DNA of 64,000 nucleotides, taken from IMG/VR virus record IMGVR_UViG_3300037882_002578, positions 1 through 64,000 of that record; one strand, written 5' to 3'. A model generated the notes under the pieces. The model had not been told where the DNA came from and ran no database searches. It saw only the letters and a program-made list of their open reading frames with translations. Numbering within the stretch: the stretch's first letter is position 1; each line of letters begins with the position of its first letter. Source of the DNA: a virus. The translations under genes were made by a program, and so were the position numbers. Below are positions 1 to 64,000 of the stretch, in pieces.

Positions 1-342
1 GTATCCCTCTTCCCCTTTAAAACAACCCTTTCTTACAAAATAACCTCTGTTTGCTGTTGCTGTTAAGAACTCTGTAATTTTATCGGGACTTTTTTCAAAC
101 AAATCTTTTACTTTGTGAGTTAATAAAGTTAAGTTATCACTTTTGCCGTTGTGCCTTTGTAATACATCTTTTACGCCCCAATTATCACCTAAATCTTTAT
201 ATTGAATAGTCCACATTTTACCCCTTGTTCCTAAGTGTTTTAAAATATCCTCACTTGCTACTTTTGGTAATTCTGTTTCTATTTCATTTACTGCTGTTTT
301 TGCTTTTTGCCAAAAATCTAATAAGAAATTTAATGTTTTCAT
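1..342 (-). CDS. hypothetical protein, C-terminus cut off by window edge
   Basis: The start codon is at 340-342 and the frame stays open for 114 codons to the edge of the window, so the C-terminus is missing. The protein begins MKTLNFLLDFWQKAK and is mixed-charged, with no membrane segment or recognised motif. Its start overlaps the stop of the upstream 81-aa gene by one base (TAATG), which suggests coupled translation in a leftward operon. Function unknown. Confidence 0.65.
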   Translation of the reverse strand, partial: MKTLNFLLDFWQKAKTAVNEIETELPKVASEDILKHLGTRGKMWTIQYKDLGDNWGVKDVLQRHNGKSDNLTLLTHKVKDLFEKSPDKITEFLTATANRGYFVRKGCFKGEEGY

Positions 343-587
343 TATAAATAATTTTGAGGATTAAATTCTATTTTGTGGTGTCCTTTAAATATTTCCCAAC
401 GGTATAACTCCACATTAAAAACCGCCGTAAAAAAATTAGAAAGCATAAATTTAGGAAAACAACAAGGGAACAACTCAATCCAACTTTGTAAATATCTAAT
501 ATCAATTTCATAACTCTTAACTCCTTTACTTAAAAGTCTTTCGTAAATTGTAATCCAAAGGTATGTTTTTCGTTTCATAATTTCCAC
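342..587 (-). CDS. hypothetical protein, 81 aa, aromatic-rich
   Basis: A small protein unusually rich in Phe, Trp and Tyr, with Cys-Cys-Phe-Pro near the middle; I recognise no family. It is the first gene downstream of a leftward promoter-like box at 661-668 and a perfect 47-nt palindrome (599-645), which would lie in its 5' leader. It is followed, with a 1-nt overlap, by the gene that leaves the window. Confidence 0.6.
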   Translation of the reverse strand: MEIMKRKTYLWITIYERLLSKGVKSYEIDIRYLQSWIELFPCCFPKFMLSNFFTAVFNVELYRWEIFKGHHKIEFNPQNYL

Positions 588-598
588 GTAAAAAGATT

Positions 599-645
599 AA
601 AAATTGATTAACATTTAAGTTTAACTTAAATGTTAATCAATTTTT
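599..645. repeat. perfect 47-nt palindrome
   Basis: Two 23-nt arms (599-621 and 623-645) are exact reverse complements around a single central base. It lies between two leftward genes and downstream of a leftward promoter-like box. On the minus strand it is followed by a T-rich stretch, so it may be a (bidirectional) terminator. The near-zero loop also fits an operator or a cruciform-forming site. Confidence 0.75.
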
Positions 646-660
646 TGTAAATGTAATATA

Positions 661-692
661 CAAATTTATTTCGCCCGCAAAAGAAAATTAAA
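661..692 (-). promoter_or_regulatory. leftward Bacteroidota-type promoter candidate
   Basis: On the minus strand 668-661 reads TAAATTTG, a match to the Bacteroidota -7 box TAnnTTTG. Twenty bases upstream (692-689) is TTTA, a weak -33 match. It would drive the 81-aa gene through the 599-645 palindrome. Confidence 0.4.
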
Positions 693-700
693 AAGGAATA

Positions 701-910
701 TTAAACAACCTCAAACTCCCATTCATATAAAGAAAAAGGAAATAACATCTTAATACTACTATCTTTAAATTCTAAATCATAAATAGGTTCTTCATCCTTA
801 CCTTCTTCATAATAAGATTCTACTATAACTAAATCTTTATTTAAGTGTTTATAATAGTTTGGATTATCACTTGTTACTCTAACTACTGTACTGTTTTTAA
901 TTCTTTTCAT
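701..910 (-). CDS. hypothetical protein, 69 aa, acidic
   Basis: A compact acidic protein whose alternating hydrophobic pattern (VVRVTSDN, DLVIVES, YDLEFKD) suggests a small all-beta or SH3-like fold; this is a guess from the pattern only. It is a separate unit in the leftward early cluster and no function is recognised. Confidence 0.6.
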   Translation of the reverse strand: MKRIKNSTVVRVTSDNPNYYKHLNKDLVIVESYYEEGKDEEPIYDLEFKDSSIKMLFPFSLYEWEFEVV

Positions 911-1046
911 TTGTTAAATTATGTTAAGTTAATTTTTAAGTATAAACGCCTTCGACTCAGGAATATAGTTTTAGGGTTGTTAAGCCTTTATTTTAGTGGG
1001 GTTGGGGTTGTCCACCTTATAAAACTCCCTCTTAAAACCTCACTTT

Positions 1047-1232
1047 TTAAACGTTGTCCCAATTAATTCTATATCTAAAACAGTTGATAATAAGCGTTTT
1101 AGTTCCTTTTCGAGGTTGTCTGAGCATACTTCCAAAGATAGCTTTTACTCTACCATCTTTATACCTTAATATAGTTTGGATGTTGTAAGGACTCTTTCTT
1201 TCTCTGTATGCATATAGGGTTATTAGTTCCAT
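1047..1232 (-). CDS. hypothetical protein, 61 aa, basic
   Basis: A small basic protein (many Arg and Lys), beginning MELITLYAYRERK, that could bind nucleic acid. No family is recognised. It follows the 82-aa gene closely in the same leftward unit. The 136 nt downstream (911-1046) hold no convincing gene. Confidence 0.5.
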   Translation of the reverse strand: MELITLYAYRERKSPYNIQTILRYKDGRVKAIFGSMLRQPRKGTKTLIINCFRYRINWDNV

Positions 1233-1265
1233 TTTCTTACTGTTTTTTATTGTTTTGCGGGATTT

Positions 1266-1514
1266 TTATTCCCATTCTTGAACCGACTTAATGAAGTTAT
1301 ACTTATTTCCTCTGCTATTCGAGGATAAATCTACATTTATAACCTTTATAACTTCAAAATTATAATTTTTATATACTAAATTCCCATTATTAAAATGTTT
1401 TGACAAGGTATTTTGTTTTATGCTTGTCAATTCCTCTACTTTTGCGAGGTATTTTCTAATGTATTTAATGTTTTTGTTATCTATTATAAGATAAACCGCC
1501 TTATTTGTTCCCAT
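1266..1514 (-). CDS. hypothetical protein, 82 aa, possible HTH
   Basis: The middle segment (YLAKVEELTSIKQNTLSKHF) resembles the two helices of a helix-turn-helix DNA-binding domain: a hydrophobic first helix, then SIKQNTLSKHF as a possible recognition helix. A strong leftward promoter (1542-1573) lies just upstream. An early regulator is plausible but unproven. Confidence 0.6.
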   Translation of the reverse strand: MGTNKAVYLIIDNKNIKYIRKYLAKVEELTSIKQNTLSKHFNNGNLVYKNYNFEVIKVINVDLSSNSRGNKYNFIKSVQEWE

Positions 1515-1541
1515 AGTTGAATCGAGTTAATGAATTATAAG

Positions 1542-1579
1542 CAAATATAAGTATTTATATTCAATCTACCAAATTATTC
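1542..1579 (-). promoter_or_regulatory. leftward promoter, TTTG-N20-TATATTTG
   Basis: The minus strand reads TATATTTG at 1549-1542, and TTTG at 1573-1570 exactly 20 bases upstream, inside GAATAATTTG (1579-1570). This matches the Bacteroidota consensus and the spacing repeated across the window. It drives the 82-aa gene at 1266-1514. Confidence 0.75.
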
Positions 1580-1708
1580 AAGAGCTTTTTTAATATCCTC
1601 TAATAAATAACTGCTAAACTCTAGACTAATTAAACCGCTTTCAATGTGACTTAATATACTTTCTAGTAGTTCCTTATACTGTTGTTCTTTTGTTTCCATC
1701 TGTTTCAT
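1574..1708 (-). CDS. hypothetical protein, 44 aa
   Basis: A short open frame, MKQMETKEQQYKE onward, helical and charged, ending KKALE. An internal Met at codon 4 is an alternative start. It sits in a tightly packed leftward string of small genes, which is the main support. Function unknown. Confidence 0.45.
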   Translation of the reverse strand: MKQMETKEQQYKELLESILSHIESGLISLEFSSYLLEDIKKALE

Positions 1709-1719
1709 TTCCTTGTCTT

Positions 1720-1878
1720 TTAATTTTTTACGCCCGCTTTTATACTCTTAACATACTCTTGTCTTATGTAAGTAGCTAGAATACCGTAATTGTTTAAAGC
1801 AAACTGTTTCGCTTCCTCTTCTGTTACTCTCTTGTTAAGTATGTTTGTTACTGTTGTTACTAAATTACTCCCTTTCAT
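1720..1878 (-). CDS. hypothetical protein, 52 aa
   Basis: Begins MKGSNLVTTVTNILNK and contains EEEAKQFALNNYGIL, predicted helical. The start overlaps the stop of the upstream 79-aa gene by 4 nt, supporting coupled translation. No family recognised. Confidence 0.5.
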   Translation of the reverse strand: MKGSNLVTTVTNILNKRVTEEEAKQFALNNYGILATYIRQEYVKSIKAGVKN

Positions 1879-2114
1879 TTTTTCTTTGCGGTTTTTCTTT
1901 GTACTACTCTAGTAGGGTAACCCATTAAACGATATTCTTTTAAGTCGTGTAATAGTAAACTTTGTTTTCTTTCTTTTCCCGTTGCGGTTATGTGTGGTTT
2001 ATCGCTCCATTCTTTTGGCTCGCCTTTTGAGTTAGTTTCGTATTCGCTTACATCCTCCCACGTTACAAAATTTTGTTGTATTACTTTTAAGTAAGTATAT
2101 TTATTTTCTTTCAT
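1875..2114 (-). CDS. hypothetical protein, 79 aa
   Basis: A polar protein ending in a basic tail (RTAKKK). The segment TYLKVIQQNFVTWEDVSEYE near the start is followed by a Lys/Glu-rich middle and LLLHDLKEYRLMGYPTRVV. No recognised family; member of the leftward early string. Confidence 0.6.
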   Translation of the reverse strand: MKENKYTYLKVIQQNFVTWEDVSEYETNSKGEPKEWSDKPHITATGKERKQSLLLHDLKEYRLMGYPTRVVQRKTAKKK

Positions 2115-2152
2115 AACCTTGTTTTTATATAGTACAAATGTACAAAATGTTT

Positions 2153-2332
2153 TTAATTAAACTCCTCTTTTTTATTATTTTTTTGTGCCAATTTTTCATT
2201 TAATTCTCTACCCTCACTAATAACTGCAACCGCTTCATTAAACGTTAAACCGTTATTTAATGCAAATGTATTAACACTTAAATAGTTGTTTAGATAGTCT
2301 AAGTATAAGTTAATCTTTTCTTTATTAGTCAT
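2153..2332 (-). CDS. hypothetical small helical protein, 59 aa
   Basis: Contains YLDYLNNYLSVNTFALNNG followed by LTFNEAVAVISEGREL. A first helix, a turn around NNGLTFNEA and a second helix suggest a small helical DNA-binding or adaptor protein of a type often seen in Bacteroidota phages. The start overlaps the upstream gene's end by 8 nt. Confidence 0.5.
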   Translation of the reverse strand: MTNKEKINLYLDYLNNYLSVNTFALNNGLTFNEAVAVISEGRELNEKLAQKNNKKEEFN

Positions 2333-2738
2333 TTTCTTTGTAGTTTATTAGTTCATAGATAATCGTCTCAAGAGCAAACCAAGCTAACGCATTTGTTATA
2401 CTACTTTGTTCAACCTTTGAACCACCTAAAAACTTATATAAGTCTTTTAAATCGTCATTATCAACCTCTAAACAGTTAAAACTTTTTACCAAGTCAATAA
2501 CGTTTGTATCCATTTGCTCGGCTTGTTCCTCTAGCAATTCAATTATTGCCTTTCTATTTTTTAACGCAAATTTATGAGTTTCATCGTAATAAATAAAACC
2601 ATTTATTCCGCTACTAGCATCACGATAATTATTTGCATTTTGTAAAAGTTCCTTGAATGGTACGCCTAACTGCTTTATAACTGCATTAGCTAACCTTTCA
2701 TTACTAACTACTTTTAAAAATTCTCTTTTACTCTTCAT
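2325..2738 (-). CDS. conserved phage-type hypothetical protein, 137 aa
   Basis: An acidic, mainly helical protein. The central stretch GFIYYDETHKFALKNRKAI resembles a phage hypothetical family with an aromatic, Asp-Glu-Thr core followed by an Asn-Arg helix. I recall the pattern but cannot name the family with certainty. Among the longer genes of the early cluster; function unknown. Confidence 0.65.
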   Translation of the reverse strand: MKSKREFLKVVSNERLANAVIKQLGVPFKELLQNANNYRDASSGINGFIYYDETHKFALKNRKAIIELLEEQAEQMDTNVIDLVKSFNCLEVDNDDLKDLYKFLGGSKVEQSSITNALAWFALETIIYELINYKEND

Positions 2739-2756
2739 AACTTTATTTTTTAATGT

Positions 2757-2918
2757 TTACAATTGTACTATTAAAGTACCCTCTTTTATTTGTTTTTCTC
2801 TTTGTTGGTTTATATAATCCCTTAACAGTTCCCACGCTTCGCACCCTTCAGTGGTTTGTACTTCTATATGTAAAATTCGCATTGCCCTTTCAACCTCTAC
2901 AATAGATATTTTAGTCAT
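2757..2918 (-). CDS. hypothetical protein, 53 aa
   Basis: The frame begins MTKISIVEVERAMRI and ends TLIVQL. It is predicted as helix-turn-helix with EVQTTEGCEAWELLRDYI in the middle. No function recognised; member of the leftward string. Confidence 0.45.
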   Translation of the reverse strand: MTKISIVEVERAMRILHIEVQTTEGCEAWELLRDYINQQREKQIKEGTLIVQL

Positions 2919-2985
2919 AACTTTGTTTTTTAGTATACCCCAAAGGTAATAATTTATATTTGATTAATCTAATTTTTTAACAGTT

Positions 2986-3153
2986 TTATTTTTCCAATTC
3001 AGTCTCACAAATTAACACTATTTTACCGCTTGAAAGTTTAACACGTAACAAGTCAGTGAATACTTTTACATCGTTTACTATCTTTGTATTGTTTGAAGCG
3101 TTTTTAAATACCTTTAAAATTTCGCATTGCATTCCGTTATTTAACATTTTCAT
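2986..3153 (-). CDS. hypothetical protein, 55 aa
   Basis: Begins MKMLNNGMQCEILKVF and ends VLICETELEK. The beta-rich pattern (KIVNDVKVFTDLLRVKL, KIVLICE) suggests a small barrel. It lies 11 nt downstream of the 83-aa gene in the same direction. Function unknown. Confidence 0.45.
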   Translation of the reverse strand: MKMLNNGMQCEILKVFKNASNNTKIVNDVKVFTDLLRVKLSSGKIVLICETELEK

Positions 3154-3164
3154 AGGATTAAATT

Positions 3165-3416
3165 TTATAAAGTTCTTTTTTCAGTTAACCAATTATTAAA
3201 TTCCTCTTTTTCTTGACTTTCAATTGTTTTAATTATACTTTTAACTTTCCCAACATCAGAAAAATTTAAAGTAAGTTTAATTAAGAAAAAGTTTTTATAT
3301 TGTGGGACTATTTTTTTGTTTAATAGTTCAATACTGTTATTTTTTAACTCTTGTATTAGAGTATCTTTGAAAAACTTACTTTTTAATTCTAAATTTATTT
3401 TAATGCTTGAGTCCAT
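3165..3416 (-). CDS. hypothetical protein, 83 aa
   Basis: A Lys-rich protein with alternating beta and alpha pattern (SIKINLELKSKFF, FFLIKLTLNFSD, VKSIIKTIESQEK). No family recognised. It is spaced only 4 nt from the upstream gene, consistent with one operon. Confidence 0.55.
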   Translation of the reverse strand: MDSSIKINLELKSKFFKDTLIQELKNNSIELLNKKIVPQYKNFFLIKLTLNFSDVGKVKSIIKTIESQEKEEFNNWLTEKRTL

Positions 3417-3420
3417 AAAA

Positions 3421-3687
3421 TTATATTTTATCTAAATTAAACAAATGTTTTCTACTTTCATCAATACTAGATATATAATAAACAGTATCTTTATTTAATT
3501 GACTTGTTTTAACTTTTTTAGCCGATTTTATATTAAAAATATTGTTATCATAAATAACCTCCTTATATATCCAATATCCTTTGTTTATATCAGTAGCTAC
3601 TGAAAAGATATTATTTATATTTTTAGTATCGTTCGCAAAGTTTAATAAACTGCTTTTTAAAACTTGTTTTCTTTTTAGAAGTTCCAT
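3421..3687 (-). CDS. hypothetical protein, 88 aa
   Basis: A basic protein beginning MELLKRKQVLKSSLLNF, with YWIYKEVIYDNNIF and VYYISSIDESR strands. No family recognised. It directly follows a small membrane protein gene at 3692-3865. Confidence 0.55.
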   Translation of the reverse strand: MELLKRKQVLKSSLLNFANDTKNINNIFSVATDINKGYWIYKEVIYDNNIFNIKSAKKVKTSQLNKDTVYYISSIDESRKHLFNLDKI

Positions 3688-3691
3688 AACT

Positions 3692-3865
3692 TTAAATTTT
3701 ATCGATTAGTATTAATAATAAGTTAGCTAGAGTAATAAAGAAAGATATTGTTAATATAATACCAAACTTTATTATGAATTGTTTTTCAGTCTTTTGCGCC
3801 AAAAAAGAACTGAGAACAAATAAAACGGCTATGAAAATAAGTAGCAAAATGTTATTAGTTATCAT
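3692..3865 (-). CDS. small membrane protein, 57 aa, two TM segments
   Basis: A short frame with two clear hydrophobic helices: residues about 5-23 (ILLLIFIAVLFVLSSFL) and about 33-54 (FGIILTISFFITLANLLLI), joined by a short charged loop (AQKTEKQF). The topology suits a small inner-membrane protein; a superinfection or regulatory role is possible but not shown. Confidence 0.5.
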   Translation of the reverse strand: MITNNILLLIFIAVLFVLSSFLAQKTEKQFIIKFGIILTISFFITLANLLLILIDKI

Positions 3866-3944
3866 AAGATTAAGATTTTAAAAGTTAGTTAAAAAGTTTC
3901 TTTTTTAATTTTGCGCCAAAAAAGAATAAAAAGCAAAGGTTTGG

Positions 3945-4199
3945 TTATTCTTCAATCCAAGTTAATAAAATTTGTTTTTCATCATTAACTACGAAAGAAA
4001 CATCTTTGTGCATAATACCAATTATACTCAAGTCTCTCAAGGTTAAGCGACCTTTTACTCTAATTTGAAAAAGTACGCCTGTATCAACATCTATTTTATC
4101 ACCTTCAAATAATTTTGATACCTCAACATTTTTAAGGTTTAAACTTTGTTCTATGTAATCTACTAATGTTTCTTTGCTTGTAAATTTGTTAACGTTCAT
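3945..4199 (-). CDS. hypothetical protein, 84 aa
   Basis: Begins MNVNKFTSKETLVDYIEQ. The body is beta-rich (VLFQIRVKGRLTLRDLSIIG, SFVVNDEKQILLTWIEE). It is the first gene leftward of the non-coding repeat region and has a promoter-like box at 4240-4247 just upstream. Unknown function. Confidence 0.6.
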   Translation of the reverse strand: MNVNKFTSKETLVDYIEQSLNLKNVEVSKLFEGDKIDVDTGVLFQIRVKGRLTLRDLSIIGIMHKDVSFVVNDEKQILLTWIEE

Positions 4200-4239
4200 G
4201 ATACTATTGTTTTTTGTGGTTACTGTTTCAATTCGATAG

Positions 4240-4275
4240 CAAATCTAAGAATACTATTTGAATAAACAATACAAA
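4240..4275 (-). promoter_or_regulatory. leftward promoter candidate
   Basis: The minus strand reads TAGATTTG at 4247-4240 (TAnnTTTG). An ATTG is 19 bases upstream (4270-4267) and a TTTG 24 bases upstream (4275-4272), so the -33 match is imperfect. It would drive the 84-aa gene and the left-end early cluster. Confidence 0.5.
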
Positions 4276-4331
4276 AAAGCAATTATTTTTAAAAAATTTT
4301 ATAAAGTCAATAAAATCAAGGCTTACCAGTA

Positions 4332-4635
4332 GTAAGAATTTCTTACAAAGTATATAAAGTAAGAAAAGGATTAAGTAGTTAAGTGTAAGAATAATTATAT
4401 AAATACTAAACTTTGCAATTAATCAATAAAAAATAAATATTGATACTTAGATACCAAACTTGTAAAAGAGTGGCTTAAAATGCCTGTAAATAAGTTTATA
4501 GGCTAAAGTATGACTATCTTACACGCTACACTCTTACAAGGCTAAAAAGTCAAATTTAGAAAATAGTTTTTTGTAAGAAGTTGAAAAACTTTGTAAGACT
4601 TCAAAAAAGCATAGAGGGAGTAGGGGAAGTCTTAC
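4332..4635. repeat. cluster of nine GTAAGA/TCTTAC motifs, candidate origin or control region
   Basis: Within about 300 nt of the 740-nt non-coding gap (4200-4938), GTAAGA or its complement occurs at 4332, 4341, 4359, 4385, 4517, 4532, 4573, 4593 and 4630. The two at 4332 and 4341 form an inverted pair. The region is very AT-rich, then becomes G-rich on the plus strand (G runs at 4616, 4623, 4646, 4660 and 4671). Clustered short repeats beside AT-rich DNA fit protein-binding iterons of a replication origin or an early regulatory region. No coding frame of note is present. Confidence 0.55.
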
Positions 4636-4682
4636 TTTTTTGGTAGGGGTGATTATAGTGGGTCAGTATAGGGGCAAATACG

Positions 4683-4819
4683 CATACAATATTTTCAAAA
4701 TATTTCCCTTACGCCCACGCCTACACACAAACCAATTTTTGAAATAAAAACACATACAATATTTCCCTTGTCCCCCACCAATAAACATATAATATTTTTA
4801 GAAACACAAACCAATTTTT
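4683..4819. repeat. interleaved short direct repeats in non-coding region
   Basis: CATACAATATTT occurs at 4683 and 4753, with CATATAATATTT at 4786. AATATTTCCCTT occurs at 4699 and 4758. A 16-nt exact repeat, ACACAAACCAATTTTT, occurs at 4725 and 4804. The arrangement suggests duplicated binding sites next to the GTAAGA cluster. Confidence 0.65.
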
Positions 4820-4874
4820 ACTATTTTAAAACTGCCTCTCAGATAAACTACCAGTGGGTGTTTTATTAAATGAG

Positions 4875-4912
4875 AAAAGGGCAGGGAGCTTTTTAGTTCT
4901 CCTTACCCTTTT
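4875..4912 (-). terminator. intrinsic terminator of the ClpP-like operon
   Basis: The arms 4875-4888 and 4899-4912 pair over 14 positions with one mismatch and one G-U. On the minus strand the stem is followed by TTTTCTCATTT. It lies 27 nt beyond the stop of the 4939-5427 gene. Confidence 0.75.
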
Positions 4913-4938
4913 AGTGGCTTATGTCAGATACCACTTTA

Positions 4939-5427
4939 TTATAACTTCCAAGTTTTAAACTGCTCTTTATATACTACTACGTCTCTTCCTTTTAGAAACT
5001 GTTTTAATTGTTTTTCTGTTAGGAGGTTTTTCTTTTTAATTTTTTCGGCGAAGTTTAAATTGTATTCTTTATCCTGCTTAGATAATATTTTAGCGTCATG
5101 GAAGGTAGAATCTTTTCTAAACCTGTAACTCTCCCTGTCAGCAACGTGGAATAAAATAACATCCAAGTCGTCTAAATCTAAAACTACTTTACCATTAAAA
5201 TCTGTTAAGATACTTGTACCTGCAGACAATATTCTATCTGTTAGAGTTATAGTGAGTTTGTCTTTTATAGAATTGAAATAGTTTACTAAGAACCCCATAG
5301 AAGAAGATTCTCCTCCATTGGTTGCAAACCATAAATTTATTTTTTCATCTTTTTCCGCCGAGTTTAATTTTTCTACTAAACTGTTAACAGATTCTTCTGT
5401 TATTTCTTCGTTAAATAAGTAATGCAT
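4939..5427 (-). CDS. ClpP-like serine protease
   Basis: A 162-aa ClpP/crotonase-fold protein. LWFATNGGESSSMG (residues about 32-45) matches the ClpP oxyanion region, Ser72 in SAGTSIL aligns with the catalytic Ser, and His94 in ILFHVAD aligns with the catalytic His. A late Asp in KGRDVVV (about residue 149) could complete the triad. The usual AASM motif is altered to AGTS, so it is a divergent member, shorter than host ClpP (about 190-200 aa). It is the last gene of a leftward early operon with a terminator behind it. Its distance from the head genes argues against a role as prohead protease; degradation or processing of host or early proteins is more likely (inference). Confidence 0.75.
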   Translation of the reverse strand: MHYLFNEEITEESVNSLVEKLNSAEKDEKINLWFATNGGESSSMGFLVNYFNSIKDKLTITLTDRILSAGTSILTDFNGKVVLDLDDLDVILFHVADRESYRFRKDSTFHDAKILSKQDKEYNLNFAEKIKKKNLLTEKQLKQFLKGRDVVVYKEQFKTWKL

Positions 5428-5428
5428 A

Positions 5429-5653
5429 TTAGTTTATATTGTTTAAAGAGTCTATTAATGTTTGAGTACTGTCTATGTAATCTTGAATCTCTCTACGGTC
5501 TTTTATTTCTTTTAAATCTGTTTTTAGTTTGTAAAGTCTTTCTATGTTTTCAATTTTTTGCGCCGACTTAGAGTTATCTACATAATTAAAAGTTAAGGTC
5601 AACATAGAAAATCCTATAAATACTATTACCAAAGCTGTTAAATAGTTTTTCAT
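5429..5653 (-). CDS. small membrane-anchored protein, 74 aa
   Basis: An N-terminal hydrophobic helix (about residues 5-24, LTALVIVFIGFSMLTLTF) is followed by a charged coiled-coil-like tail (Lys, Glu and Asp heptads). It sits 1 nt from the ClpP-like gene start, so the pair is probably co-translated. An adaptor or membrane tether for the protease is conceivable but unsupported. Confidence 0.65.
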   Translation of the reverse strand: MKNYLTALVIVFIGFSMLTLTFNYVDNSKSAQKIENIERLYKLKTDLKEIKDRREIQDYIDSTQTLIDSLNNIN

Positions 5654-5654
5654 T

Positions 5655-5939
5655 TTATCTTAATCCTTGTACTTCTACAGGTTCTTCTGGAGCATATACT
5701 GAATTAACTAATATAACCTTACATTCCAAAAGGTTTTGAATAAGGTATTCTGTCATATCTTGAATACTTGTTATTTCTGTTAGTAACCCTATCCCTGCAA
5801 AACCTTCTTCGTGTTTTTGAGATTTTTCTGTAGTTTGTGCTCCAGCTATTTTACCTACTACGGCTCTTGTATCTTCTAATAAAGAATAAAGTGAAGCGTT
5901 GATTATCTCTTGTCTGTTTTTGATTTGTTCTAAAGTCAT
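5655..5939 (-). CDS. hypothetical protein, 94 aa
   Basis: A helical protein beginning MTLEQIKNRQEIINASLY, with a Gly-rich middle (HEEGFAGIGLL) and an acidic C-terminus. Family unknown; tightly packed in the ClpP-like operon. Confidence 0.65.
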   Translation of the reverse strand: MTLEQIKNRQEIINASLYSLLEDTRAVVGKIAGAQTTEKSQKHEEGFAGIGLLTEITSIQDMTEYLIQNLLECKVILVNSVYAPEEPVEVQGLR

Positions 5940-5941
5940 TT

Positions 5942-6151
5942 TTATTGTAATATATTTAATACTGATTTAATTTCCCAAATTTTTATTGTTTCCGAAGCTC
6001 TCATCAGAAGTTTAAATACTTCTGTTAAAGTTGTATTCTCTTTTACTTTTATTGGGTAATTTTTATAAATCCAATTAGAGTCATCTCCATCGTACCTTCT
6101 AGTAAACCCTACGTTTATAAGAGCTGCTATTATTTCTTCTTTGTTTATCAT
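5942..6151 (-). CDS. hypothetical protein, 69 aa
   Basis: Begins MINKEEIIAALINVGFTRRY and contains WIYKNYPIKVKENTTL. The helix-strand layout resembles small phage proteins that bind other proteins. Unknown function; spaced 2-3 nt from its neighbours. Confidence 0.6.
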   Translation of the reverse strand: MINKEEIIAALINVGFTRRYDGDDSNWIYKNYPIKVKENTTLTEVFKLLMRASETIKIWEIKSVLNILQ

Positions 6152-6154
6152 AAC

Positions 6155-6454
6155 TTATACTCCCACCCATTCATAAGATAAAACTTCTTTTTTCTCCACT
6201 CTGTAAAGTTCTGAAAAACTTTCTTCGCTTCCATGTTCCCAATCGTCCAAAATAGTGTTTGTTTTCCAAGTACCCACATACTGTTCAAAATCTTTTACTT
6301 CTGGAAAATATTCTTTATGTTCTGATTTAAATTCTATAATATCCCATCTATAGTAGTTACTACCTCTTCTATGTTCTGAGTCTGTATGTATTGAAAACTC
6401 TGTTATGTCTTCAAATAAGTTTGGTTGTTCTGCGTAATTTACAGTGTTTTTCAT
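6155..6454 (-). CDS. hypothetical protein, 99 aa, acidic and aromatic
   Basis: Rich in Glu, Trp and Tyr (YYRWDIIEFKSEH, WKTNTILDDWEHG, SYEWVGV). The 4-nt ATGA-type overlap with the upstream and downstream frames supports translation in this operon. No family recognised. Confidence 0.6.
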   Translation of the reverse strand: MKNTVNYAEQPNLFEDITEFSIHTDSEHRRGSNYYRWDIIEFKSEHKEYFPEVKDFEQYVGTWKTNTILDDWEHGSEESFSELYRVEKKEVLSYEWVGV

Positions 6455-6633
6455 AATTTATTTACTGTTAATATTAATTTATTTTTATTATCATCTTGTT
6501 CATTCATTTTAAAAACTTTTGATAAGTAAGCTCTTTTATAATCTCCTGGCATAAATATCAATCCTTGTTGACTTCTATACCAACCGTCGCTCATAGGTGT
6601 TAGTCTGTATTTTTTTATTTCTTCTGCTGTCAT
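6451..6633 (-). CDS. hypothetical protein, 60 aa
   Basis: Begins MTAEEIKKYRLTPMSDGWY, with GLIFMPGDYKRAYL in the middle. It overlaps the next gene by 4 nt. Unknown; same leftward operon. Confidence 0.55.
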   Translation of the reverse strand: MTAEEIKKYRLTPMSDGWYRSQQGLIFMPGDYKRAYLSKVFKMNEQDDNKNKLILTVNKL

Positions 6634-6635
6634 AA

Positions 6636-6872
6636 TTATTTATAATATAAATTCATTGGTATTCCTATATCAAACCCTACAAAATTAGAAACTCTCATTT
6701 CTAATGGTATTTTTAATTCGTTGCAGTATTTATCATACTCTTTTTCTAACATATCATATTCATAATCAGGAATAGTGTTTTTATCTACTTCTAGTATATT
6801 TTCGCATTCATAATAAAAATATCTATACCTTCTTAAGTCTCTGTGTATGTTATTTAATTCCTTTAGTGTCAT
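6636..6872 (-). CDS. hypothetical protein, 78 aa
   Basis: Tyr- and Glu-rich, with two helices (LKELNNIHRDLRRYRYFYYE and YDMLEKEYDKYCNELK). The YEYDMLEKEYDKYC segment recalls the helical domain at the start of bacterial DNA ligases and some phage decoys, but this is too short to claim. Unknown function. Confidence 0.6.
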   Translation of the reverse strand: MTLKELNNIHRDLRRYRYFYYECENILEVDKNTIPDYEYDMLEKEYDKYCNELKIPLEMRVSNFVGFDIGIPMNLYYK

Positions 6873-6874
6873 AG

Positions 6875-7258
6875 TTAATCTTTCAACATTTTAAAAAATA
6901 ATTTCTCTGATTCTTCTACTGATTTTTTACTTTTCTTTAAACTTTCTTTTCTTTGTTTTATAATTTCTTTTGCTCCCATATTAAAAGACTGTAAATTTAT
7001 ATATTCTCCAGGATTTTCAAGTACATAGTCATACCACTCAAAAAGTTTGCTAATTTCTACATTGTTTTTAAGGCAAAATTTAATATCACTCATATTGAAG
7101 AAGTAATCGTTAATCATACAAACTGAACCAATGTCATCCCCAATCCAGTACATCTCAACATCTGAAGCATCTTCAACTTCAAAATATTTTTTAATAAATT
7201 GATCTACTAATTTGTTTGTAAAAGTTTCCCACTTATATAAAGTTCTATCTATTGTCAT
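6875..7258 (-). CDS. hypothetical protein, 127 aa, first gene of ClpP-like operon
   Basis: A mixed protein with WIGDDIGSVCMINDYFF (strand-rich) and a long Lys/Glu C-terminal helix (KQRKESLKKSKKSVEES). It directly follows the promoter at 7276-7307 and leads seven further genes down to 4939. Family unknown. Confidence 0.65.
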   Translation of the reverse strand: MTIDRTLYKWETFTNKLVDQFIKKYFEVEDASDVEMYWIGDDIGSVCMINDYFFNMSDIKFCLKNNVEISKLFEWYDYVLENPGEYINLQSFNMGAKEIIKQRKESLKKSKKSVEESEKLFFKMLKD

Positions 7259-7275
7259 GTTCTAATTATTTTTTA

Positions 7276-7307
7276 CAAATATACTAAACTTATTTGATTA
7301 CACCAAA
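7276..7307 (-). promoter_or_regulatory. leftward promoter, TTTG-N20-TATATTTG
   Basis: The minus strand reads TATATTTG at 7283-7276, and TTTG at 7307-7304 exactly 20 bases upstream. It drives the 7258-4939 operon. The -33 box is shared with the T-tract of a terminator immediately upstream. Confidence 0.75.
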
Positions 7308-7338
7308 CAAAAAAGCAGAAACTTTTAGGTCTCTGCTT
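7307..7338 (-). terminator. intrinsic terminator, leftward
   Basis: Stem 7313-7319 / 7332-7338 (7 bp) is followed on the minus strand by TTTTTTG. It shields the ClpP-like operon from leftward transcription coming from the accessory cassette. Confidence 0.65.
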
Positions 7339-7385
7339 AATTTATTGCAATAATAACGCAATTTATATGTTTTTTGCTTAAAATG

Positions 7386-7515
7386 TACAACGTCTTGCTA
7401 CTAGGCGATGTAGCGGGTTAAAATTCACTATTTTTCGGAGTTTGCCAGATTCTCCAAGTACAAAATCATTATTCAATTCAGCCAAATCCCGCTATGACGC
7501 TTAGTAGCTGTTGTA
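7386..7515. repeat. imperfect 130-nt palindrome, copy 1
   Basis: The outer arms TACAAC (7386) and GTTGTA (7510) and the inner arms 7397-7417 and 7488-7508 are reverse complements with few mismatches, around a roughly 70-nt loop. A related palindrome lies at 8552-8683; both contain a GCGGGTT-type inner arm, TTTCGGA, TTTGCCA and AAATCC. They resemble interspersed hairpin repeats of Bacteroidota chromosomes (from memory), so a host-derived origin is likely. Confidence 0.65.
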
Positions 7516-7551
7516 GGTAGTTGAAATTTTTGTGTTTGTTTTCGGAAAATA

Positions 7552-7583
7552 ATTGTTAATGTCAAAAATATTTACTATTTTCG
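7552..7583 (+). promoter_or_regulatory. rightward promoter candidate of the 41-aa frame
   Basis: TATTTTCG at 7576-7583 (one change from TAnnTTTG) with ATTG at 7552-7555, spaced 20 nt. It lies 40 nt before the 41-aa start. Confidence 0.45.
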
Positions 7584-7622
7584 CATTTCGGATAATTTAA
7601 AATAATTGCTTATGAGGATAAT

Positions 7623-7748
7623 ATGGAGAGTAATTCCAATATACCTGAAGCTACGATAGTAGTATGGTATAAAACGGAGGTTGTCAAATTCATTGCCCTG
7701 GAAGTGGTGAAATTTGGACTAACCTTGCTAATCGAAAGATTTAGCTAA
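7623..7748 (+). CDS. small hypothetical protein, 41 aa
   Basis: A frame with its own promoter and a good terminator 12 nt behind it. It has a polar N-terminus (MESNSNIPEATIVVWYK) and a hydrophobic C-terminal half (FIALEVVKFGLTLLIERF) that could be a membrane helix. One of only two rightward genes inside the leftward arm. The flanking inverted repeats mark it as accessory; a toxin-like or excluder peptide is speculation. Confidence 0.45.
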   Translation: MESNSNIPEATIVVWYKTEVVKFIALEVVKFGLTLLIERFS

Positions 7749-7759
7749 ACTTAATTTTA

Positions 7760-7802
7760 GGAAGTCGAATTGTGCTCTAACACCTTTCGGCTTTCTTTTT
7801 TC
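7760..7802 (+). terminator. intrinsic terminator, rightward
   Basis: Arms 7760-7769 and 7786-7795 form a 10-bp stem with two G-U pairs, followed by TTTTTT (7796 on). It ends the 41-aa transcription unit. Confidence 0.7.
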
Positions 7803-7953
7803 TGTCTTTATGAGTATCATTAATTGCAATGCAAAAATCAACTATAGAAAACAACACTGCAAATATACAACTAAATTATACATATACAAATATATTGTAT
7901 GTTTTTACATTATTTTAATCTCTGTAAACAAACACAAAAATTTCAAATAACTT

Positions 7954-8250
7954 ATGATACAAACTGAAAACATTAGCAAAGAACACTATATTAAGGCAAT
8001 ATGTCCACAATATTTTATAAAACTACCATTCAATAAAAATGAAAAAATAAATGAAACCAAAGTAACTTGTGTATTTATGGGCAACTCTGTAATTGGTCAT
8101 TTAGAATGCGTAGGTATAGAGTATTTCGATAAAATTGATACTGAAATACTTTTAAGTAAAACTTTTGGTAAATGCTCTCCAATTTATGTCTCTGTCTTTA
8201 AAGGAATACCTTTTAATATAGATGAACAACGTAAAAGGTTAATTATTTAA
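7954..8250 (+). CDS. hypothetical protein, 98 aa, accessory cassette
   Basis: A rightward gene in an otherwise leftward arm. It begins MIQTENISKEHYIKAICPQY and contains VTCVFMGNSVIGHLECVGIE and FGKCSPIYVSVFKG; beta-rich with three Cys. No family recognised. Its 3' end overlaps the 3' end of the opposing 87-aa gene by 12 nt. The orientation and flanking palindromes suggest acquisition as a moron. Confidence 0.6.
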   Translation: MIQTENISKEHYIKAICPQYFIKLPFNKNEKINETKVTCVFMGNSVIGHLECVGIEYFDKIDTEILLSKTFGKCSPIYVSVFKGIPFNIDEQRKRLII

Positions 8251-8502
8251 AGCGTTTCTGTAAAAGTCTTCATCTTTGATTCTTTCTGCTGTACTTTCAA
8301 CACCTAGTATTTTTATTTGTGCAGATTTAGCACTTTCTAAAAGAAATTCACAAAACTGTTCTACTTCGCTGTAAGTTCTGGTTTCAAATTTATGAAGTAT
8401 GTCAAAGGCAACATTTCTAAAAAATTCAGCTTTTGGGTTTGATAAGTCTCTTCCGTTATTATTACTTAAATAGTTTATAATCTCTTTAATTTCTGTTGTC
8501 AT
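8239..8502 (-). CDS. hypothetical protein, 87 aa
   Basis: A helical protein (IKEIINYLSNNNG, AEFFRNVAFDILHKFETR, EQFCEFLLESAKSAQIK) converging on the 98-aa gene. Unknown family. It lies between the cassette gene and palindrome copy 2. Confidence 0.6.
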   Translation of the reverse strand: MTTEIKEIINYLSNNNGRDLSNPKAEFFRNVAFDILHKFETRTYSEVEQFCEFLLESAKSAQIKILGVESTAERIKDEDFYRNALNN

Positions 8503-8551
8503 TTTATGTTTTCGTGTTTTTCAACGTTTTCGGCTTTTCTTATCAATTACC

Positions 8552-8683
8552 TACAACGTTCTCGCGCTACAGCGGGTTTGGGGTTAAAAATGCGTAATCT
8601 TTCGGATTTGCCAAATCATCCCAAATACAAAACCATTTCCAAATTAAGCTAATTGCCCAAATCCGTTGTAGCGTGTGTTATTA
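8552..8683. repeat. imperfect palindrome, copy 2
   Basis: The left arm (about 8562-8583, GCGCTACAGCGGGTTTGGG) pairs with the right arm (about 8656-8673, CCCAAATCCGTTGTAGCG), with matching outer sequence. It is related to 7386-7515, and together the two flank the accessory cassette. Confidence 0.6.
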
Positions 8684-8690
8684 ATAATCA

Positions 8691-8711
8691 AAGATACTGC
8701 TTTAGTATCTT
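8691..8711 (-). terminator. hairpin after groES
   Basis: A perfect 8-bp stem (8691-8698 / 8704-8711) with a 5-nt loop lies 19 nt past the groES stop. The following minus-strand sequence is only moderately T-rich, so it may be a weak terminator or a 3' stabiliser. Confidence 0.45.
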
Positions 8712-8729
8712 ACTTCCTAATTTATTATG

Positions 8730-8978
8730 TTAAAGTTTTGCTAAAATATTTTGCTTAACAATTACTAAGTATTCTTTCCCTTCATTTACTAGTTTTGTAC
8801 CTGAATCTTCAGATAATTTTAAAGTATCTCCTTCTTTTAATTTAGAAATTACTTCCTCTCCTACAGATATAACTTTAACCGTATTATTAAATACCTTTTC
8901 TGTACTTACTGTAATACCATTAATTTTATTATCTTCAAGTATTTTTTCTACAATTATTCTTTCGCCGAATGCCTTCAT
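8730..8978 (-). CDS. groES: GroES-like co-chaperonin
   Basis: An 82-aa protein with the GroES layout: FGERIIVEK at the start (compare host RPLHDRVIVK), a shortened mobile-loop region around NGITVS (residues about 20-25; host GGIVLTG), then VKVISVG, LKEGDTLKL and a C-terminal EYLVIVKQNILAKL. It is about 15 residues shorter than bacterial GroES, and the roof-hairpin part looks reduced. It would cap the phage-encoded GroEL (24203-25771), which lies on the opposite arm. Here it follows a 53-aa gene with an ATGA overlap, in the leftward replication-side operon. Confidence 0.8.
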   Translation of the reverse strand: MKAFGERIIVEKILEDNKINGITVSTEKVFNNTVKVISVGEEVISKLKEGDTLKLSEDSGTKLVNEGKEYLVIVKQNILAKL

Positions 8979-9136
8979 AAATTCTTTTCAAAGTTTTCAA
9001 GAGTTTTTTGATTAAACTCATATATTTCTGTAAATCTTTTTTTATCTTTTTCCCACTCTCCCTTTGCTTTTGGAAAGAGCATTTCTAAATCTCCTGACTC
9101 TAAAAGAGAGTCGTATGCTTTTTTAACTGCTGACAT
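8975..9136 (-). CDS. hypothetical protein, 53 aa
   Basis: Begins MSAVKKAYDSLLESGDLEM; the remainder is a charged helix (KGEWEKDKKRFTEIYEF). Its stop overlaps the groES start in an ATGA junction, and its start overlaps the stop of the 79-aa gene, so it bridges the operon. Unknown function; helical, early-phage-like. Confidence 0.55.
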   Translation of the reverse strand: MSAVKKAYDSLLESGDLEMLFPKAKGEWEKDKKRFTEIYEFNQKTLENFEKNL

Positions 9137-9362
9137 AGCTTCTTGTTTTCAAAATTTCTATTAGTTCTAAATAGTCTTTATCTTCTAACTGTTGAGGTAT
9201 ACCTTTAATCTCTATTTTTACTTTATCTTTTGCGCCAGAATCATTTAAAAGATTAACTAAAAAGAAGTAAGTATCTTTCTCTTGAGAAAAAGCTAAGTAG
9301 GTACATTTAGCACCTACCGCTTTTTTAACTTGAGCTAATCTATCTTTAAAATAATTTACCAT
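9123..9362 (-). CDS. hypothetical protein, 79 aa
   Basis: Contains CTYLAFSQEKDTYFFLVNLL and VKIEIKGIPQQLEDKDYLELI, an alpha/beta protein of unknown family. It overlaps both neighbours by a few bases, consistent with a tightly coupled operon. Confidence 0.6.
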   Translation of the reverse strand: MVNYFKDRLAQVKKAVGAKCTYLAFSQEKDTYFFLVNLLNDSGAKDKVKIEIKGIPQQLEDKDYLELIEILKTRSYVSS

Positions 9363-9772
9363 TATTGTACAACTTCTAATTTACTAGCTTCAAACTGTCT
9401 TTGTAATTCTTCTACGTCTGTTGTTAGCCCTTGCTCAATATTTCTTTGATGAATAATCATAATCAATTCTCTAGCGGCTAACATTTCTTGCGTAACTTTT
9501 CCATCATAAGAAATAACTCTATTTTCCAAAGAAAATGTTTTTTCTGGACTAACTGTTTCTACAACTTTACCATCTTTAAGTTGTTTTTGAGTTGGTTTTT
9601 CTACGTACTCTCCTGTATCTACATTTACAAAAGTTTTTACTTCTGGGAAACTAGTACTTGCTAAAGCATTTAATCCTTGTTCTACTGCAGTTTTTAAAAG
9701 TACATATTCTTGAGCTGAAATTGTAATTTGTTCTGCCCCAGAATACCATTGGTTTGAAAGTGTTTTTTTCAT
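9362..9772 (-). CDS. hypothetical protein, 136 aa
   Basis: Contains SAQEYVLLKTAVEQGLNAL, then a beta-rich middle with FVNVDTGEYVEKPT, and a C-terminal helix (AARELIMIIHQRNIEQGL). No family recognised. Located between ssb-like and groES-like genes, so it may accompany DNA replication. Confidence 0.6.
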   Translation of the reverse strand: MKKTLSNQWYSGAEQITISAQEYVLLKTAVEQGLNALASTSFPEVKTFVNVDTGEYVEKPTQKQLKDGKVVETVSPEKTFSLENRVISYDGKVTQEMLAARELIMIIHQRNIEQGLTTDVEELQRQFEASKLEVVQ

Positions 9773-10020
9773 TTATTTATGCTAATTATTGTATATTTAT
9801 TATTTTCTGTTTTTTCATATCCGCTTGATTCAAACTCTCCAAAAATATAGTGGCTAATTTTTAAAAATTCATTGTTAACTTTGAAGTCCTCTACGTTTAT
9901 TTTTTTAGCAGCTATTAAATTTAGATTTTCATCAACTATATAAGGACATCCTCCATATTCCCTGACAAATATATCTCCTCTAAATATTTCCTTATCAAAT
10001 ATGACTTTTATACTTTTCAT
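9769..10020 (-). CDS. hypothetical protein, 83 aa
   Basis: A beta-rich small protein (IKVIFDKEIFRGDIFVREYG, YKYTIIS-like end). Upstream of it lies a compact structured RNA element (10033-10090) that could act on its translation. Family unknown. Confidence 0.6.
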   Translation of the reverse strand: MKSIKVIFDKEIFRGDIFVREYGGCPYIVDENLNLIAAKKINVEDFKVNNEFLKISHYIFGEFESSGYEKTENNKYTIISINK

Positions 10021-10032
10021 TCTCTTATTTTA

Positions 10033-10090
10033 AAGCCAACTCAAAAGGTTTTTAGTCCTCGCCAGGGAAATGCCCTAGACTCGATGGCTT
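10033..10090 (-). ncRNA. compact structured RNA element between ssb and the next gene
   Basis: A GC-rich island in an AT-rich gap. On the minus strand an outer helix pairs 10085-10090 with 10033-10038 (AAGCCA/TGGCTT). Inside it, 10078-10081 pairs with 10054-10057, and 10073-10076 with 10064-10067 (AGGG/CCCT, 5-nt loop). No promoter is seen directly upstream, so it is a 3' UTR of ssb or a 5' leader of the 83-aa gene, possibly a regulatory or processing element. Confidence 0.5.
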
Positions 10091-10108
10091 ATATTATGTT
10101 AATTTATT

Positions 10109-10795
10109 TTAGAAGGGTAGGTCATTACTAACTTCCTCTTTTTTAGGTGTTTCTGTTTTTGGAGTTGCTGTTTGCACAGGTGCTTGAGTAGGAGTGCTTA
10201 CTGATTTAAATCTTTCTTCTATCTCTTTAATTTTCGCAGTAAAAAATTTATTTACAGGCTTCCAATTCCAAGTAACCTCTCCATCATCTTCGTCAACTTC
10301 TTTTTCTGCTTTAGGAATTTCAACATAAGGAATAAATCCAGTACCTAAACCTTTACGGTTTTCTCCTAATCTACCTGTATAATTAATATAAATATTAAGG
10401 TTTTCTTTTTCTACGCCTGCCTTATTGGTATATTTACTTTTAGCTGTAGATAATGTAACTTCTTCTCCTAACTCTAAACCGTTTAAAGCTGAAATTAAAG
10501 TCTTAACTTCGTCTGTATACCCGTTTTTGTTTTTTAAAGCAGTTGATACTTTATTAGACACTTCTCCGTCTACAAGTGTAAGTTCTAAAAACTTTAAAGT
10601 TCTATTTTGATATTGAATCTCTTTAGTCTCAAAATACTTTGGAATTCCTTTAATACTTGAATGGTATTGGTGATAAGTTTTGTCTTTAACTTCTCCCGTT
10701 CCGTATAACACCTCTTCAAATCCCTCTTGAGGTGTTTTGCTTTTTAGGTATAGCTTACCTTTCCCTGAGGAAATCGAATAATTCTTGTACTCCAT
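10109..10795 (-). CDS. ssb: single-stranded DNA-binding protein
   Basis: A 228-aa protein with a beta-rich N-terminal OB-like region (residues about 1-140), a low-complexity Pro/Thr linker (about 195-218) and an acidic tip ending SNDLPF. This is the hallmark C-terminus of SSBs (compare DDDIPF), which recruits partner enzymes. The linker-plus-tip layout and its place among recombination genes support the call. It would coat ssDNA for the UvsX-like recombinase and helicase encoded nearby. Confidence 0.75.
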   Translation of the reverse strand: MEYKNYSISSGKGKLYLKSKTPQEGFEEVLYGTGEVKDKTYHQYHSSIKGIPKYFETKEIQYQNRTLKFLELTLVDGEVSNKVSTALKNKNGYTDEVKTLISALNGLELGEEVTLSTAKSKYTNKAGVEKENLNIYINYTGRLGENRKGLGTGFIPYVEIPKAEKEVDEDDGEVTWNWKPVNKFFTAKIKEIEERFKSVSTPTQAPVQTATPKTETPKKEEVSNDLPF

Positions 10796-10810
10796 GTCAA
10801 TTTTTGTTTG

Positions 10811-11275
10811 TTATGTACTCTTTAATTTATTTCTTGTTAATTTATTTTTTATTTCGCCGAAAAAGTAAATTACAGACTCTTTAAATACTTCAAAAGGAGT
10901 CATCTGAGCTACTTTTATCCTACCATAAACTTCAAAGATATCTTCTTCTACAAAGTACTCTCTTCCATCTTTAAACTGAATCAAAGTTCCAAACTCTTCA
11001 GCTTCTACTGCGGTAGAAAAATCAGTCATATCTAAGAATCTATTTTGAAAGTCATAGGTAAACTCACCTTCTTCTAACTTCATAAAACCATCTTCAGATA
11101 TTAAGTTCTCTTCATTTAAAAGTTCCTTTGGGGGCTTCATCCCTAGCTTGTCATAGAAATCTAAATCGTACTCTGAATCAGAACTTTTAGAAGTAGCTTT
11201 TTTAACTTTTTCTTCTCCTTTCTCGCTAAGTATTGTAATAACTTCAGTGAAAAAGACGTAATTTACTTTTTTCAT
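10811..11275 (-). CDS. hypothetical acidic protein, 154 aa
   Basis: A strongly acidic protein with beta-strand segments (GTLIQFKDGREYFVEEDIF) and a Lys/Ser-rich patch (KKATSKSSDSEYDL). Located just upstream of ssb and downstream of the small RNA unit at 11283-11429. No family recognised. Confidence 0.65.
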   Translation of the reverse strand: MKKVNYVFFTEVITILSEKGEEKVKKATSKSSDSEYDLDFYDKLGMKPPKELLNEENLISEDGFMKLEEGEFTYDFQNRFLDMTDFSTAVEAEEFGTLIQFKDGREYFVEEDIFEVYGRIKVAQMTPFEVFKESVIYFFGEIKNKLTRNKLKST

Positions 11276-11282
11276 ATATTTA

Positions 11283-11429
11283 ATTTAAAAAGAGAGTTGT
11301 TAATAACGTACCCCTTGGGGTAGATTTCCGAACGATGTATATTATAGTATAGTCCCTTTTTCAATCGCTTTTGCAGGGGTATTAAAGTATTTCTACCAAC
11401 TTCATTTGTACGTCACTCTCTTATTTTGT
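11283..11429 (-). ncRNA. structured small RNA, about 145 nt, own promoter and terminator
   Basis: Three perfect nested helices: 11415-11422 with 11290-11297 (8 bp), 11408-11413 with 11306-11311 (6 bp), and 11392-11397 with 11319-11324 (6 bp). Together they close the RNA end to end; inner CCC/GGG and GC pairs add branches. A promoter (11434-11471) places the 5' end near 11429. The closing stem is followed on the minus strand by a T tract, as in an intrinsic terminator. No matching known family comes to mind. Confidence 0.65.
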
Positions 11430-11433
11430 TAGG

Positions 11434-11471
11434 TAAATATAAAACTTTTATTTGACTTGTGCAAATTTATT
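11434..11471 (-). promoter_or_regulatory. leftward promoter of the structured RNA
   Basis: Minus-strand AATAAATTTG (11471-11462), 20 nt, then TATATTTA (11441-11434). The same -33 decamer and spacing occur at 13109-13072. It overlaps the 3' end of the 245-aa gene. Confidence 0.65.
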
Positions 11472-12204
11472 TTAAATTTTCTTGGTCAAGTACCATGCTC
11501 ATATTACAAAGAACCGCAGTTAAATGTTCTTTAAAGCTTTCTGGGTCATTTTCAATAGGTTGCAACATTTTTCTAATATGTCTAAATGCAGCCCAAACTA
11601 AAGAATGTTTATCTAAAGGTTTTTTCATATTACCTTTTGGATATTTGTGTTTATTAGCTGTAAACCTTTCAGCCATTAAATCTAAAATTTGTAAGTTTAT
11701 TTCAGAGTAATCTAGTTTACCATCAGTTTCTTTTACCCCTTCTTTACTTTTTACTTTAAAATCCCATATCTTTTTTAAATTTTCACCAGAGCTATCTAAG
11801 TAATTAGAAGCTTTCATCATATTGGGAATCGTATAGTTTGGTTCTTCTAAAGTTACTAATAAAGTGTCTGTACCATTATGACCTAGTGGAAATACAACCT
11901 CTTTTTTTATATTATTAAGTGTTTCTACTTGTTCACTTTTTATTTTAGATTGATATCCAAATCCTGTAATTATATCATCAAATAGGAAGTTTGTTTCTAC
12001 CCTTCCTCCATTTTGTCTTTGATGTTGTTCTACTTCTTTCAATAATTTTTCTGTTTTATTTAATTCTTTTTTCGGCGAAAAATAATGAACATTAAGTCCT
12101 TTTACAGAAACAGTAGTATTATTATCAACTAACTCTCTAATCTCATCTATGGTTTTACTTTCATTATTAAAAAAGTATTTAAAACCGCTTCCTTTAAATT
12201 CCAT
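11467..12204 (-). CDS. protein with dATP/dGTP pyrophosphohydrolase-like C-terminal domain
   Basis: A 245-aa protein. The C-terminal part (about residues 170-245) has the pattern of the phage dATP/dGTP diphosphohydrolase (MazG/MazZ-like, DUF5664) family: LMAERFTANKHKYPKGNMKK, AAFRHIRKML, NDPESFKEHL, AVLCNMSMVL. The family sanitises or biases the nucleotide pool during phage replication. The N-terminal 160 residues are not recognised (QRQNGGRVETNF is a polar segment). The acidic metal-binding residues expected of the family are only partly visible, so catalytic activity is uncertain. Confidence 0.5.
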   Translation of the reverse strand: MEFKGSGFKYFFNNESKTIDEIRELVDNNTTVSVKGLNVHYFSPKKELNKTEKLLKEVEQHQRQNGGRVETNFLFDDIITGFGYQSKIKSEQVETLNNIKKEVVFPLGHNGTDTLLVTLEEPNYTIPNMMKASNYLDSSGENLKKIWDFKVKSKEGVKETDGKLDYSEINLQILDLMAERFTANKHKYPKGNMKKPLDKHSLVWAAFRHIRKMLQPIENDPESFKEHLTAVLCNMSMVLDQENLK

Positions 12205-12207
12205 TTT

Positions 12208-12474
12208 TTATTTTTTTCTTAAAAATACACTTTCTAATTCTACCTCGTCCTCTCCCCAGTCTTCACTATGTTCATTATATTGATATGACAATAAATAACC
12301 ATCTCTTTCCCACTCTACTTGAAAATAAAATAAGGTATATTTACTTCCGTTTCTAAAATACCCATCTTCTTCTCTTTCAACTTCTATCCAGTTGTCTTCA
12401 TCTATCTTTTCTAAATATAAGCAGTAATCTGTTAACTCAGTTTCTGTTGATTTTAATAACTCTTCGTTTGTCAT
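12208..12474 (-). CDS. hypothetical acidic protein, 88 aa
   Basis: Very acidic and aromatic (DNWIEVEREEDGYF, FYFQVEWERDGYLLSYQY), so probably a small beta protein, possibly DNA-mimicking in charge. Packed 3 nt from its neighbours. Unknown family. Confidence 0.6.
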   Translation of the reverse strand: MTNEELLKSTETELTDYCLYLEKIDEDNWIEVEREEDGYFRNGSKYTLFYFQVEWERDGYLLSYQYNEHSEDWGEDEVELESVFLRKK

Positions 12475-12477
12475 TTT

Positions 12478-12678
12478 TTATAATCTTTGCTTAATAATTG
12501 CGTTTATTTTTTCAATAAAAATATTCCGCATGTAATTATAATCACATTTTTCTCCTGCAAATTCATCAGGATTTTCAATTTTTACTAATTTGTCTAATAA
12601 CCAATATTGTTCAGCCCATTCTATAAACTCTTGACCTACTGTTAAGTTTTGATTAATTTCTGTAAAATCTTCTATCAT
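12478..12678 (-). CDS. hypothetical protein, 66 aa
   Basis: Begins MIEDFTEINQNLTVGQEF; mostly helical. It is the first gene downstream of the long non-coding RNA unit at 12698-13067. Unknown function. Confidence 0.6.
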   Translation of the reverse strand: MIEDFTEINQNLTVGQEFIEWAEQYWLLDKLVKIENPDEFAGEKCDYNYMRNIFIEKINAIIKQRL

Positions 12679-12697
12679 TTTTACTTGTTTTAATTTA

Positions 12698-13067
12698 TTA
12701 AAAAATTACTCTATGTTATTGGGCAAAGAAAAAACTAAACACAATATTAAAACCACTTCTTAATTGTTACCTCTGCAGTGGTGGTGGTTAACGATAGAGT
12801 AATTACAAAAAAGAATAAAAACTTGTGGTATCTCAAAACACATTAACTAACTTAAATTTAAGGATTAGTCTCTGTTACCAAAGACACAGGATGTTAGTTT
12901 CCCTGACCCGAAAAGATTTTTTAACTTAGTTTTTATTCAAATATTATAAATAGAATATCACTTGTAACATTATTATTAGTATTGTGTTGAGGCTGGTCTC
13001 TGCCTATTCAAGTTTTTTATTACCCTCTTAATTTCAAGGTTATTCAAACACACTTTTATCTATTTAC
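12698..13067 (-). ncRNA. long structured non-coding RNA, about 370 nt
   Basis: The 425-nt gap between phoH and the 66-aa gene has no worthwhile frame. It starts with a near-perfect promoter (13072-13109) and ends in a long helix: 12789-12804 pairs with 12704-12718 over 15 bp with one bulged base, enclosing a second helix (12777-12782 / 12752-12757). The closing stem is followed on the minus strand by TTTTTT, so it may terminate the transcript. A palindromic CTTAAATTTAAG lies upstream. It may be a stand-alone RNA or a long leader of the 66-aa gene. Confidence 0.55.
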
Positions 13068-13071
13068 TATG

Positions 13072-13109
13072 CAAATATAATACTTTTATTTTAATTTTGC
13101 AAATTTATT
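13072..13109 (-). promoter_or_regulatory. leftward promoter, AATAAATTTG-N20-TATATTTG
   Basis: Minus-strand AATAAATTTG at 13109-13100, then exactly 20 nt, then TATATTTG at 13079-13072. It overlaps the last codons of phoH and fires into the 12698-13067 RNA. Confidence 0.75.
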
Positions 13110-13854
13110 GTTTGTTATTTATAAAATTTCTATGGGCTTTATCAATTTCAGTTACCAATCTTCCACGCATCTGATAACTATCACCCATCTCAAAGACACA
13201 AACCCCTTCAATATCTTTAACAATATTAATAAAATCTTTAAATCCACTTCTATTACCTATGTCTGATTGAGTTTTACATCCGTTAATATAAAGTTTAGAG
13301 CCTTCTGCTAACCTAGTACTTATAGTAACAAGCTCTCTTAATTCGCAGTTTTGTGCCTCTGTTAAAACTATACATACGTTTCCTTTTCTACCACCTAAAG
13401 TTTTTCCTCTGATAAATCCAGGATATTCAAATCTAACTTTATTTTTAATTCTATCAAAAACTGCAGGTTTTAACATTCCTCTCATTTGGTCGTAAAATAT
13501 TTCCAAGTAAGGCATTAGCTTGTCATCCTCCGAACCTGGTAAAAATCCGATTTTAGATGAAGTTGCTTCTACAATAGTTCTCATAAAAATAACCTCTTCA
13601 AACTCTTTACTTATTAATCCTGACATGGCTCTAAAAACTTGTATAAAGTCCTTTCCTACGCCTGCAAACCCATCTAGAATAACAATATCATTTTCTCTGT
13701 GTAAGTTAACAATTGGTTTTTGAATATCTTTTAACTCAACAGTAAAATTATCTGAGTTTCTAGAGCTTATAGAATTGGAAGTTAATCCATGTTCTACAAC
13801 TTTCTCTTTCTTTTTAGGTTCTCTTTTAACAGGTGTTCTTTTTTGTGCTGTCAT
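13105..13854 (-). CDS. phoH: PhoH-like ATPase
   Basis: A 249-aa PhoH-family P-loop protein. Walker A is GFAGVGKDF (residues 62-70), followed by EEVIFMRTIVEA and GFLPGSEDDKLMPY. Walker B is the typical VLTEAQNCE. Further family motifs are GSKLYINGCKTQSD and FEMGDSYQMRGRLV. PhoH proteins are common in large phages and are thought to act on RNA or nucleotides during takeover. The Walker A ends GKD, where GKT or GKS is the rule, so nucleotide handling may be altered. The basic N-terminal 20 residues look unstructured. It has its own promoter at 13880-13917. Confidence 0.88.
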   Translation of the reverse strand: MTAQKRTPVKREPKKKEKVVEHGLTSNSISSRNSDNFTVELKDIQKPIVNLHRENDIVILDGFAGVGKDFIQVFRAMSGLISKEFEEVIFMRTIVEATSSKIGFLPGSEDDKLMPYLEIFYDQMRGMLKPAVFDRIKNKVRFEYPGFIRGKTLGGRKGNVCIVLTEAQNCELRELVTISTRLAEGSKLYINGCKTQSDIGNRSGFKDFINIVKDIEGVCVFEMGDSYQMRGRLVTEIDKAHRNFINNKQ

Positions 13855-13879
13855 TTAATGTGTTGTTAGTATTACTTTG

Positions 13880-13917
13880 TAAAGATAGAGATTATTTTTG
13901 TTATTTACAAATCTTTT
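13880..13917 (-). promoter_or_regulatory. leftward promoter of phoH
   Basis: Minus-strand AAAAGATTTG (13917-13908), 20 nt, then TATCTTTA (13887-13880). Same architecture as the other leftward promoters, with the final G of the -7 box replaced by A. Confidence 0.6.
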
Positions 13918-13927
13918 TGCGGAAAAT

Positions 13928-14095
13928 TTATACTTCAGTTACTGAAATTATATTAGAAAAAAGCTTATGATCTACAAATTTTTTAATTGCTTTCTCTCTA
14001 GTCTTAGCGAATATTATAGTATCATAATAAAACTTACCATATTTATACTTTATAATGAATTCTTTTTTAGGTTTCTTTTTAAATATATTCCACAT
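13928..14095 (-). CDS. small basic hypothetical protein, 55 aa
   Basis: Begins MWNIFKKKPKKEF and contains YKYGKFYYDTIIFAKTREKA. It is basic, with strands followed by a helix, and lies 3 nt from the nuclease gene upstream. Unknown function; perhaps a nucleic-acid-binding protein. Confidence 0.5.
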   Translation of the reverse strand: MWNIFKKKPKKEFIIKYKYGKFYYDTIIFAKTREKAIKKFVDHKLFSNIISVTEV

Positions 14096-14098
14096 AAT

Positions 14099-14518
14099 TT
14101 ATAAATCTTGTTTTAGATGCTTGGAGTAGATAGTTGCTTTTATCCAGTAGTTCAGGCACTTAGGGTCTGTTAATGCATCACTGCAAATTATTTGTTGTGT
14201 CTCTCTATATGTGGTTTCGGCACGAGAAAAAGTAAAAAAAAGAATTTCTTTCTCATATTTCATACCTTCTTTAATAAGCTTTTTTAATTCTATAGAACTA
14301 GAACAGTATGTTTGCCACGAATACTGCCCTTTACTTATACCTTTTTTTGCTCCACTTGTATAATTAGGTTTCCACATATATTTTTTTCCAAAATAAAATC
14401 TACCATCTCCAAGTGTTATTTTATATACGAACGCAAAAGAATTTTTTGGTGTTTTATCTATGTGGTCTATAACTTTACCTTGATATACCCAAGGAACTGT
14501 TTGTTTTTTTACTACCAT
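14099..14518 (-). CDS. SegE-like GIY-YIG endonuclease (putative)
   Basis: A 139-aa protein. FAFVYKITLGDGRFYFGKKY (residues about 28-47) fits the two strands of a GIY-YIG core (VYK...FYFGKK). It is followed by SWQTYCSSSIELKKLI and a helix with AETTYRETQQII, which may carry the catalytic Glu. The layout matches SegE-type phage homing endonucleases. It is free-standing between the 80-aa gene and phoH and probably mobile. The family assignment is from pattern memory. Confidence 0.65.
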   Translation of the reverse strand: MVVKKQTVPWVYQGKVIDHIDKTPKNSFAFVYKITLGDGRFYFGKKYMWKPNYTSGAKKGISKGQYSWQTYCSSSIELKKLIKEGMKYEKEILFFTFSRAETTYRETQQIICSDALTDPKCLNYWIKATIYSKHLKQDL

Positions 14519-14533
14519 ACTTCATTATATTGC

Positions 14534-14776
14534 TTAACATCGTTTTACATTACCATATTCAGGTATAAAAAATTGACTTACATTTTTAAATTCAGGTGCA
14601 AGTACACCCATAAACTTTAAACTTTGTATAGTATTATTATACGCCGTTTTTGTAAATTGTTCCCAAAAAATGTTATTAGTGTCTAATTCAATATTTATTT
14701 CCATAGGTATTTTATTATCAAATTGTTGATAATACTGATTTTTAAAATCTTCTATATTGTTTGCTTTTATTTTCAT
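14534..14776 (-). CDS. hypothetical protein, 80 aa
   Basis: An acidic N-terminal helix (NIEDFKNQYYQQFDNKIP), then a Phe/Asn-rich part ending GNVKRC. No family recognised. It lies between the recombinase and the GIY-YIG gene. Confidence 0.6.
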   Translation of the reverse strand: MKIKANNIEDFKNQYYQQFDNKIPMEINIELDTNNIFWEQFTKTAYNNTIQSLKFMGVLAPEFKNVSQFFIPEYGNVKRC

Positions 14777-14851
14777 ATTTTATATTGAGATATAAGTTTT
14801 AAAAAAGTACAGAACCACTAACTGTACTTTTTAGAGAGTTTTATGTGGTTT

Positions 14852-15850
14852 TTATTTAAAATTTTCTTTACATAAAGTTACAATTTCCATACATAATTCA
14901 GGGTTATCTTTTAAGGTAATTTTAGCTTTATCTTTACCTTGTCCAATATTTGTACCATCATAACTGAAAAAAGCTCCTGATTGTTTAACTATTCCTAAAT
15001 CAACTGCGTTATTTAAAATATCTAATTCAATATCAAAACCTAATTTATTATTATAAGGTAAGCTAAATTTAACTCCTCTATTACCTGATAATTTATCTTT
15101 ATTAATAGTTACATTTACATCTTGACCTACTGTTTTTCCGTCTTTATCTTTTGTATTGCTTCTTGTAAGGTATAGTTTTTGACTTGCGAAATCATGTATA
15201 GCTCTTCCCCCTGGTTCTTTAAATGGTTCAAAAACGTTTCCAATATTTTCGTAAAGGTGATTTGTAATAATAAGAGCAGCTTTAGATTTGTAAATTTTTC
15301 CCATAGAACGGCGAAAAAACTTTTTATAAGCTCTTGCTTGCAATCCCATCTGCTGTTCTTCCATAGTTGCTTGATATTCTCCTTTAGGAGCTAATGAATC
15401 AAATCCATCAAAAATTACAATATCTGCAACTTCACATAAATCTTCAACCATCTCAGCACCCTCTTCTAAATAAGTTGGTTGTAAAACATGGATTCTTTCT
15501 TTTTCAATTCCAAAATATTTATCAATCCATAAGTAAGAAGAGTCACTCCAATTAAACTCATTATCACAGAAACCTACTATACTATCTTTATTAGTCCCTG
15601 CAAGTGCTAAAGCCATAGAAGTCTTGCCACAAGATGCAAATGCCGAATAAGTTGTTATCTTTCCTTTAGCTGGTGCTCCTCCTAAGTACCTATCAAAAGA
15701 TAAAAATGGATTAACTAATCTTTCAACAGAAGTATCTATATCTTCTAAAGATTTAGGAGCTTCAAATATCTGTTCAGTTTTTTTGTACTTTGCATACATT
15801 TTATCAATTGCAGACAATTCTCCGCTTTCTTCTTTAATTTTTTTTGCCAT
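14852..15850 (-). CDS. uvsX: UvsX/RecA-like recombinase
   Basis: A 332-aa RecA-fold ATPase. Walker A is SAFASCGKTS (residues 69-78), Walker B ADIVIFDGFDSL (about 142-153), and the L2-like region includes EPGGRAIHDFASQKLYL. The C-terminal part, DLGIVKQSGAFFSYDG, is characteristic of RecA and T4 UvsX relatives. It would form filaments on SSB-coated ssDNA for strand exchange and recombination-dependent replication, alongside the UvsW-like helicase and NinG-like nuclease encoded upstream. The first about 35 codons overlap the 3' end of a homing-nuclease gene in another frame. The start ATG at 15850 gives the expected Lys-rich N-terminus. Confidence 0.88.
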   Translation of the reverse strand: MAKKIKEESGELSAIDKMYAKYKKTEQIFEAPKSLEDIDTSVERLVNPFLSFDRYLGGAPAKGKITTYSAFASCGKTSMALALAGTNKDSIVGFCDNEFNWSDSSYLWIDKYFGIEKERIHVLQPTYLEEGAEMVEDLCEVADIVIFDGFDSLAPKGEYQATMEEQQMGLQARAYKKFFRRSMGKIYKSKAALIITNHLYENIGNVFEPFKEPGGRAIHDFASQKLYLTRSNTKDKDGKTVGQDVNVTINKDKLSGNRGVKFSLPYNNKLGFDIELDILNNAVDLGIVKQSGAFFSYDGTNIGQGKDKAKITLKDNPELCMEIVTLCKENFK

Positions 15851-16983
15851 TTTTTATTTATATTTATTTTACTAAAACACTCACTATAACCCCCAAATTT
15901 TATTTTTGGTAAATACTTATTTTCCTTATTCTCTTTTAATAGACTATCTTCTAATGTACTGATGTACTTACCATCATCTGACTCAAAAATTTGTAAAATT
16001 TCATACTGATAATTATTTATTAATGTCCTATCTTTTAAAAACCTATTTATAATTTTATGAAAAGTTTTACCTATTTTATAAAACTCTTCTTCATCATTCC
16101 AACATCTAATTATATAAACTTTAAAACTATCAAAATTTTTAGATGTCTTACTCATTTCAATCCATCTACTATGTGTCCAACCTCTATTATTAAATTTTAA
16201 ATTATTACTTCTTTTAATTAAACTACATTTATTGCACCCATGACCAAAAATATGACTATTTTGAATCTGTTTAAAAATACCATGTTGAGGGCATATTATA
16301 TTCAATTTTAACCCCTTACCTAAATCAGACTGCTTAATTAAAGAATAGTCGTATTTATAATCATGTTTAATATTACATTCTTGAATATACTCTTCTAAAT
16401 TATAATCGTGAACACCCATACATTTTGGACAATTTGAACCTGAAATATGTGCATGTGCCTCTTGATTAAAAAATCCATGTTTACCACAATATATTTTAAC
16501 TCTATTATCTGATTTTGTATACTCAGAAAACCTATAATTATATTTACACCCTCTTTTTTCTCTAACCATATTTTTCCAATAATCAGTAGGAGATATTGCA
16601 GATTTTATATGTGGAACTTTACCCTGAGTTAAATTAAAAAATGTTGTTTTACAAATCCCATATTTATTTTGAATATAACAAACCCCTAAAGTCTTATTGT
16701 ATTTGTTCATTATTCTAAATTCTCCATTCATATAAGACTTATTATTAATTAATAATACACTTTTAAAATACTTATCTTTATCCACAGCAGATTCTATACT
16801 TATAGAAACATTATTTAATAACCTGTTGGGTGTTGTTTTAGATATACCAAAACAGTCCTCTACTATAATAGGATTTATACTTCCATTATATTCACTTAAA
16901 ATTTTAATCTCGTCATTAATATATTGAGTGTTAACCTCAGACAGTCTATTTAAAAAATCAGTATGTGTTAATTTTTTAGGCAT
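15745..16983 (-). CDS. GIY-YIG homing-type endonuclease with zinc-finger repeats
   Basis: A 412-aa protein with two treble-clef-like repeats: YCGKHGFFNQEAHAH...CPKCMG (about residues 163-187) and ICPQHGIFKQIQNSH...CNKCS (about 220-245). A C-terminal GIY-YIG nuclease follows: KVYIIRC, then FYKIGKT (about 285-305), a catalytic-Glu helix TLEDSLLKENK, and PKIKFGGYSECF. Such enzymes cut intron-less or gene-less alleles to spread themselves. The last about 35 codons run into the recombinase gene (106-nt overlap, other frame), as if the gene was inserted and its end read into its neighbour. Confidence 0.8.
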   Translation of the reverse strand: MPKKLTHTDFLNRLSEVNTQYINDEIKILSEYNGSINPIIVEDCFGISKTTPNRLLNNVSISIESAVDKDKYFKSVLLINNKSYMNGEFRIMNKYNKTLGVCYIQNKYGICKTTFFNLTQGKVPHIKSAISPTDYWKNMVREKRGCKYNYRFSEYTKSDNRVKIYCGKHGFFNQEAHAHISGSNCPKCMGVHDYNLEEYIQECNIKHDYKYDYSLIKQSDLGKGLKLNIICPQHGIFKQIQNSHIFGHGCNKCSLIKRSNNLKFNNRGWTHSRWIEMSKTSKNFDSFKVYIIRCWNDEEEFYKIGKTFHKIINRFLKDRTLINNYQYEILQIFESDDGKYISTLEDSLLKENKENKYLPKIKFGGYSECFSKININKKWQKKLKKKAENCLQLIKCMQSTKKLNRYLKLLNL

Positions 16984-17389
16984 TGGTTTTCAGCATTGAT
17001 AAACGAGAGCTCAATGAGTTAAGGATTTGTTGAACTGACATCAACACTATCTCTGCCCTCTTCTTCTTTCTTAAAGATTCCTTACAGTTATCAACTTCTT
17101 CGTTACATTCTATCCTTGCTCTATTTGCTGCTTCTGCAATAGTCATTGACTTACCATCATTATCTTTTTGAGTCCTCCAAAACTGCTCTCTTTCTGCCAT
17201 TTTACTTTTACGAATATGCTCGTTTCTGTCGTAATCAGAAATATATTCAGAAAAACTGTCTGATAAAAAGAAAAGATTTAAACTTATCTTCTCTCTTAAA
17301 GTTTGCAATCTATCTAAATCAAAACTTTCCCTATTTTCTGAATAATCTTCTATAAGATGATTTAATATTGCCCATGAATCTTTACTCAT
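16976..17389 (-). CDS. hypothetical helical protein, 137 aa
   Basis: An all-helical charged protein with SMTIAEAANRARIECNEE and RKKKRAEIVLMSVQQIL. It overlaps the NinG-like gene by 8 nt and the homing nuclease by 8 nt, so it belongs to the recombination operon. Family unknown; a recombination accessory role is an inference from position only. Confidence 0.6.
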   Translation of the reverse strand: MSKDSWAILNHLIEDYSENRESFDLDRLQTLREKISLNLFFLSDSFSEYISDYDRNEHIRKSKMAEREQFWRTQKDNDGKSMTIAEAANRARIECNEEVDNCKESLRKKKRAEIVLMSVQQILNSLSSRLSMLKTNA

Positions 17390-17831
17390 TTCTAAACCTA
17401 TTTATTATTTCTATATAATCTCCTTTGTAAAATATTTTCATTTCTTTTGACCGTTCTGTTAATTTGTCAAATTCTTCTTGACCATATTTTTCAATTAAAA
17501 AATCTTCGTACTCTTTGTGATGTTTTGACTTATAACCTTCTACTTGAACTTGTGCATCAAAAGTATTTGAGTTAGCAGAAACTAAGTGGCAATTTATTAA
17601 ATCATATCGGGTGTTCATTATACCTCTGTCATAGTAATGAGCTACATGTATGTTACTTTTTTGATACCATTGTTTTTTTATAGGGCATCTAACCATTGCA
17701 TCAAAATCTCTTTCATTATTGCTTAATAAGTATTGTCTTAACCAATAGTCAGCAACTTTTTTTAAATCTGAATTAGATAAACTTTCTAAATTTTCTGTAT
17801 TATAGTCTAACTTTTTATACTTGTATTTCAA
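17382..17831 (-). CDS. ninG: NinG/Rap-like recombination nuclease
   Basis: A 149-aa protein with the lambda NinG (Rap) pattern: a central HNH-like core KQWYQKSNIHVAHYYDR, then YDLINCHLVSANSNTF and YEDFLIEKYGQEEFDKL. The family cleaves branched DNA such as Holliday junctions and D-loops. It is encoded next to the UvsX-like recombinase, which fits a recombination operon. The N-terminus overlaps the HNH-AP2 gene by 17 nt. Confidence 0.75.
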   Translation of the reverse strand: MKYKYKKLDYNTENLESLSNSDLKKVADYWLRQYLLSNNERDFDAMVRCPIKKQWYQKSNIHVAHYYDRGIMNTRYDLINCHLVSANSNTFDAQVQVEGYKSKHHKEYEDFLIEKYGQEEFDKLTERSKEMKIFYKGDYIEIINRFRNE

Positions 17832-18531
17832 AACCTAGATATTTAATTTCTGCCTCTTTTCTTACTTTAATTGCTTCTTCTAAATCTTCAAACATTCCTA
17901 ATTCATAAGAAACACCATTAACAGCTATTCTAGCTCTATACTTATTTAAATCTTTGTAAAATATAACACCCCTGTTTTTAACATTTCTTTTATTTAATCC
18001 TTGTGTATTTATATCAGCCCATCTACAATTATCAGGAGAATAATCACCATCTGAATCTTTTCTATCTAATGTAAACCCTTCAGGTCTTTCTCCCATATCT
18101 TCTACAAAATTAAAAAACCCATCAACACCTGACCATCTTTCACAAATCTTTATTCCTCTACCACCGTATCTTGGATAATCCTTATCATTTTCTTGTAAAC
18201 ATCTTTTACGAATTCCCATGTAAGTGTTATATAAAGGGTGCTCTGTTTGTCCCTCTCTTCGTTTTTGTACAATGTTTACGTCACCATTATCATTAAGTCT
18301 TCTGTAGTGTAATTCACAGAATCCTTTTTTATAAGGTTTAGGTCTTTCACAACCTTCAACAGAGCAACATAAAGGTTTTATTTTATCTTTATCTATAATA
18401 TCTCTATTTTCCTTAACAAATTTTTTATAATGTGTGCTACAAAACCCTCTTGGAAAATATCTAAATTTTTTAGAATTATGTAATTTACCTTTATTAATAC
18501 AACCTTCTACTTTACAACATTCATATTTCAT
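17815..18531 (-). CDS. HNH homing endonuclease with AP2-like C-terminal domain
   Basis: A 238-aa protein with two N-terminal Cys-rich fingers (CCKVEGCINKG; CCSVEGCERPKPYKKGFC; CELHYRR). An HNH nuclease region follows, with GIRKRCLQ, YGGRGIKICERW and TLDRKDSDGDYSPDNCRW. The AP2-like DNA-binding end is GVIFYKDLNKYRARIAVNG, with LGMFEDLEEAIKVRKEAE. This is a classic mobile phage nuclease that binds a long site. It has its own promoter (18556-18593), unusual within the operon and consistent with independent acquisition. Confidence 0.85.
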   Translation of the reverse strand: MKYECCKVEGCINKGKLHNSKKFRYFPRGFCSTHYKKFVKENRDIIDKDKIKPLCCSVEGCERPKPYKKGFCELHYRRLNDNGDVNIVQKRREGQTEHPLYNTYMGIRKRCLQENDKDYPRYGGRGIKICERWSGVDGFFNFVEDMGERPEGFTLDRKDSDGDYSPDNCRWADINTQGLNKRNVKNRGVIFYKDLNKYRARIAVNGVSYELGMFEDLEEAIKVRKEAEIKYLGFEIQV

Positions 18532-18555
18532 TTCGACTAATTTCTTATCATTCTA

Positions 18556-18593
18556 CAAATATAAGATTAATATTTGAATTATGCAAATAATTT
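18556..18593 (-). promoter_or_regulatory. leftward promoter of the HNH-AP2 gene
   Basis: Minus-strand AAATTATTTG (18593-18584), exactly 20 nt, then TATATTTG (18563-18556), 25 nt before the start codon. Confidence 0.75.
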
Positions 18594-18600
18594 TTTGTTT

Positions 18601-18915
18601 TTATTCTTTTTTCGGCGAAAAAATTTCTCTAACAGCTTTACCTAATTCCATATCATTTGGTGTACGGAGAATTAATCTTTCTATACTTCTAATAATCCCT
18701 CCTTGAACATCTATAAGTAAGTTATCTATATTTTTATTTTGTGGCGGATTAATAAGAACTTTATTTTCATCGATTGTTTTATACTTTTCTATGTCAAAAC
18801 CTGTTTTTATAGATTCTTTATAACTGTCTACTAATTCCTGAGTTCTTGGAGAACACATCATATTATTCCCGTTACAACCTACATATCCACATCTAGTACA
18901 TTTCGCTGCTATCAT
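18601..18915 (-). CDS. zinc-ribbon hypothetical protein, 104 aa
   Basis: The N-terminus CTRCGYVGCNGNNMMC suggests a small zinc-binding knuckle (CxxC, then two further Cys). The rest is helical with VQGGIIRSIERLIL. It overlaps the 58-aa gene upstream by 23 nt. Function unknown. Confidence 0.6.
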   Translation of the reverse strand: MIAAKCTRCGYVGCNGNNMMCSPRTQELVDSYKESIKTGFDIEKYKTIDENKVLINPPQNKNIDNLLIDVQGGIIRSIERLILRTPNDMELGKAVREIFSPKKE

Positions 18916-19069
18916 TTTGTAATATGTTTTTAATTTTTAAATAATTTTGCACAATCTTTGAAAACTCACAAATAGGTTGGTAATCTAATACATCAACTTC
19001 ATCTAATATTTTAAATGAACCAAATGTAGCCTTTACATTTTCTAATTCTATGTAATTGTACCATTTCAT
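18893..19069 (-). CDS. small hypothetical protein, 58 aa
   Basis: Begins MKWYNYIELENVKATFGSF and is acidic in the middle (ILDEVDVLDYQ). It fills the gap between the 192-aa and zinc-ribbon genes and overlaps the latter. Unknown; supported mainly by packing. Confidence 0.45.
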   Translation of the reverse strand: MKWYNYIELENVKATFGSFKILDEVDVLDYQPICEFSKIVQNYLKIKNILQNDSSEMY

Positions 19070-19070
19070 A

Positions 19071-19649
19071 CTAATAATGATTAAAAATATAAACTATACT
19101 ATCGTCATTTTCTTTTGATATACCCCAAGCAGGGAAGAATTGCTTTTCTAAGTCCTCATATTCAATAAGCAGTACTTTCCACCCTTCTGATTTACTTCCT
19201 TTTGGAAGAATCCCTTTTACAGAGTTCATACCACTAATGTCTATGCCTTCAAAATAAATATCTTCTATACGTTCTACTAATACTTTAGCATCTCTTGGTA
19301 TCTTAGGATTTTTATATACAAATTCAGCTAAATCTCCCATTGTTAACCCATTAAATTTTGCTCCTATTAACTCTTTTTTTGTGTAGGTATTCATTTGTGA
19401 ATTATATTTGTTTATTATCTCTTCTTGTTCTGGAATATCAAAGTCTATATGTTCTCCTTTTTCTATAATTATAACTTCTTCTTTCATTTCTTTTTCGGCA
19501 ATTTTATCTTTTAAATCTTTTTTAGCTTTTCTAAATTCTCCCCAATCATTATTAGACCTATCCCACATATTTTTTAAGTCACTAGGTATTTCATCTAATA
19601 GTCCGTTATTAAATTTACCTTTATTTCTATGTTTGTAAGTTTTACCCAT
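19071..19649 (-). CDS. hypothetical protein, 192 aa
   Basis: A basic N-terminal segment (KTYKHRNKGKF), then a charged helix and an alpha/beta C-terminal region with LTMGDLAEFVYKNPKIPRDA and KVLVERIEDIYFEGI. It overlaps the helicase gene by 8 nt, so the two are coupled. Family not recognised. Confidence 0.65.
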   Translation of the reverse strand: MGKTYKHRNKGKFNNGLLDEIPSDLKNMWDRSNNDWGEFRKAKKDLKDKIAEKEMKEEVIIIEKGEHIDFDIPEQEEIINKYNSQMNTYTKKELIGAKFNGLTMGDLAEFVYKNPKIPRDAKVLVERIEDIYFEGIDISGMNSVKGILPKGSKSEGWKVLLIEYEDLEKQFFPAWGISKENDDSIVYIFNHY

Positions 19650-21075
19650 TTCTAAATACCGCTTTTTCTTCTTCTAAAAATACTCCTAACTTTTTTTGTA
19701 TAGTCTGTTTTAATTTTCTACCTTTTTCTCCAAACCAATTAAAATCTTTTTGGTCTAAAAGCCATGTTAAATAGGATTTATTTTCTTTAAAAACTTCCGA
19801 TACTTTTTTACCATTATACTTTCCAAAGTAAAAAGAAGCTTCTTCTTCATTTGAAGCTAAATTTGTTTGTTCGTTCTTTAATTTATATAAAAGAGATTTT
19901 TTAGTTGGTCTGTTATTTGTATTTAAAGGATAGTTACTTAAAAGCATTTCTTCATTAAAAACTGCCCACCCCTTAGTTAAATCACTATTTTCTATACTTA
20001 AAGTTTCTATTTTTCCAAACCTTTTAAAATTACCACTTAAATCTATAACCATGCAGTCTTTTTTATTTGGATGTATTCTAACTCCACGTCCTAAGAATTG
20101 ATAGTAAAAAGTTAAAGAGTTTGTAGGTTTTGCCATTATAATAGCGTCTAATTCTGGGTGGTCAAAACCAACAGCTAAAATTCTACATTGAACTACAACT
20201 TTTAATTTTAAAGATTTGAAGTCTTGTATAATTCTATCTCTTACTTTTGCATCCATACCGCTAAAAACAGCTTCACAGTAATTTAACTTTGAAGATATCT
20301 CTTGAGCGTCTTCTATAAAAGGTACGGAAACTAATATTGATTTTCTACCTTTTAAAATTAAATCTTTTATTTCCTCTACAATTCTATTATTAATATCGTT
20401 AACCTCTTTAAATATTTGAATAGACTTATCTGTATATTCTGTTCCCGTAGAGTTTAAAGTTAGAGAGTTTTCGTCTACATCTTTTACTTCATATATTAAT
20501 TTTGACCAATATTTTTGTTCAACTACTTCAGATATTTGAACTACATCTTCTATAGATTTATAAATACATTTTCTATCTCTATTCATCATTTTTAGAGAAG
20601 TACCTTCCATATTTTGAGATAATCTAAAAGGAGTTGCAGTGACTCCTACTAACTTGTACTTTTTTAATTTTTTTATAAAGTTAGCTAATTGAGAACCTGT
20701 AGCACTTCCTTCCTGACACTCGTCATCAAGAATTATAACATCTTTATCCTTAAAGAAGTCTGTAAATCTTACTAAAGTACCTATAGTCGCAAAAGTTACT
20801 TTACCTACACCTACTTGTCCTATTGAAGCGGAACATATACTTGCTTCAAAACCATAAGAAGTATATTTTTCGTAATTTTGTTTTAATAGCTCTTTACTAT
20901 TTGTAACGTTAATAAAGTACTTTTCAGGATACTTAGAAGCTATGTTTGCTATTACAAGACTTTTTCCAAAAGAAGTAGGATATATAAATATCCCATTATT
21001 TTTTTTAGAATTAGTTATGAAACTATCTATTTTATCAACTGCTATTTTTTGTCTTTCTCTTAATATATATTGCAT
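19642..21075 (-). CDS. uvsW: UvsW-like superfamily II DNA helicase
   Basis: A 477-aa SF2 helicase: motif I PTSFGKSL (about residues 33-40), motif II LDDECQ (about 116-121), motif III TATPFR (about 146-151), and in RecA domain 2 QCRILAVGFDHPELD and motif VI QFLGRGVRIH. The C-terminal FYFGKYNGKKVSEVF is an extra small domain seen in phage helicase/nuclease proteins. Likely unwinds branched DNA in recombination-dependent replication with UvsX. I prefer the ATG at 21075 (MQYILRERQK) over one 57 nt upstream: the helicase family begins about there, and a promoter lies between the two. Confidence 0.85.
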   Translation of the reverse strand: MQYILRERQKIAVDKIDSFITNSKKNNGIFIYPTSFGKSLVIANIASKYPEKYFINVTNSKELLKQNYEKYTSYGFEASICSASIGQVGVGKVTFATIGTLVRFTDFFKDKDVIILDDECQEGSATGSQLANFIKKLKKYKLVGVTATPFRLSQNMEGTSLKMMNRDRKCIYKSIEDVVQISEVVEQKYWSKLIYEVKDVDENSLTLNSTGTEYTDKSIQIFKEVNDINNRIVEEIKDLILKGRKSILVSVPFIEDAQEISSKLNYCEAVFSGMDAKVRDRIIQDFKSLKLKVVVQCRILAVGFDHPELDAIIMAKPTNSLTFYYQFLGRGVRIHPNKKDCMVIDLSGNFKRFGKIETLSIENSDLTKGWAVFNEEMLLSNYPLNTNNRPTKKSLLYKLKNEQTNLASNEEEASFYFGKYNGKKVSEVFKENKSYLTWLLDQKDFNWFGEKGRKLKQTIQKKLGVFLEEEKAVFRNG

Positions 21076-21089
21076 ATAATAATTTTTTG

Positions 21090-21127
21090 TAAATATACAA
21101 CTAATTTTATTAATTAGCAACATATTT
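21090..21127 (-). promoter_or_regulatory. leftward promoter candidate of the helicase gene
   Basis: Minus-strand TATATTTA (21097-21090) with GTTG (21121-21118) 20 nt upstream. It supports the internal start at 21075, because the longer reading would begin upstream of it. Confidence 0.5.
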
Positions 21128-21177
21128 ATCAAATTTTTTCTCAGTGGAATTTTTTAAGACCAACTTAAAGCAACATA

Positions 21178-22080
21178 CTATTTATTGCTAATCCAAGCTA
21201 CAAAATCAAAAGATAAATAACTTAATGGTTTAACAGTGTTTTTTACAGAAGATACTGTTTTTTCAACTTTAGGGATAGAATTATTAATTAAATCGACAGC
21301 AGAAAACCCAGAAACTAGTTCTTCAGCGAGCCTACCATTTGAATAAGTCATACCCTTATAAAAGAAAAGTTTTTTATACTCTAAATAAGCTCCGTAAGAC
21401 ATTTTCTTACCAAGTTCATATCTACGAGTAGATTTAATAATTCCGTTCTTTACAAGTCTTGATTTCCAGTAACTACCTTTTGATTTATTGTTTTCAGTGC
21501 CATCTTTTAAAAAAGCAAAACCTTGATTAGACATAACTACATTATCGATAATTTCAATTTTCTTTCCAAACTTTGCTTCTACTCTTTTTGCGGATTTCAA
21601 TCCTTTCAAAGAAGTTGGGTTAGATAGTTGCTTTAATAAGTCTCTTCGATGTGTTTTTTTACTAATCATAGTTAACTGCTGTCTTTGTTCAGAATGACAT
21701 TTAACAGATAAACAATTATATTGTGTTTTAATAATATTTTCTCCTATTTTAATAGGAATCATTTTGTAAGAATTGTAAAGCTCTTTCACTTTTTCTCCGC
21801 CTAACATTACAAAATCTCCATTACTATGAAACGAACAAAGTCCCATATCAATTAAGATAGGGACATATTTTTTTAAAGTAGGTAATGAAATATTTGTTTT
21901 ATTTCTTAGAAGACCATAACCACTTACAAACTTATTATTCTTAGAAGTGTAAGCGTAGTATTTAATATTTCCATTTTTAAATGCCTTTAAAGTAGCATAT
22001 ACAGAAATAAGCTTCACACCACCTTGTTCAGACAGTGAAAAATAAAGCATTGAAGGTATACGTACAGTTTCTAAAAACAT
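21178..22080 (-). CDS. putative winged-helix replication or regulatory protein, 300 aa
   Basis: Basic protein with LISVYATLKAF, then NISLPTLKKYVPILIDMGLC, which reads as a winged-helix domain (about residues 15-75). The same kind of layout (helix, turn, wing) is common in phage replication initiators and DnaD-like proteins. A second basic region (QLTMISKKTHRRDLLKQL) follows. I choose the ATG at 22080: the 57 nt upstream can be read in frame from 22137, but that extension is an odd hydrophobic sequence overlapping an inverted repeat. It is the first protein gene after the structured leader at 22122-22404. Confidence 0.55.
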   Translation of the reverse strand: MFLETVRIPSMLYFSLSEQGGVKLISVYATLKAFKNGNIKYYAYTSKNNKFVSGYGLLRNKTNISLPTLKKYVPILIDMGLCSFHSNGDFVMLGGEKVKELYNSYKMIPIKIGENIIKTQYNCLSVKCHSEQRQQLTMISKKTHRRDLLKQLSNPTSLKGLKSAKRVEAKFGKKIEIIDNVVMSNQGFAFLKDGTENNKSKGSYWKSRLVKNGIIKSTRRYELGKKMSYGAYLEYKKLFFYKGMTYSNGRLAEELVSGFSAVDLINNSIPKVEKTVSSVKNTVKPLSYLSFDFVAWISNK

Positions 22081-22121
22081 ATTAAAAATAAAAACCCTAA
22101 ATAAGAAATAAAACATCCAAG

Positions 22122-22300
22122 GTGGAAACCGATGCATTAAATCCTATAAAGGGCTATATATTTAATATTATTTTAATTTATTGTAGGGTTTCCACATCTA
22201 CTTTAAACTTTTAATCTCAATAAAAATCTAACTCCTTAAGTTAGATGCGTATCTTTAGGTAATACGTTTGCAAGAATAAATCTCTGACCAAGTTCATTAC
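22122..22300 (-). other. structured non-coding leader with inverted repeats
   Basis: This stretch holds a 9-bp exact inverted repeat, 22122-22130 with 22187-22195 (GTGGAAACC/GGTTTCCAC), and a hairpin 22226-22233 / 22239-22246 (8 bp, 5-nt loop). A weak promoter-like TATTCTTG occurs at 22278-22271. It would be the 5' leader of the 300-aa gene. It may regulate that gene, for example by operator binding or RNA structure. Confidence 0.5.
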
Positions 22301-22315
22301 AATTTTTGTATGAAC

Positions 22316-22405
22316 AAAAAAATAAAAAGCTGTGTAAAAGTTCTCGGCTCAACTAACAGCTTTCGGCTCAAGAATACTATTCAAGAGGGGGATACGCCGA
22401 ATTAT
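22316..22405 (-). ncRNA. small RNA, about 88 nt, promoter and terminator
   Basis: A promoter at 22410-22447 places the 5' end near 22405. The transcript begins with TTCGGC (22401-22396), which can pair with GCCGAA (22367-22362). It ends with an 8-bp terminator stem, 22356-22363 / 22326-22333, followed by TTATTTTTTT on the minus strand. The element TTGAGCCGA occurs twice. No frame of note is present. Confidence 0.65.
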
Positions 22406-22409
22406 GATG

Positions 22410-22447
22410 CAAATATAAGAATAAGTTTTGGAATAAAAAAATAAATT
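22410..22447 (-). promoter_or_regulatory. leftward promoter of the 88-nt RNA
   Basis: Minus-strand AATTTATTTT (22447-22438), exactly 20 nt, then TATATTTG (22417-22410). Confidence 0.65.
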
Positions 22448-22460
22448 AAACATTATTTTT

Positions 22461-22487
22461 AAAAAAAGCCCCGAATTAACGAGGCTT
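22461..22487 (-). terminator. intrinsic terminator after the 84-aa gene
   Basis: Stem 22466-22473 / 22480-22487 (one mismatch, 6-nt loop) is followed on the minus strand by seven T. It lies 17 nt past the stop of the 84-aa gene and just upstream of the small-RNA promoter. Confidence 0.8.
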
Positions 22488-22503
22488 AATAATCTTCAAC
22501 AAT

Positions 22504-22758
22504 TCAACAACGATTAAAATCTCTAATTTCTCCATTATCAAACGTTTTTGGCGAGTGCAGAAACATATTAGAGAAAATTATTTTTAAAGCTTTTCCATAA
22601 ACAGAAACGTTTACATTATTTCTTTCATATTCCTTGAAAAAAGAAAAAGTAACTGCTCTTATAAAATCTATATTTTCTTCTCTATAATCAAATGAAACAT
22701 CACTCTCACTTATAAAATAGTTCCAAATTTGGAAATAGAAGTCTTCATAATCTAACAT
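22504..22758 (-). CDS. hypothetical protein, 84 aa
   Basis: Acidic and aromatic (YEDFYFQIWNYFISESD, FDYREENIDFIRAV), helical. It is the outermost leftward gene at the divergent switch, with its own terminator, so it forms a single-gene unit. Family unknown. Confidence 0.6.
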   Translation of the reverse strand: MLDYEDFYFQIWNYFISESDVSFDYREENIDFIRAVTFSFFKEYERNNVNVSVYGKALKIIFSNMFLHSPKTFDNGEIRDFNRC

Positions 22759-22862
22759 TAGTTTTGGTTTTTATTTGAGTTACAAAAATAATAAATACTC
22801 TTTTAAAAATAAAATTGATTAAATTACAGTATTAAAATGTTAAAGTTTTGTTATATTTTATA

Positions 22863-22900
22863 AAGTTATTTGGAATTTATAAATAAATTGTTTATATTTG
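22863..22900 (+). promoter_or_regulatory. rightward promoter at the divergent switch
   Basis: AAGTTATTTG (22863-22872), exactly 20 nt, TATATTTG (22893-22900). It drives the rightward unit starting at 22923 and shares AAG-NN-ATTT with the virion-gene promoters. Confidence 0.8.
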
Positions 22901-22922
22901 CATATAAAAAATTTTTAAGACT

Positions 22923-23294
22923 TTGGCTTTACCAGAAACTCACATAAATAAATGTAAATATAAAAATGAAATCGATATGGTTGACACTATATTGACAGTT
23001 TATAGTACAATAAAGTTTAAAGGAAAAGATAGGCTTAGAGATTTTGAAAAAAATATTTTAACCTATTACATCAGAAAAGGTTTAAATGATGAAACTTTAG
23101 AAATGATTTCTGAAGACTTGGATAAAAAGAAAAATTATTTACACGGAATAAACAAACATTTAAGGGATAAAGGGTATCTAATTTCTTCAAAAACAAATTT
23201 AAGAAAGTTTGACTTAAATGAAGACTTGAAAAAACTTAGAGACTCTTTTATAACTAAAAAGATAAAATTGTACACTTTAGTATTTCACAATTAA
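22923..23294 (+). CDS. hypothetical protein, 123 aa
   Basis: The TTG start at 22923 follows the promoter by 22 nt. Basic, helical protein: FEKNILTYYIRKGLNDETLE, then ISEDLDKKKNYLHGINKHL and LRDKGYLISSKTNLRKFDL, which resembles a helix-turn-helix with a following strand pair. Possibly a late regulator; the family is not recognised. First gene of the rightward arm. Confidence 0.6.
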   Translation: MALPETHINKCKYKNEIDMVDTILTVYSTIKFKGKDRLRDFEKNILTYYIRKGLNDETLEMISEDLDKKKNYLHGINKHLRDKGYLISSKTNLRKFDLNEDLKKLRDSFITKKIKLYTLVFHN

Positions 23295-23296
23295 TA

Positions 23297-23782
23297 ATGA
23301 AAGATAAAAATGAAACTTCATACTCAGAAGATATAGCTTTAGAAGTTAGTAAAGCTTTAGGATATGATTATGAAACTTGTTTAAATATTCAAAAAGAAGT
23401 TTTTAATTTCGCCGTAGAACAAACTAAAGAGAGAGATATTTATTCAATAAACTTTCCATATTTAGGAGTATTATACATAAATAAGATACTAGCTAACGGC
23501 AAAAGAAAAAAACTACATTACAAATGTAAAGGTAAAGACTTACCAACAGTAGAAAAAGAGTTAGAATTATGGAAACACAGAATAGGGATGATGGACTACT
23601 ACAGAGATGAGAATAAGTTGTATATAAGAGCTTGTAAGCATTTTACTTTACCATTTCAAAGTAAGTTCGCAAGTATGCTACCAAAAGACTACCTAGCCAG
23701 TTCATACTCAAGACAGATAATAAAAACAGCAGATATATATGCTGCAGTCGAAGCTTTACAAAACGAAGCATATTATAAATAA
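23297..23782 (+). CDS. HU/IHF-like DNA-binding protein
   Basis: A 161-aa protein. The N-terminal about 60 residues (SEDIALEVSKALGYDYETC, then VFNFAVEQTKERDIYSINFP and LGVLYINKI) follow the HU/IHF fold: two helices then a strand pair starting at the short F-P-x-L-G turn. Crassvirales genomes carry IHF-like subunits, and a second one occurs at 51734. DNA bending for packaging, replication or transcription is likely. The C-terminal half is not recognised. Confidence 0.6.
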   Translation: MKDKNETSYSEDIALEVSKALGYDYETCLNIQKEVFNFAVEQTKERDIYSINFPYLGVLYINKILANGKRKKLHYKCKGKDLPTVEKELELWKHRIGMMDYYRDENKLYIRACKHFTLPFQSKFASMLPKDYLASSYSRQIIKTADIYAAVEALQNEAYYK

Positions 23783-24028
23783 ATGAAAATAAATATACTA
23801 AACAGATTCTTAGAAAGAGCTGAAAGTTTTCCATAAAGTAAAACTACTTACTTAAATGTACATAGTTACTTTGTAGAAAAGTTTTTTGGAAAAAAGCCTT
23901 TAATTAAAGATTTACAAGATATTTTAAGAACTCTTAATTATTCAGTAGAAGATAATTTAGAAGCTCATTTAAAAACACAGACTTTTTTTGAACTTATAAA
24001 TAATAGCGAATTAGAATTAAAATGGTAG
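23783..24028 (+). pseudogene. 81-codon frame interrupted by one in-frame TAA
   Basis: ATG at 23783, 17 codons, a TAA at 23834-23836, then 63 more clean codons in the same frame to TAG at 24026-24028 (from SKTTYLNVHSYFVEKFFG to LELKW). The part after the TAA has normal codon use and no alternative ATG start. It looks like a small gene with a recent nonsense mutation, or a short leader peptide followed by an unstarted frame. The neighbouring 46-aa gene starts 6 nt before its end. Confidence 0.45.
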
Positions 24029-24162
24029 TTACATATTCACAAAAAGAAGTTGAAAAACTACTAGAAACTCAAAGAGAAAATTGTTACGTAGCAGTATACT
24101 CTTACACAAAAAACAAAGAGATTTTAGATAGTTGTATTTCAGCACCAGAACCAGGTAATTGA
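24022..24162 (+). CDS. small hypothetical protein, 46 aa
   Basis: Begins MVVTYSQKEVEKLLETQ and ends SAPEPGN. A polar N-terminal helix plus a Cys pair. It sits directly before the groEL leader. Unknown function. Confidence 0.5.
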   Translation: MVVTYSQKEVEKLLETQRENCYVAVYSYTKNKEILDSCISAPEPGN

Positions 24163-24175
24163 AAAAAAGAACAAA

Positions 24176-25770
<1,595 letters not shown>

Positions 25771-25771
<1 letters not shown>

Positions 25772-26121
25772 TGAAAAATATATTTAGAAAAATAAGTAGA
25801 GCAATATTATCAAGAATGTTTCCTCAAAAAGAAACTCCTCAATATGCTTTAGACAGACTAAAAATTTGTAAATATTGTTTTTACAACTCTTTAAATTTTA
25901 ATGAGTACACAAAAATTCAAAAGTTAAAATTATATTTAAATAGGGTTTTAGACTATATTTTTAGAGTAGAACAATTTAAAGGAGTATGCTTAGAAGAATC
26001 GTGTGGATGTTCCATAGCAAAAAAAGTCAACTATATAGACGAAAAATGTGGTTATGGTAAATGGGAGGAGCAAAAAACAGAAGAAGGTTATGAATCAATT
26101 TATATACCAAATAAAAAATAA
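25771..26121 (+). CDS. Cys-rich, probably zinc-binding protein, 116 aa
   Basis: Start overlaps the groEL stop (TAATG). Cysteine pairs CKYC (about residue 32) and CLEESCGCS (about 73-82), then KCGYGKWEE, form a likely zinc site. The CxCGC...CG-GKW pattern recurs in small Bacteroidota-phage proteins near terL. Role unknown. Confidence 0.65.
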
Positions 26122-26123
26122 AA

Positions 26124-26456
26124 ATGGAAGTAGTAAAAATAGTAAGTAAAGATAAAGCTAGAGTAGAAAAAATAGATACACTATATTGGATTTATTTTAA
26201 CGAATTAAAGTATAAACAAGATTCAACAATTGAAGTTGAGATTGAGGTAGATATTGATTCTGCTAGAGTAAAACCAGGATGTCTTTCATGCACAAAAGCT
26301 AGAATACTTGGTTCTGTAGGGAATAAACACCTCTTAGAAATCAATTATGACACAACAAATATAGGAGATTTTACAAAAACAGTAACTTTCTTCTATACTA
26401 AAAACGAAGTTGAAAATAGTATAGTTATGAAAATAACAGGCACAGTAAAAAGATAA
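26124..26456 (+). CDS. DUF1573-like Ig-fold protein, 110 aa
   Basis: A beta-rich protein with the DUF1573 pattern: VEIEVDIDSARVKPGCLSC and LLEINYDTTNIGDFTKTV, then TFFYTKNEVENSIV. The family has an immunoglobulin-like fold and is common in Bacteroidota. Role in the phage unknown; a minor structural protein is possible. Confidence 0.55.
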   Translation: MEVVKIVSKDKARVEKIDTLYWIYFNELKYKQDSTIEVEIEVDIDSARVKPGCLSCTKARILGSVGNKHLLEINYDTTNIGDFTKTVTFFYTKNEVENSIVMKITGTVKR

Positions 26457-26473
26457 ACTAAAAAATAAAGAAA

Positions 26474-26683
26474 TTGAATTATAAAGCAAATTGCCTAGAA
26501 GAATTAAAACAGTTTTCAAAAGAAAATGATACTTATTCATTTGGAGACGTGCTATTCTCTTTAATACAAAAATTAGCCGTAGAAAACAATACAAGCGTTA
26601 GTTTTTTAAGAGAAGTTACAGATGAAGATTATTTTACTCTAATTGAAAAGATTAGAATTAAAAAAACACAGAACGATGACTAA
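26474..26683 (+). CDS. hypothetical protein, 69 aa
   Basis: TTG start (26474). Helical, acidic: YSFGDVLFSLIQKLAVEN, then VSFLREVTDEDYFTL. Overlaps the next gene by 8 nt. A possible terminase-associated small protein by position; no family recognised. Confidence 0.55.
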   Translation: MNYKANCLEELKQFSKENDTYSFGDVLFSLIQKLAVENNTSVSFLREVTDEDYFTLIEKIRIKKTQNDD

Positions 26684-27140
26684 TCCATTATATGATAAAA
26701 TTGTAAATACTTATCAACAGTACTTACAGTATCAAGAGTTAATTTTGGCGAAAGAAAAAGATTTAGAAGCAAGAAAGAATGACATAGTAAAAATTCTAAT
26801 TGAATCTGAATTTGAAGAAGATGTAGAAAGTATTGCATTTGAAGTATTCACAGAAATATCTCTCTATAAAAACGATTTAAGAATACTAGGACATAAACTT
26901 TATATTTTAGTTGATGGATACGTAGAAGTAAAAGAACTAGAGCCTAAATTAGACGAGAGTATTATTAACTTGTGTAAAAATTTAGAACAAGGGGTACCAA
27001 AAAGAAACTTTTTCATAAACAACTCATCCGAAATTCAAGAAAAAGAAAAAGGATTTATTAAAAAAGTCAAAGAAGCTCAAGTAAAATCTGGAGCTATGAA
27101 AAACTTAGTAAATGAATTAAAAAGTTTATTAAACGTTTAA
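26676..27140 (+). CDS. hypothetical helical protein, 154 aa
   Basis: A nearly all-helical, Lys/Glu-rich protein (IVNTYQQYLQYQELILAK, KEKDLEARKND). I choose the ATG at 26676 (MTNPLYDKIV) over an upstream TTG (26643), because it overlaps the previous stop by 8 nt like other junctions here. Followed by a terminator (27153-27187). A small-terminase-like role is possible from its position before terL but unproven. Confidence 0.6.
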   Translation: MTNPLYDKIVNTYQQYLQYQELILAKEKDLEARKNDIVKILIESEFEEDVESIAFEVFTEISLYKNDLRILGHKLYILVDGYVEVKELEPKLDESIINLCKNLEQGVPKRNFFINNSSEIQEKEKGFIKKVKEAQVKSGAMKNLVNELKSLLNV

Positions 27141-27152
27141 AAACCAATTTAA

Positions 27153-27190
27153 AACCTCTTAGTTTAATTACTGAGAGGTTATTTTCATTT
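27153..27190 (+). terminator. intrinsic terminator of the groEL unit
   Basis: 10-bp stem 27153-27162 / 27171-27180 (one G-U pair), 8-nt loop, then ATTTTCATTT. It ends the unit starting at 22923, before the TnpB element. Confidence 0.75.
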
Positions 27191-27271
27191 ATAATTCCTC
27201 AATCAAGAACACCCTCCCAAGCTTTGCTGGCTTTAGCTAAGGTATGAGTTGATTTTAATTACAAATAGTTT

Positions 27272-27309
27272 AATTAGTTTGGTGTATAAGAATAAAGGTA
27301 GTATATTTG
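27272..27309 (+). promoter_or_regulatory. promoter of the tnpB cassette
   Basis: TTTG (27278-27281) within AATTAGTTTG, exactly 20 nt, TATATTTG (27302-27309). A standard Bacteroidota promoter, 20 nt before the RHH gene. Transcription could continue into terL. Confidence 0.75.
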
Positions 27310-27328
27310 CAATATAAAAATAAATACA

Positions 27329-27463
27329 ATGATAAAATCAAAAGATATTCTAATTAGAATAGATGAGGAGTTAAAAAATAAAGCTAAGGAAAAAGCAATA
27401 GATTTAGGATTGTCTTTATCTTCTTGGATTAGAACTTTAATAATTAAAGATTTAAAGAACTAA
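27329..27463 (+). CDS. ribbon-helix-helix protein, 44 aa
   Basis: KDILIRIDEELKNKAKEK followed by LGLSLSSWIRTLIIK gives the RHH pattern: one strand, helix, helix with SSW. Such small proteins often precede tnpB, and the start of tnpB overlaps its stop (TAATG). It probably autoregulates the element. Confidence 0.7.
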   Translation: MIKSKDILIRIDEELKNKAKEKAIDLGLSLSSWIRTLIIKDLKN

Positions 27464-28542
27464 TGTTAACTTATACCTTTAAAATAAAAACAAGTCCTGA
27501 ATTAATTCAAAAAATTGAAAATAATTTTTCGGTGACTCGTTGTGTTTACAATCTAGCAAAAGAAACTAGAGAATATGCTTATTCTAAAGGTGTGAAAATA
27601 AGTAAGTTTGACTTAATTAAACAATTACCTGAACTTAAAAATGAGTTTACTTGGATTAAAGAAGTTCATTCTCAAACACTGCAAGGAGTAATTGAAAGAC
27701 TAGATAAAGGATATGATAAATTCTTTGCAGACTTAAAGAAAGGAATTAAAACAAATAAGCCAAAATGGGCTAAGAAGAAAGATTGGAAATCGGTTGAGTT
27801 TAAAAGTTCAGCTTTAAAAGTAAATAAAGATATTTTTGAAATATCTAAAATAGGAAAAATAAAAATATTTAAAAGTAGAGAAATAAATGGAAACATAAAA
27901 TTAGCAAGACTAGTAAAACAAGTAGATGGATATTACTTACAAGTTATAACAGATTGCGATATTCCGAAGTGCGAGAACCAAGCACAACTAGCGATAGATT
28001 TAGGAATTTCTCAATTTGTCGTAACAAGTGATGGAGAATATTTTGAAAACATTAGAACAACTAAAAAATACGCAGATAAATTAGCAGAAGCACAAAGAAA
28101 GTTATCTTTAAAAAAGAAATTTTCTAACAATTTTTATAAAGAAGTAGAAAAAGTAAAGAGAGTCCATTTAAAAATTAGAAGAGTTAGAGAAGATTATCTT
28201 CATAAAGTTTCAAGGCAATTAGCTAATAATTATCAATACATTATCGTAGAAGATTTAAATGTTCAAAAGATGATTAAAAACAAAGATTATTCAAAATCTA
28301 TTTCAGATGTAAGTTGGGGTAAATTTATAAATTATTTAGAATACAAAACTACTGTAATTAAAGTAAACCCTGCCTACACCTCTCAAGAGTGTTCAAATTG
28401 TGGACATACCTCAAAAGAAAACAGAAAAACACAAGAGAGCTTTAAGTGTGTAAAATGTAATTTTGCAACAAATGCAGATTTTAACGGCTCATTAACAATT
28501 AAAAAGCGAGGACAATCGCTACTAGAAAATTATGAAAAATAG
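27463..28542 (+). CDS. tnpB: TnpB RNA-guided nuclease of IS605 family
   Basis: A 359-aa TnpB with an N-terminal HTH (VTRCVYNLAKETREYA) and a complete RuvC-type catalytic set: AIDLGISQ (Asp about 178), IIVEDLNV (Glu about 262) and NADFNGSL (Asp about 338). The zinc finger CSNCG...CVKCNF (about 310-330) is also present. The RNA guide would come from the right end, and the bases after TCAA are the start of terL. TnpB acts as a guided nuclease helping the element persist. Appears intact. Confidence 0.92.
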   Translation: MLTYTFKIKTSPELIQKIENNFSVTRCVYNLAKETREYAYSKGVKISKFDLIKQLPELKNEFTWIKEVHSQTLQGVIERLDKGYDKFFADLKKGIKTNKPKWAKKKDWKSVEFKSSALKVNKDIFEISKIGKIKIFKSREINGNIKLARLVKQVDGYYLQVITDCDIPKCENQAQLAIDLGISQFVVTSDGEYFENIRTTKKYADKLAEAQRKLSLKKKFSNNFYKEVEKVKRVHLKIRRVREDYLHKVSRQLANNYQYIIVEDLNVQKMIKNKDYSKSISDVSWGKFINYLEYKTTVIKVNPAYTSQECSNCGHTSKENRKTQESFKCVKCNFATNADFNGSLTIKKRGQSLLENYEK

Positions 28543-28590
28543 TTTAAAAAGAATCCCATCTCCTTTAGGTATGGGAGTTGTCAAATAAAT

Positions 28591-31221
28591 ATGAGCAGTA
28601 CAGTTAAGGACGCTATAAATAAAAACAAACCTCATTTCTTAAAATACAAAAAGTATTTAACGGATAATGATTGGACACAGATAAAAAGAAAAGGTTCTGA
28701 AGAAGAATTAAAAGGGAAATCAAAATCAACAGTAGAATTAAGAGAAGAGGAATTTAGAGTACAAAATGAACTAGTAAAGGCTATCTTAGAAAGATTAAAA
28801 ACTTTTGTAAAAAAACATGATGCAGATAGAGAACTACCTTCGTTCAAAAGCTTTGTAAAAGAAACTGTATTCATAATAGAGCTACATACAAATAGAGCTG
28901 ATAATTATACAACAGATTCAGACCTAACAAAAATAAAAGATATTGATTTAAGAACTAGCGAAATAGCTTTTCACAATGTACTTTTTAAAGCAGTTTCTTC
29001 TATAGAAGACACCATATCTGGATTAAATATAAAAGAGGATAGCGTACAAACAGATGGTATAATTTTTCACGATAATAAGAAAGCTCAACTTGCAATGCAC
29101 GATATGTTAGCAGGTGGGGACTCTCCTTTATATCCAGAGATAAACACTATCTTAGAAAAAATGGGAATAGATTTTACAAGTCTTCCTAAAAATGAAATGT
29201 TAATTTATATGGATAGTGTTCCAAAATGGAATACATCTAAACACTACTGGGAACAAGAAAAAGAAACTCTTCAATTTTATGTAGACGAATTTAAAAAAAT
29301 ACGTAATGGTATTATTATAGATGGAGTTCATATTGAACCTTGGCTGTATTATCATTTAAATATATTCGTAACTTCTTTTCCAGACGAAAGAGTTAACTCA
29401 TTAACAGGAGAGCTAGAACTTTACAATAAAATAGACCGTCCTCCAGCTCGTGACAATGAGTGGTGGGTAATACAAGATAATTACTCTAAAGCAAAAAAAG
29501 AAGGTTTAATGCTTTTTCTTGCAGCAACAAGAAGGGCAGCAAAAACAACTTTATTAGCTTCACATCTAGATTGGTGTGCCACAATAGGTAAATTAAATAT
29601 TTTGTGTGCAGGAGGAAGTACAAAAGACCTTGACCAAATAGAGGCTAATTTTAAAATAACAACTCTTAAAAAGAATCCAGCCTTTAAAGTTTACAATATA
29701 AATGATGACTGGACTAAAAAAATAGAATTAGGATTAAAGAAAAAAGACGGTAAAAATTTAATACTTTCAATTTTACACATTATAAACTTAAATAAAGGCG
29801 GAAGTAGTAGCTCTGAAATTTTAGCAGGTTATACTCCAGATGCAGTAGTTATTGATGAGATTATGAAAGTTTCATTTATAGACCAATTAGCAGCCTTAAA
29901 ACCAGCTTTGGGAGCAACTACAGCTAAACGATGCGTTGTAATTTTAAGCGGAACTGCGGGTAATGAAGAATTAGCTAAAGATGCTTTTAAAGTACTAAGC
30001 GACCCTGCAGCGAATGATGTATTAGGAATGCAGTGGGATATATTAAATAGCAGAGTAGACCCAGAAGACAGAACTTGGAAAGAGAGAAAATTTGGAACTT
30101 TTATACCAGGTCAAATGTGTCAAAAACAAGGTCTAATTAAAAAAGATTCAAACTTAGCAGAATTCTTAAAAAAACCACAATCTAAAAATTTAGAGAAAAT
30201 AAAAATTAAAACAACTAATTGGAAACTAGCTAAAGAAGTTTTACTAGAAGCTAGAAGACAAGTAAAAGGAGACCATAAACTCGCTACAAAAGAAAAATTA
30301 TATCATCCAATAGACCCTGAAGAGATGCTTTTATCTTCTAAAACTAATCCTTTCCCTTATGAAGAAGGTAAAAAACATCTTGCTAGAATAAGAGAAGAAG
30401 GTTTAACAGGAAGAAAAATGGACGTATCTAGAGAAGGCGGTAAAATAGTTTTTAACTCATCTGATAAAGAATTACCTCAATTTCCTCATGGCGGAGGATA
30501 TCACGATTCACCTGTAATAATATTTGGAGAGACACCAACAGAAAAACCACCAAGAGGGCTTTATGTTGCTTCCTTAGATGATTACAAACAAGAACAGGCA
30601 GATAGTGACTCTTTAGGTTGTTTTGTAATTTATAAAAGACAATCTGGAAATGATGAATATGGAGATAGAATTGCTGCAATATATACATCAAGACCTGACC
30701 CTCACAGTAAATTTCATAGATGGGGTCACATGTTATTAGAAGCTTATAATGCCGAATGTTTAATGGAAAACGAAGATATGGAGTTTAAACTCTATCTTGA
30801 TACTATAAAACAAACGGAAACATATTTAGTACCCTCATTTAATGTAGCAGGAGACTTAGTTTTAAAGAGTAATAACAGAAGAACTTATGGAATATCTCCA
30901 TCTGGAAATAAGTCTACAATTATAAACAAGGCGGTTAATTATGCTAAAGCAACTCATAAACTTTTAGATGAAAATGGAGAAGAATATACAGTGTTAGGTA
31001 TAGAGTTAATAAACGATGAAATGCTTCTAGAAGAAATGATAAACTACAGAGAAGGAGAAAACCACGATAGAATAACAACTTTTGGAATTGCCTTAATACA
31101 AGCACATTATCTTGATGCTACATACGTAGAAGCTAGATTAAGAGAGCCTGTAAAAAGAGATGATAATTTTAGAATAAGTCAAAACAAGTTATTCACCCAC
31201 ACTAGAAGAAAACTATTTTAA
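28591..31221 (+). CDS. terL: terminase large subunit
   Basis: An 876-aa ATPase-nuclease of the Crassvirales type. The P-loop variant LAATRRAAKTTLL (about residues 310-322) and Walker B AVVIDEIM (about 417-424) mark the ATPase. The nuclease region has YVASLDDYKQ (about 656-665) and TSRPDPHSKFHRW. It cleaves and pumps DNA into the procapsid through the portal. The first about 290 residues form a long N-terminal extension seen in crAss-like TerL. It follows the tnpB element by 6 nt, so its upstream control was disrupted or is provided by the cassette. Confidence 0.9.
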   Translation: MSSTVKDAINKNKPHFLKYKKYLTDNDWTQIKRKGSEEELKGKSKSTVELREEEFRVQNELVKAILERLKTFVKKHDADRELPSFKSFVKETVFIIELHTNRADNYTTDSDLTKIKDIDLRTSEIAFHNVLFKAVSSIEDTISGLNIKEDSVQTDGIIFHDNKKAQLAMHDMLAGGDSPLYPEINTILEKMGIDFTSLPKNEMLIYMDSVPKWNTSKHYWEQEKETLQFYVDEFKKIRNGIIIDGVHIEPWLYYHLNIFVTSFPDERVNSLTGELELYNKIDRPPARDNEWWVIQDNYSKAKKEGLMLFLAATRRAAKTTLLASHLDWCATIGKLNILCAGGSTKDLDQIEANFKITTLKKNPAFKVYNINDDWTKKIELGLKKKDGKNLILSILHIINLNKGGSSSSEILAGYTPDAVVIDEIMKVSFIDQLAALKPALGATTAKRCVVILSGTAGNEELAKDAFKVLSDPAANDVLGMQWDILNSRVDPEDRTWKERKFGTFIPGQMCQKQGLIKKDSNLAEFLKKPQSKNLEKIKIKTTNWKLAKEVLLEARRQVKGDHKLATKEKLYHPIDPEEMLLSSKTNPFPYEEGKKHLARIREEGLTGRKMDVSREGGKIVFNSSDKELPQFPHGGGYHDSPVIIFGETPTEKPPRGLYVASLDDYKQEQADSDSLGCFVIYKRQSGNDEYGDRIAAIYTSRPDPHSKFHRWGHMLLEAYNAECLMENEDMEFKLYLDTIKQTETYLVPSFNVAGDLVLKSNNRRTYGISPSGNKSTIINKAVNYAKATHKLLDENGEEYTVLGIELINDEMLLEEMINYREGENHDRITTFGIALIQAHYLDATYVEARLREPVKRDDNFRISQNKLFTHTRRKLF

Positions 31222-31233
31222 CACTAGTTATTT

Positions 31234-31271
31234 AAGGAATTTTGCAATATAAGTAATATAACTTAAATTTG
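31234..31271 (+). promoter_or_regulatory. rightward virion-gene promoter, AAGGAATTTT-N20-TAAATTTG
   Basis: AAGGAATTTT (31234-31243), exactly 20 nt, TAAATTTG (31264-31271), before the portal gene. Same extended -33 element as at 34137, 37031 and 51040. Confidence 0.75.
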
Positions 31272-31299
31272 CAAATTAAATCACACTAAATTTACTATT

Positions 31300-34083
31300 T
31301 TGAGTACTGGAGCAACGCAACATTCCTTTTTTAACGGTGTAGGGCTATCTGGAGAAAATTCTTCAGCCTTACCTCCTCAAGCTATACCTGATTCTAAAAA
31401 AGGTACAAAATGGGTAGAGGCTAACTTAGATAGGTTAGAGCAAATAGGAATAAAACAGTTACATAAAAATATAGAGTTTGTTGACTACTATAAGATGATT
31501 CGTGGAGAGATGGTTTTATCTGACTACGGTTTGTCTGATAAAACTCAAGAGTTTCTAGATTTAGTTAATGAGGTGCAATTATCTTCAAATGTAAGACACT
31601 ATGATTTCTTAGGAATGATAGTAAATCAGATTGTTGGAGAATATGGAAAATTTAAAGATAATTACATAATTGACACTAGAGACCCATTTTCTCAAAACGA
31701 ATACACTAGAGACAAGACAGAAAAAGTAAAAGCTTATGCAACGCAACTATTTGATTTAGAACTTCAGAAAAAACTTGTAGAAGCAGGAGTTGATTTAGAA
31801 AAGCAAGACTTCCAATCTGAAGAAGAAAAACAACAATATTTACAATCTTTACAACAACAAAAGGACGCACTAATTGCTCCAGAAGTTATTGAAAAGGACA
31901 TGAATAAAAATTGGAAAACTAAAGCTGCAGAGTGGGCGCAAAAAACTCTAGAGCAAGATAGAGACCGATTTGAAATGGACGAAATGAATAATGAGGAAAT
32001 AACTGATTATTTATTGACAGGAAGATGGTTCAGACATTATCACATAGGATATGATTTTTATAGACCAGAAACTTGGAGTCCTATGACAACATTCTTTTCT
32101 GAAGATGTAAACATAAAATATCCTCAAGATGGAGAATACGTAGGCAGAATTCATTATTTATCTCCTTCAGATATTATTGAAAGATGGGGAAGTAAATTAA
32201 CGGCGGAACAACAACAAAAACTTTCGGGATATTATAATAAAAATTTAGATAATACAGCTACAGGTAGAGAAGGAAATTCATTTAGAAATCTTTTAAATAA
32301 TAATTTCTCAAAGCAACAATATGTACCATTTGAAGGGTACTACGAATATGACATGACTCTACAACTTCAAGATGCTTTTGATGTACCTCTAGGAGAATCC
32401 ACAGTTATAAATCCAGACGGAACTACTAGACAAGAAGTCACTTGGTTTTCTCCTATGAATAGAAGTGTAAATAACACTACGAATTACTACGCAAGACAAC
32501 TAAGAGGAGACATTGAAGTAAGAAGCGATTTAATACAAATCACAGAAGCTTATTGGAGAAGCTATCAAAGGATTGGCATTTTAAATTATATAACTAAAGA
32601 TGGAATTCCAGACCAACAAATAGTAACGGACGATTTAATTAAAGACTTCTTAGTAGAGAACGGTATAAAAAAATTAACCAAAGTTACTCTTGAAGAGGTT
32701 GAATCTAATCCAGAGCCTAACACTATTGCTTTTACTTACATGCCTCAAATTCGTTGGGGAGCAAAAATAAATGCAGGTAACTCTTACTTGTCAGAAGACT
32801 TATATATTGGAGGAGATGCTCTAGACTATCAAATTAAAGGAGACAGTAATATCTATGATATGAAGCTTCCTGTTGCAGGTATAATAGGAAATTCTACAGC
32901 TAAAAAATTAAGACCGTTCATAGTAATGTATAATATTTGTATGAACCAAATATTCAACTTACTAGAAAAAGAAATTGGAACATTTTTATTGTTTGATGTA
33001 AACTATTTACCTTCTGAATATAAAGATAACGTGGACACTAAGCACACTTTAGAAATGCTTAGAGAAGCGGCAGTAGAAATAGGAATTGTACCTATCGACA
33101 CTAAAAAACAAAATATGCAAGGGGCTGGACAAGGTATGAATACATTCATGTCTCAATCAATAACTTTTACAGACCAAATCAACAACAGAATGAACTTGGC
33201 TGAAAGATATAAACTTTTAGCTTTAGAGCAAATAGGTATTAATCCTCAAAGATTAGGTTCAGCTAGTGAGTATTCTACGGCGGAAGGAATTAAACAAGGA
33301 TTAACAGCTTCTTACGCACAGACAGAACCTCTATTCTCGGCAATGTCAACAGCAAATAAAAAAGCAACTCATGTACATTTAGTAGTAGCTCAATATTGCC
33401 AAAAAAACTATAAAGATGTATCTTACTATTATACAAAATCTGATGCTGAAAAAGTATTTATAGAGTTATCTGACCCTTATTTTCCTTTAAGACATTTTGG
33501 AATCGTTTCCACAAACAATTCTAATGATAAAAAAGAATTAGAAAATCTTAAGAATATCATGTTGCAAAATAATACGGCTGGAAGCGATATCCTAGACTTT
33601 GCTCAAATTGTCAGGTCAAAAACTATTACAGACTTATTAGCAGTAGGAAACCAAAATAGAATAGAAAAACAAAGAGATTTAGAATCACAAAGAGCACATG
33701 AACAAGAGTTAGCAGATAAAAACTTAGCCGCAATTAAAGCTGAAAAAGACGCTGATAGAGCTTGGAAAGCAGACCAAAACGAAAGAGATAGAGAAACTAA
33801 AATAGAAGAAGAAAGTATTAATGCTTACGGTAGAGCCAGTTCTAATGATTCTAATTTAGAGGGTTATGACAGAATTGCTGATGCCACTCAACAAGCTTTA
33901 GAAAATAATCTAAAAGGAGAAGAGGTAGAAATGAAAAAATCCTTAAGTAAATTAAAGGAAGAGGATTTTAAAACTAAAAAGGAGCTTGAGCAGAAAAAGC
34001 TTGAGCTTCAACAAGAGACCCTACAATTACAAAGAGAGAAAATGGCTTCGGCAGAAAGGATAGCATTGTATAATCCAGGATAA
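31300..34083 (+). CDS. portal protein
   Basis: A 927-aa portal of the Crassvirales type, starting with TTG. The central part has WRSYQRIGIL, ITEAYWRSYQ and the conserved GNSTAKKLRPF and NRMNLAERYKLLALEQIGIN segments. The last about 140 residues are a long charged coiled coil (RAHEQELADKNLAAIKAEKD and LEQKKLELQQETLQLQ). The portal forms the vertex ring that binds terminase and the tail. Family and gene order (terL-portal-scaffold-capsid) agree. Its own promoter lies upstream. Confidence 0.85.
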   Translation: MSTGATQHSFFNGVGLSGENSSALPPQAIPDSKKGTKWVEANLDRLEQIGIKQLHKNIEFVDYYKMIRGEMVLSDYGLSDKTQEFLDLVNEVQLSSNVRHYDFLGMIVNQIVGEYGKFKDNYIIDTRDPFSQNEYTRDKTEKVKAYATQLFDLELQKKLVEAGVDLEKQDFQSEEEKQQYLQSLQQQKDALIAPEVIEKDMNKNWKTKAAEWAQKTLEQDRDRFEMDEMNNEEITDYLLTGRWFRHYHIGYDFYRPETWSPMTTFFSEDVNIKYPQDGEYVGRIHYLSPSDIIERWGSKLTAEQQQKLSGYYNKNLDNTATGREGNSFRNLLNNNFSKQQYVPFEGYYEYDMTLQLQDAFDVPLGESTVINPDGTTRQEVTWFSPMNRSVNNTTNYYARQLRGDIEVRSDLIQITEAYWRSYQRIGILNYITKDGIPDQQIVTDDLIKDFLVENGIKKLTKVTLEEVESNPEPNTIAFTYMPQIRWGAKINAGNSYLSEDLYIGGDALDYQIKGDSNIYDMKLPVAGIIGNSTAKKLRPFIVMYNICMNQIFNLLEKEIGTFLLFDVNYLPSEYKDNVDTKHTLEMLREAAVEIGIVPIDTKKQNMQGAGQGMNTFMSQSITFTDQINNRMNLAERYKLLALEQIGINPQRLGSASEYSTAEGIKQGLTASYAQTEPLFSAMSTANKKATHVHLVVAQYCQKNYKDVSYYYTKSDAEKVFIELSDPYFPLRHFGIVSTNNSNDKKELENLKNIMLQNNTAGSDILDFAQIVRSKTITDLLAVGNQNRIEKQRDLESQRAHEQELADKNLAAIKAEKDADRAWKADQNERDRETKIEEESINAYGRASSNDSNLEGYDRIADATQQALENNLKGEEVEMKKSLSKLKEEDFKTKKELEQKKLELQQETLQLQREKMASAERIALYNPG

Positions 34084-34136
34084 ATTAAACATTATTTAAG
34101 AAATTAAACATTAATTAAGCTTAAAATCCAAAATAT

Positions 34137-34174
34137 AAGCAATTTTAATATTAAAGTAAAAACCAATAAATTTG
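34137..34174 (+). promoter_or_regulatory. rightward virion-gene promoter, AAGCAATTTT-N20-TAAATTTG
   Basis: AAGCAATTTT (34137-34146), exactly 20 nt, TAAATTTG (34167-34174). The start codon is only 9 nt beyond the -7 box, so the leader would be very short. Confidence 0.7.
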
Positions 34175-34183
34175 TAACATAAA

Positions 34184-35251
34184 ATGACAGTAGATAACAT
34201 TCAAGAAGGAAGTGCAAGCTTTGAATCTTTAGCAGAATTTGATTTTGATATACCTGAAGTAAAGGTAGAAACTAAAGAAGCACAAGAAACTCCTGATATT
34301 GATTTCACCTCTAAAGAAGAAGTAGAGATAGTAGAGGAGGTTAAAGAAAAACCTGCCGACCTAGATTTAGAAAACAAACCAAATCATTATTCAAAATTAG
34401 CTCAAAAATTAATCGAAAGAGGAGAGTGGGCAGATGCAGAAATTGTAAATGAAGATGGGAGTAAAGTAATGCTTTCTGAATTGAAAGATTTAGATGAAGA
34501 TAGATACTTAGAAATTTTAGAGAATCAAAAAGTATTTAAAGAAGAAGAATTAAAAGAAAAGTATACTAGTGTTGAAGGTTTAGACGACCATAAAAAAAGA
34601 CTTATCAACATTATAAAAGAAGGAGGAGATTTAAGTCAAATCTTTCAAGATACAAACTCTATTCAAAGACCTTTTGAAGGAGTAGATTTAGATGATGAAA
34701 ATACCTGCGCTAATATCGTTTATAGACAGCATTTAGCAAATGGTTTAGATGAAAAAGAAGCTACAGAACTTACAAAATTAGCTCAAAAAGATTTTACTCT
34801 TGATGAAAAAGCTAAAAAAATTGTAGGATATCATCAAAGTAACTATGATAAGCATTTAGTAGAAACCGAAGAATCTTTAAAACAAGAAAAAGTAAGAGAA
34901 CAAGAACAGTTAAAAGTTTATAGAGCTTCTCTTTCAAAAGGATATAAAGATTTAGGTATTCAAGACAACCAAGTTAAGAAGCTAGTCGATTTAGCCACTA
35001 GAGAAAATAATGAAGGAGTTTTAGAAGTTGACAGTTTATATGAGAAGGCGATGGAAAACCCAGAAACAGCTCAAGACTTGATTTACTTTTTAGCTGATAA
35101 AGAAAACTACTTAAAATTAAAGTCTTTAGACACCAAAAGAAAAGACAATATCCAAACCTACAAAACAATTAGTTTCGTTCCAAAAGATAAAAACAAAAAA
35201 GTAGCCACACAAACAGAAGATACAAATGTTCCATTCGACTTTGGAATTTAA
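34184..35251 (+). CDS. scaffold-like capsid assembly protein
   Basis: A 355-aa, very acidic, helical protein with a disordered Glu-rich N-terminus (FDIPEVKVETKEAQET), a middle helix bundle (KLAQKLIERGEWADAEIV) and a basic C-terminus. It lies between portal and major capsid genes, the usual place of a scaffolding protein. No protease motif is seen. Role inferred from position and composition. Confidence 0.65.
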   Translation: MTVDNIQEGSASFESLAEFDFDIPEVKVETKEAQETPDIDFTSKEEVEIVEEVKEKPADLDLENKPNHYSKLAQKLIERGEWADAEIVNEDGSKVMLSELKDLDEDRYLEILENQKVFKEEELKEKYTSVEGLDDHKKRLINIIKEGGDLSQIFQDTNSIQRPFEGVDLDDENTCANIVYRQHLANGLDEKEATELTKLAQKDFTLDEKAKKIVGYHQSNYDKHLVETEESLKQEKVREQEQLKVYRASLSKGYKDLGIQDNQVKKLVDLATRENNEGVLEVDSLYEKAMENPETAQDLIYFLADKENYLKLKSLDTKRKDNIQTYKTISFVPKDKNKKVATQTEDTNVPFDFGI

Positions 35252-35284
35252 CAATAACAATTCAATACTAAAAACAACACAACA
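35252..35284 (+). promoter_or_regulatory. A-rich leader of the major capsid gene
   Basis: CAATTCAATACTAAAAACAACACAACA-type sequence immediately before the ATG at 35285. Its last part, ACAACACAACAATGAG, is identical to the leader end at 38780. No promoter box lies here, so the mRNA comes from 34167 or further upstream. Confidence 0.5.
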
Positions 35285-36973
35285 ATGAGCGTTACGCAAT
35301 CAAACAAATCTCTTTTTAATGGAGACCACGTAATTAAGTTTACAGATAGAAAGACGGTACAAAGTATCCAAGGATATCAAGACCTAGCTTCTATGGGTGC
35401 TTGGTATCAAGAAGACCCAAATAAACATCACTTAGGGCTTATGTCTTTATGGGGACAACAAGCAAGAACAACTTATCCAATGTACAGAGAATTACTAGCT
35501 GACAAAGCAGTAATGGAAGTAAATGGAGTAGATGGCTCTTTTACCTATGATATTGCTATCAAAGAGACAGCAAACTGTACAACTATTAGAGATACTTCAA
35601 ATCAAGATTTTCCAGGTTTAGATGAATCTACTTTTAAAATTGTACTTACAAAACAATTCGCTCCAGGAGACATTATTTCTGCTGACCCTTTATTCGGAGA
35701 ACAATTAGTTGTATCTCAAGACGAAGAAGTAGTTATGAGAAATGAAGGTTTTGAGCACTCAGTAAAATTAGTATCTACTTCAAAAAGAGCTTACTACGAT
35801 TCTGCATTACTTGTTAAAGGTATCCAGTACTATAAAGTAGCTCACACAATGTTTGGAGAATATGCTCAAAACTACTCTAATGTAGATTTCATGGACTCTC
35901 CAACTACAATGACTTGTAAATTCCAATTAGGAAACATGTCAGGAGTTGAAGCTATGGTTACAGGAAATGCGGACAGAAAGACTATGGGTGGAGCTACAGC
36001 ACACGCAAGAGCTTATGTTGATGACTTGATGAACGAAGCTATGGACTTAGGAGAATTTGCTGTTATTGCAGATAGAGACGGAGTTACAGGTAAAGCTAAA
36101 CCATCTACAATGCGTATTGGAGCAACTATGGAATTCTTAGTTCACAGAGAGCATGAGAAATTAGTAGCTCAAGCATTACTTTTCCAAAAAGCAGGTGTTA
36201 TTCGTGAGGCTAATGGAGTAGCAAGATTAAATGAAGGGTTGTGGCATCAAATTCGTAGAGGTAAGCTTATCAAGTATGGTAGACCAGGCGGAATCACTAG
36301 AGCACATATCAAAGAAGCAGTAGAATATGTATTTAGAGCTAATGACAAACCTGCAGAAGAAAGAGTTGTTAAGTTCAAAGGAGGTAAAGAAGCTGTAGAC
36401 AATATCTATCAAATATTCAAAGAAGAAGTTGGAGCACAGGTTGCGTCATTAGCACCATTCATGGGTTCTGAGAGAATTTTACCAACTAATCCTGTATCTG
36501 GAAGTTTATTAAATCTTAAACTAGCTCCTGTACGTTTTACAGAAGTTTACATTCCTGGAATCGGAAACCTTCAAATCGAAGAAGACCCATCATTGAATAA
36601 TATCCCAATGACAGACCGTTTCCAAAAAGGTATGCATGCTAATAACAGAGCACATACAGTTTACTCTTTAGTTATATGGGACGTAGCGGACGCTTACTAC
36701 TCTAATAACAAAGTTATGCCAAAAGGAGCAACAGTCATTGAAGGTGGTAATACTAAAGCTAATATCTACTTAGTAAAACCAGAAGGAGAAATGACATATT
36801 GGGGTTCTGACAATGGACGTTACAATAACAAAAAAGCTTCTGACGTAGTTAGTTCTTACAAAACTATGGCTCAATCATTCTGGATTCACTCTTCTGTAGC
36901 ACTACACGTTAGAGATTTAACTCGATTCGTAGTTATAGAATTAGATGAAGCAGCAAGAAAAGGATTTAATTAA
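35285..36973 (+). CDS. major capsid protein (putative)
   Basis: A 562-aa protein after the scaffold gene, with a balanced composition like an HK97-fold capsid. Segments include MYRELLADKAVMEVNGVDGS, DRDGVTGKAKPSTMRIG and VYSLVIWDVADAYYSNNK. Length is somewhat above the usual crAss-like capsid protein (about 500 aa). It has a strong A-rich leader suiting high translation. The call rests on position and general likeness; a search against Crassvirales capsid proteins would settle it. Confidence 0.75.
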   Translation: MSVTQSNKSLFNGDHVIKFTDRKTVQSIQGYQDLASMGAWYQEDPNKHHLGLMSLWGQQARTTYPMYRELLADKAVMEVNGVDGSFTYDIAIKETANCTTIRDTSNQDFPGLDESTFKIVLTKQFAPGDIISADPLFGEQLVVSQDEEVVMRNEGFEHSVKLVSTSKRAYYDSALLVKGIQYYKVAHTMFGEYAQNYSNVDFMDSPTTMTCKFQLGNMSGVEAMVTGNADRKTMGGATAHARAYVDDLMNEAMDLGEFAVIADRDGVTGKAKPSTMRIGATMEFLVHREHEKLVAQALLFQKAGVIREANGVARLNEGLWHQIRRGKLIKYGRPGGITRAHIKEAVEYVFRANDKPAEERVVKFKGGKEAVDNIYQIFKEEVGAQVASLAPFMGSERILPTNPVSGSLLNLKLAPVRFTEVYIPGIGNLQIEEDPSLNNIPMTDRFQKGMHANNRAHTVYSLVIWDVADAYYSNNKVMPKGATVIEGGNTKANIYLVKPEGEMTYWGSDNGRYNNKKASDVVSSYKTMAQSFWIHSSVALHVRDLTRFVVIELDEAARKGFN

Positions 36974-36989
36974 TTTAAAAAATAATAAA

Positions 36990-37011
36990 GCCTCGATGTA
37001 AAAGTCGGGGC
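36990..37011 (+). other. RNA hairpin after the major capsid gene
   Basis: A 7-bp stem with one G-U pair, 36990-36996 / 37005-37011 (GCCTCGA/TCGGGGC), 8-nt loop. No T-tract follows, so it is more likely a processing or stabilising hairpin than a terminator. Confidence 0.5.
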
Positions 37012-37030
37012 AACATGACTACTAGTTTGT

Positions 37031-37068
37031 AAGTAATTTTATTTTAGTTTATTATTATTGTATTTTTG
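37031..37068 (+). promoter_or_regulatory. rightward virion-gene promoter, AAGTAATTTT-N20-TATTTTTG
   Basis: AAGTAATTTT (37031-37040) preceded by TTTGT, exactly 20 nt, TATTTTTG (37061-37068). The 15-nt stretch TTTGTAAGTAATTTT is identical to that at 51035-51049 with the same spacing to the -7 box. Confidence 0.8.
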
Positions 37069-37093
37069 CACATAATAAACCAAAAAAGTTAAA

Positions 37094-38071
37094 ATGGCAA
37101 CATTAAGAAATACAAACGAAAAATTAAAAATTGTAGTACACGGTTTTGACATCTTATCAGATACAATCTATAAAGTAGTTCCAAAACTAGATACACAAGC
37201 ACCAGATGGGTTTATAGCTCACGACACTACAAAAATTTTAAACCCAGAAATAGGAACATCTGTACCTATGGCAGTTTGGGACGAAGATAGAGGAGTATGG
37301 GACACAGGACTTCACGAAAACTCAAAAATACTTGTTAGACTATACCCTGATCCAAAAGCTAGAGCTGAAGTTTTAAAAGGACTTAAAAAATTTATTATTG
37401 ACCCTGTTGAAGCTATTAAAGGTAAAGGAGTTTTAAGTCACATTCAAGAAAGAGACAAAGAATCCTTTTGGGACAATAACTCTACAAACATAGTTAAAGA
37501 TTTAACTTTCTCAACTAGTAATCCTATGGATTTGCTTTCTTTATATTCTGCAGTATTACATGGTAATTTAGCTCCTAAAGAAATGGAAGAAAATCCAGTA
37601 TTTAGAACAAAAGCTCAATTTGCAGTTCAAAACATTGAACAAGTTGTTGATTTAAAACAACGAAAAGATTTAGAAAGAAATAAAGCTATTGGTTTATTTT
37701 TCGCAATGTTAACTCAAAATAAAGAAGACCTTTTAGCTATACTTGATTACTTAGGAATCCCTAGCACAAATAACCCAGATGAAGCAGCTTTAAATAGTGT
37801 ATTTACAGAGTGGCTAAACAATAAAGAAAATGGATTCCAAAATGCTTCCATATTTGTAGAAACCCATACTTTTTTCCAAACAAAAGATGGAAAAGAAGAA
37901 TTAAAGATTTTCTCTACTCTAAAAGAATTATTAAGAAGCGGAGCTATTAAAAGGAAAATGGGAGCTATTTACTTAGATGATTTAGATTTAGGAGCTAACT
38001 TGAAAATAGCTGCGAAAGGAGCAGTAAAATCAGAAGAAACACAAGAACTGATTTTTAATAAATTGACTTAA
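37094..38071 (+). CDS. virion-module protein, 325 aa, unknown
   Basis: Begins with a beta-rich region (KLKIVVHGFDILSDTIYKVV) and ends in helical segments (LKELLRSGAIKRKMGAIYLDD). It follows its own virion-type promoter and lies between capsid and the 655-aa structural gene. Likely a head or connector component; the family is not recognised. Confidence 0.65.
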   Translation: MATLRNTNEKLKIVVHGFDILSDTIYKVVPKLDTQAPDGFIAHDTTKILNPEIGTSVPMAVWDEDRGVWDTGLHENSKILVRLYPDPKARAEVLKGLKKFIIDPVEAIKGKGVLSHIQERDKESFWDNNSTNIVKDLTFSTSNPMDLLSLYSAVLHGNLAPKEMEENPVFRTKAQFAVQNIEQVVDLKQRKDLERNKAIGLFFAMLTQNKEDLLAILDYLGIPSTNNPDEAALNSVFTEWLNNKENGFQNASIFVETHTFFQTKDGKEELKIFSTLKELLRSGAIKRKMGAIYLDDLDLGANLKIAAKGAVKSEETQELIFNKLT

Positions 38072-38076
38072 AATTA

Positions 38077-38742
38077 ATGGACATAAATAAAGCTTACCAA
38101 AAGTTTATCATAAAGATAAATAAAAATGCTACAACAGATAGCATCTCATGTGATAAAGGTAGGTTTGCAATAATCCTAAATGAATCTCAAAATAAGTTTC
38201 AAGAATTTATTTTAGATAAAAAAGGGGACGATGAAATCAGATACATTCAACATTTATTAGTGGAAGACTATTTGATTTCATCGTCTACTCCTCAAAAAGA
38301 TTCTCAAGATTTCCCGCTACCAAAAAATTACTTCGACTTATCTAGTGTACATGCAGAAGCCTCTAAAGACAATTGTACAAAACAAAAAATAGATTTATTT
38401 GAAATAAAAAATGATGATAGAAATAACATCCTAAGTGATGAATTTAATAAACCGTCATTTAAATACAGAGAAGCTCCTTACAATCTCACTTCAAATAAGA
38501 TAAAAGTTTATAAAGAAGGCTTTACTGTTGACAACTTAGTGTTATCATACTACAGATACGCTAAACAAATAGAACTACAAGATTCAGAAGACCCAGAAAG
38601 TGATTTCAAAACAAACTCTATACTAGAGTGGGAGGATAAAATAGCAGACCGAATAATAAGTCTAGCCGCATCTGAATTTGAACTTAACAACGGTTCTGAA
38701 AAATACCAAGCTAATAAGCTAAATTCCGCACAAAAAATATAA
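38077..38742 (+). CDS. virion-module protein, 221 aa, unknown
   Basis: An acidic, Asn/Asp-rich protein (FAIILNESQNKFQEFILDK, ILEWEDKIADRIISLAASE). Position between head genes suggests an adaptor or head completion role. No recognised motif. Confidence 0.6.
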   Translation: MDINKAYQKFIIKINKNATTDSISCDKGRFAIILNESQNKFQEFILDKKGDDEIRYIQHLLVEDYLISSSTPQKDSQDFPLPKNYFDLSSVHAEASKDNCTKQKIDLFEIKNDDRNNILSDEFNKPSFKYREAPYNLTSNKIKVYKEGFTVDNLVLSYYRYAKQIELQDSEDPESDFKTNSILEWEDKIADRIISLAASEFELNNGSEKYQANKLNSAQKI

Positions 38743-38752
38743 AACAACAATT

Positions 38753-38779
38753 CAAATATTAAATTAAAACAACACAACA
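38753..38779 (+). promoter_or_regulatory. A-rich leader of the 655-aa structural gene
   Basis: CAAATATTAAATTAAAACAA (38753-38772) is the same 20-mer found before groEL (24176-24195), followed by CACAACA and the ATG at 38780, as before the major capsid gene. Confidence 0.55.
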
Positions 38780-40747
38780 ATGAGTTTAAACAAAGGACAA
38801 GACAGAATATTCAACTTAATTGATGGAAATGTCTTAACATCAGGAGGTACATTAAACCTTGCAAATGGTCAATTGGCTATTTTAGATTTGTCTTTACCTA
38901 ATACACAAAATGGTAGACGAGCAGTTAACAAATTTGATGGTAAACCAAAAGATACCAATTTTCAAATTAAAATGGGAGTAGCACCTTTAGCAGCTACACG
39001 TTCAATTACTGACAAGCCATACTCTTCTTTACCTTTCAAATTATCAGAGATAGTAGATTATAAAGTATTTGCTCCAAAAGCAAAAGGGATTAAGAATGAC
39101 TCTTTTATTATAGGGTACAATGGTAAAGCAGGAACAGAGATAAAACTTTCTAAAAACAATTCAGATGTAATTGATTTCACTTTGTCTGGGGATGCTATTG
39201 GAGCTTTAGGTTATCAAGATAGCTCAGTAAGAGTTAGTTTATATTTAGAGTACCCTTACGTAGATGAGGATGGTTTAGACTTAAAAACAGGTCTTGTACC
39301 AACTATGCAAGAGATTGTAGAAAATGCAATTGACGTAGCTAAAAGAATGACTTTGATGGGCGGCGTATCAATTTTAGATTACATTGATATCTCTCCAGTA
39401 AATTCTTTGTCGCCTAGTGCTCAAGACCTTGTAGACGATGTATCTTACAGAACTTTTAGTTTGACTTTAACCGATAAAGGAGACGAGACAGCTTTAGGAA
39501 GAGTACAAGCTCAGTATCCAAACTTTACTATATTAAAAGCGGATAGACTTGAAGATACTTCAACAGTATACACAATCCTTGCTCCAGCAGCAACTGTATT
39601 AGCAGATTTCACAACAACGACTCCATCTTACATAAAAGGATGTGAAGATTGTGTAGCAGGATACACAGAAGCAGTAGAAGGTATTATTTATTCCATTTCA
39701 ATTGAAAATGACGGAGTAGACGTAACTACTACTATTGACAATGTTCCAGGATTTGTTACAGGTTCAGTTTTGAAACAATCTCAAATTGACGGAGTAGCAA
39801 TTTATACAGTAGTTGTAAATGATGCTCTAACAGAGGCAGAAATAACAACATTTAAAGCTACAGATGCGGTAAGCTCTACAGCAGTGTTCACTTTAATAGG
39901 AGAGGCTTCATCAGTTTGCGAAAGTTCAACTACAACTTCAAAAGCTTGGATACCAGGAGAAACTTGCAGTGCTATTCCAGAAACTTATACTATAACTCTT
40001 GCAGATGACGAATGCGGAGAGAATAAATTAGATAAATTACAAAAAGCTTACCCTAATTTAGTAATTACAACAGGCATGGGTAGTTCAGCTTTATGTCAAA
40101 CAACTTATACTACAACGGTTTTATCTAACATAGTTTGTGAAGACTGTTCAGCCGAGTTTAGAGATTTATTTGTAACAGAAGCTCCACAAGAGTTTGAAAG
40201 AGTTGCTTGGGAAAAACCTGCAAAAGTTTACTACCCTTTAGCTAAAATGGGTATCAAAATCACAGGTAAAGATTTTATAATGAGTGGTTCAGAAGAGTAT
40301 AGAGACGACATACCTTTCTACGCAACTTCAACTAGAATCAGTATTGCAGGTGGTTACACTACTATGATTAGTGAAAACTTTATTGCAGGTACAGGAAGAT
40401 ATGCTGTAAAAATGCTTTCTATGGCAGAAGAGCCAGAAGCTTATGGAGGAATGTTGAGAGACCAAGAAGAGCGTTCAAGAATCTATTTTGATGGAACTCA
40501 TAGACTAGAAGGTAACAATTACGGTAAATTTGTTATGGGTCAAGAAACAAGATTAAAAGGTTTAGTTCAATACGTTGATTACGCTTTAACAGTTAATGTT
40601 AAAACCCCGATAATGAACTTAGGTACTGGTAACGAAAAAATCACTTATATTATAAGAGTTGAAGTAGGGTATCATCAAGCAGTAGAAAATTTACTTAACT
40701 CTTTAGCAACTGCCGCTGGACTATCAGCACAAGTAGCTTACGCATAA
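38780..40747 (+). CDS. major structural protein with tandem duplicated domain, 655 aa
   Basis: Abundant-type leader and terminator bracket this gene. The N-terminal about 210 residues and the C-terminal about 180 residues look like one framework (YPYVDEDGLDLKTG and YYPLAKMGIKITGKDF). Between them lie Cys-rich beta domains. Two segments (about 230-290 and 410-465) repeat the pattern L-D-x-LxxLQxxYPN-x-x-T-x-YT...C-E-D-C. Possibly a capsid decoration or tail protein; the repeats resemble inserted surface modules. A tail-sheath role was rejected because no sheath motif is seen and the relatives are podoviruses. Confidence 0.6.
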   Translation: MSLNKGQDRIFNLIDGNVLTSGGTLNLANGQLAILDLSLPNTQNGRRAVNKFDGKPKDTNFQIKMGVAPLAATRSITDKPYSSLPFKLSEIVDYKVFAPKAKGIKNDSFIIGYNGKAGTEIKLSKNNSDVIDFTLSGDAIGALGYQDSSVRVSLYLEYPYVDEDGLDLKTGLVPTMQEIVENAIDVAKRMTLMGGVSILDYIDISPVNSLSPSAQDLVDDVSYRTFSLTLTDKGDETALGRVQAQYPNFTILKADRLEDTSTVYTILAPAATVLADFTTTTPSYIKGCEDCVAGYTEAVEGIIYSISIENDGVDVTTTIDNVPGFVTGSVLKQSQIDGVAIYTVVVNDALTEAEITTFKATDAVSSTAVFTLIGEASSVCESSTTTSKAWIPGETCSAIPETYTITLADDECGENKLDKLQKAYPNLVITTGMGSSALCQTTYTTTVLSNIVCEDCSAEFRDLFVTEAPQEFERVAWEKPAKVYYPLAKMGIKITGKDFIMSGSEEYRDDIPFYATSTRISIAGGYTTMISENFIAGTGRYAVKMLSMAEEPEAYGGMLRDQEERSRIYFDGTHRLEGNNYGKFVMGQETRLKGLVQYVDYALTVNVKTPIMNLGTGNEKITYIIRVEVGYHQAVENLLNSLATAAGLSAQVAYA

Positions 40748-40769
40748 GTAAGAAGTTTATTAACTCAAT

Positions 40770-40802
40770 AAAGGAGAGAGAACAAACCCTCTCTCCTTTT
40801 TT
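40770..40802 (+). terminator. intrinsic terminator after the 655-aa gene
   Basis: Perfect 11-bp stem AAAGGAGAGAG (40770-40780) / CTCTCTCCTTT (40789-40799), 8-nt loop, then TTTTTT. A clear end of the head transcript. Confidence 0.85.
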
Positions 40803-40820
40803 ATAAATCTTTGATTATAT

Positions 40821-41252
40821 ATGCAAGTTTTACAATATTTAGAGAGTTTTTTAGTAGCTTTAGTAACTTTATTTGGAGGCTATGCTATAGGTATAAAAAA
40901 AAGAAGAATAGAAAATAAAAAAGAATCTGCAATTGCAGAACAAGAAGAAGTAAAAATAAAGAAAGAAAAAGTAGAGCTTTCTGAATTAATTCAAGAAGTT
41001 TACGAAAAAACTATAAGTACTTTTTCTAAGAGAATTGATGATTTAGAGAGGTCAAATGATGACTTACTTAGAAAATATAATGATATACTTTTAAGAAATG
41101 CTATTTTAGAAGAGAGAGCAGAAGCTTACGAACAAAAGTATAAAAACTTAGAAAAAGAACACACTAAGCTAAAGTCCGACAACTACAAACTTCACAAAGA
41201 AAATATTGAAATTAGAAAAGAACTGGAAGAGTTAAAAAATCCTTTAGCATGA
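40821..41252 (+). CDS. membrane-anchored coiled-coil protein, 143 aa
   Basis: N-terminal hydrophobic helix (about residues 5-23, YLESFLVALVTLFGGYAIG), then KKRRIENKK and a long coiled coil. The topology (one membrane anchor, charged coiled coil) resembles inner-membrane spanin subunits or holin partners. It directly precedes the holin-like gene with an ATGA overlap, so it belongs to the lysis cassette. Confidence 0.6.
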   Translation: MQVLQYLESFLVALVTLFGGYAIGIKKRRIENKKESAIAEQEEVKIKKEKVELSELIQEVYEKTISTFSKRIDDLERSNDDLLRKYNDILLRNAILEERAEAYEQKYKNLEKEHTKLKSDNYKLHKENIEIRKELEELKNPLA

Positions 41253-41500
41253 AAAAGATATTTGATGACACTTTAAAGACTAATGGTAAATGGAATAGGC
41301 AAGCACTTACATTTTTTGCTTCTTTTACTATTTCAGTCATATTAGGTTCTACCTTAACAGGACTAAGTTTCTTTTTAAATATAGTTACAAACCCTATAGC
41401 AGAAAATGTTTTTAACAGCTTTATAATGCTAACAGGTGTTATGAGTGGAACAAATATTTGGAATAAAATAGTAGACATAAAAAAAGCCGAAAAAGAGTAA
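41249..41500 (+). CDS. holin-like protein, 83 aa
   Basis: Two membrane helices (about residues 18-40, ALTFFASFTISVILGSTLTG, and 48-68, AENVFNSFIMLTGVMSGTN), with charged ends (MKKIFDDT; DIKKAEKE). It is encoded immediately before the endolysin, the classic holin position. A small protein of two-TM class II type; identity not confirmed. Confidence 0.65.
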   Translation: MKKIFDDTLKTNGKWNRQALTFFASFTISVILGSTLTGLSFFLNIVTNPIAENVFNSFIMLTGVMSGTNIWNKIVDIKKAEKE

Positions 41501-42165
41501 TGAAACAGATAATAAAATTTCAAAAAGATAATGGATTAGTAGCCGATGGAGTAATCGGTATGAAAACCTTGTCTAAAATGAAAGATGTTTGGAAAAGAAG
41601 TTCTTTAGAAGAAGTAATACATTATCTAGGACAAGTTTATGTGGAATCAGATAAGTTCAATATAGAATTAGAAAATTTAAATTATTCCGCAAAAAGACTT
41701 TTAGAAGTTTTTAAAAGAAGATTTGATACCAACAGAGATAAGTGGTTAAGCTCTCAAGAGAAGGAAAAAGTAAAAGAACTTATAGGAAGTCCAATTAAGA
41801 TTGGAAGTTTTGTTTACGCCAATTTAAATGGTAATGGAAATGAAGCTTCACAAGAGGGATATATCTTCAGGGGGTCAGCAGGAATTCAGCTCACAGGAAA
41901 AATAAATTACGAAAGATTTTCTAAATGGATAGGAGCTAAAAAAACATTAACTGCGGAAGAAGTAGCTAAAGATTACTTTTGGGAAGCAGGATTATTTTTC
42001 TTTGGAGAGAATAAACTATGGAGATTTGCTAAAAAAGTGGATATTGATTCCATAACTAAATTAAGTAAAGCAATTAACCTTGGAAACCCTAACAGTCCTT
42101 ATCAACCAAATCACTTGAAAGAAAGAGTAGAAGCAACTTTAAACTTTAATAAAATAATAAAATGA
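41500..42165 (+). CDS. GH19-type endolysin with N-terminal peptidoglycan-binding segment
   Basis: A 221-aa enzyme. The N-terminus FQKDNGLVADGVIGMKTL (about residues 5-22) is a short PG_binding_1-like repeat. The catalytic region has the GH19 chitinase/lysozyme layout: VIHYLGQVYVESDKFNIEL, then LNYSAKRLLEVFKRRF, then EGYIFRGSAGIQLTGKINY. The Glu in VESDKF (about 50) and those near the RGS-GIQLTG motif fit the acid/base pair. It would cut host cell-wall glycan at the end of infection. It overlaps the next start (ATGA). Confidence 0.85.
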   Translation: MKQIIKFQKDNGLVADGVIGMKTLSKMKDVWKRSSLEEVIHYLGQVYVESDKFNIELENLNYSAKRLLEVFKRRFDTNRDKWLSSQEKEKVKELIGSPIKIGSFVYANLNGNGNEASQEGYIFRGSAGIQLTGKINYERFSKWIGAKKTLTAEEVAKDYFWEAGLFFFGENKLWRFAKKVDIDSITKLSKAINLGNPNSPYQPNHLKERVEATLNFNKIIK

Positions 42166-42311
42166 TAACAGAGATAATATTAGGTTTTTTATTTATAGCT
42201 TTTGGGGTAGTATTAATTTTAAATAATAAAAAAGTAAAAAAGAATGTTCCAAAAACTAACGCTACAGTTTTACCATTACCTCCAAAACCAGATAAAGGTA
42301 CTCCAAGGTAG
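42162..42311 (+). CDS. small one-TM protein, 49 aa
   Basis: Begins MITEIILGFLFIAFGVVL (membrane helix about residues 2-20), then NNKKVKKNVPK and a Pro-rich tail (LPLPPKP). Start overlaps the endolysin stop by 4 nt. Possibly a lysis accessory or outer-membrane spanin-like peptide, but no lipobox Cys is present. Confidence 0.5.
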   Translation: MITEIILGFLFIAFGVVLILNNKKVKKNVPKTNATVLPLPPKPDKGTPR

Positions 42312-42627
42312 TTTTTTAATAATATCTTTACTCCTTTTATTTTTTTGTAGAAGCATCAGTGGATATTTTGCTAATTATGATACTAATTATTGGTTTGACT
42401 ACTTTTTAATAACAGAAAGACTTTCTACAATTTTTTTACTTTTAGCTGGATATAAATATCTTAAAAATGTCTGTTGGATAGCTTATGAGATGCTTTTAAT
42501 ATTTTTGATTCAAGATTTCATAGACAGAGTTTTTTACGATATCACTTATTGGGGAATCAATGACACAATAGCAATTTTTATAATAATTTTTCAATATTTA
42601 ATAAGACTTTACAATGATAAAAAATAA
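42244..42627 (+). CDS. multi-pass membrane protein, 127 aa
   Basis: Four hydrophobic helices: GSFLIISLLLLFFC, RLSTIFLLLAGYKYL, WIAYEMLLIFLIQDFI and DTIAIFIIIFQYLIRL. The ATG at 42244 overlaps the 49-aa gene by 68 nt, and no later ATG precedes the first helix, so the true start is uncertain. Part of the lysis region; a second holin or antiholin is possible. Confidence 0.5.
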   Translation: MFQKLTLQFYHYLQNQIKVLQGSFLIISLLLLFFCRSISGYFANYDTNYWFDYFLITERLSTIFLLLAGYKYLKNVCWIAYEMLLIFLIQDFIDRVFYDITYWGINDTIAIFIIIFQYLIRLYNDKK

Positions 42628-43249
42628 TTACAAAATAATCCCTTATCTAGTTATTATAGGATTACTAGTTTATATATTTATATTACCTGAAACAAAACAA
42701 AATAAAACTCTCACTCAAAAAGTAATCATCCCAGAAAAAAAAGGAGAAATTAAAAACCCTGTAGTTATAATAAAACATAAAGGAATAAAAGACAGTATTA
42801 TTTGGAGAGATAAAATAATAAGAACTGAGAACCCTGTCAATAAAAAATTAGCAAAAGACTTCATACTGTCTCAAAAAGAGAATGATTCTTTAAAAAGCTT
42901 AAAACTATACTTAGACGCTATCGAAGAAGTAGATGGAACTTACGTATTTAATGATAAATATTTAAATATCGAACTAACTACAAAAACTAGAGGAGAAATA
43001 CTTAAAATATCCTCTAAATATACAATAAAAGAACGAGAAGAAATTGTACAAGTAAAACAAAAAGAAACTGTTTTTGCAATATATGCAGGAGCAGGATTAA
43101 ATACGACAACTACTCTAGAAAAATTAACTCCAGAAGTTAATCTAGGATTTCAAAATAAAAAGGGAGACATCATAACCTTTAAATATGGTATAACAGATAA
43201 ATCAGTAGGAGTAGGATACTCTTTAAGAATATTAAACTATAAAAAATAA
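42614..43249 (+). CDS. membrane-anchored beta-rich protein, 211 aa, candidate spanin
   Basis: One N-terminal membrane helix (about residues 8-25, YLVIIGLLVYIFILP), a charged linker and, from about residue 150, alternating beta strands ending AGAGLNTTTTL, VGVGYSLRILNYKK. The last part reads like an outer-membrane barrel strand. Bridging both membranes from one chain would suit a Gram-negative host lysis protein (unimolecular spanin-like); this is an inference. It overlaps the preceding gene by 14 nt. Confidence 0.55.
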   Translation: MIKNNYKIIPYLVIIGLLVYIFILPETKQNKTLTQKVIIPEKKGEIKNPVVIIKHKGIKDSIIWRDKIIRTENPVNKKLAKDFILSQKENDSLKSLKLYLDAIEEVDGTYVFNDKYLNIELTTKTRGEILKISSKYTIKEREEIVQVKQKETVFAIYAGAGLNTTTTLEKLTPEVNLGFQNKKGDIITFKYGITDKSVGVGYSLRILNYKK

Positions 43250-43254
43250 AATAA

Positions 43255-44298
43255 ATGAGTTGTAAATTAAATTGGTATAACTTACCTAAAGAAATAAATA
43301 AAATTATAAAACCTTATACAAACATAAAAGTATATTGGTACAACTTGCCAATGTCTCTTGATAAAGTTTATAAAGAGATACTTTTTTTAAAACCTTCTTG
43401 TAACTCAACTAAAAAGTTTCAATGGTTTTCTTTAAACAAAAAAGCAGAAATAATTTGCGAATTAGTAGATTGTTTAAGTACAAATGAAATAAATTTTGAT
43501 GTAACTTCATTCGATTGGGGAAGTATTGTAGACGCTAATAGTCTTAAGATAGCTTTAGAGATGCAGTCAGGAGAAACTACAAATACAATATCTAATTTTA
43601 GTTTAATTGGAGGTAGACTAAGATGTAACGTAACCAATATAATAGAAATGTACTTGAATTCTTTTAATATTATAAATGTAAAAGAAATAAGTATTGCAGG
43701 ATTAACTCGTTTAGGCTTACAAAGTAACCAAATAGTCACATTTAACCCGACAGTTCCTTTACCTTCAAGCTTAACACATTTAGATTTATCTATTAACCAA
43801 ATAATTACATTTAATCCAAATATACCTTTACCTTCAAGTTTAATAAGTTTAGGATTAAACAGTAACCAAATAGTCGCGTTTAATCCAACAATTCCTCTAC
43901 CTTCAAGTTTACAATTTTTAAGGTTAGGTAACAACCAAATAACTAATTTTAACCCAACAATTCCTTTACCTTCAAATTTACAGACTTTACAACTAGGCGA
44001 AAATCAAATAATTACATTTAATCCAACAATTCCTTTACCTTCAAATTTACAGACTTTAGAACTAGACATTAACCAAATAGTCGCGTTTAATCCAACAATT
44101 CCTCTACCTTCAAGTTTACAAGAATTAAATTTACAAAGCAATCAAATGACAACACAAGGTTATGTAAATAGTGAGCCTTGGGCAAACTCCATGAGTATAG
44201 GTACAGGTATTATTAGATTTAACAATAACACTAACTCTGCTTCAGGTACAAATTTAGTATCTATATTGCAATCTAAAGGATACACAGTAATCGTATAG
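43255..44298 (+). CDS. leucine-rich-repeat protein, 347 aa
   Basis: The N-terminal half begins with WYNLP repeats (LNWYNLPKE, VYWYNLPMS). From about residue 155 to 300 there are seven LRRs of 23 residues, each of the form LxLxxNQIxxFNPxxPLPSSL, ending with a plain LQSNQM unit. LRRs make curved surfaces that bind partners. Next to the fibre genes, this suggests a receptor-binding or adhesion protein on the virion. The repeats are nearly identical at the DNA level, so unequal recombination could change their number. Confidence 0.8.
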   Translation: MSCKLNWYNLPKEINKIIKPYTNIKVYWYNLPMSLDKVYKEILFLKPSCNSTKKFQWFSLNKKAEIICELVDCLSTNEINFDVTSFDWGSIVDANSLKIALEMQSGETTNTISNFSLIGGRLRCNVTNIIEMYLNSFNIINVKEISIAGLTRLGLQSNQIVTFNPTVPLPSSLTHLDLSINQIITFNPNIPLPSSLISLGLNSNQIVAFNPTIPLPSSLQFLRLGNNQITNFNPTIPLPSNLQTLQLGENQIITFNPTIPLPSNLQTLELDINQIVAFNPTIPLPSSLQELNLQSNQMTTQGYVNSEPWANSMSIGTGIIRFNNNTNSASGTNLVSILQSKGYTVIV

Positions 44299-44307
44299 CT
44301 TTATAAA

Positions 44308-44850
44308 ATGGAAATAAAAAAAATAAACATAGATTTTGAAGTTATACCAACAAACAATCCAAAGAGACTTTGGATAACAGATTGTAGCGATTGGAGTGTA
44401 GCAGAAAATAAAGCTTCAATAATATCTATAACACCTCCTGGAAGTAATACACCTATAAACAATACTTTTGTAAAACATAATTTAAATGTTTTCCATAGCG
44501 TAAATTTATTATTAAGTTGTTTGTCTGAATGTAAAGAACAAGAATATGAAGACTTGCCTGATGGAGTATACACTATAAAACTCCATTCAGCGTACACAGA
44601 TATAGATAAAACAAGATACTTCTTAAAGACAGACCTAACACAATTAAGTTTAGACCAAGTTTATATTAAGTCTGGACTAGAGTATGATAAAAATAATAAA
44701 AGTTTTAGAGAAGATTTACAAGACATAGAATTTTTAATAAGAACTGCTTCGGCACATGCAAGAAACTCTGATACTTTTAAATCTAACAGGGATTTTAGTT
44801 TAGCTCAAGAATTATTAGCTAAGTATATTTCATGTAAGGACTGCATATAA
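44308..44850 (+). CDS. virion-module protein, 180 aa
   Basis: Contains RLWITDCSDWSV, SIISITPPGSNTPINNTF and LPDGVYTIKLHSA, a pattern I recall from conserved Bacteroidota-phage structural genes. A helical end carries ASAHARNSDTFK and AKYISCKDC. Probably a fibre-base or adaptor protein. It precedes a series of small genes. Confidence 0.6.
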   Translation: MEIKKINIDFEVIPTNNPKRLWITDCSDWSVAENKASIISITPPGSNTPINNTFVKHNLNVFHSVNLLLSCLSECKEQEYEDLPDGVYTIKLHSAYTDIDKTRYFLKTDLTQLSLDQVYIKSGLEYDKNNKSFREDLQDIEFLIRTASAHARNSDTFKSNRDFSLAQELLAKYISCKDCI

Positions 44851-44864
44851 AAACTAACAATATA

Positions 44865-45221
44865 ATGTCAACACAATCAATTTTAGAATTAAATAAAGAT
44901 TCTTATTTTAATAAAGTCGAGGACAAATTACTTTGCTTATCTGACAGTTATTTTTACAAAAGAAAATTTTTACTAGGAGAAGGAGTAAACAGAGATGAGC
45001 TTAGTTTTAATATGACATTTCATAGGATATTAAATTCAAAAGAGTGTACTATAAATAATTATATAAAAAATAAAATTGAGGGTAAACTACAAGAACGTAA
45101 AGTTAAAAAAAGAAAAAGTTTTCAAAAAAACCTACATAAATACAGTGAACTTATGGATTGCACAGAACAAGAGGCTTTAAATATAGTCTGCAAAGACGTA
45201 TGGACTAACATAGAGTGGTAA
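44865..45221 (+). CDS. hypothetical protein, 118 aa
   Basis: Helical and Lys-rich, with YSELMDCTEQEALNIVCKD near the end. It sits between two structural-type genes. Unknown family. Confidence 0.55.
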   Translation: MSTQSILELNKDSYFNKVEDKLLCLSDSYFYKRKFLLGEGVNRDELSFNMTFHRILNSKECTINNYIKNKIEGKLQERKVKKRKSFQKNLHKYSELMDCTEQEALNIVCKDVWTNIEW

Positions 45222-45228
45222 AGTTATA

Positions 45229-45930
45229 ATGAAAATCAATAAAATAAACCATTATAAAGTTTTAAACTTACAAGGTACTTTAGAACCTAATTCGGTATAC
45301 TACGTCTTAGACTCTATAAAAGACAAAGTAAAGACATACATAACCGACTTATCTGGAATACCAATACCGTTAATAGATTTAACAACAGAAAGTATATTAA
45401 AATCTGTAACAGGAACTGCGGAAAATCCAGAAATAAATATTGAAAACTTTGTAAGTACTGAAACAAGCAATTTATTAAAGGTGTCTTTACAAGACGGTAA
45501 GTTAAAAATAGATAATGTTCTGCAACTTAAAGATGTAAACATAATAGAAAAAGTATCTGCTGAAAACATACCAAGCTACACTCCTGTAGTAATAATTAAT
45601 AATCAAGCCTATAAGTTTGATGCCTCAAACATTAATCATCAGTTTGCTTTTTCAGGTTTTTCAAAAAATGGTACTTCCGCAGGTCAAATGTGTTCAATAC
45701 AATACCAAGGAGAGCTTACACTTGTAGGGTGGGGTTTAATACCAAGTACACAATATTTAGCAGATGTATCGGGTATGATAACAATTGATAATACCAATTC
45801 AAACAACTTTACAAAAGTTTTAGGATACGCAATAAGCGAAGATACATTACAAATAATAAAAGATTATACAACAATAAATAAAAATTATGGCACAGTATCC
45901 AGACGGAGTAAAATTCTTAATTACTTCTAG
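45229..45930 (+). CDS. virion-module protein, 233 aa, fibre-associated
   Basis: Beta-rich, with SVYYVLDSIKDKVKTYITD, YTPVVIINNQAYKFDAS and FAFSGFSKNGTSAGQMCS. Such alternating strands with Gly/Ser are seen in phage fibre tips and baseplate proteins. The next gene starts 44 nt before its end, an unusually long overlap. Confidence 0.6.
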   Translation: MKINKINHYKVLNLQGTLEPNSVYYVLDSIKDKVKTYITDLSGIPIPLIDLTTESILKSVTGTAENPEINIENFVSTETSNLLKVSLQDGKLKIDNVLQLKDVNIIEKVSAENIPSYTPVVIINNQAYKFDASNINHQFAFSGFSKNGTSAGQMCSIQYQGELTLVGWGLIPSTQYLADVSGMITIDNTNSNNFTKVLGYAISEDTLQIIKDYTTINKNYGTVSRRSKILNYF

Positions 45931-46150
45931 AAATGAAAATCAAAACAAAGGACAAGTAGAAGCAGAATTTATTGTTGATTCAGTAAATGAGTATTATGAA
46001 GGAAATGTACAAGAAGACGCAAATAATTTATATCAAGAGTTAATTGCTACTTATAATCAAAATGCTACAAAAGAATTCTATTTAGAAAAATGTATTACAT
46101 ATCAATATGAAATAAGACCTGTGCCTTCGGCTAGAAGAATTACTAAGTAA
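45887..46150 (+). CDS. hypothetical protein, 87 aa
   Basis: Begins MAQYPDGVKFLITSRNEN, overlapping the C-terminus of the previous gene by 44 nt in another frame. Charged, alpha/beta, ending PVPSARRITK. Unknown family. Confidence 0.55.
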   Translation: MAQYPDGVKFLITSRNENQNKGQVEAEFIVDSVNEYYEGNVQEDANNLYQELIATYNQNATKEFYLEKCITYQYEIRPVPSARRITK

Positions 46151-46166
46151 CTTAATACATTATAAA

Positions 46167-46490
46167 ATGAAAGATTGTAATAAAGTAAAACACACTTGTG
46201 GAAGTATAAAAGGATTCGCAACATGTATAAAGTATGAAAAAGAAGTTCCCCAGTTTTCGGAGTTATTCGGAAATGATTGTAAAGATTTAGAGCAAGTAGT
46301 AGAAGATTTATATAATATTGTTAACAAAATAAAACAAGACACAGATGTAACTGGACTGTTAAATAGTTGTATAACATTTACAACTCCAAAAATAAACAAC
46401 TCAGTTATAGAGCAAATGTATATAAAAATATGTGAAATGCAAGCACAAATAACAGCACAAGGATTATTAATAGCATCTTTACAAGAATAA
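46167..46490 (+). CDS. hypothetical protein, 107 aa
   Basis: Cys-containing N-terminus (KDCNKVKHTCGSIKGFATC), then a helix (LEQVVEDLYNIVNKIKQD) and a C-terminal helix (MQAQITAQGLLIASLQE), probably a trimerising coiled coil. Likely a fibre chaperone or short tail protein; not identified. Confidence 0.55.
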   Translation: MKDCNKVKHTCGSIKGFATCIKYEKEVPQFSELFGNDCKDLEQVVEDLYNIVNKIKQDTDVTGLLNSCITFTTPKINNSVIEQMYIKICEMQAQITAQGLLIASLQE

Positions 46491-46508
46491 ACTTAAATTA
46501 ATCAAATT

Positions 46509-47366
46509 ATGCAAAAATATAAAGTTTACAAAAAAGGAAATTACATCTACTTTGAGTATACAGATTCAGCAGGGAAAGTAATTAAAAAAAGATATTCTGC
46601 TCTTGAATTAACTTATTCAAAAGAGGAGTTATTTTTTAATGTTTATCACAAAACAAAAGGAAGCTTATTAAATTTAGAATTTGCTTCAAGTTCTGACGAA
46701 GCGGGGGCAACATATACTGAAGCTCAATTAGAAAATTTCTTAAACGAAAATACGGGTTTTAATACAGCACCAGGAGGTAGTGGTGCAGGAGTTACAAGTG
46801 TTTCTGGAAAGACAGGAGTAGTAACTCTTACGAAAAATGACGTAGGTTTAGCCAATGTAGATAATACTAGCGATGCAAACAAACCAGTTTCACTAGCAAC
46901 ACAAACGGCATTAGATTCAAAAGTACCTTCTGCTTTGTTAGGGGTCATAAGCGGAATAGCTACACTTGGAGCAGATTCAAAACTATTAACGTCACAAATC
47001 CCTGACTCAATTATAGCTGGTTTAAAATGGCAAGGGACTTGGAATGTCGCAACAAATACACCTGATGTTCCGTCAGCTTTAGCTTTAAACAATGGATTTT
47101 TTTACAAAGTAAACGTAGTTGGTACAAGTTCAATAACAGGTTCAAGTATAACTTATAGTCTTGGAGATTGGCTTATAAGTAATGGTACAGTATGGCAACA
47201 TGTACCTAATGTAAATACTGTAAATAGTTTCAAAGGGAGAGTAGGAGATGTAATACCATCTACGGGAGATTATAATCAAAAACAAATCAAAACTATTCAC
47301 GACAATACTTTAGTTGAGGGTTGGTTTGGAGTTGATAATACAGGAATATATTTTGAAACAGTATAA
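46509..47366 (+). CDS. tail fibre protein, 285 aa
   Basis: N-terminal attachment domain, then the fibre hallmark SGKTGVVTLTKNDVGLANVD and NTSDANKPVSLATQTALDSK (about residues 100-145), followed by a beta-rich tip. The GKTGVVxLTKxDVGLxNVDNTSDxxKPVS pattern is common in fibres of Gram-negative phages and marks the shaft segment. It probably binds the host surface. Confidence 0.75.
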   Translation: MQKYKVYKKGNYIYFEYTDSAGKVIKKRYSALELTYSKEELFFNVYHKTKGSLLNLEFASSSDEAGATYTEAQLENFLNENTGFNTAPGGSGAGVTSVSGKTGVVTLTKNDVGLANVDNTSDANKPVSLATQTALDSKVPSALLGVISGIATLGADSKLLTSQIPDSIIAGLKWQGTWNVATNTPDVPSALALNNGFFYKVNVVGTSSITGSSITYSLGDWLISNGTVWQHVPNVNTVNSFKGRVGDVIPSTGDYNQKQIKTIHDNTLVEGWFGVDNTGIYFETV

Positions 47367-47384
47367 TAAAAATAAACTTTAATT

Positions 47385-48566
47385 ATGTCAAAAACATATT
47401 TAGCAACAAAACAAGAACTTACGACAGTAAATAATTCAGTTGTTATCTTATATGGGTTAGTTGAACAGAAATATACGGCGGCAGAAAAAACTAAATTAGA
47501 AAACCTTACAGATAATTTTAAAGGGTTGTTTGTAGATTCAGTAGCTCGTGGTTTAGCAGTGGCAGTACCTCAGTCTGGAAACTATGTGCTACAACAAGAT
47601 ACAAATACTGTATGGTACTATAATGGCACAACTTGGGTAGATACTGGAGTAGCTTCTTCAGGAGATATGCTTAAAGCAGTCTATGACCCAACAAATAAGC
47701 AGGTTGACGCTTTTAGTATGGGTAACATGGTCGAAACTTCAGGTAAAAAGATACTTACAGCCGTTGAACGAACTAAGTTGGGACAGTATAGAGGGCATGT
47801 CGCAAATTCTACTGAGATGATTTTGCTAATTGCACCAACTGAGGGGCATTTCTGTACAAGAGCTGATACAGGTAGTATATGGATTTACAATAACTTTGCA
47901 TGGGCGAATACTTTAAGCGCATCTAGTACTTTTGGAGATACCAAGTTTAATTATCAAACAACTGACCACGGCGGTTGGTATGTATTAAATGGACGTTCAG
48001 TGTCGACACTATCAGCTACCGCACAAGCAGCATCTATTAGCTTAGGATGGGGTTCTTTTATTCCTGATACACAAGGAAAATTTCCTTTGGCAGCGAGTTC
48101 TTCAATAATTACAGGAACTAATGGAGGAAGTAATACTATTGCTAGAGCTAACTTACCTAACTTCACTTTATCAGGTAATACAGGAAATGAATCTGCATCA
48201 CATACACACACGACAGCAGCTTATACCATATCTGAAACTACAGACAGTGAGTACGCTACTAGTAGTTTAAGACCAAGTACTTTTGCATTTGCAAGTACAA
48301 GCACAGTATTCCGTGACAACGGAAGTACATTAGCTGGTACTGACCAATCTTATGCTGCGTTAAACGCACCAGACAGAGATATTGACGGTATAAATACATT
48401 GCATAGCCACACAATGACAATTAACGTTCCATCAAGAACCTCTGGCGCAAATAACTCTAACCATACTCACGCATATACAACATCAAGTATTAACGGTGGT
48501 GTAACTCAAACTACATTCATGCCATCTTTCTCAGCTAAGACAGAATTTGTATACTTAGGATTATAG
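47385..48566 (+). CDS. tail-collar-domain fibre protein, 393 aa
   Basis: Repeats of a WYYNGTTWVDTG/IWIYNNFAWANT-type segment in the N-terminal half. A C-terminal collar-like domain follows: GGWYVLNGRS, GKFPLAASSS, GGSNTIARANLPNFTLSGN, and His-rich SHTHTT and NHTHAYTT (metal-binding-like). It ends TEFVYLGL. The LPxHxH-like motif is typical of phage tail collar domains at fibre tips. Adhesin role likely. Confidence 0.75.
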   Translation: MSKTYLATKQELTTVNNSVVILYGLVEQKYTAAEKTKLENLTDNFKGLFVDSVARGLAVAVPQSGNYVLQQDTNTVWYYNGTTWVDTGVASSGDMLKAVYDPTNKQVDAFSMGNMVETSGKKILTAVERTKLGQYRGHVANSTEMILLIAPTEGHFCTRADTGSIWIYNNFAWANTLSASSTFGDTKFNYQTTDHGGWYVLNGRSVSTLSATAQAASISLGWGSFIPDTQGKFPLAASSSIITGTNGGSNTIARANLPNFTLSGNTGNESASHTHTTAAYTISETTDSEYATSSLRPSTFAFASTSTVFRDNGSTLAGTDQSYAALNAPDRDIDGINTLHSHTMTINVPSRTSGANNSNHTHAYTTSSINGGVTQTTFMPSFSAKTEFVYLGL

Positions 48567-48569
48567 TAA

Positions 48570-48750
48570 AAACCAAAGCCTTAAACTATGGGGGGTTTAT
48601 CTATTGAGTGGCTTAAGAAGCTGCTGCTGGTATGCCTCAGATTGTTCATCTTCAATCTCCATCCGTGAAATAACATAAACAATTATCACACAACTAGATA
48701 AAATCATCATTAACAAGAACAAGTAGTAATAAATTCACAATAAACAATAT
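48570..48750 (+). other. 185-nt structured non-coding gap inside the fibre cluster
   Basis: Neighbouring fibre genes are separated by 2-20 nt, but here 185 nt lie between stop and start. Nested pairs occur (AAGCC/GGCTT around TAAAC/GTTTA near 48576-48618). The first half is relatively GC-rich, with GCTGCTGCTGG, and the second half AT-rich. No promoter box is visible. A 26-aa frame (48588-48668) exists but has no support. Confidence 0.4.
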
Positions 48751-48751
48751 A

Positions 48752-49411
48752 ATGGAAGAGTGTAACACAGGAATAACAATAACAAAAACAGCAGAAGAGT
48801 GTGATGGTAACTACATAAGCACTAATTGCATATCCTCTCCAAACGCTATAACCTATTTAGACCTCTCAGCAGGAGCTAGTCAAACTCAAGTAAACGCAGC
48901 TATAACTTCTGCTTTAATGAGAAAAGACGAACAAATAAGTGAAATACCAATAGCAAATGGAAGTGAAACTAAAATAATTGCAGGAGAAGGTATAACTATC
49001 ACAGGAACAGGAACAAATACAAACAATTATATTATATCATCAACAGGAGGAAGTCCACAAAACTTACAAAAAACAGTATTACAAAAAACAGGCATATATA
49101 ATTTAGTTGCAGAGGACATAAATAAAAGTATAATTATTGACAACACTTTAACAGAAGAAGAGGCAGAGACTGAGGATATATTTACAGTTAGTATAGGATT
49201 ACCTTTAGGAGTACCTAACGGATTTAAAAGTAAAATATTAAAAACAGGAAGTAGAAATACAGAACTCGTATTTTTACCTTTAATAAGAACACGCATAACT
49301 GATATTAGAATTAATAAAGTGTCAAGTAATTATGAATGGATAAACATAGAAAAAGTAGATAACACAGATAATTTTATTATCAACGGAGAATTAGATTTTT
49401 TACCAGTATAA
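48752..49411 (+). CDS. fibre-like protein, 219 aa
   Basis: Beta-rich with the segment GSETKIIAGEGITITGTGTN, a repeat shared with the next gene (GSETKINAGTNVTKTGVGTT). Glycine/Thr-rich, Cys-rich N-terminus (EECNTGITITKTAEECDGN). Probably a fibre or fibre-tip subunit. Confidence 0.6.
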   Translation: MEECNTGITITKTAEECDGNYISTNCISSPNAITYLDLSAGASQTQVNAAITSALMRKDEQISEIPIANGSETKIIAGEGITITGTGTNTNNYIISSTGGSPQNLQKTVLQKTGIYNLVAEDINKSIIIDNTLTEEEAETEDIFTVSIGLPLGVPNGFKSKILKTGSRNTELVFLPLIRTRITDIRINKVSSNYEWINIEKVDNTDNFIINGELDFLPV

Positions 49412-49421
49412 CTTTATAAAA

Positions 49422-50582
49422 ATGAAAAAAAATAATTGTGAATGTGGAGGAGAGTTACAAGTTGACTGTACTTGTAAAACTAGACTTAGCACAGATTGTA
49501 TAACTTTAAAAGAAGATTTAGTTTGTAGTAATATATTAAAGGGTCAAACAGAAACAGAGGCGTTAAAACTTTTAGATGCTTATATTTGTGAAAGATTTGA
49601 GTCTCTAGAAAATTTTTTTGATTTAATAAACGTAGGTTCAGGTTCTCAAATTTATAAAGGGATTTCAAATATCGGCAAAAAACAATTAAGAACTCTTTTG
49701 AACAGTAACTTAATAAGTTTAATTCAAGGAGAAAACGATATAACCATATCTGTAAATGAAGTAAATTTAATACCATTTATAAAAGCTAATCAAAAAACTT
49801 ATTCCGCCTTAAATTCAGGGACAGGTTCTAATATTTATAAAGACTTAACGGTAGTAGGGGACAACACTCAACTAAATTTTAGAAAACTAAAATCTTCGAA
49901 TGCTTCTGTAAATATATTACAAGGTACAGATGATATAGACATTACAGTTCCAGCAGGAGTAATACCAGATGGGTCAGAAACTAAAATAAACGCTGGAACA
50001 AATGTAACAAAAACAGGGGTAGGTACAACGCCTGACCCTTATGTAATCTCTGCAATAAATACAACTTATTCATCAGGAACAGGTTTATCCTTAGTAGGAA
50101 CTACATTTAATAACATTTCTCCAGACCAAGTAGTTACTTTAACTCAAGGAGGTGCAGTTACTATAAATGGAACTTATCCCAACTTTACAATATCTTCTAC
50201 AGATACAAACACTACTTATTCTGCAGGTCAAGGTTTATCTTTAACAGGAACAATTTTCGCCATAGAAAATTTACAAAAAGTAATTACATACCCAACAGAT
50301 TTTACAGGTACAAACTATACCCTAACTAATGCAGATAATAATTTTGAAATTATAGTTGCAAATGGAGCAACAAATGTAACCATAACAGTACCTAGTGGAT
50401 TGGCATCCAAGATAGGAGTAGGGTTTACTCAAAAAGGTACAGGAGATGTCTCTTATGTAGCTTTAGGAACAACTATAAACAATCCTGTAGGTCTAAAAAT
50501 AAAAGGTCAATTTTACCAAACTTTTTTAAGTCAAGAGTTGAGTACAAATAATTACTTTTTAGGAGGAAACACAAAATCTTAA
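49422..50582 (+). CDS. fibre-like protein, 386 aa
   Basis: N-terminal Cys-rich segment (CECGGELQVDCTCKTRL), then Gly/Thr/Ser-rich strands such as TTYSSGTGLSLVGTTF and TTYSAGQGLSLTGTIF (a duplicated unit), and SGLASKIGVGFTQKGTGDV near the end. A long extended beta-structural fibre protein. The two TTYS-A/S-G-x-GLSL units are about 60 residues apart. Confidence 0.65.
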   Translation: MKKNNCECGGELQVDCTCKTRLSTDCITLKEDLVCSNILKGQTETEALKLLDAYICERFESLENFFDLINVGSGSQIYKGISNIGKKQLRTLLNSNLISLIQGENDITISVNEVNLIPFIKANQKTYSALNSGTGSNIYKDLTVVGDNTQLNFRKLKSSNASVNILQGTDDIDITVPAGVIPDGSETKINAGTNVTKTGVGTTPDPYVISAINTTYSSGTGLSLVGTTFNNISPDQVVTLTQGGAVTINGTYPNFTISSTDTNTTYSAGQGLSLTGTIFAIENLQKVITYPTDFTGTNYTLTNADNNFEIIVANGATNVTITVPSGLASKIGVGFTQKGTGDVSYVALGTTINNPVGLKIKGQFYQTFLSQELSTNNYFLGGNTKS

Positions 50583-50584
50583 TT

Positions 50585-50959
50585 ATGAATATCTTTCAAA
50601 AAAATATCTATAGAACACAAAATTTACTAAATAATTTAACAATTACTTTTTTAGGGTCAACGGTAGAGCAATGCGGAGCAGGAGATGACACTAAAATAGT
50701 AAGAAGTACTGTTAATTTATCAGGGACAGTTAGTGTAGACACTATTTTTTCAATAGAAGTTGTATACAGTGTAAATGGAAGTTGTGTTACAAGCTTAGGG
50801 TCTGTTTTTACCCAAGTTACCGTTCTAGCAGGACAATCTACAGGAGATAGTGTAGGATGTTTCGCAGGAGCACCATCTTTTCCTTCAGAAAATACAGCTG
50901 TTATTTGTTCCACAACTATACTATCACACAATAATATAGTAGATAATATAATTATATAA
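50585..50959 (+). CDS. small beta-rich virion-module protein, 124 aa
   Basis: Composed of Ser/Thr/Val strands with four Cys (TVEQCGAGDDT, GSCVTSLG, SVGCFAG, VICSTTI). It probably stabilises fibres or forms a tip. It ends the fibre transcript before the terminator at 50996. Confidence 0.55.
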   Translation: MNIFQKNIYRTQNLLNNLTITFLGSTVEQCGAGDDTKIVRSTVNLSGTVSVDTIFSIEVVYSVNGSCVTSLGSVFTQVTVLAGQSTGDSVGCFAGAPSFPSENTAVICSTTILSHNNIVDNIII

Positions 50960-50995
50960 AACAAAAGTTTATTGGTTTTCTTTTGTTTTAAAAGG

Positions 50996-51025
50996 AAGAG
51001 GTGTAGAAATATACCTCTTTTTTAA
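50996..51025 (+). terminator. intrinsic terminator with GAAA tetraloop
   Basis: A 10-bp stem with one G-U pair (50996-51005 / 51010-51019) around GAAA, followed by TTTT. It separates the fibre cluster from the ring/muzzle module. Confidence 0.85.
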
Positions 51026-51034
51026 TTAAACCAT

Positions 51035-51077
51035 TTTGTAAGTAATTTTTAAAAATAAACATAATACACTATATTTG
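51035..51077 (+). promoter_or_regulatory. rightward virion-gene promoter, AAGTAATTTT-N20-TATATTTG
   Basis: TTTGTAAGTAATTTT (51035-51049), exactly 20 nt, TATATTTG (51070-51077). The ATG of the next gene is 4 nt beyond the -7 box, which implies a leaderless or nearly leaderless mRNA. Confidence 0.8.
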
Positions 51078-51081
51078 CAGA

Positions 51082-51747
51082 ATGAATAATCGAGAATTTG
51101 TATCAAGAGTATTAAATGGATTAAAGTCTTTAAGTAAAGACTCTATGATTTCACGCCGTTTTATTTTAAAAGTCGGGCAAGAAAAAGCAAAGTTTTTTAT
51201 ATCTCAAAAAGCTGGAGAGAGTTCAATCTACCGAGAAGATAACTTACTGTCAAGCCTAAACTGTTTTGAATTAAAAAAAATAGATATTATTAATTGCCCT
51301 ATAATAGAATTTAGAACTTGTAAACAATTAATGAGGTCTAAGAAAAAACTTCCTGAATTAATTTACAGTAAGTACGGGTCAAGTGTAAAAGAAGTAACTT
51401 CATTAGACGGAGAGTTTTTAATAAAACCAATTACTTTAGCACAATACAGATTAAACAAGCAAAGAAAAGATGCTTCAAATAACTTATACTTTTATATAAA
51501 AGACAATTATTTATATATACCAGATACAGAAGTAGAAGTAGTAAATGTTTCTCTAATAACTTTAGATTTATTTGATTTAGATGAATTGTCAGCATGTAAT
51601 GATGGTAATTGTAAATCAGCTTGGGATTATGAGTTTATATGTAGTGATAAATTAATGGAGGCTGTTATTTCAGAAACTATAAAAGAAGTTGCTATTTCAA
51701 AGCAAGTTCAAGAAGACCAAAATCCAAATTTAAATGAAGGTAGCTAG
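51082..51747 (+). CDS. Crassvirales tail ring protein
   Basis: A 221-aa protein with features I recall from crAss-like ring proteins: LKSLSKDSMISRRFILKVG near the start, then EFRTCKQLMRSKKKLPELI, SKYGSSVKEVTSLDGE, and a C-terminal helix with SDKLMEAVISETIKEVA. Ring proteins connect portal and tail muzzle. The gene lies directly before the IHF-like and second ring genes, the conserved order. Start choice: the promoter leaves almost no leader. Confidence 0.7.
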   Translation: MNNREFVSRVLNGLKSLSKDSMISRRFILKVGQEKAKFFISQKAGESSIYREDNLLSSLNCFELKKIDIINCPIIEFRTCKQLMRSKKKLPELIYSKYGSSVKEVTSLDGEFLIKPITLAQYRLNKQRKDASNNLYFYIKDNYLYIPDTEVEVVNVSLITLDLFDLDELSACNDGNCKSAWDYEFICSDKLMEAVISETIKEVAISKQVQEDQNPNLNEGS

Positions 51748-52351
51748 ATACATTAAAGGCGAAAAAAGAGTCTTTAGACATTCTAAACACAATCCAAAAA
51801 ATCTTAATCATATAAAAAGAAAGCCAAAAGAAGCTGATAATAAAGAAGTAGAAAAGAGAGCTTTTGTAAATACTATTGATTTAAGAAGTAATAAAAAGTT
51901 ACTACAACATTTAGAAAAAACTTTAAACTTATCAGAAAAAGGACTTACAAAAAAAGAAATATTCAGTATAATATATCAAACTTTAAAAATAATTGGAGAA
52001 AGAACTGTTAGAAACGAAGCAGGAGTTTTTATTAAAGATTTTGGATATTTTTGCGTAGTGAGATACCCTCAAAGAAGAATAATGGAAGGTTTTGTACAAG
52101 GTAAAAAAAAGAAGTACATGAACTTTCAAACTAAAGGATACCCTCACAGTATAACTTTTATATCTATAAGAAAAGATAATTTATTGAAAGAGTGGGTAAT
52201 GGAAAGAGCTTTTCACAAATACCACACAACAAGAATAATGTCCGAACTTTTAAAAGAAGGAAAAAAATATAAAATGAATTTTTCACTACTTTATAATTTG
52301 TACGGAAACAGAATATACACAGTAGATGTAATTAAAAAAGAAAAAAATTGA
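51734..52351 (+). CDS. IHF/HU-like DNA-binding subunit
   Basis: A 205-aa protein. After a basic N-terminus the IHF pattern appears: LSEKGLTKKEIFSIIYQTLK, then IIGERTVRNEAGVFIKDFG and YFCVVRYPQRR. Crassvirales have an IHF-like gene at this exact place between ring proteins. It may bend DNA in the packaged virion or during injection. Overlaps both neighbours; the next gene starts at a TTG within TTGA. Confidence 0.7.
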   Translation: MKVARYIKGEKRVFRHSKHNPKNLNHIKRKPKEADNKEVEKRAFVNTIDLRSNKKLLQHLEKTLNLSEKGLTKKEIFSIIYQTLKIIGERTVRNEAGVFIKDFGYFCVVRYPQRRIMEGFVQGKKKKYMNFQTKGYPHSITFISIRKDNLLKEWVMERAFHKYHTTRIMSELLKEGKKYKMNFSLLYNLYGNRIYTVDVIKKEKN

Positions 52352-53235
52352 CAACACGTAGCCAACTTATAGCGGAGGTTTTAACTAGCTTAAAAAAATA
52401 CAATGAGAGTGGATTAATAGATATGATATCTTTAAATCTATGGACAAAAAATGCCTTGTTAAAATTTGGAGGAAACATAATGCCTAAAGTAGATAAAGTA
52501 CTTGAAGTTAAGAATGGCATGGCAAAATTACCTGAAAATTTTTACTCGTTATTTTTAGCAGCTAAATGTACTCCAGATAAAAGTGAGGTATTATGTGGAG
52601 AACAAGAGGAAGATACTTTACAAAACATTTATCAATATAGAGTTAGAACCGAAGCAAAAAAAGAATGGGATAACCTAGTAGATGATTTTAAGACAGGAGA
52701 GTTTATAGAAATAACTGAAAAACTCTTTTTTCACGATGGAAGGACTCAAATAGAATTTAAATATAGAAACCCTCAACTTTTAAAGTTAACCAGAGGATTT
52801 AAAAAAGATAGGCTTTGTGGTAATAATCTAAACCTACAAAAAAATTTAACAAACTCTTGCCCTTACGAGATAAACATACTAGGAGATTATATACAAACTA
52901 ATTTTAATACAGGATTTATTTACATACAATACCAAGGGTTACCAACAGAAGAAGATACAGATGATTTAATCATTCCAGAAGTTACAGGTAATTACGTTTA
53001 TGAATATATTGAAGCAGAGTTAAAGAAAAGAATATTTCAAGATTTATGGAACAACGGAGACGACCTAGACGTTCAAAATAAGTTAGTATATTGGACACGA
53101 GAATCGGCGGATAAATTTTCAAATGCAATGACTGCTGCAAAATTTGAAGGAATGGGAGGAAAATGGTGGAAAGAGTTAGCCTTAAATCACAAAAAAAGAA
53201 ACAGAATATATCAGCAATTTGCTTTCGGTAAATAA
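52348..53235 (+). CDS. Crassvirales second tail ring protein
   Basis: A 295-aa protein, TTG start. The N-terminal MTTRSQLIAEVLTSLKKYNE, the middle KLPENFYSLFLAAKC, and the aromatic region FNTGFIYIQYQGLPTEEDTD, with YEYIEAELKKRIFQDLWNNG, match the layout I know from crAss-like ring proteins. It stacks with the first ring protein at the tail. Confidence 0.75.
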   Translation: MTTRSQLIAEVLTSLKKYNESGLIDMISLNLWTKNALLKFGGNIMPKVDKVLEVKNGMAKLPENFYSLFLAAKCTPDKSEVLCGEQEEDTLQNIYQYRVRTEAKKEWDNLVDDFKTGEFIEITEKLFFHDGRTQIEFKYRNPQLLKLTRGFKKDRLCGNNLNLQKNLTNSCPYEINILGDYIQTNFNTGFIYIQYQGLPTEEDTDDLIIPEVTGNYVYEYIEAELKKRIFQDLWNNGDDLDVQNKLVYWTRESADKFSNAMTAAKFEGMGGKWWKELALNHKKRNRIYQQFAFGK

Positions 53236-56200
53236 TGGAAAAACCTATAAAAAGTTTAAATGTTCCTAAAAAAGGAATGTCTAGAAAAAATCCCTTAGAA
53301 TTAGAAAATACAGAGTACTCCTTTGCAATGAATGCCAATTTGGAAAATTCATCAGAGGATTTTTTCAGTCTATCTAACGAGCAAAGTAACTTACTAGCTA
53401 ACAAATATAAACCAGGTTTTAAATTTATAGGAGGGGCAGTAGATACTCTTTCAAATACAACCTATGTTTTTTTGACAAACCCTATAACAGGAGAAGGGGA
53501 GTTTGGAAAATTAGAGGGTTTTGAGAATAATATTCAAATAGAAGAACCTTTAGAAAATACAGTTCAACAACCTTTACAAACGTATACTGCTTTACTCAAC
53601 GACACTTGTAATAACGGATTTAATTTTAACATTAACTTCCCAATAAAAAAGTGCATCATAAAAAATGAAAAAGGTTTAAAAATAATATACTTTACAGACA
53701 ATAGAAATGAACCTCGTTATATTGAAATAAATAAGCTAACTCAATATATAAATAGTCAAACAATAAGTTGTGGAGAACCTGTAGGAAACGTAAAGTGTTT
53801 TGATACAGATAAGATGAGGATTTTTAAAAATCACAATATACCCGACCTAATTCCAGCTTCCTTAGACCAAGGAGGAAAGTTAACAGAAGGCACTTATCAG
53901 TTTTTAATAGCTTATTCAGATGAAGCAGGTAATGAGCTATCTCAATATTATTCATTAACACAACCCGTGTCAATATTTGATGAGAATAATGTAGTTCAAG
54001 AAGCATTTAGTGAAATATCAATCACAACAAATTTTGCTATAAAATTAAAAGTTGAAGGATTAGATACCCAATACACTCATTATAAAGTTGCGGTTATACA
54101 AAATACAAATAATTCACAAACTTATTTTATAGAAGGGTTGCACACTATCGATGATAACAGTGTAGTTTATACAAGTCAAGAAAATAAAAAAACAATTAGT
54201 TTAGCTGAATTATTAAAGATAAACGCAGAAGTAAAAAAAGCGGAGGGATTAGCAGTATCTAATAATGCTTTATTTTTATATGGGTTAGAATCAGAAAAAG
54301 AGTGGAACTTACAACCAGTAGTCAACTTTATAGGTCAGTCTGTTAAATGGCAAACTTCTATAGCTTCTGAAAACTTTTATGAAAACGGAATAAATAATAG
54401 TAAAAAAGGGTATAACAGAGATGAAGTGTACCCTTTAGCTATACAATTTCAAACAAATACAGGATATAAAACACCTATATACCCTCTAATAGGGAGACAA
54501 CCTACAGAAGAAGACTTAACAGAAGTGTTAAGTAATAACAAAGATAGACTCTCTATAGAAGCAAATAAGGTTAATTGTGCAACATCTGAAAGATTAAAAA
54601 GATGGCAGTTTTACAATGATGCAAAAGAAACAGATGTATGTTTAAGTGAAGATATACCTACTACTACAATAACAGAAACTATTGAGAAAACATCTATAGT
54701 TGAAAATGTGGTAACTATACCAGGAGCAACGTTTTCAGTTTTTGATACTCAAGAATATGAAAATCTTTCAGAACTTATAGAAGATAGTTTTGAAGACTGT
54801 TTTGACTACCCTTTTTGTGAATATTTAGACATTACAGACTATGAAAATCAAAATAATATCCCTGAATTTGAATCTGAATGTAATACACCAATTTTATTTT
54901 CAGAAAACCTGTCTTTAAAAAGTATATCAGGAGAATTAGCAACTAGAATACCAAGTGATTTTCCTATAGATTATGCTAAAATAATACCTTCTAATTATTG
55001 CCAAGTTTTTGAAACTAGTCAAGTAGACGGCTCTTTAGTTTTAGACGAAGAATTTCAAATTACATATATAAAAGAAACTTTACTGGATAAGTTTATATAT
55101 AAAAGACTCCCTGTTTTTTCAAACACTATTTGTAATACTCCAGAAGAAATACAAACTTTATCTATAAATACTTTTCCAGTTTCTAGTCAATATTTTATGT
55201 ATTATGGAGCAGATACTGTAGCTGAACTGCAAACTACTAAAGGAGCTACACCTCTTTCAGCAGAGTTTACAGACAAGATACATAAAGGAGCTTTATGGTA
55301 TAAAGGAAATTTTATAACAAGAGAAGAAATAATACTTGAAATAACAAAACAAAAACTCCCAGAAACTCCAGATGATAGTATTTCAAAAGGAAAGTTAGTA
55401 AGGGTATCTATATACAGTAACTGTAGTGCACCTCTACCTATATATAGTCAAATTATAAACTTAACAGATGGTTCTCAATACAAGTTAAGATTATCAGGGG
55501 GTATTCTATACTTAAAAGAAGGGTTTAATTCAGAGGTTAGTTTAGGAGTATTTAATGGCACAACTTTTTTAGTTTCTGTAGACTGCCCTATAAAACAAGT
55601 TATAGGTCAAGATGATGCAACTAGATATATAGTTGCTCCTACTAAAGGTTGTTTTTCTATAGTAATCAGAGATATAACTTACAGTAGAATTGATATTTCT
55701 TACACTTCAATAGTGCTAGATAAAAGACAAACTTATACTTCTGAATGTAGTTTTGAATTACCACAATTACAAAATTGTATAGTGTTACCTTATAAAAAAG
55801 GTGATTTTGCTTATATAGAAAGTATGGAAACATACCCTGACAATGCGGAGTTATACAATTCTAAAATATTAAACATAAGTCCTCAAGACTTTACAGATAC
55901 TGAGGAAAGATTAGAATTTGAGAGTATTTTTACAAATGGAGTTAACGAAGGAAGATATAATCTAACAGAACAGACAGATTATAGATGTGCTAACATTAGA
56001 CACTTTAAATTTCCAGACAATAAAACAGCTCCTTTTATGTGGGATAATTCTTTATCTGGATTTTCAGCTACTACTATATTTCCATTAGGGATAACTATAG
56101 ATGAAAAGACTATTAATACTTTTTTAAAAATTGCTGTAAAAAATAATTTAATAACTCAATCACAAAAAGATAGTATAGTAAGTTATGAAATATTTAGAGG

Positions 56201-58910
56201 AGATAGGACTGCAAATAGAAGTATAGAAGCTTCAGGTTATTTATTTGACATGAGAACTTATCAAGAAGACGGAAAAGATATCCTTTATTCAAATTACCCT
56301 TACAACGACTTAGGAGCAGACAAACTTAATTTAAATAATAATGATTCTATAATACCTCACAACAATCAAAGTAACTATAATTTCACATTTCACTCTCCAG
56401 AGACAGATTTTAAAAAATTAAACATACCTTCTGAGTTAAAAGTAGAAGGGTATATTTTTGGAAAATCAAGTGGAAATTTTGTAGATGTCAATGAGCACCC
56501 TAAATGGGTAATATTAGGTAGAAAAGCGAAATCTACAGCTACAACTTTAGCAATAATAGAAGCTGCATCTGAATTAGCAATAAGGTTAGCAGAATCAGCA
56601 GAAGTCTTTAGAGTAGGATTTGGATTAGCTAATAGTATAAATGTACCAGGAATAGTTTTGGCAAGTTTAACAGCTATAACAACAGCGATAAGGGCAGTAT
56701 CTCAAGTAGGAAGATACCGCTATGAGTGGTTAAAGACGTTTAGAGACTTAGGTAGTCCAAAAAACTTTGCTTACAAATATTCATCAGAGGGACACTATAA
56801 CTATATAAAAACACTTCAAGAGGAAGGAGATTTATTAAGAAGTATAAATGTAAGTAAAAGCTTAAAATCAGGAAACTACACAACAGTCAATGAGATAAGC
56901 GGAGAAAAGTTAGAAATAAACAACTTAGACCGAGAGTATAGTACGTTTATATCTTTAGGTAAGGACTTTCCAATAACATGGGAAGAAGAGTATAGAAGGT
57001 ATGATAACGGAATTTTAAATAGAAACTTATCTAGTTTAACTTATGCTAGTGAATCAAATTCTATGGAAGAGGGAAGGAGTAATAATATAATAAAAAATAT
57101 AGCTTCTCCTTATGTTAAATTAAAAAACTATAATCCTGCTCAATATGGAAGTATAAACAGCATATCTTGGATTAATACAGGTTATAGAGGAGATTTAAAA
57201 AATCCTTCTAGTAATTGTATAACTATTTTAGGAGGAGACACTTTCATAACAAGATATCATTTAAAAAGAAAAATACCTATATTTGTAACAGATGCTATGG
57301 GAATAGCCTCTTTAACACCATTTGATTATAGAAAATATACAAATATAGGAAGAAAAGCTAGATTTTTTTGTGATTATGAAATAACAGGAGATTTCAGCAG
57401 AGGAAACATTATATTTCCAGACTTTGATAGTAGTTATAACTTTGATAGTGTAAAAGGAAACAGAGACATGTATTTAAGACCCCCAAGCAAGTTTTACTTG
57501 TATTACTATGGGATACCTGGAATAATAACAGAAACAGAAATAAATACTAACTATAGAACAGCAAGAAAAGAACCTGAAAACGATTTTTATCCTAATGTAG
57601 GCGACCATGTAGATTGGACTCAAGAAAATAATGTATCAATAAAAAAACCAAATCAATTTTTCTATAACAAAGTTTTTTCACAGACTGCCACACAACTTTT
57701 TTATAAAACGTTACCAAATAATTATACAGAGACAGAAGCTTTAAGGCAATCTAAAACCCCTAACGGAGTTAGATATAGCTTACAAGACAATTCAGAAACA
57801 GGTAACTACGACCCTTGGTTAGTATTTAGAACTAATGATTTTTATGAGTTTCCAACTTCATTCGGTAAATTGAAAGAGTTGAAAGGGATAGAAAATGAGG
57901 TTATATTGGGTAGATTTGAAAATAATGTAGCTTACTTTAATACAACTGATATAGCTGTACAAGGGCTTTTTCAAAATGACAATATTTTTGGTAACGGAGG
58001 TATTTTTACTAGAAACAAACCAAGAACTTTTTCAGAAACAGAGTTAGGATTTGGAGGAACACAAAGTTCAGAAAGTATTTCTTGTGAATATGGACATTTT
58101 CACGTAGACGCAAAGAGAGGGCAGGTAATGCAAACAGTTGCTGGGAAAGCTCCTGTAGAAATATCAGGTTATGAATCAAATCTTAGAAATTGGTTTAAAG
58201 AACACTTACCCTTTAAAATATTAAAATCAAATATACCAGGAATAGATTTAGATAACCCTTACAATGGTATAGGAATAACTATGGGATGGGATAGCAGATT
58301 TAATAGAGTTTTCTTGACAAAAAAAGATTATATACCTATAAACGACTGCATAGAATATTCTCAAGAAGAAGGTTTTCTACTAAATCAATCTAAATGTGAG
58401 ATAGTCCCTCCAATTATAGATTGTCCCGAAGGTTACACTTATAATGAGGAAACTCAAATGTGTGAAAGAACAGTATTAAGTGGAAATTTATGCCCTAACG
58501 GTTATACTTATAACGAAGAAAACAGTACATGTGTTTTAGTGAGCACTAGTTTAGCAGATTGTGAGCCTAGAATAAGCATATCTTTTTTAACAGCCTCCGC
58601 TAGTTTTGGAGAGCAATTAATAAGTTTTCAAGGATTAACAGCTAGTGAAGCAAAATGCACATGGTTTGAAAACAGTTTTCAAAGACAATATATTCCTTGG
58701 TACGTAGAAGAATTTCCTTTGATTGTAGGGCAACAAATTTATTTAAACTCGGTAGGTTCAGGACTAGTTACAGCAACAACAATGACAATAGTTAAGAGTT
58801 TAAATAATGGAGAAGGAGTATCTTTTCCTTCTGAAAGTGACTACGCAGTAAATATAGTAAACGGAGTAATACAAAGTATAATTCAATTATCTCAACTACC
58901 AACTTGTTAA
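53235..58910 (+). CDS. giant tail stabilisation (muzzle) protein, N-terminal part
   Basis: A 1891-aa protein. The N-terminus PLELENTEYSFAMNANLENS with NLLANKYKPGFKFIGGAVD and TTYVFLTNPITGEGEFG, and later IKKCIIKNEKGLKIIYFTDN, is the diagnostic start of crAss-like stabilisation (muzzle) proteins. A long beta-rich body follows. A Cys-rich tail carries two copies of CPEGYTYNEETQMC/CPNGYTYNEENSTC (about residues 1733-1775). The usual next domain (around KWISFHSWHPN in relatives) is not in this chain but in the following gene. It forms the large outer ring and tail plug of the virion. Confidence 0.85.
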   Translation: MEKPIKSLNVPKKGMSRKNPLELENTEYSFAMNANLENSSEDFFSLSNEQSNLLANKYKPGFKFIGGAVDTLSNTTYVFLTNPITGEGEFGKLEGFENNIQIEEPLENTVQQPLQTYTALLNDTCNNGFNFNINFPIKKCIIKNEKGLKIIYFTDNRNEPRYIEINKLTQYINSQTISCGEPVGNVKCFDTDKMRIFKNHNIPDLIPASLDQGGKLTEGTYQFLIAYSDEAGNELSQYYSLTQPVSIFDENNVVQEAFSEISITTNFAIKLKVEGLDTQYTHYKVAVIQNTNNSQTYFIEGLHTIDDNSVVYTSQENKKTISLAELLKINAEVKKAEGLAVSNNALFLYGLESEKEWNLQPVVNFIGQSVKWQTSIASENFYENGINNSKKGYNRDEVYPLAIQFQTNTGYKTPIYPLIGRQPTEEDLTEVLSNNKDRLSIEANKVNCATSERLKRWQFYNDAKETDVCLSEDIPTTTITETIEKTSIVENVVTIPGATFSVFDTQEYENLSELIEDSFEDCFDYPFCEYLDITDYENQNNIPEFESECNTPILFSENLSLKSISGELATRIPSDFPIDYAKIIPSNYCQVFETSQVDGSLVLDEEFQITYIKETLLDKFIYKRLPVFSNTICNTPEEIQTLSINTFPVSSQYFMYYGADTVAELQTTKGATPLSAEFTDKIHKGALWYKGNFITREEIILEITKQKLPETPDDSISKGKLVRVSIYSNCSAPLPIYSQIINLTDGSQYKLRLSGGILYLKEGFNSEVSLGVFNGTTFLVSVDCPIKQVIGQDDATRYIVAPTKGCFSIVIRDITYSRIDISYTSIVLDKRQTYTSECSFELPQLQNCIVLPYKKGDFAYIESMETYPDNAELYNSKILNISPQDFTDTEERLEFESIFTNGVNEGRYNLTEQTDYRCANIRHFKFPDNKTAPFMWDNSLSGFSATTIFPLGITIDEKTINTFLKIAVKNNLITQSQKDSIVSYEIFRGDRTANRSIEASGYLFDMRTYQEDGKDILYSNYPYNDLGADKLNLNNNDSIIPHNNQSNYNFTFHSPETDFKKLNIPSELKVEGYIFGKSSGNFVDVNEHPKWVILGRKAKSTATTLAIIEAASELAIRLAESAEVFRVGFGLANSINVPGIVLASLTAITTAIRAVSQVGRYRYEWLKTFRDLGSPKNFAYKYSSEGHYNYIKTLQEEGDLLRSINVSKSLKSGNYTTVNEISGEKLEINNLDREYSTFISLGKDFPITWEEEYRRYDNGILNRNLSSLTYASESNSMEEGRSNNIIKNIASPYVKLKNYNPAQYGSINSISWINTGYRGDLKNPSSNCITILGGDTFITRYHLKRKIPIFVTDAMGIASLTPFDYRKYTNIGRKARFFCDYEITGDFSRGNIIFPDFDSSYNFDSVKGNRDMYLRPPSKFYLYYYGIPGIITETEINTNYRTARKEPENDFYPNVGDHVDWTQENNVSIKKPNQFFYNKVFSQTATQLFYKTLPNNYTETEALRQSKTPNGVRYSLQDNSETGNYDPWLVFRTNDFYEFPTSFGKLKELKGIENEVILGRFENNVAYFNTTDIAVQGLFQNDNIFGNGGIFTRNKPRTFSETELGFGGTQSSESISCEYGHFHVDAKRGQVMQTVAGKAPVEISGYESNLRNWFKEHLPFKILKSNIPGIDLDNPYNGIGITMGWDSRFNRVFLTKKDYIPINDCIEYSQEEGFLLNQSKCEIVPPIIDCPEGYTYNEETQMCERTVLSGNLCPNGYTYNEENSTCVLVSTSLADCEPRISISFLTASASFGEQLISFQGLTASEAKCTWFENSFQRQYIPWYVEEFPLIVGQQIYLNSVGSGLVTATTMTIVKSLNNGEGVSFPSESDYAVNIVNGVIQSIIQLSQLPTC

Positions 58911-58919
58911 AATAAAAAT

Positions 58920-59855
58920 ATGGCTTGTAACTGCCCAAATATAAATTGTACTCAAGAAACTATAAATGATATTGTTTACTGTAATTGTGAAACAATATTA
59001 CAAAACGTAGCTTGCCCAGAAGGTTGTAAAACTATAAGACAACCTAATGGAAATGCTATATGTGAATGTGTAGAAAGTGTTGAACCTACAGTAACTGACA
59101 TAAAAGTTCCTGTAGAGCTTACAAACCCAGAATATTTTAAAGATGTAAGTTTTACAATAGCTTACAGCCCTATTTTAGAAAAATGGATTAGTTATTATAG
59201 TTTTGCACCAAACTATTACTTAAATCATCAAAACTATTTCCAAACAGGAATTAACAATTCAAATGATTCAAGTGAATTAGGTTTGTGGAGTCATTTACTA
59301 ACAAATCAATCCTACCAAGTATTTTATGGTAAAAAGTATCCTTTCATAATAGATTATACAGTTAAAACGTCTTTGACATCAAAAGAGGTAAATTCTATAA
59401 ACTTTAATTTAAATACTAGAAGATACCATGACGAATATGATTGGTCAGAAATAGAAAACAAACCTATGTCAGCAGTGACAGTTTACAACAATTTAGCTAA
59501 CAGTGGAGAGTTAAGACTTGTAAATAATACGGGGCAAACAAACTTAATAAGTAAATATCCAAAAACAGCTTTAAATGGAAGCAGTCAAGAAATATTAGCA
59601 ACTTACAAAGAGGAACAGTGGTTTATAAACTATTTTTATAATAGAGTTGTAGATAATAATCAAAACAAACCTTTATGGCTTTGGGATGAAAATCAAATAA
59701 ATAAGACTATTAATACAGACGCAGTAAAGTTTAAAGGTAAGCCTGTCCTAGAGAAAATTAAAGGTATGTTTGCAAATGTAAGATTAACTCAAGATGTTGA
59801 AACACAATTCCAATATGTTTACAGATTTGGAGTAACAAATGAAAAACCAGAGTAA
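58920..59855 (+). CDS. muzzle protein C-terminal domain, separate chain
   Basis: A 311-aa protein. Cys-rich N-terminus (ACNCPNINCTQ, YCNCETILQNVACPEGC), then VSFTIAYSPILEKWISYYS, FAPNYYLNHQNYFQT and EEQWFINYFYNRVVDN. These resemble the C-terminal region of crAss-like muzzle proteins, which are normally one polypeptide with the preceding gene's product. The 9-nt gap between the genes and matching Cys-rich ends suggest a split, with the two halves assembling on the virion. Confidence 0.65.
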   Translation: MACNCPNINCTQETINDIVYCNCETILQNVACPEGCKTIRQPNGNAICECVESVEPTVTDIKVPVELTNPEYFKDVSFTIAYSPILEKWISYYSFAPNYYLNHQNYFQTGINNSNDSSELGLWSHLLTNQSYQVFYGKKYPFIIDYTVKTSLTSKEVNSINFNLNTRRYHDEYDWSEIENKPMSAVTVYNNLANSGELRLVNNTGQTNLISKYPKTALNGSSQEILATYKEEQWFINYFYNRVVDNNQNKPLWLWDENQINKTINTDAVKFKGKPVLEKIKGMFANVRLTQDVETQFQYVYRFGVTNEKPE

Positions 59856-60958
59856 TGAGATTTAAAGAATATAAAGAAGGTGGAAAAATATCTGAAGATA
59901 AAAAAATATACGCTTACAACTATTATCTAAAAAAAGGAGTACCTGCAGTTCAAGCCGCAGGTATTGTAGGTAATTTAGCTGCTGAATCAGGGTTTAATAC
60001 AACTGTAGTAGGTAAGGCGGATAGCAAGCAAAGTCAAGGAATTGGGCAATGGCACAGCGAAAGGCTTAATGGACTTAAGAAGTTTGCAGGAAATAATTGG
60101 ACAACTTTAGATAGCCAACTTGATTATGTTTTACATGAGTTAAACACAACTGAGAAAAAAGCTAAAACATCTTTATTCTCAGCTAAAACACCTCAAGAAG
60201 CAGCTATAGCTTTTATGAACGATTATGAAAGACCTGCAGAGTGGGCTAAAAAACAATCAGGGAGTAAAAGAGTTAACGAATCTTTAAAGCTTTTAGGTTT
60301 AACATCAGACCCTAATTATTCTTACGGTTCAGAAAATTATAACCCTTACAGGTTTGACGAATATAAAAGAACAGACTTCTATGAACCTCAAGTAATTGAA
60401 AATATAAGTAGTTTGGATAACAAACAAGAAAACACTAATTTAGCAGAAGATAAAGCAACAGAAATTAAAAATAGATTAGAACAGAAAAAAGCAGAAAAAG
60501 CTTTACTTCAACAAATGATTCTGGCAACTCAAGTAGTTTATGTAAACCCTGCCGATTACCAATCTCAACCTACATTTGAAGAGCCTGAGCAAGAATTTAA
60601 AAACGGAGGAGAAAAAAACTCTTTATGGAAAAACATAAGAGCTAATAGAGGTTCAGGGAGAAAACCAACAAAAGAAATGTTGGAACAGGAAAGAAAGATT
60701 AAAAGAAAAGAAGATGGCGGGGCAATACCAATAAGCTCACAAGGAATGTACGAGTATAAAAATCAAGAGGTTATTGTACCTACTAACGGATTAATAACAA
60801 TGAAAAATATTCCTCATGATATATTAGGGATTTCTCAAGAAACAGGTCAACAAATTTTAATGAAACCTGAAAAAGAGTACTTCTTTCCAAATACTCAAAA
60901 CGTACTAGAAATTCCGCAAATAAAATCAAGAATAAAAACAAAAAGATTTTCAAAATAA
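59855..60958 (+). CDS. virion-associated lysozyme-like protein
   Basis: A 367-aa protein. The N-terminal about 120 residues are a phage tail lysozyme (Phage_lysozyme2-like) domain: YYLKKGVPAVQAAGIVGNL, then AAESGFNTTVVGKAD with QSQGIGQWHSERLNGL, and AAIAFMNDYERPAEW. The Glu in AAESGF is the likely catalytic acid. The C-terminal part has FKNGGEKN, KEDGGAIPISSQG and a tail with IVPTNGLITMKNIPHDILG. It probably opens the cell wall during injection. Shares the -GG- motif with the next gene. Confidence 0.75.
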   Translation: MRFKEYKEGGKISEDKKIYAYNYYLKKGVPAVQAAGIVGNLAAESGFNTTVVGKADSKQSQGIGQWHSERLNGLKKFAGNNWTTLDSQLDYVLHELNTTEKKAKTSLFSAKTPQEAAIAFMNDYERPAEWAKKQSGSKRVNESLKLLGLTSDPNYSYGSENYNPYRFDEYKRTDFYEPQVIENISSLDNKQENTNLAEDKATEIKNRLEQKKAEKALLQQMILATQVVYVNPADYQSQPTFEEPEQEFKNGGEKNSLWKNIRANRGSGRKPTKEMLEQERKIKRKEDGGAIPISSQGMYEYKNQEVIVPTNGLITMKNIPHDILGISQETGQQILMKPEKEYFFPNTQNVLEIPQIKSRIKTKRFSK

Positions 60959-60960
60959 TT

Positions 60961-63900
60961 ATGAAAAAGAAACTAAATAGAAAACCTGTATATAAAAAAG
61001 GAGGAGAAAGTTGGGTAAGCGATAAAATGAATAATCTGCCTATGTATCAAATGGGCACACAAGCTACTTTACCTAACACATTAGGGTTTAATCAATCTTC
61101 CATGAACTTACAACCACAATTAAACAAGTTAGACCCAAATAGTCTTAATTACGGAGAGACTTGGGCTAACAATAACCCCCTTCCACAAATGGGTACGAAT
61201 AGTTTTAGTTATAATCCAAACTTTGTGGAAGATTTAAATAACAACCCTTCTGATATTCTTTCACAAAATCAAGAGCAGTACTCTTATAATAACACAATAA
61301 ATGAAGATGAAACACAGTCAGAGCAATTTTTTAACCCTTATGGTGGAATAAATTTAGAGTCAAGACTTGCTTATGGAGCTAATCAATTAGGAAAAGGTAA
61401 TACAGCTCAAGGTATTTTAGGGCTTGCTTCTGGAGCTTTAGGAGCAGTCAGAACAGGAGTAGGAGCTTACGCAGCAGGAAATAGAGAAAAATATATTATG
61501 AATGAATATAATGATAAAGTAAACAAAGCGATGACTCCAAGAACAATGTCTTTAGAAGAAGGAGGAATGATTGACTTTATGCAGAATGGAGGTTATAATT
61601 ATGCACCAACAGGGGACAGAAGAATCAATACGATGGATGCACAAAAAATTAATCAATCAACAGGTATACAATTTACACCTGATTTTGCCCAATCTTATTT
61701 CTCTCAACAAGTACCTCCTCAAACACAAACACCTCCACAAGTTCCAAGGAAAAGTACAAATGTTTTAGACATAACTTCGGATGGACAGTTCACAGATAGA
61801 AAAGTGTGGAGAAATCAAAAACCTGAATGGTATGTAGGTAAAAAAGTAGCTGTCGAAGGCGTTGATTATGACAGAATACCTTATAAACAATGGGAAAGTT
61901 ATAAAATGACTCCTGAATATAGTAGTTTTCAGAATCAAAATATAGACAGTAGAATAGCTGAATATCAAAAAGGAGGTAAAAAGGAAGTACCTTCAGAAGA
62001 TGTTGTAAATAACCTACAAAGAGGCATGGACTTTGCTCAAATGGCTGCCAAATACATAGGAAGCAGAGGAGCTTTAAATAAAGTTCCAGGAGGAGTAGGT
62101 TCAGCTTTTGGTATATTAGATGCTTTTCAAAATTCAAAAAATATGAACCCTGCTGACGTAATAGGACTAATACCTTTTGTACCTGCTCAAATTTTGTCTG
62201 AAACAATTGACCAAGGAATTAGACAAAAGAAATTAATGGAAGATTATGCTAAGAAAGCAAAAAAAAATAACTTAAACATACAATTAAAAGATAATAGTTA
62301 TACAATTAAAGACACTACTTTAGATACCAATAAATATCAAGAGGGAGGACAGACAGGGCAAGACCAAGTTATGCAGATAATTCAAATGTATGCTCAAATG
62401 GCGCAACAAGACCCTCAAACTATAATGGAACAGTTGCAACAAATGTCTCCAGAAGAACAACAAATGGCTATTCAAGAAATGGCACAAGCTGTACAACAAC
62501 CACAACAGGAACAGCAGTTTCAGAAAGGAGGCGAATTTGTAAAAAAGCTTACGGGGGAATATACAACCCCCTTAGATGAGAATGACCCAACTATAAATGC
62601 GGAAGTGGAGCAGGGAGAATACTTGCAATCACCTGATGGAGAGATAAGTAAAGCTTTAGGGGAAACTCATGAGGCAGGTGGCACAAAAGTAAATCTCGAA
62701 GGAGGAACACGAATAGTTTCTGACCATTTAAAACTAGGCGGTATTAATGCAAAACATTATAAAGAAAATTTTGACTTAGAAGTAAAAGCTACTGACACTT
62801 ATGCAAAAGTATTAGACAAATTTACTCAAAAATCGGGACTACAAAAAATAGTAGACGAGCAAGAAAAAGTGATAGAACAGTTAAAAAAATCAGAAGAGTC
62901 TGCTCAAGGAAGTAGCGTATCTGAGTCTACAAACAATCTTAACAAAATGTTCTTATCTGAAAAATTAGCTGAATTAGAGCAAGAAAAAGCCCCTTTATTA
63001 GAGGCTAGAAAATCTTTAATGGAAGATGTATTTAATAGACAAGAAGCTTCAAAACCTGTAGAAGAAAGTTCAGAAGAGCAGTATGAAAAAGGGGGAGAAG
63101 TGCCACAATATCAAAGGGGAGACCTTACACCATATCAAGGAGAGGGAAGCTTCAGTCTTGATAATTTAGAGAACTTCTACAGACAATCAAGAGGTTTAGG
63201 ATATACAGGTAAAAAGCAGATAGGAGATATTCAACAATGGATGGCTAAAAATTATCCAGAAGAAGTAGTGAACTATTTTACAAAAAGCGGACAACCATTA
63301 ACAGCAAAACATGTAGATTTAATAAAGTCTAATTCTAGAGATGTGTTTGCTAAAACAGGTATTTCTCCAAACAAGACTTCTGCTGATTATACAAGTGAAG
63401 AAAAGGTAGCTCTACAAAATGCTTTAGGAGAGAGAGCTAATAAAGAATTTTATTTACAAGGTTTTACAGACAATAAGTGGGATTGGAGAGCACCTGTAAT
63501 GGGAGTACCACCTTTAGCTCCAGCAGGTTTAAACGCTCAAAAAATATCTGCTCCACAATTACCAAACTTTTATAGAGAACCCGAAAAGTCTCCAATACTA
63601 GAAGATACAGAAGTAGGTAAAATTAAAGATAAGCAAGAAGATACAAGAAAAAGTTTAAATCTTATGTCACTTCCAAACCAAGCACCTATGATGCCTGATA
63701 GCTTAGAAGGAGCTTTAAAAGTTACTAGAAGGTATGACAGAGTTAATCCTATGCAATTATCTCCTGAACAACAAATAGGAGCTATAAAAGGACAAGAAGC
63801 CCAAGCTATTGAACAAATAAATCAGTTACCTGAATCTCAAAGAGCAGGAGCTTTAGCTAATTTATCTGCAATAACGCAAGAAAACTTAGCTAAAGTTTAT

Positions 63901-64000
63901 TCAGATATCAATAGAGCAAACTTAGCCTCTGACAATCAAGCTCAACAGTTTAATGCTCAAACTCAAGCTCAAGAAGAAAACGCAAGAGCTTCTGACTTAC
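60961..64000 (+). CDS. large virion protein, runs off right edge
   Basis: Open from ATG at 60961 to the window edge: 1013 codons without a stop. The N-terminal region is low-complexity, Asn/Gln-rich, with YKKGGES, LEEGGMIDFMQNGG, YQKGGKK, YQEGGQTG, FQKGGEF and YEKGGEV scattered along it. A helical, alanine-rich segment (LGKGNTAQGILGLASGALGA, about 143-162) could cross a membrane. A conserved domain near residues 548-600 has NAEVEQGEYLQSPDGE, then AGGTKVNLEGGTRIVSDH. I recall this pattern from crAss-like and related phage virion (cargo-type) proteins. It is likely ejected into the host with the DNA. Confidence 0.75.
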   Translation, partial: MKKKLNRKPVYKKGGESWVSDKMNNLPMYQMGTQATLPNTLGFNQSSMNLQPQLNKLDPNSLNYGETWANNNPLPQMGTNSFSYNPNFVEDLNNNPSDILSQNQEQYSYNNTINEDETQSEQFFNPYGGINLESRLAYGANQLGKGNTAQGILGLASGALGAVRTGVGAYAAGNREKYIMNEYNDKVNKAMTPRTMSLEEGGMIDFMQNGGYNYAPTGDRRINTMDAQKINQSTGIQFTPDFAQSYFSQQVPPQTQTPPQVPRKSTNVLDITSDGQFTDRKVWRNQKPEWYVGKKVAVEGVDYDRIPYKQWESYKMTPEYSSFQNQNIDSRIAEYQKGGKKEVPSEDVVNNLQRGMDFAQMAAKYIGSRGALNKVPGGVGSAFGILDAFQNSKNMNPADVIGLIPFVPAQILSETIDQGIRQKKLMEDYAKKAKKNNLNIQLKDNSYTIKDTTLDTNKYQEGGQTGQDQVMQIIQMYAQMAQQDPQTIMEQLQQMSPEEQQMAIQEMAQAVQQPQQEQQFQKGGEFVKKLTGEYTTPLDENDPTINAEVEQGEYLQSPDGEISKALGETHEAGGTKVNLEGGTRIVSDHLKLGGINAKHYKENFDLEVKATDTYAKVLDKFTQKSGLQKIVDEQEKVIEQLKKSEESAQGSSVSESTNNLNKMFLSEKLAELEQEKAPLLEARKSLMEDVFNRQEASKPVEESSEEQYEKGGEVPQYQRGDLTPYQGEGSFSLDNLENFYRQSRGLGYTGKKQIGDIQQWMAKNYPEEVVNYFTKSGQPLTAKHVDLIKSNSRDVFAKTGISPNKTSADYTSEEKVALQNALGERANKEFYLQGFTDNKWDWRAPVMGVPPLAPAGLNAQKISAPQLPNFYREPEKSPILEDTEVGKIKDKQEDTRKSLNLMSLPNQAPMMPDSLEGALKVTRRYDRVNPMQLSPEQQIGAIKGQEAQAIEQINQLPESQRAGALANLSAITQENLAKVYSDINRANLASDNQAQQFNAQTQAQEENARASDL

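Follow-up and report, generated by a model that had tools for sequence, protein, structure and literature searches.

A probable structured RNA unit, closed by end-to-end pairing, behind a strong promoter match in a crAss-like phage genome

Between a strong promoter match and the gene of a 154-aa protein, the phage genome analysed here carries an element (E1) which probably encodes a structured, non-coding RNA that is closed at its 5' end and belongs to no Rfam family. About 150 bases can pair end to end, and a pseudoknot probably forms inside. E1 is tentatively read as a unit of structured non-coding RNA carried within the 5' leader of a phage transcript, and its likeliest role would be that of a trans-acting RNA product. 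The RNA-product reading is favoured because E1 is dispensable for the gene behind it, because elements of its kind recur before unrelated genes or before no gene, in tandem and beside tRNA genes, and because the contents of these sites turn over. The lack of a homologue and of a convincing terminator and an ordinary folding energy speak against it.

Phage, promoter and predicted transcript

Few known viruses are as abundant as the crAss-like phages, yet very little has been described of their non-coding RNAs, and a literature search on this subject found no paper. The DNA stretch analysed (the window) comprises the first 64 kb of a virus record of 135,902 bases (genome G000) from an uncultured phage found in metagenomes only. 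Its major capsid protein is closest to those of the Cellulophaga phages phi4:1 and phi17:2 and of a crAss-like gut phage, and because of these nearest relatives G000 is treated as a putative crAss-like phage with a host among the Bacteroidetes.

The genes surrounding E1 lie on the minus strand, and so does a match to a Bacteroidetes sigma-A-type promoter, the pattern of which (TTTG-N20-TATATTTA) occurs at 13 sites in the window versus 1.6 expected. An RNA from the plus strand was ruled out, as promoter and flanking genes are all on the minus strand. In flavobacteria (Flavobacterium psychrophilum), the TAnnTTTG box maps to -12 to -5 (PMC9723704). With the promoter-like box, which ends at 11434, placed accordingly, the predicted +1 falls on 11429. 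This is exactly the end coordinate that an earlier, sequence-only reading had given to an element with a promoter just before it. Counted from this start, the closing helix P1 lies at +8 and the 154-aa gene at +155, giving a leader of 154 nt. The phage promoter would start transcription about 7 nt before P1, and a promoter of its own, as expected of an independent small RNA gene, is present at E1 as a sequence match.

Table 1. Features of the E1 locus and of other closed units (window positions unless marked as genome positions)
Feature	Position	Strand	Basis or remark
Bacteroidetes sigma-A-type promoter TTTG-N20-TATATTTA	11434..11465	minus	pattern match and homologous promoter in relative L001
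E1, structured element, 133 nt between outer ends of closing helix	11290..11422	minus	helix and shuffle tests
P1, 5' strand AAGAGAGU	11415..11422	minus	pairs with 11290-11297 ACUCUCUU
P1, 3' strand ACUCUCUU	11290..11297	minus	followed by UUUAAAUUAAAUAU, then ATG
P2, 5' strand GACGUAC	11408..11414	minus	pairs with 11305-11311 GUACGUU
P2, 3' strand GUACGUU	11305..11311	minus	partner of GACGUAC
P3, 5' strand GGUAGA	11392..11397	minus	pairs with 11319-11324 UCUACC
P3, 3' strand UCUACC	11319..11324	minus	partner of GGUAGA
Proposed pseudoknot helix, 5' strand UACCCCU	11375..11381	minus	pairs with 11309-11315 AGGGGUA, crosses P3
Proposed pseudoknot helix, 3' strand AGGGGUA	11309..11315	minus	partner of UACCCCU
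154-aa gene, first behind E1	10811..11275	minus	homologues in three phages
228-aa SSB-like protein, second operon gene, C-terminal LPF tip	10109..10795	minus	LPF invariant in four homologues
Three tandem closed units behind one promoter beside phoH	13067-12946, 12938-12813, 12804-12704 (within 13071-12690)	minus	closing helices
Closed unit behind another promoter	genome 120965-120883		closing helix

Pairing within E1

The sequence-only reading had described three perfect, nested helices of 8, 6 and 6 bp, and all of them are present at the places given, on the minus strand (AAGAGAGU/ACUCUCUU, ACGUAC/GUACGU and GGUAGA/UCUACC); the second has 6 bp, or 7 when one G-U pair is counted. The strongest interior arrangement computed is not nested, since GGUAGA/UCUACC is crossed by the candidate helix UACCCCU/AGGGGUA (p = 0.007 versus shuffles). 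The RNA would fold into a body closed by P1, inside which P3 and the crossing helix would make a pseudoknot. P2 and the pseudoknot helix compete over 3 nt.

That such an architecture is hard to get by chance could be maintained for its placement at the ends of the element and not for nesting as such. In this AT-rich genome, nested helices alone are not rare, because 151 of the 467 helices of at least 8 bp that span 90-180 nt enclose two further nested helices of at least 6 bp. Among 3000 dinucleotide shuffles, 7 had a closing helix of at least 8 bp no more than 10 nt from either end, and none had the full end-anchored set of 8, 6 and 6 bp. Since the helices were already known when the tests were devised, single-element p-values such as that of the best closing helix measured from the promoter (p = 0.024) are to be taken with caution. 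When the gaps were tested one by one and not anchored to a promoter, the gap containing E1 was not among the matches at p < 0.05. Folding energy, proposed earlier as a check against dinucleotide shuffles, leaves E1 within the shuffled range, with a nearest-neighbour z of -1.20 on the minus strand (21 of 200 shuffles, ~10%, as good) and of -1.59 on the plus strand. Ordinary folding energy loses force as a refuter here, because a pseudoknot-free energy is blind to the best interior pairing.

3' end, coding potential and family searches

A stop signal of its own, which had been seen in the T tract after the helices, did not hold up: just UUU lies past the helix (five-T run in all), and a terminator scan found no terminator-like site or defined 3' end of a small RNA gene at E1. 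With this signal unsupported, E1 may be a separate small RNA, its 3' end perhaps made by processing, or simply a 5' leader continuous with the mRNA of the 154-aa gene. The earlier statement that no coding frame is present is correct for ATG or GTG frames of at least 20 codons and has to be amended by a 46-codon frame without such a start (30 codons from a TTG), whose TGA overlaps the ATG of the 154-aa gene.

The impression that E1 matches no recognised RNA family was borne out, as none of 4227 Rfam families matched at the gathering threshold. The best match below threshold, RatA (19 bits versus a gathering score of 49, E 4.3), has nothing in common with E1 except A+U-rich composition. An identity as tRNA or tmRNA was dropped, since neither ARAGORN nor Rfam recognises a cloverleaf or a tmRNA. 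Homologues of E1 were not found by a protein-guided search; the helix pattern GACGTAC..GGTAGA..TCTACC had 30 matches, none with the P2 partner, and a search for the promoter plus AAGAGAG..CTCTCTTTTT had two, both unrelated to E1. Chance matches only were returned by blastn against phages, and a single-sequence covariance model run over eight phage records found only E1 itself. As far as sequence comparison goes, E1 is an orphan in every collection searched.

The genes behind E1 and relatives that lack it

Homologues of the 154-aa protein are encoded in L001/G001 (69-71% identity), G011 (33%) and G012 (28%). The protein has no Pfam or PHROG match, and a fold search yielded nothing usable. For the 228-aa protein encoded by the second operon gene, most top structural matches are SSBs, none of them passing E 0.001. 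In three relatives (G001, G011, G012) the 154-aa gene is followed by the SSB-like gene in the same order, and all three are without E1. In G001, about 19 nt separate the homologous promoter TTTGCATAACTGAAATAATAGTTGTATATTTG from the ATG, and this promoter reads straight into the 154-aa homologue; in G011 and G012 this homologue lies almost directly after another gene. By locus, E1 is missing from the interval between promoter and gene in L001, and L082 and L083 lack it ahead of the gene. The 28 leaders that follow strong promoters in G000 and G001 (median 22.5) fall into two classes, one short (0-27 nt, 16 leaders) and one long, to which the leader with E1 belongs. Judged from the relatives without E1 and from the mostly short leaders, E1 is an insert gained or lost between the promoter and its gene.

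In G001, a GIY-YIG-like homing endonuclease gene (L001 4179-4898) directly precedes the promoter that serves the 154-aa gene, and at this site G000 has E1, behind the promoter; for comparison, segG adjoins T4 gene 32 (PMC535899).

Other closed units behind promoters

The class of units to which E1 is assigned was recognised after E1 had been seen, and its units share no sequence with E1. Homology with the phoH-side units (Table 1) was considered and rejected, because nothing is in common beyond short A+T-rich words. Across the nine leaders examined, closing helices close to the start are more frequent than chance would give (combined p 3e-4). When E1 and L067, which was included solely for its promoter, are left out, the combined p is 6e-4 and the helices begin at +1 to +9; two of the nine leaders (L069 and L067) have no closing helix. 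In an independent test, strong long-range closing helices at p < 0.05 were present in 11 of 50 non-coding gaps of 120-500 nt in G000 and G001, versus 4 of 100 coding stretches (p 0.001). With phi4:1 added the count is 13 of 58 (p 5e-4), phi4:1 alone contributing 2 of 8 annotated gaps. In the interiors of eleven units, E1 included, plain folding is not in excess (p 0.91), and pseudoknot potential is (combined p 8e-4). Support for a closing helix above chance is at class level only, and the same is true for the pseudoknot potential. A single shared pseudoknot topology, first seen by eye, was dropped, as the best computed pairings vary from unit to unit and the general excess alone is significant.

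Replacement of contents is most evident beside phoH. A promoter followed by structured RNA is found there in G000, G001, G012 and L054, and the contents are unrelated: G000 has three units, G001 has two structured stretches and a tRNA-Met, which closes the array, G012 has two and L054 one. The U6 at the end of one G001 unit directly adjoins the next promoter, so this unit is not the leader of a gene. At the promoter of the unit at genome 120965-120883, G001 has the promoter and the gene and lacks the unit. The unit at genome 118888-118800 (minus strand) has a true homologue in phage L078 (1666-1763), and both keep the closing helix, an inner hairpin and the crossing GCGG/CCGC. When the closing sequence of another unit was searched against genome contigs, one match was obtained, in Methanosarcina and probably by chance.

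A common closing sequence, AAAGAAACA(G)../..(C)UGUUUCUUUAUUUUU, was observed in G000 118888-118800, L078 1666-1763, L080/L081 and L054, around differing interiors. In phi4:1 (NC_021788.1), an unannotated closed element with ends AGAAUUGUAAG/CUUACAAUUCU (p 0.013) lies at ~143042-143178 before an annotated tRNA-Ile, and a tRNA-like T-arm sequence is found in the unannotated gap at 129774-129976.

Comparison with known phage RNAs

The SSB of T4, gp32, regulates its own gene, gene 32, through a pseudoknot in the leader and UUAAA repeats (PMC535899). E1 resembles this operator in its location in a phage leader, in its candidate pseudoknot, in the unstructured UUAAA-containing tail UUUAAAUUAAA and in the genes behind it, which include an SSB-like one (PMC535899, PMC3014915). 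In contrast to the operator of about 28 nt, E1 has 133 nt and is closed end to end; the T4 leader serves the SSB gene itself, whereas E1 precedes the 154-aa gene and the SSB-like gene comes second. E1 is missing from three relatives, and binding of the SSB-like protein to it, like any repression of translation, is putative.

Phage tRNA clusters also encode small stable RNAs whose function is unknown, T4 RNA C and RNA D among them. They are likened to E1 by description only, as compact non-coding RNAs encoded by a phage; units of the E1 group adjoin tRNA genes in G001 and phi4:1, whereas E1 is situated alone behind its own promoter and not in a tRNA cluster. The packaging RNA of phi29 is a phage RNA of ~120-170 nt, the two ends of which pair. 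Its length and paired ends are similar to those of E1, but it belongs to another phage group, E1 has no match to the pRNA family in Rfam, and unlike for the pRNA no link to packaging follows from the position of E1 at the SSB operon.

Weighing of the possible functions

The strongest rival to the RNA-product reading is cis regulation, in which E1 would be an operator, attenuator or mRNA-stabilising 5' structure of the operon that comprises the 154-aa and SSB-like genes; an autogenous SSB operator would be one example. Cis regulation is a possible explanation, although on balance an unlikely one. E1 sits in a 5' leader without a clear terminator, an SSB-like gene comes second in the operon, and the candidate pseudoknot followed by UUAAAUUAAA ahead of the start codon recalls the T4 gene 32 operator (PMC535899). 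The alternative pairings of P2 and the crossing helix would permit switching, and E1 contains a 7-codon upstream frame (MKLVEIL). However, as three relatives have both genes in the same order without E1, regulation through E1 is not conserved. The SSB-like gene is second and not first, UUAAA-like A+T-rich stretches ahead of start codons are usual in these phages and occur at the other leaders too, and units of the same design precede unrelated genes or none. Much less can be said for translation of the 46-codon frame (30 codons from the TTG) in coupling with the 154-aa gene. The frame is open and has a 4-nt stop/start overlap, but it starts with neither ATG nor GTG, its length is unremarkable (p 0.083, i.e. 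expected in 8% of shuffles) and no homologue was found in phages, related phage genomes or Pfam, all of which makes this explanation very improbable.

It is doubtful, though rather less far-fetched than a short gene, that only the promoter is real and that an insertion left the leader behind as a spacer without constraint, with the helices expected of AT-rich sequence of its length. The folding energy inside the shuffled range, the 151 other places in the genome where an 8-bp helix encloses two more, the failure of E1 in the unanchored gap test and its lack of conservation are all in line with chance. They are opposed by the rarity of the end-anchored arrangement among shuffles and by the unusual pseudoknot potential, and a spacer of 150 nt would itself be unusual, because most leaders of G000 are shorter than 30 nt.

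In the favoured RNA-product reading, E1 would be one of a set of units behind strong promoters, present alone, in tandem or beside tRNA genes and grouped by design and not by proven ancestry, and such units would be lost, gained or replaced between related phages. The RNA of E1 would act in trans, either as a regulator or by decoying a host factor that binds or cuts RNA, and the 154-aa gene would receive read-through from E1. A decoy or regulator of a host factor would fit the turnover of unit contents.

Wider implications and neighbouring observations

The phoH-side site, which in four phages always holds structured RNA and never the same RNA, behaves like an accessory locus. Accessory loci often harbour counter-defence functions. 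A generalisation that we regard as speculative and rather improbable is that crAss-like phages of Bacteroidetes carry rapidly exchanged, end-closed, pseudoknotted RNAs acting in trans, at a fixed phoH site and scattered elsewhere, E1 included, and that these RNAs serve, for instance, to decoy host defence or RNA-targeting enzymes. Should infected cells produce the units, the isolated relative phi4:1 would be a tractable system, because a closed unit immediately precedes its tRNA-Ile gene.

Several further features of G000 were recorded. A closed element of 123 nt at 119035-118913 on the minus strand (L036 15035-14913) has two tRNA-type T-arms, AAGGGUUCAAUUCCCUU and GUAGGUUCAAUCCCUGC, and two D-arm-like stretches, one half being circularly permuted, with the ends GGAAAAUG/CAUUUUCC. 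Its best Rfam match is tRNA-Sec with 19.9 bits, below threshold, its fold has a z of -2.3, and ARAGORN in normal mode made no call; the element resembles a head-to-head junction of two tRNA elbows. A non-coding block, GTGGAAACC..GGTTTCCAC, is conserved with equal spacing on the minus strand of G000 (22122-22195) and G001 (13713-13786), and a tRNA-Asn adjoins it in G001 and not in G000. A non-coding gap at 127192-127303 contains a perfect 20-bp inverted repeat, GCTAGTACAACTCACTAGGG, over 112 bases. At 27463-28542 of the window, a TnpB-like gene (OrfB_IS605, Cas12f1-like TNB domain) adjoins late genes. The palindrome TTTCGSCGAAA occurs nine times in G000, at 10852, 12070 and 18610 of the window and within genome positions 97868-129453, in many cases at the end of a gene or separating a closed RNA unit from the start codon that follows.
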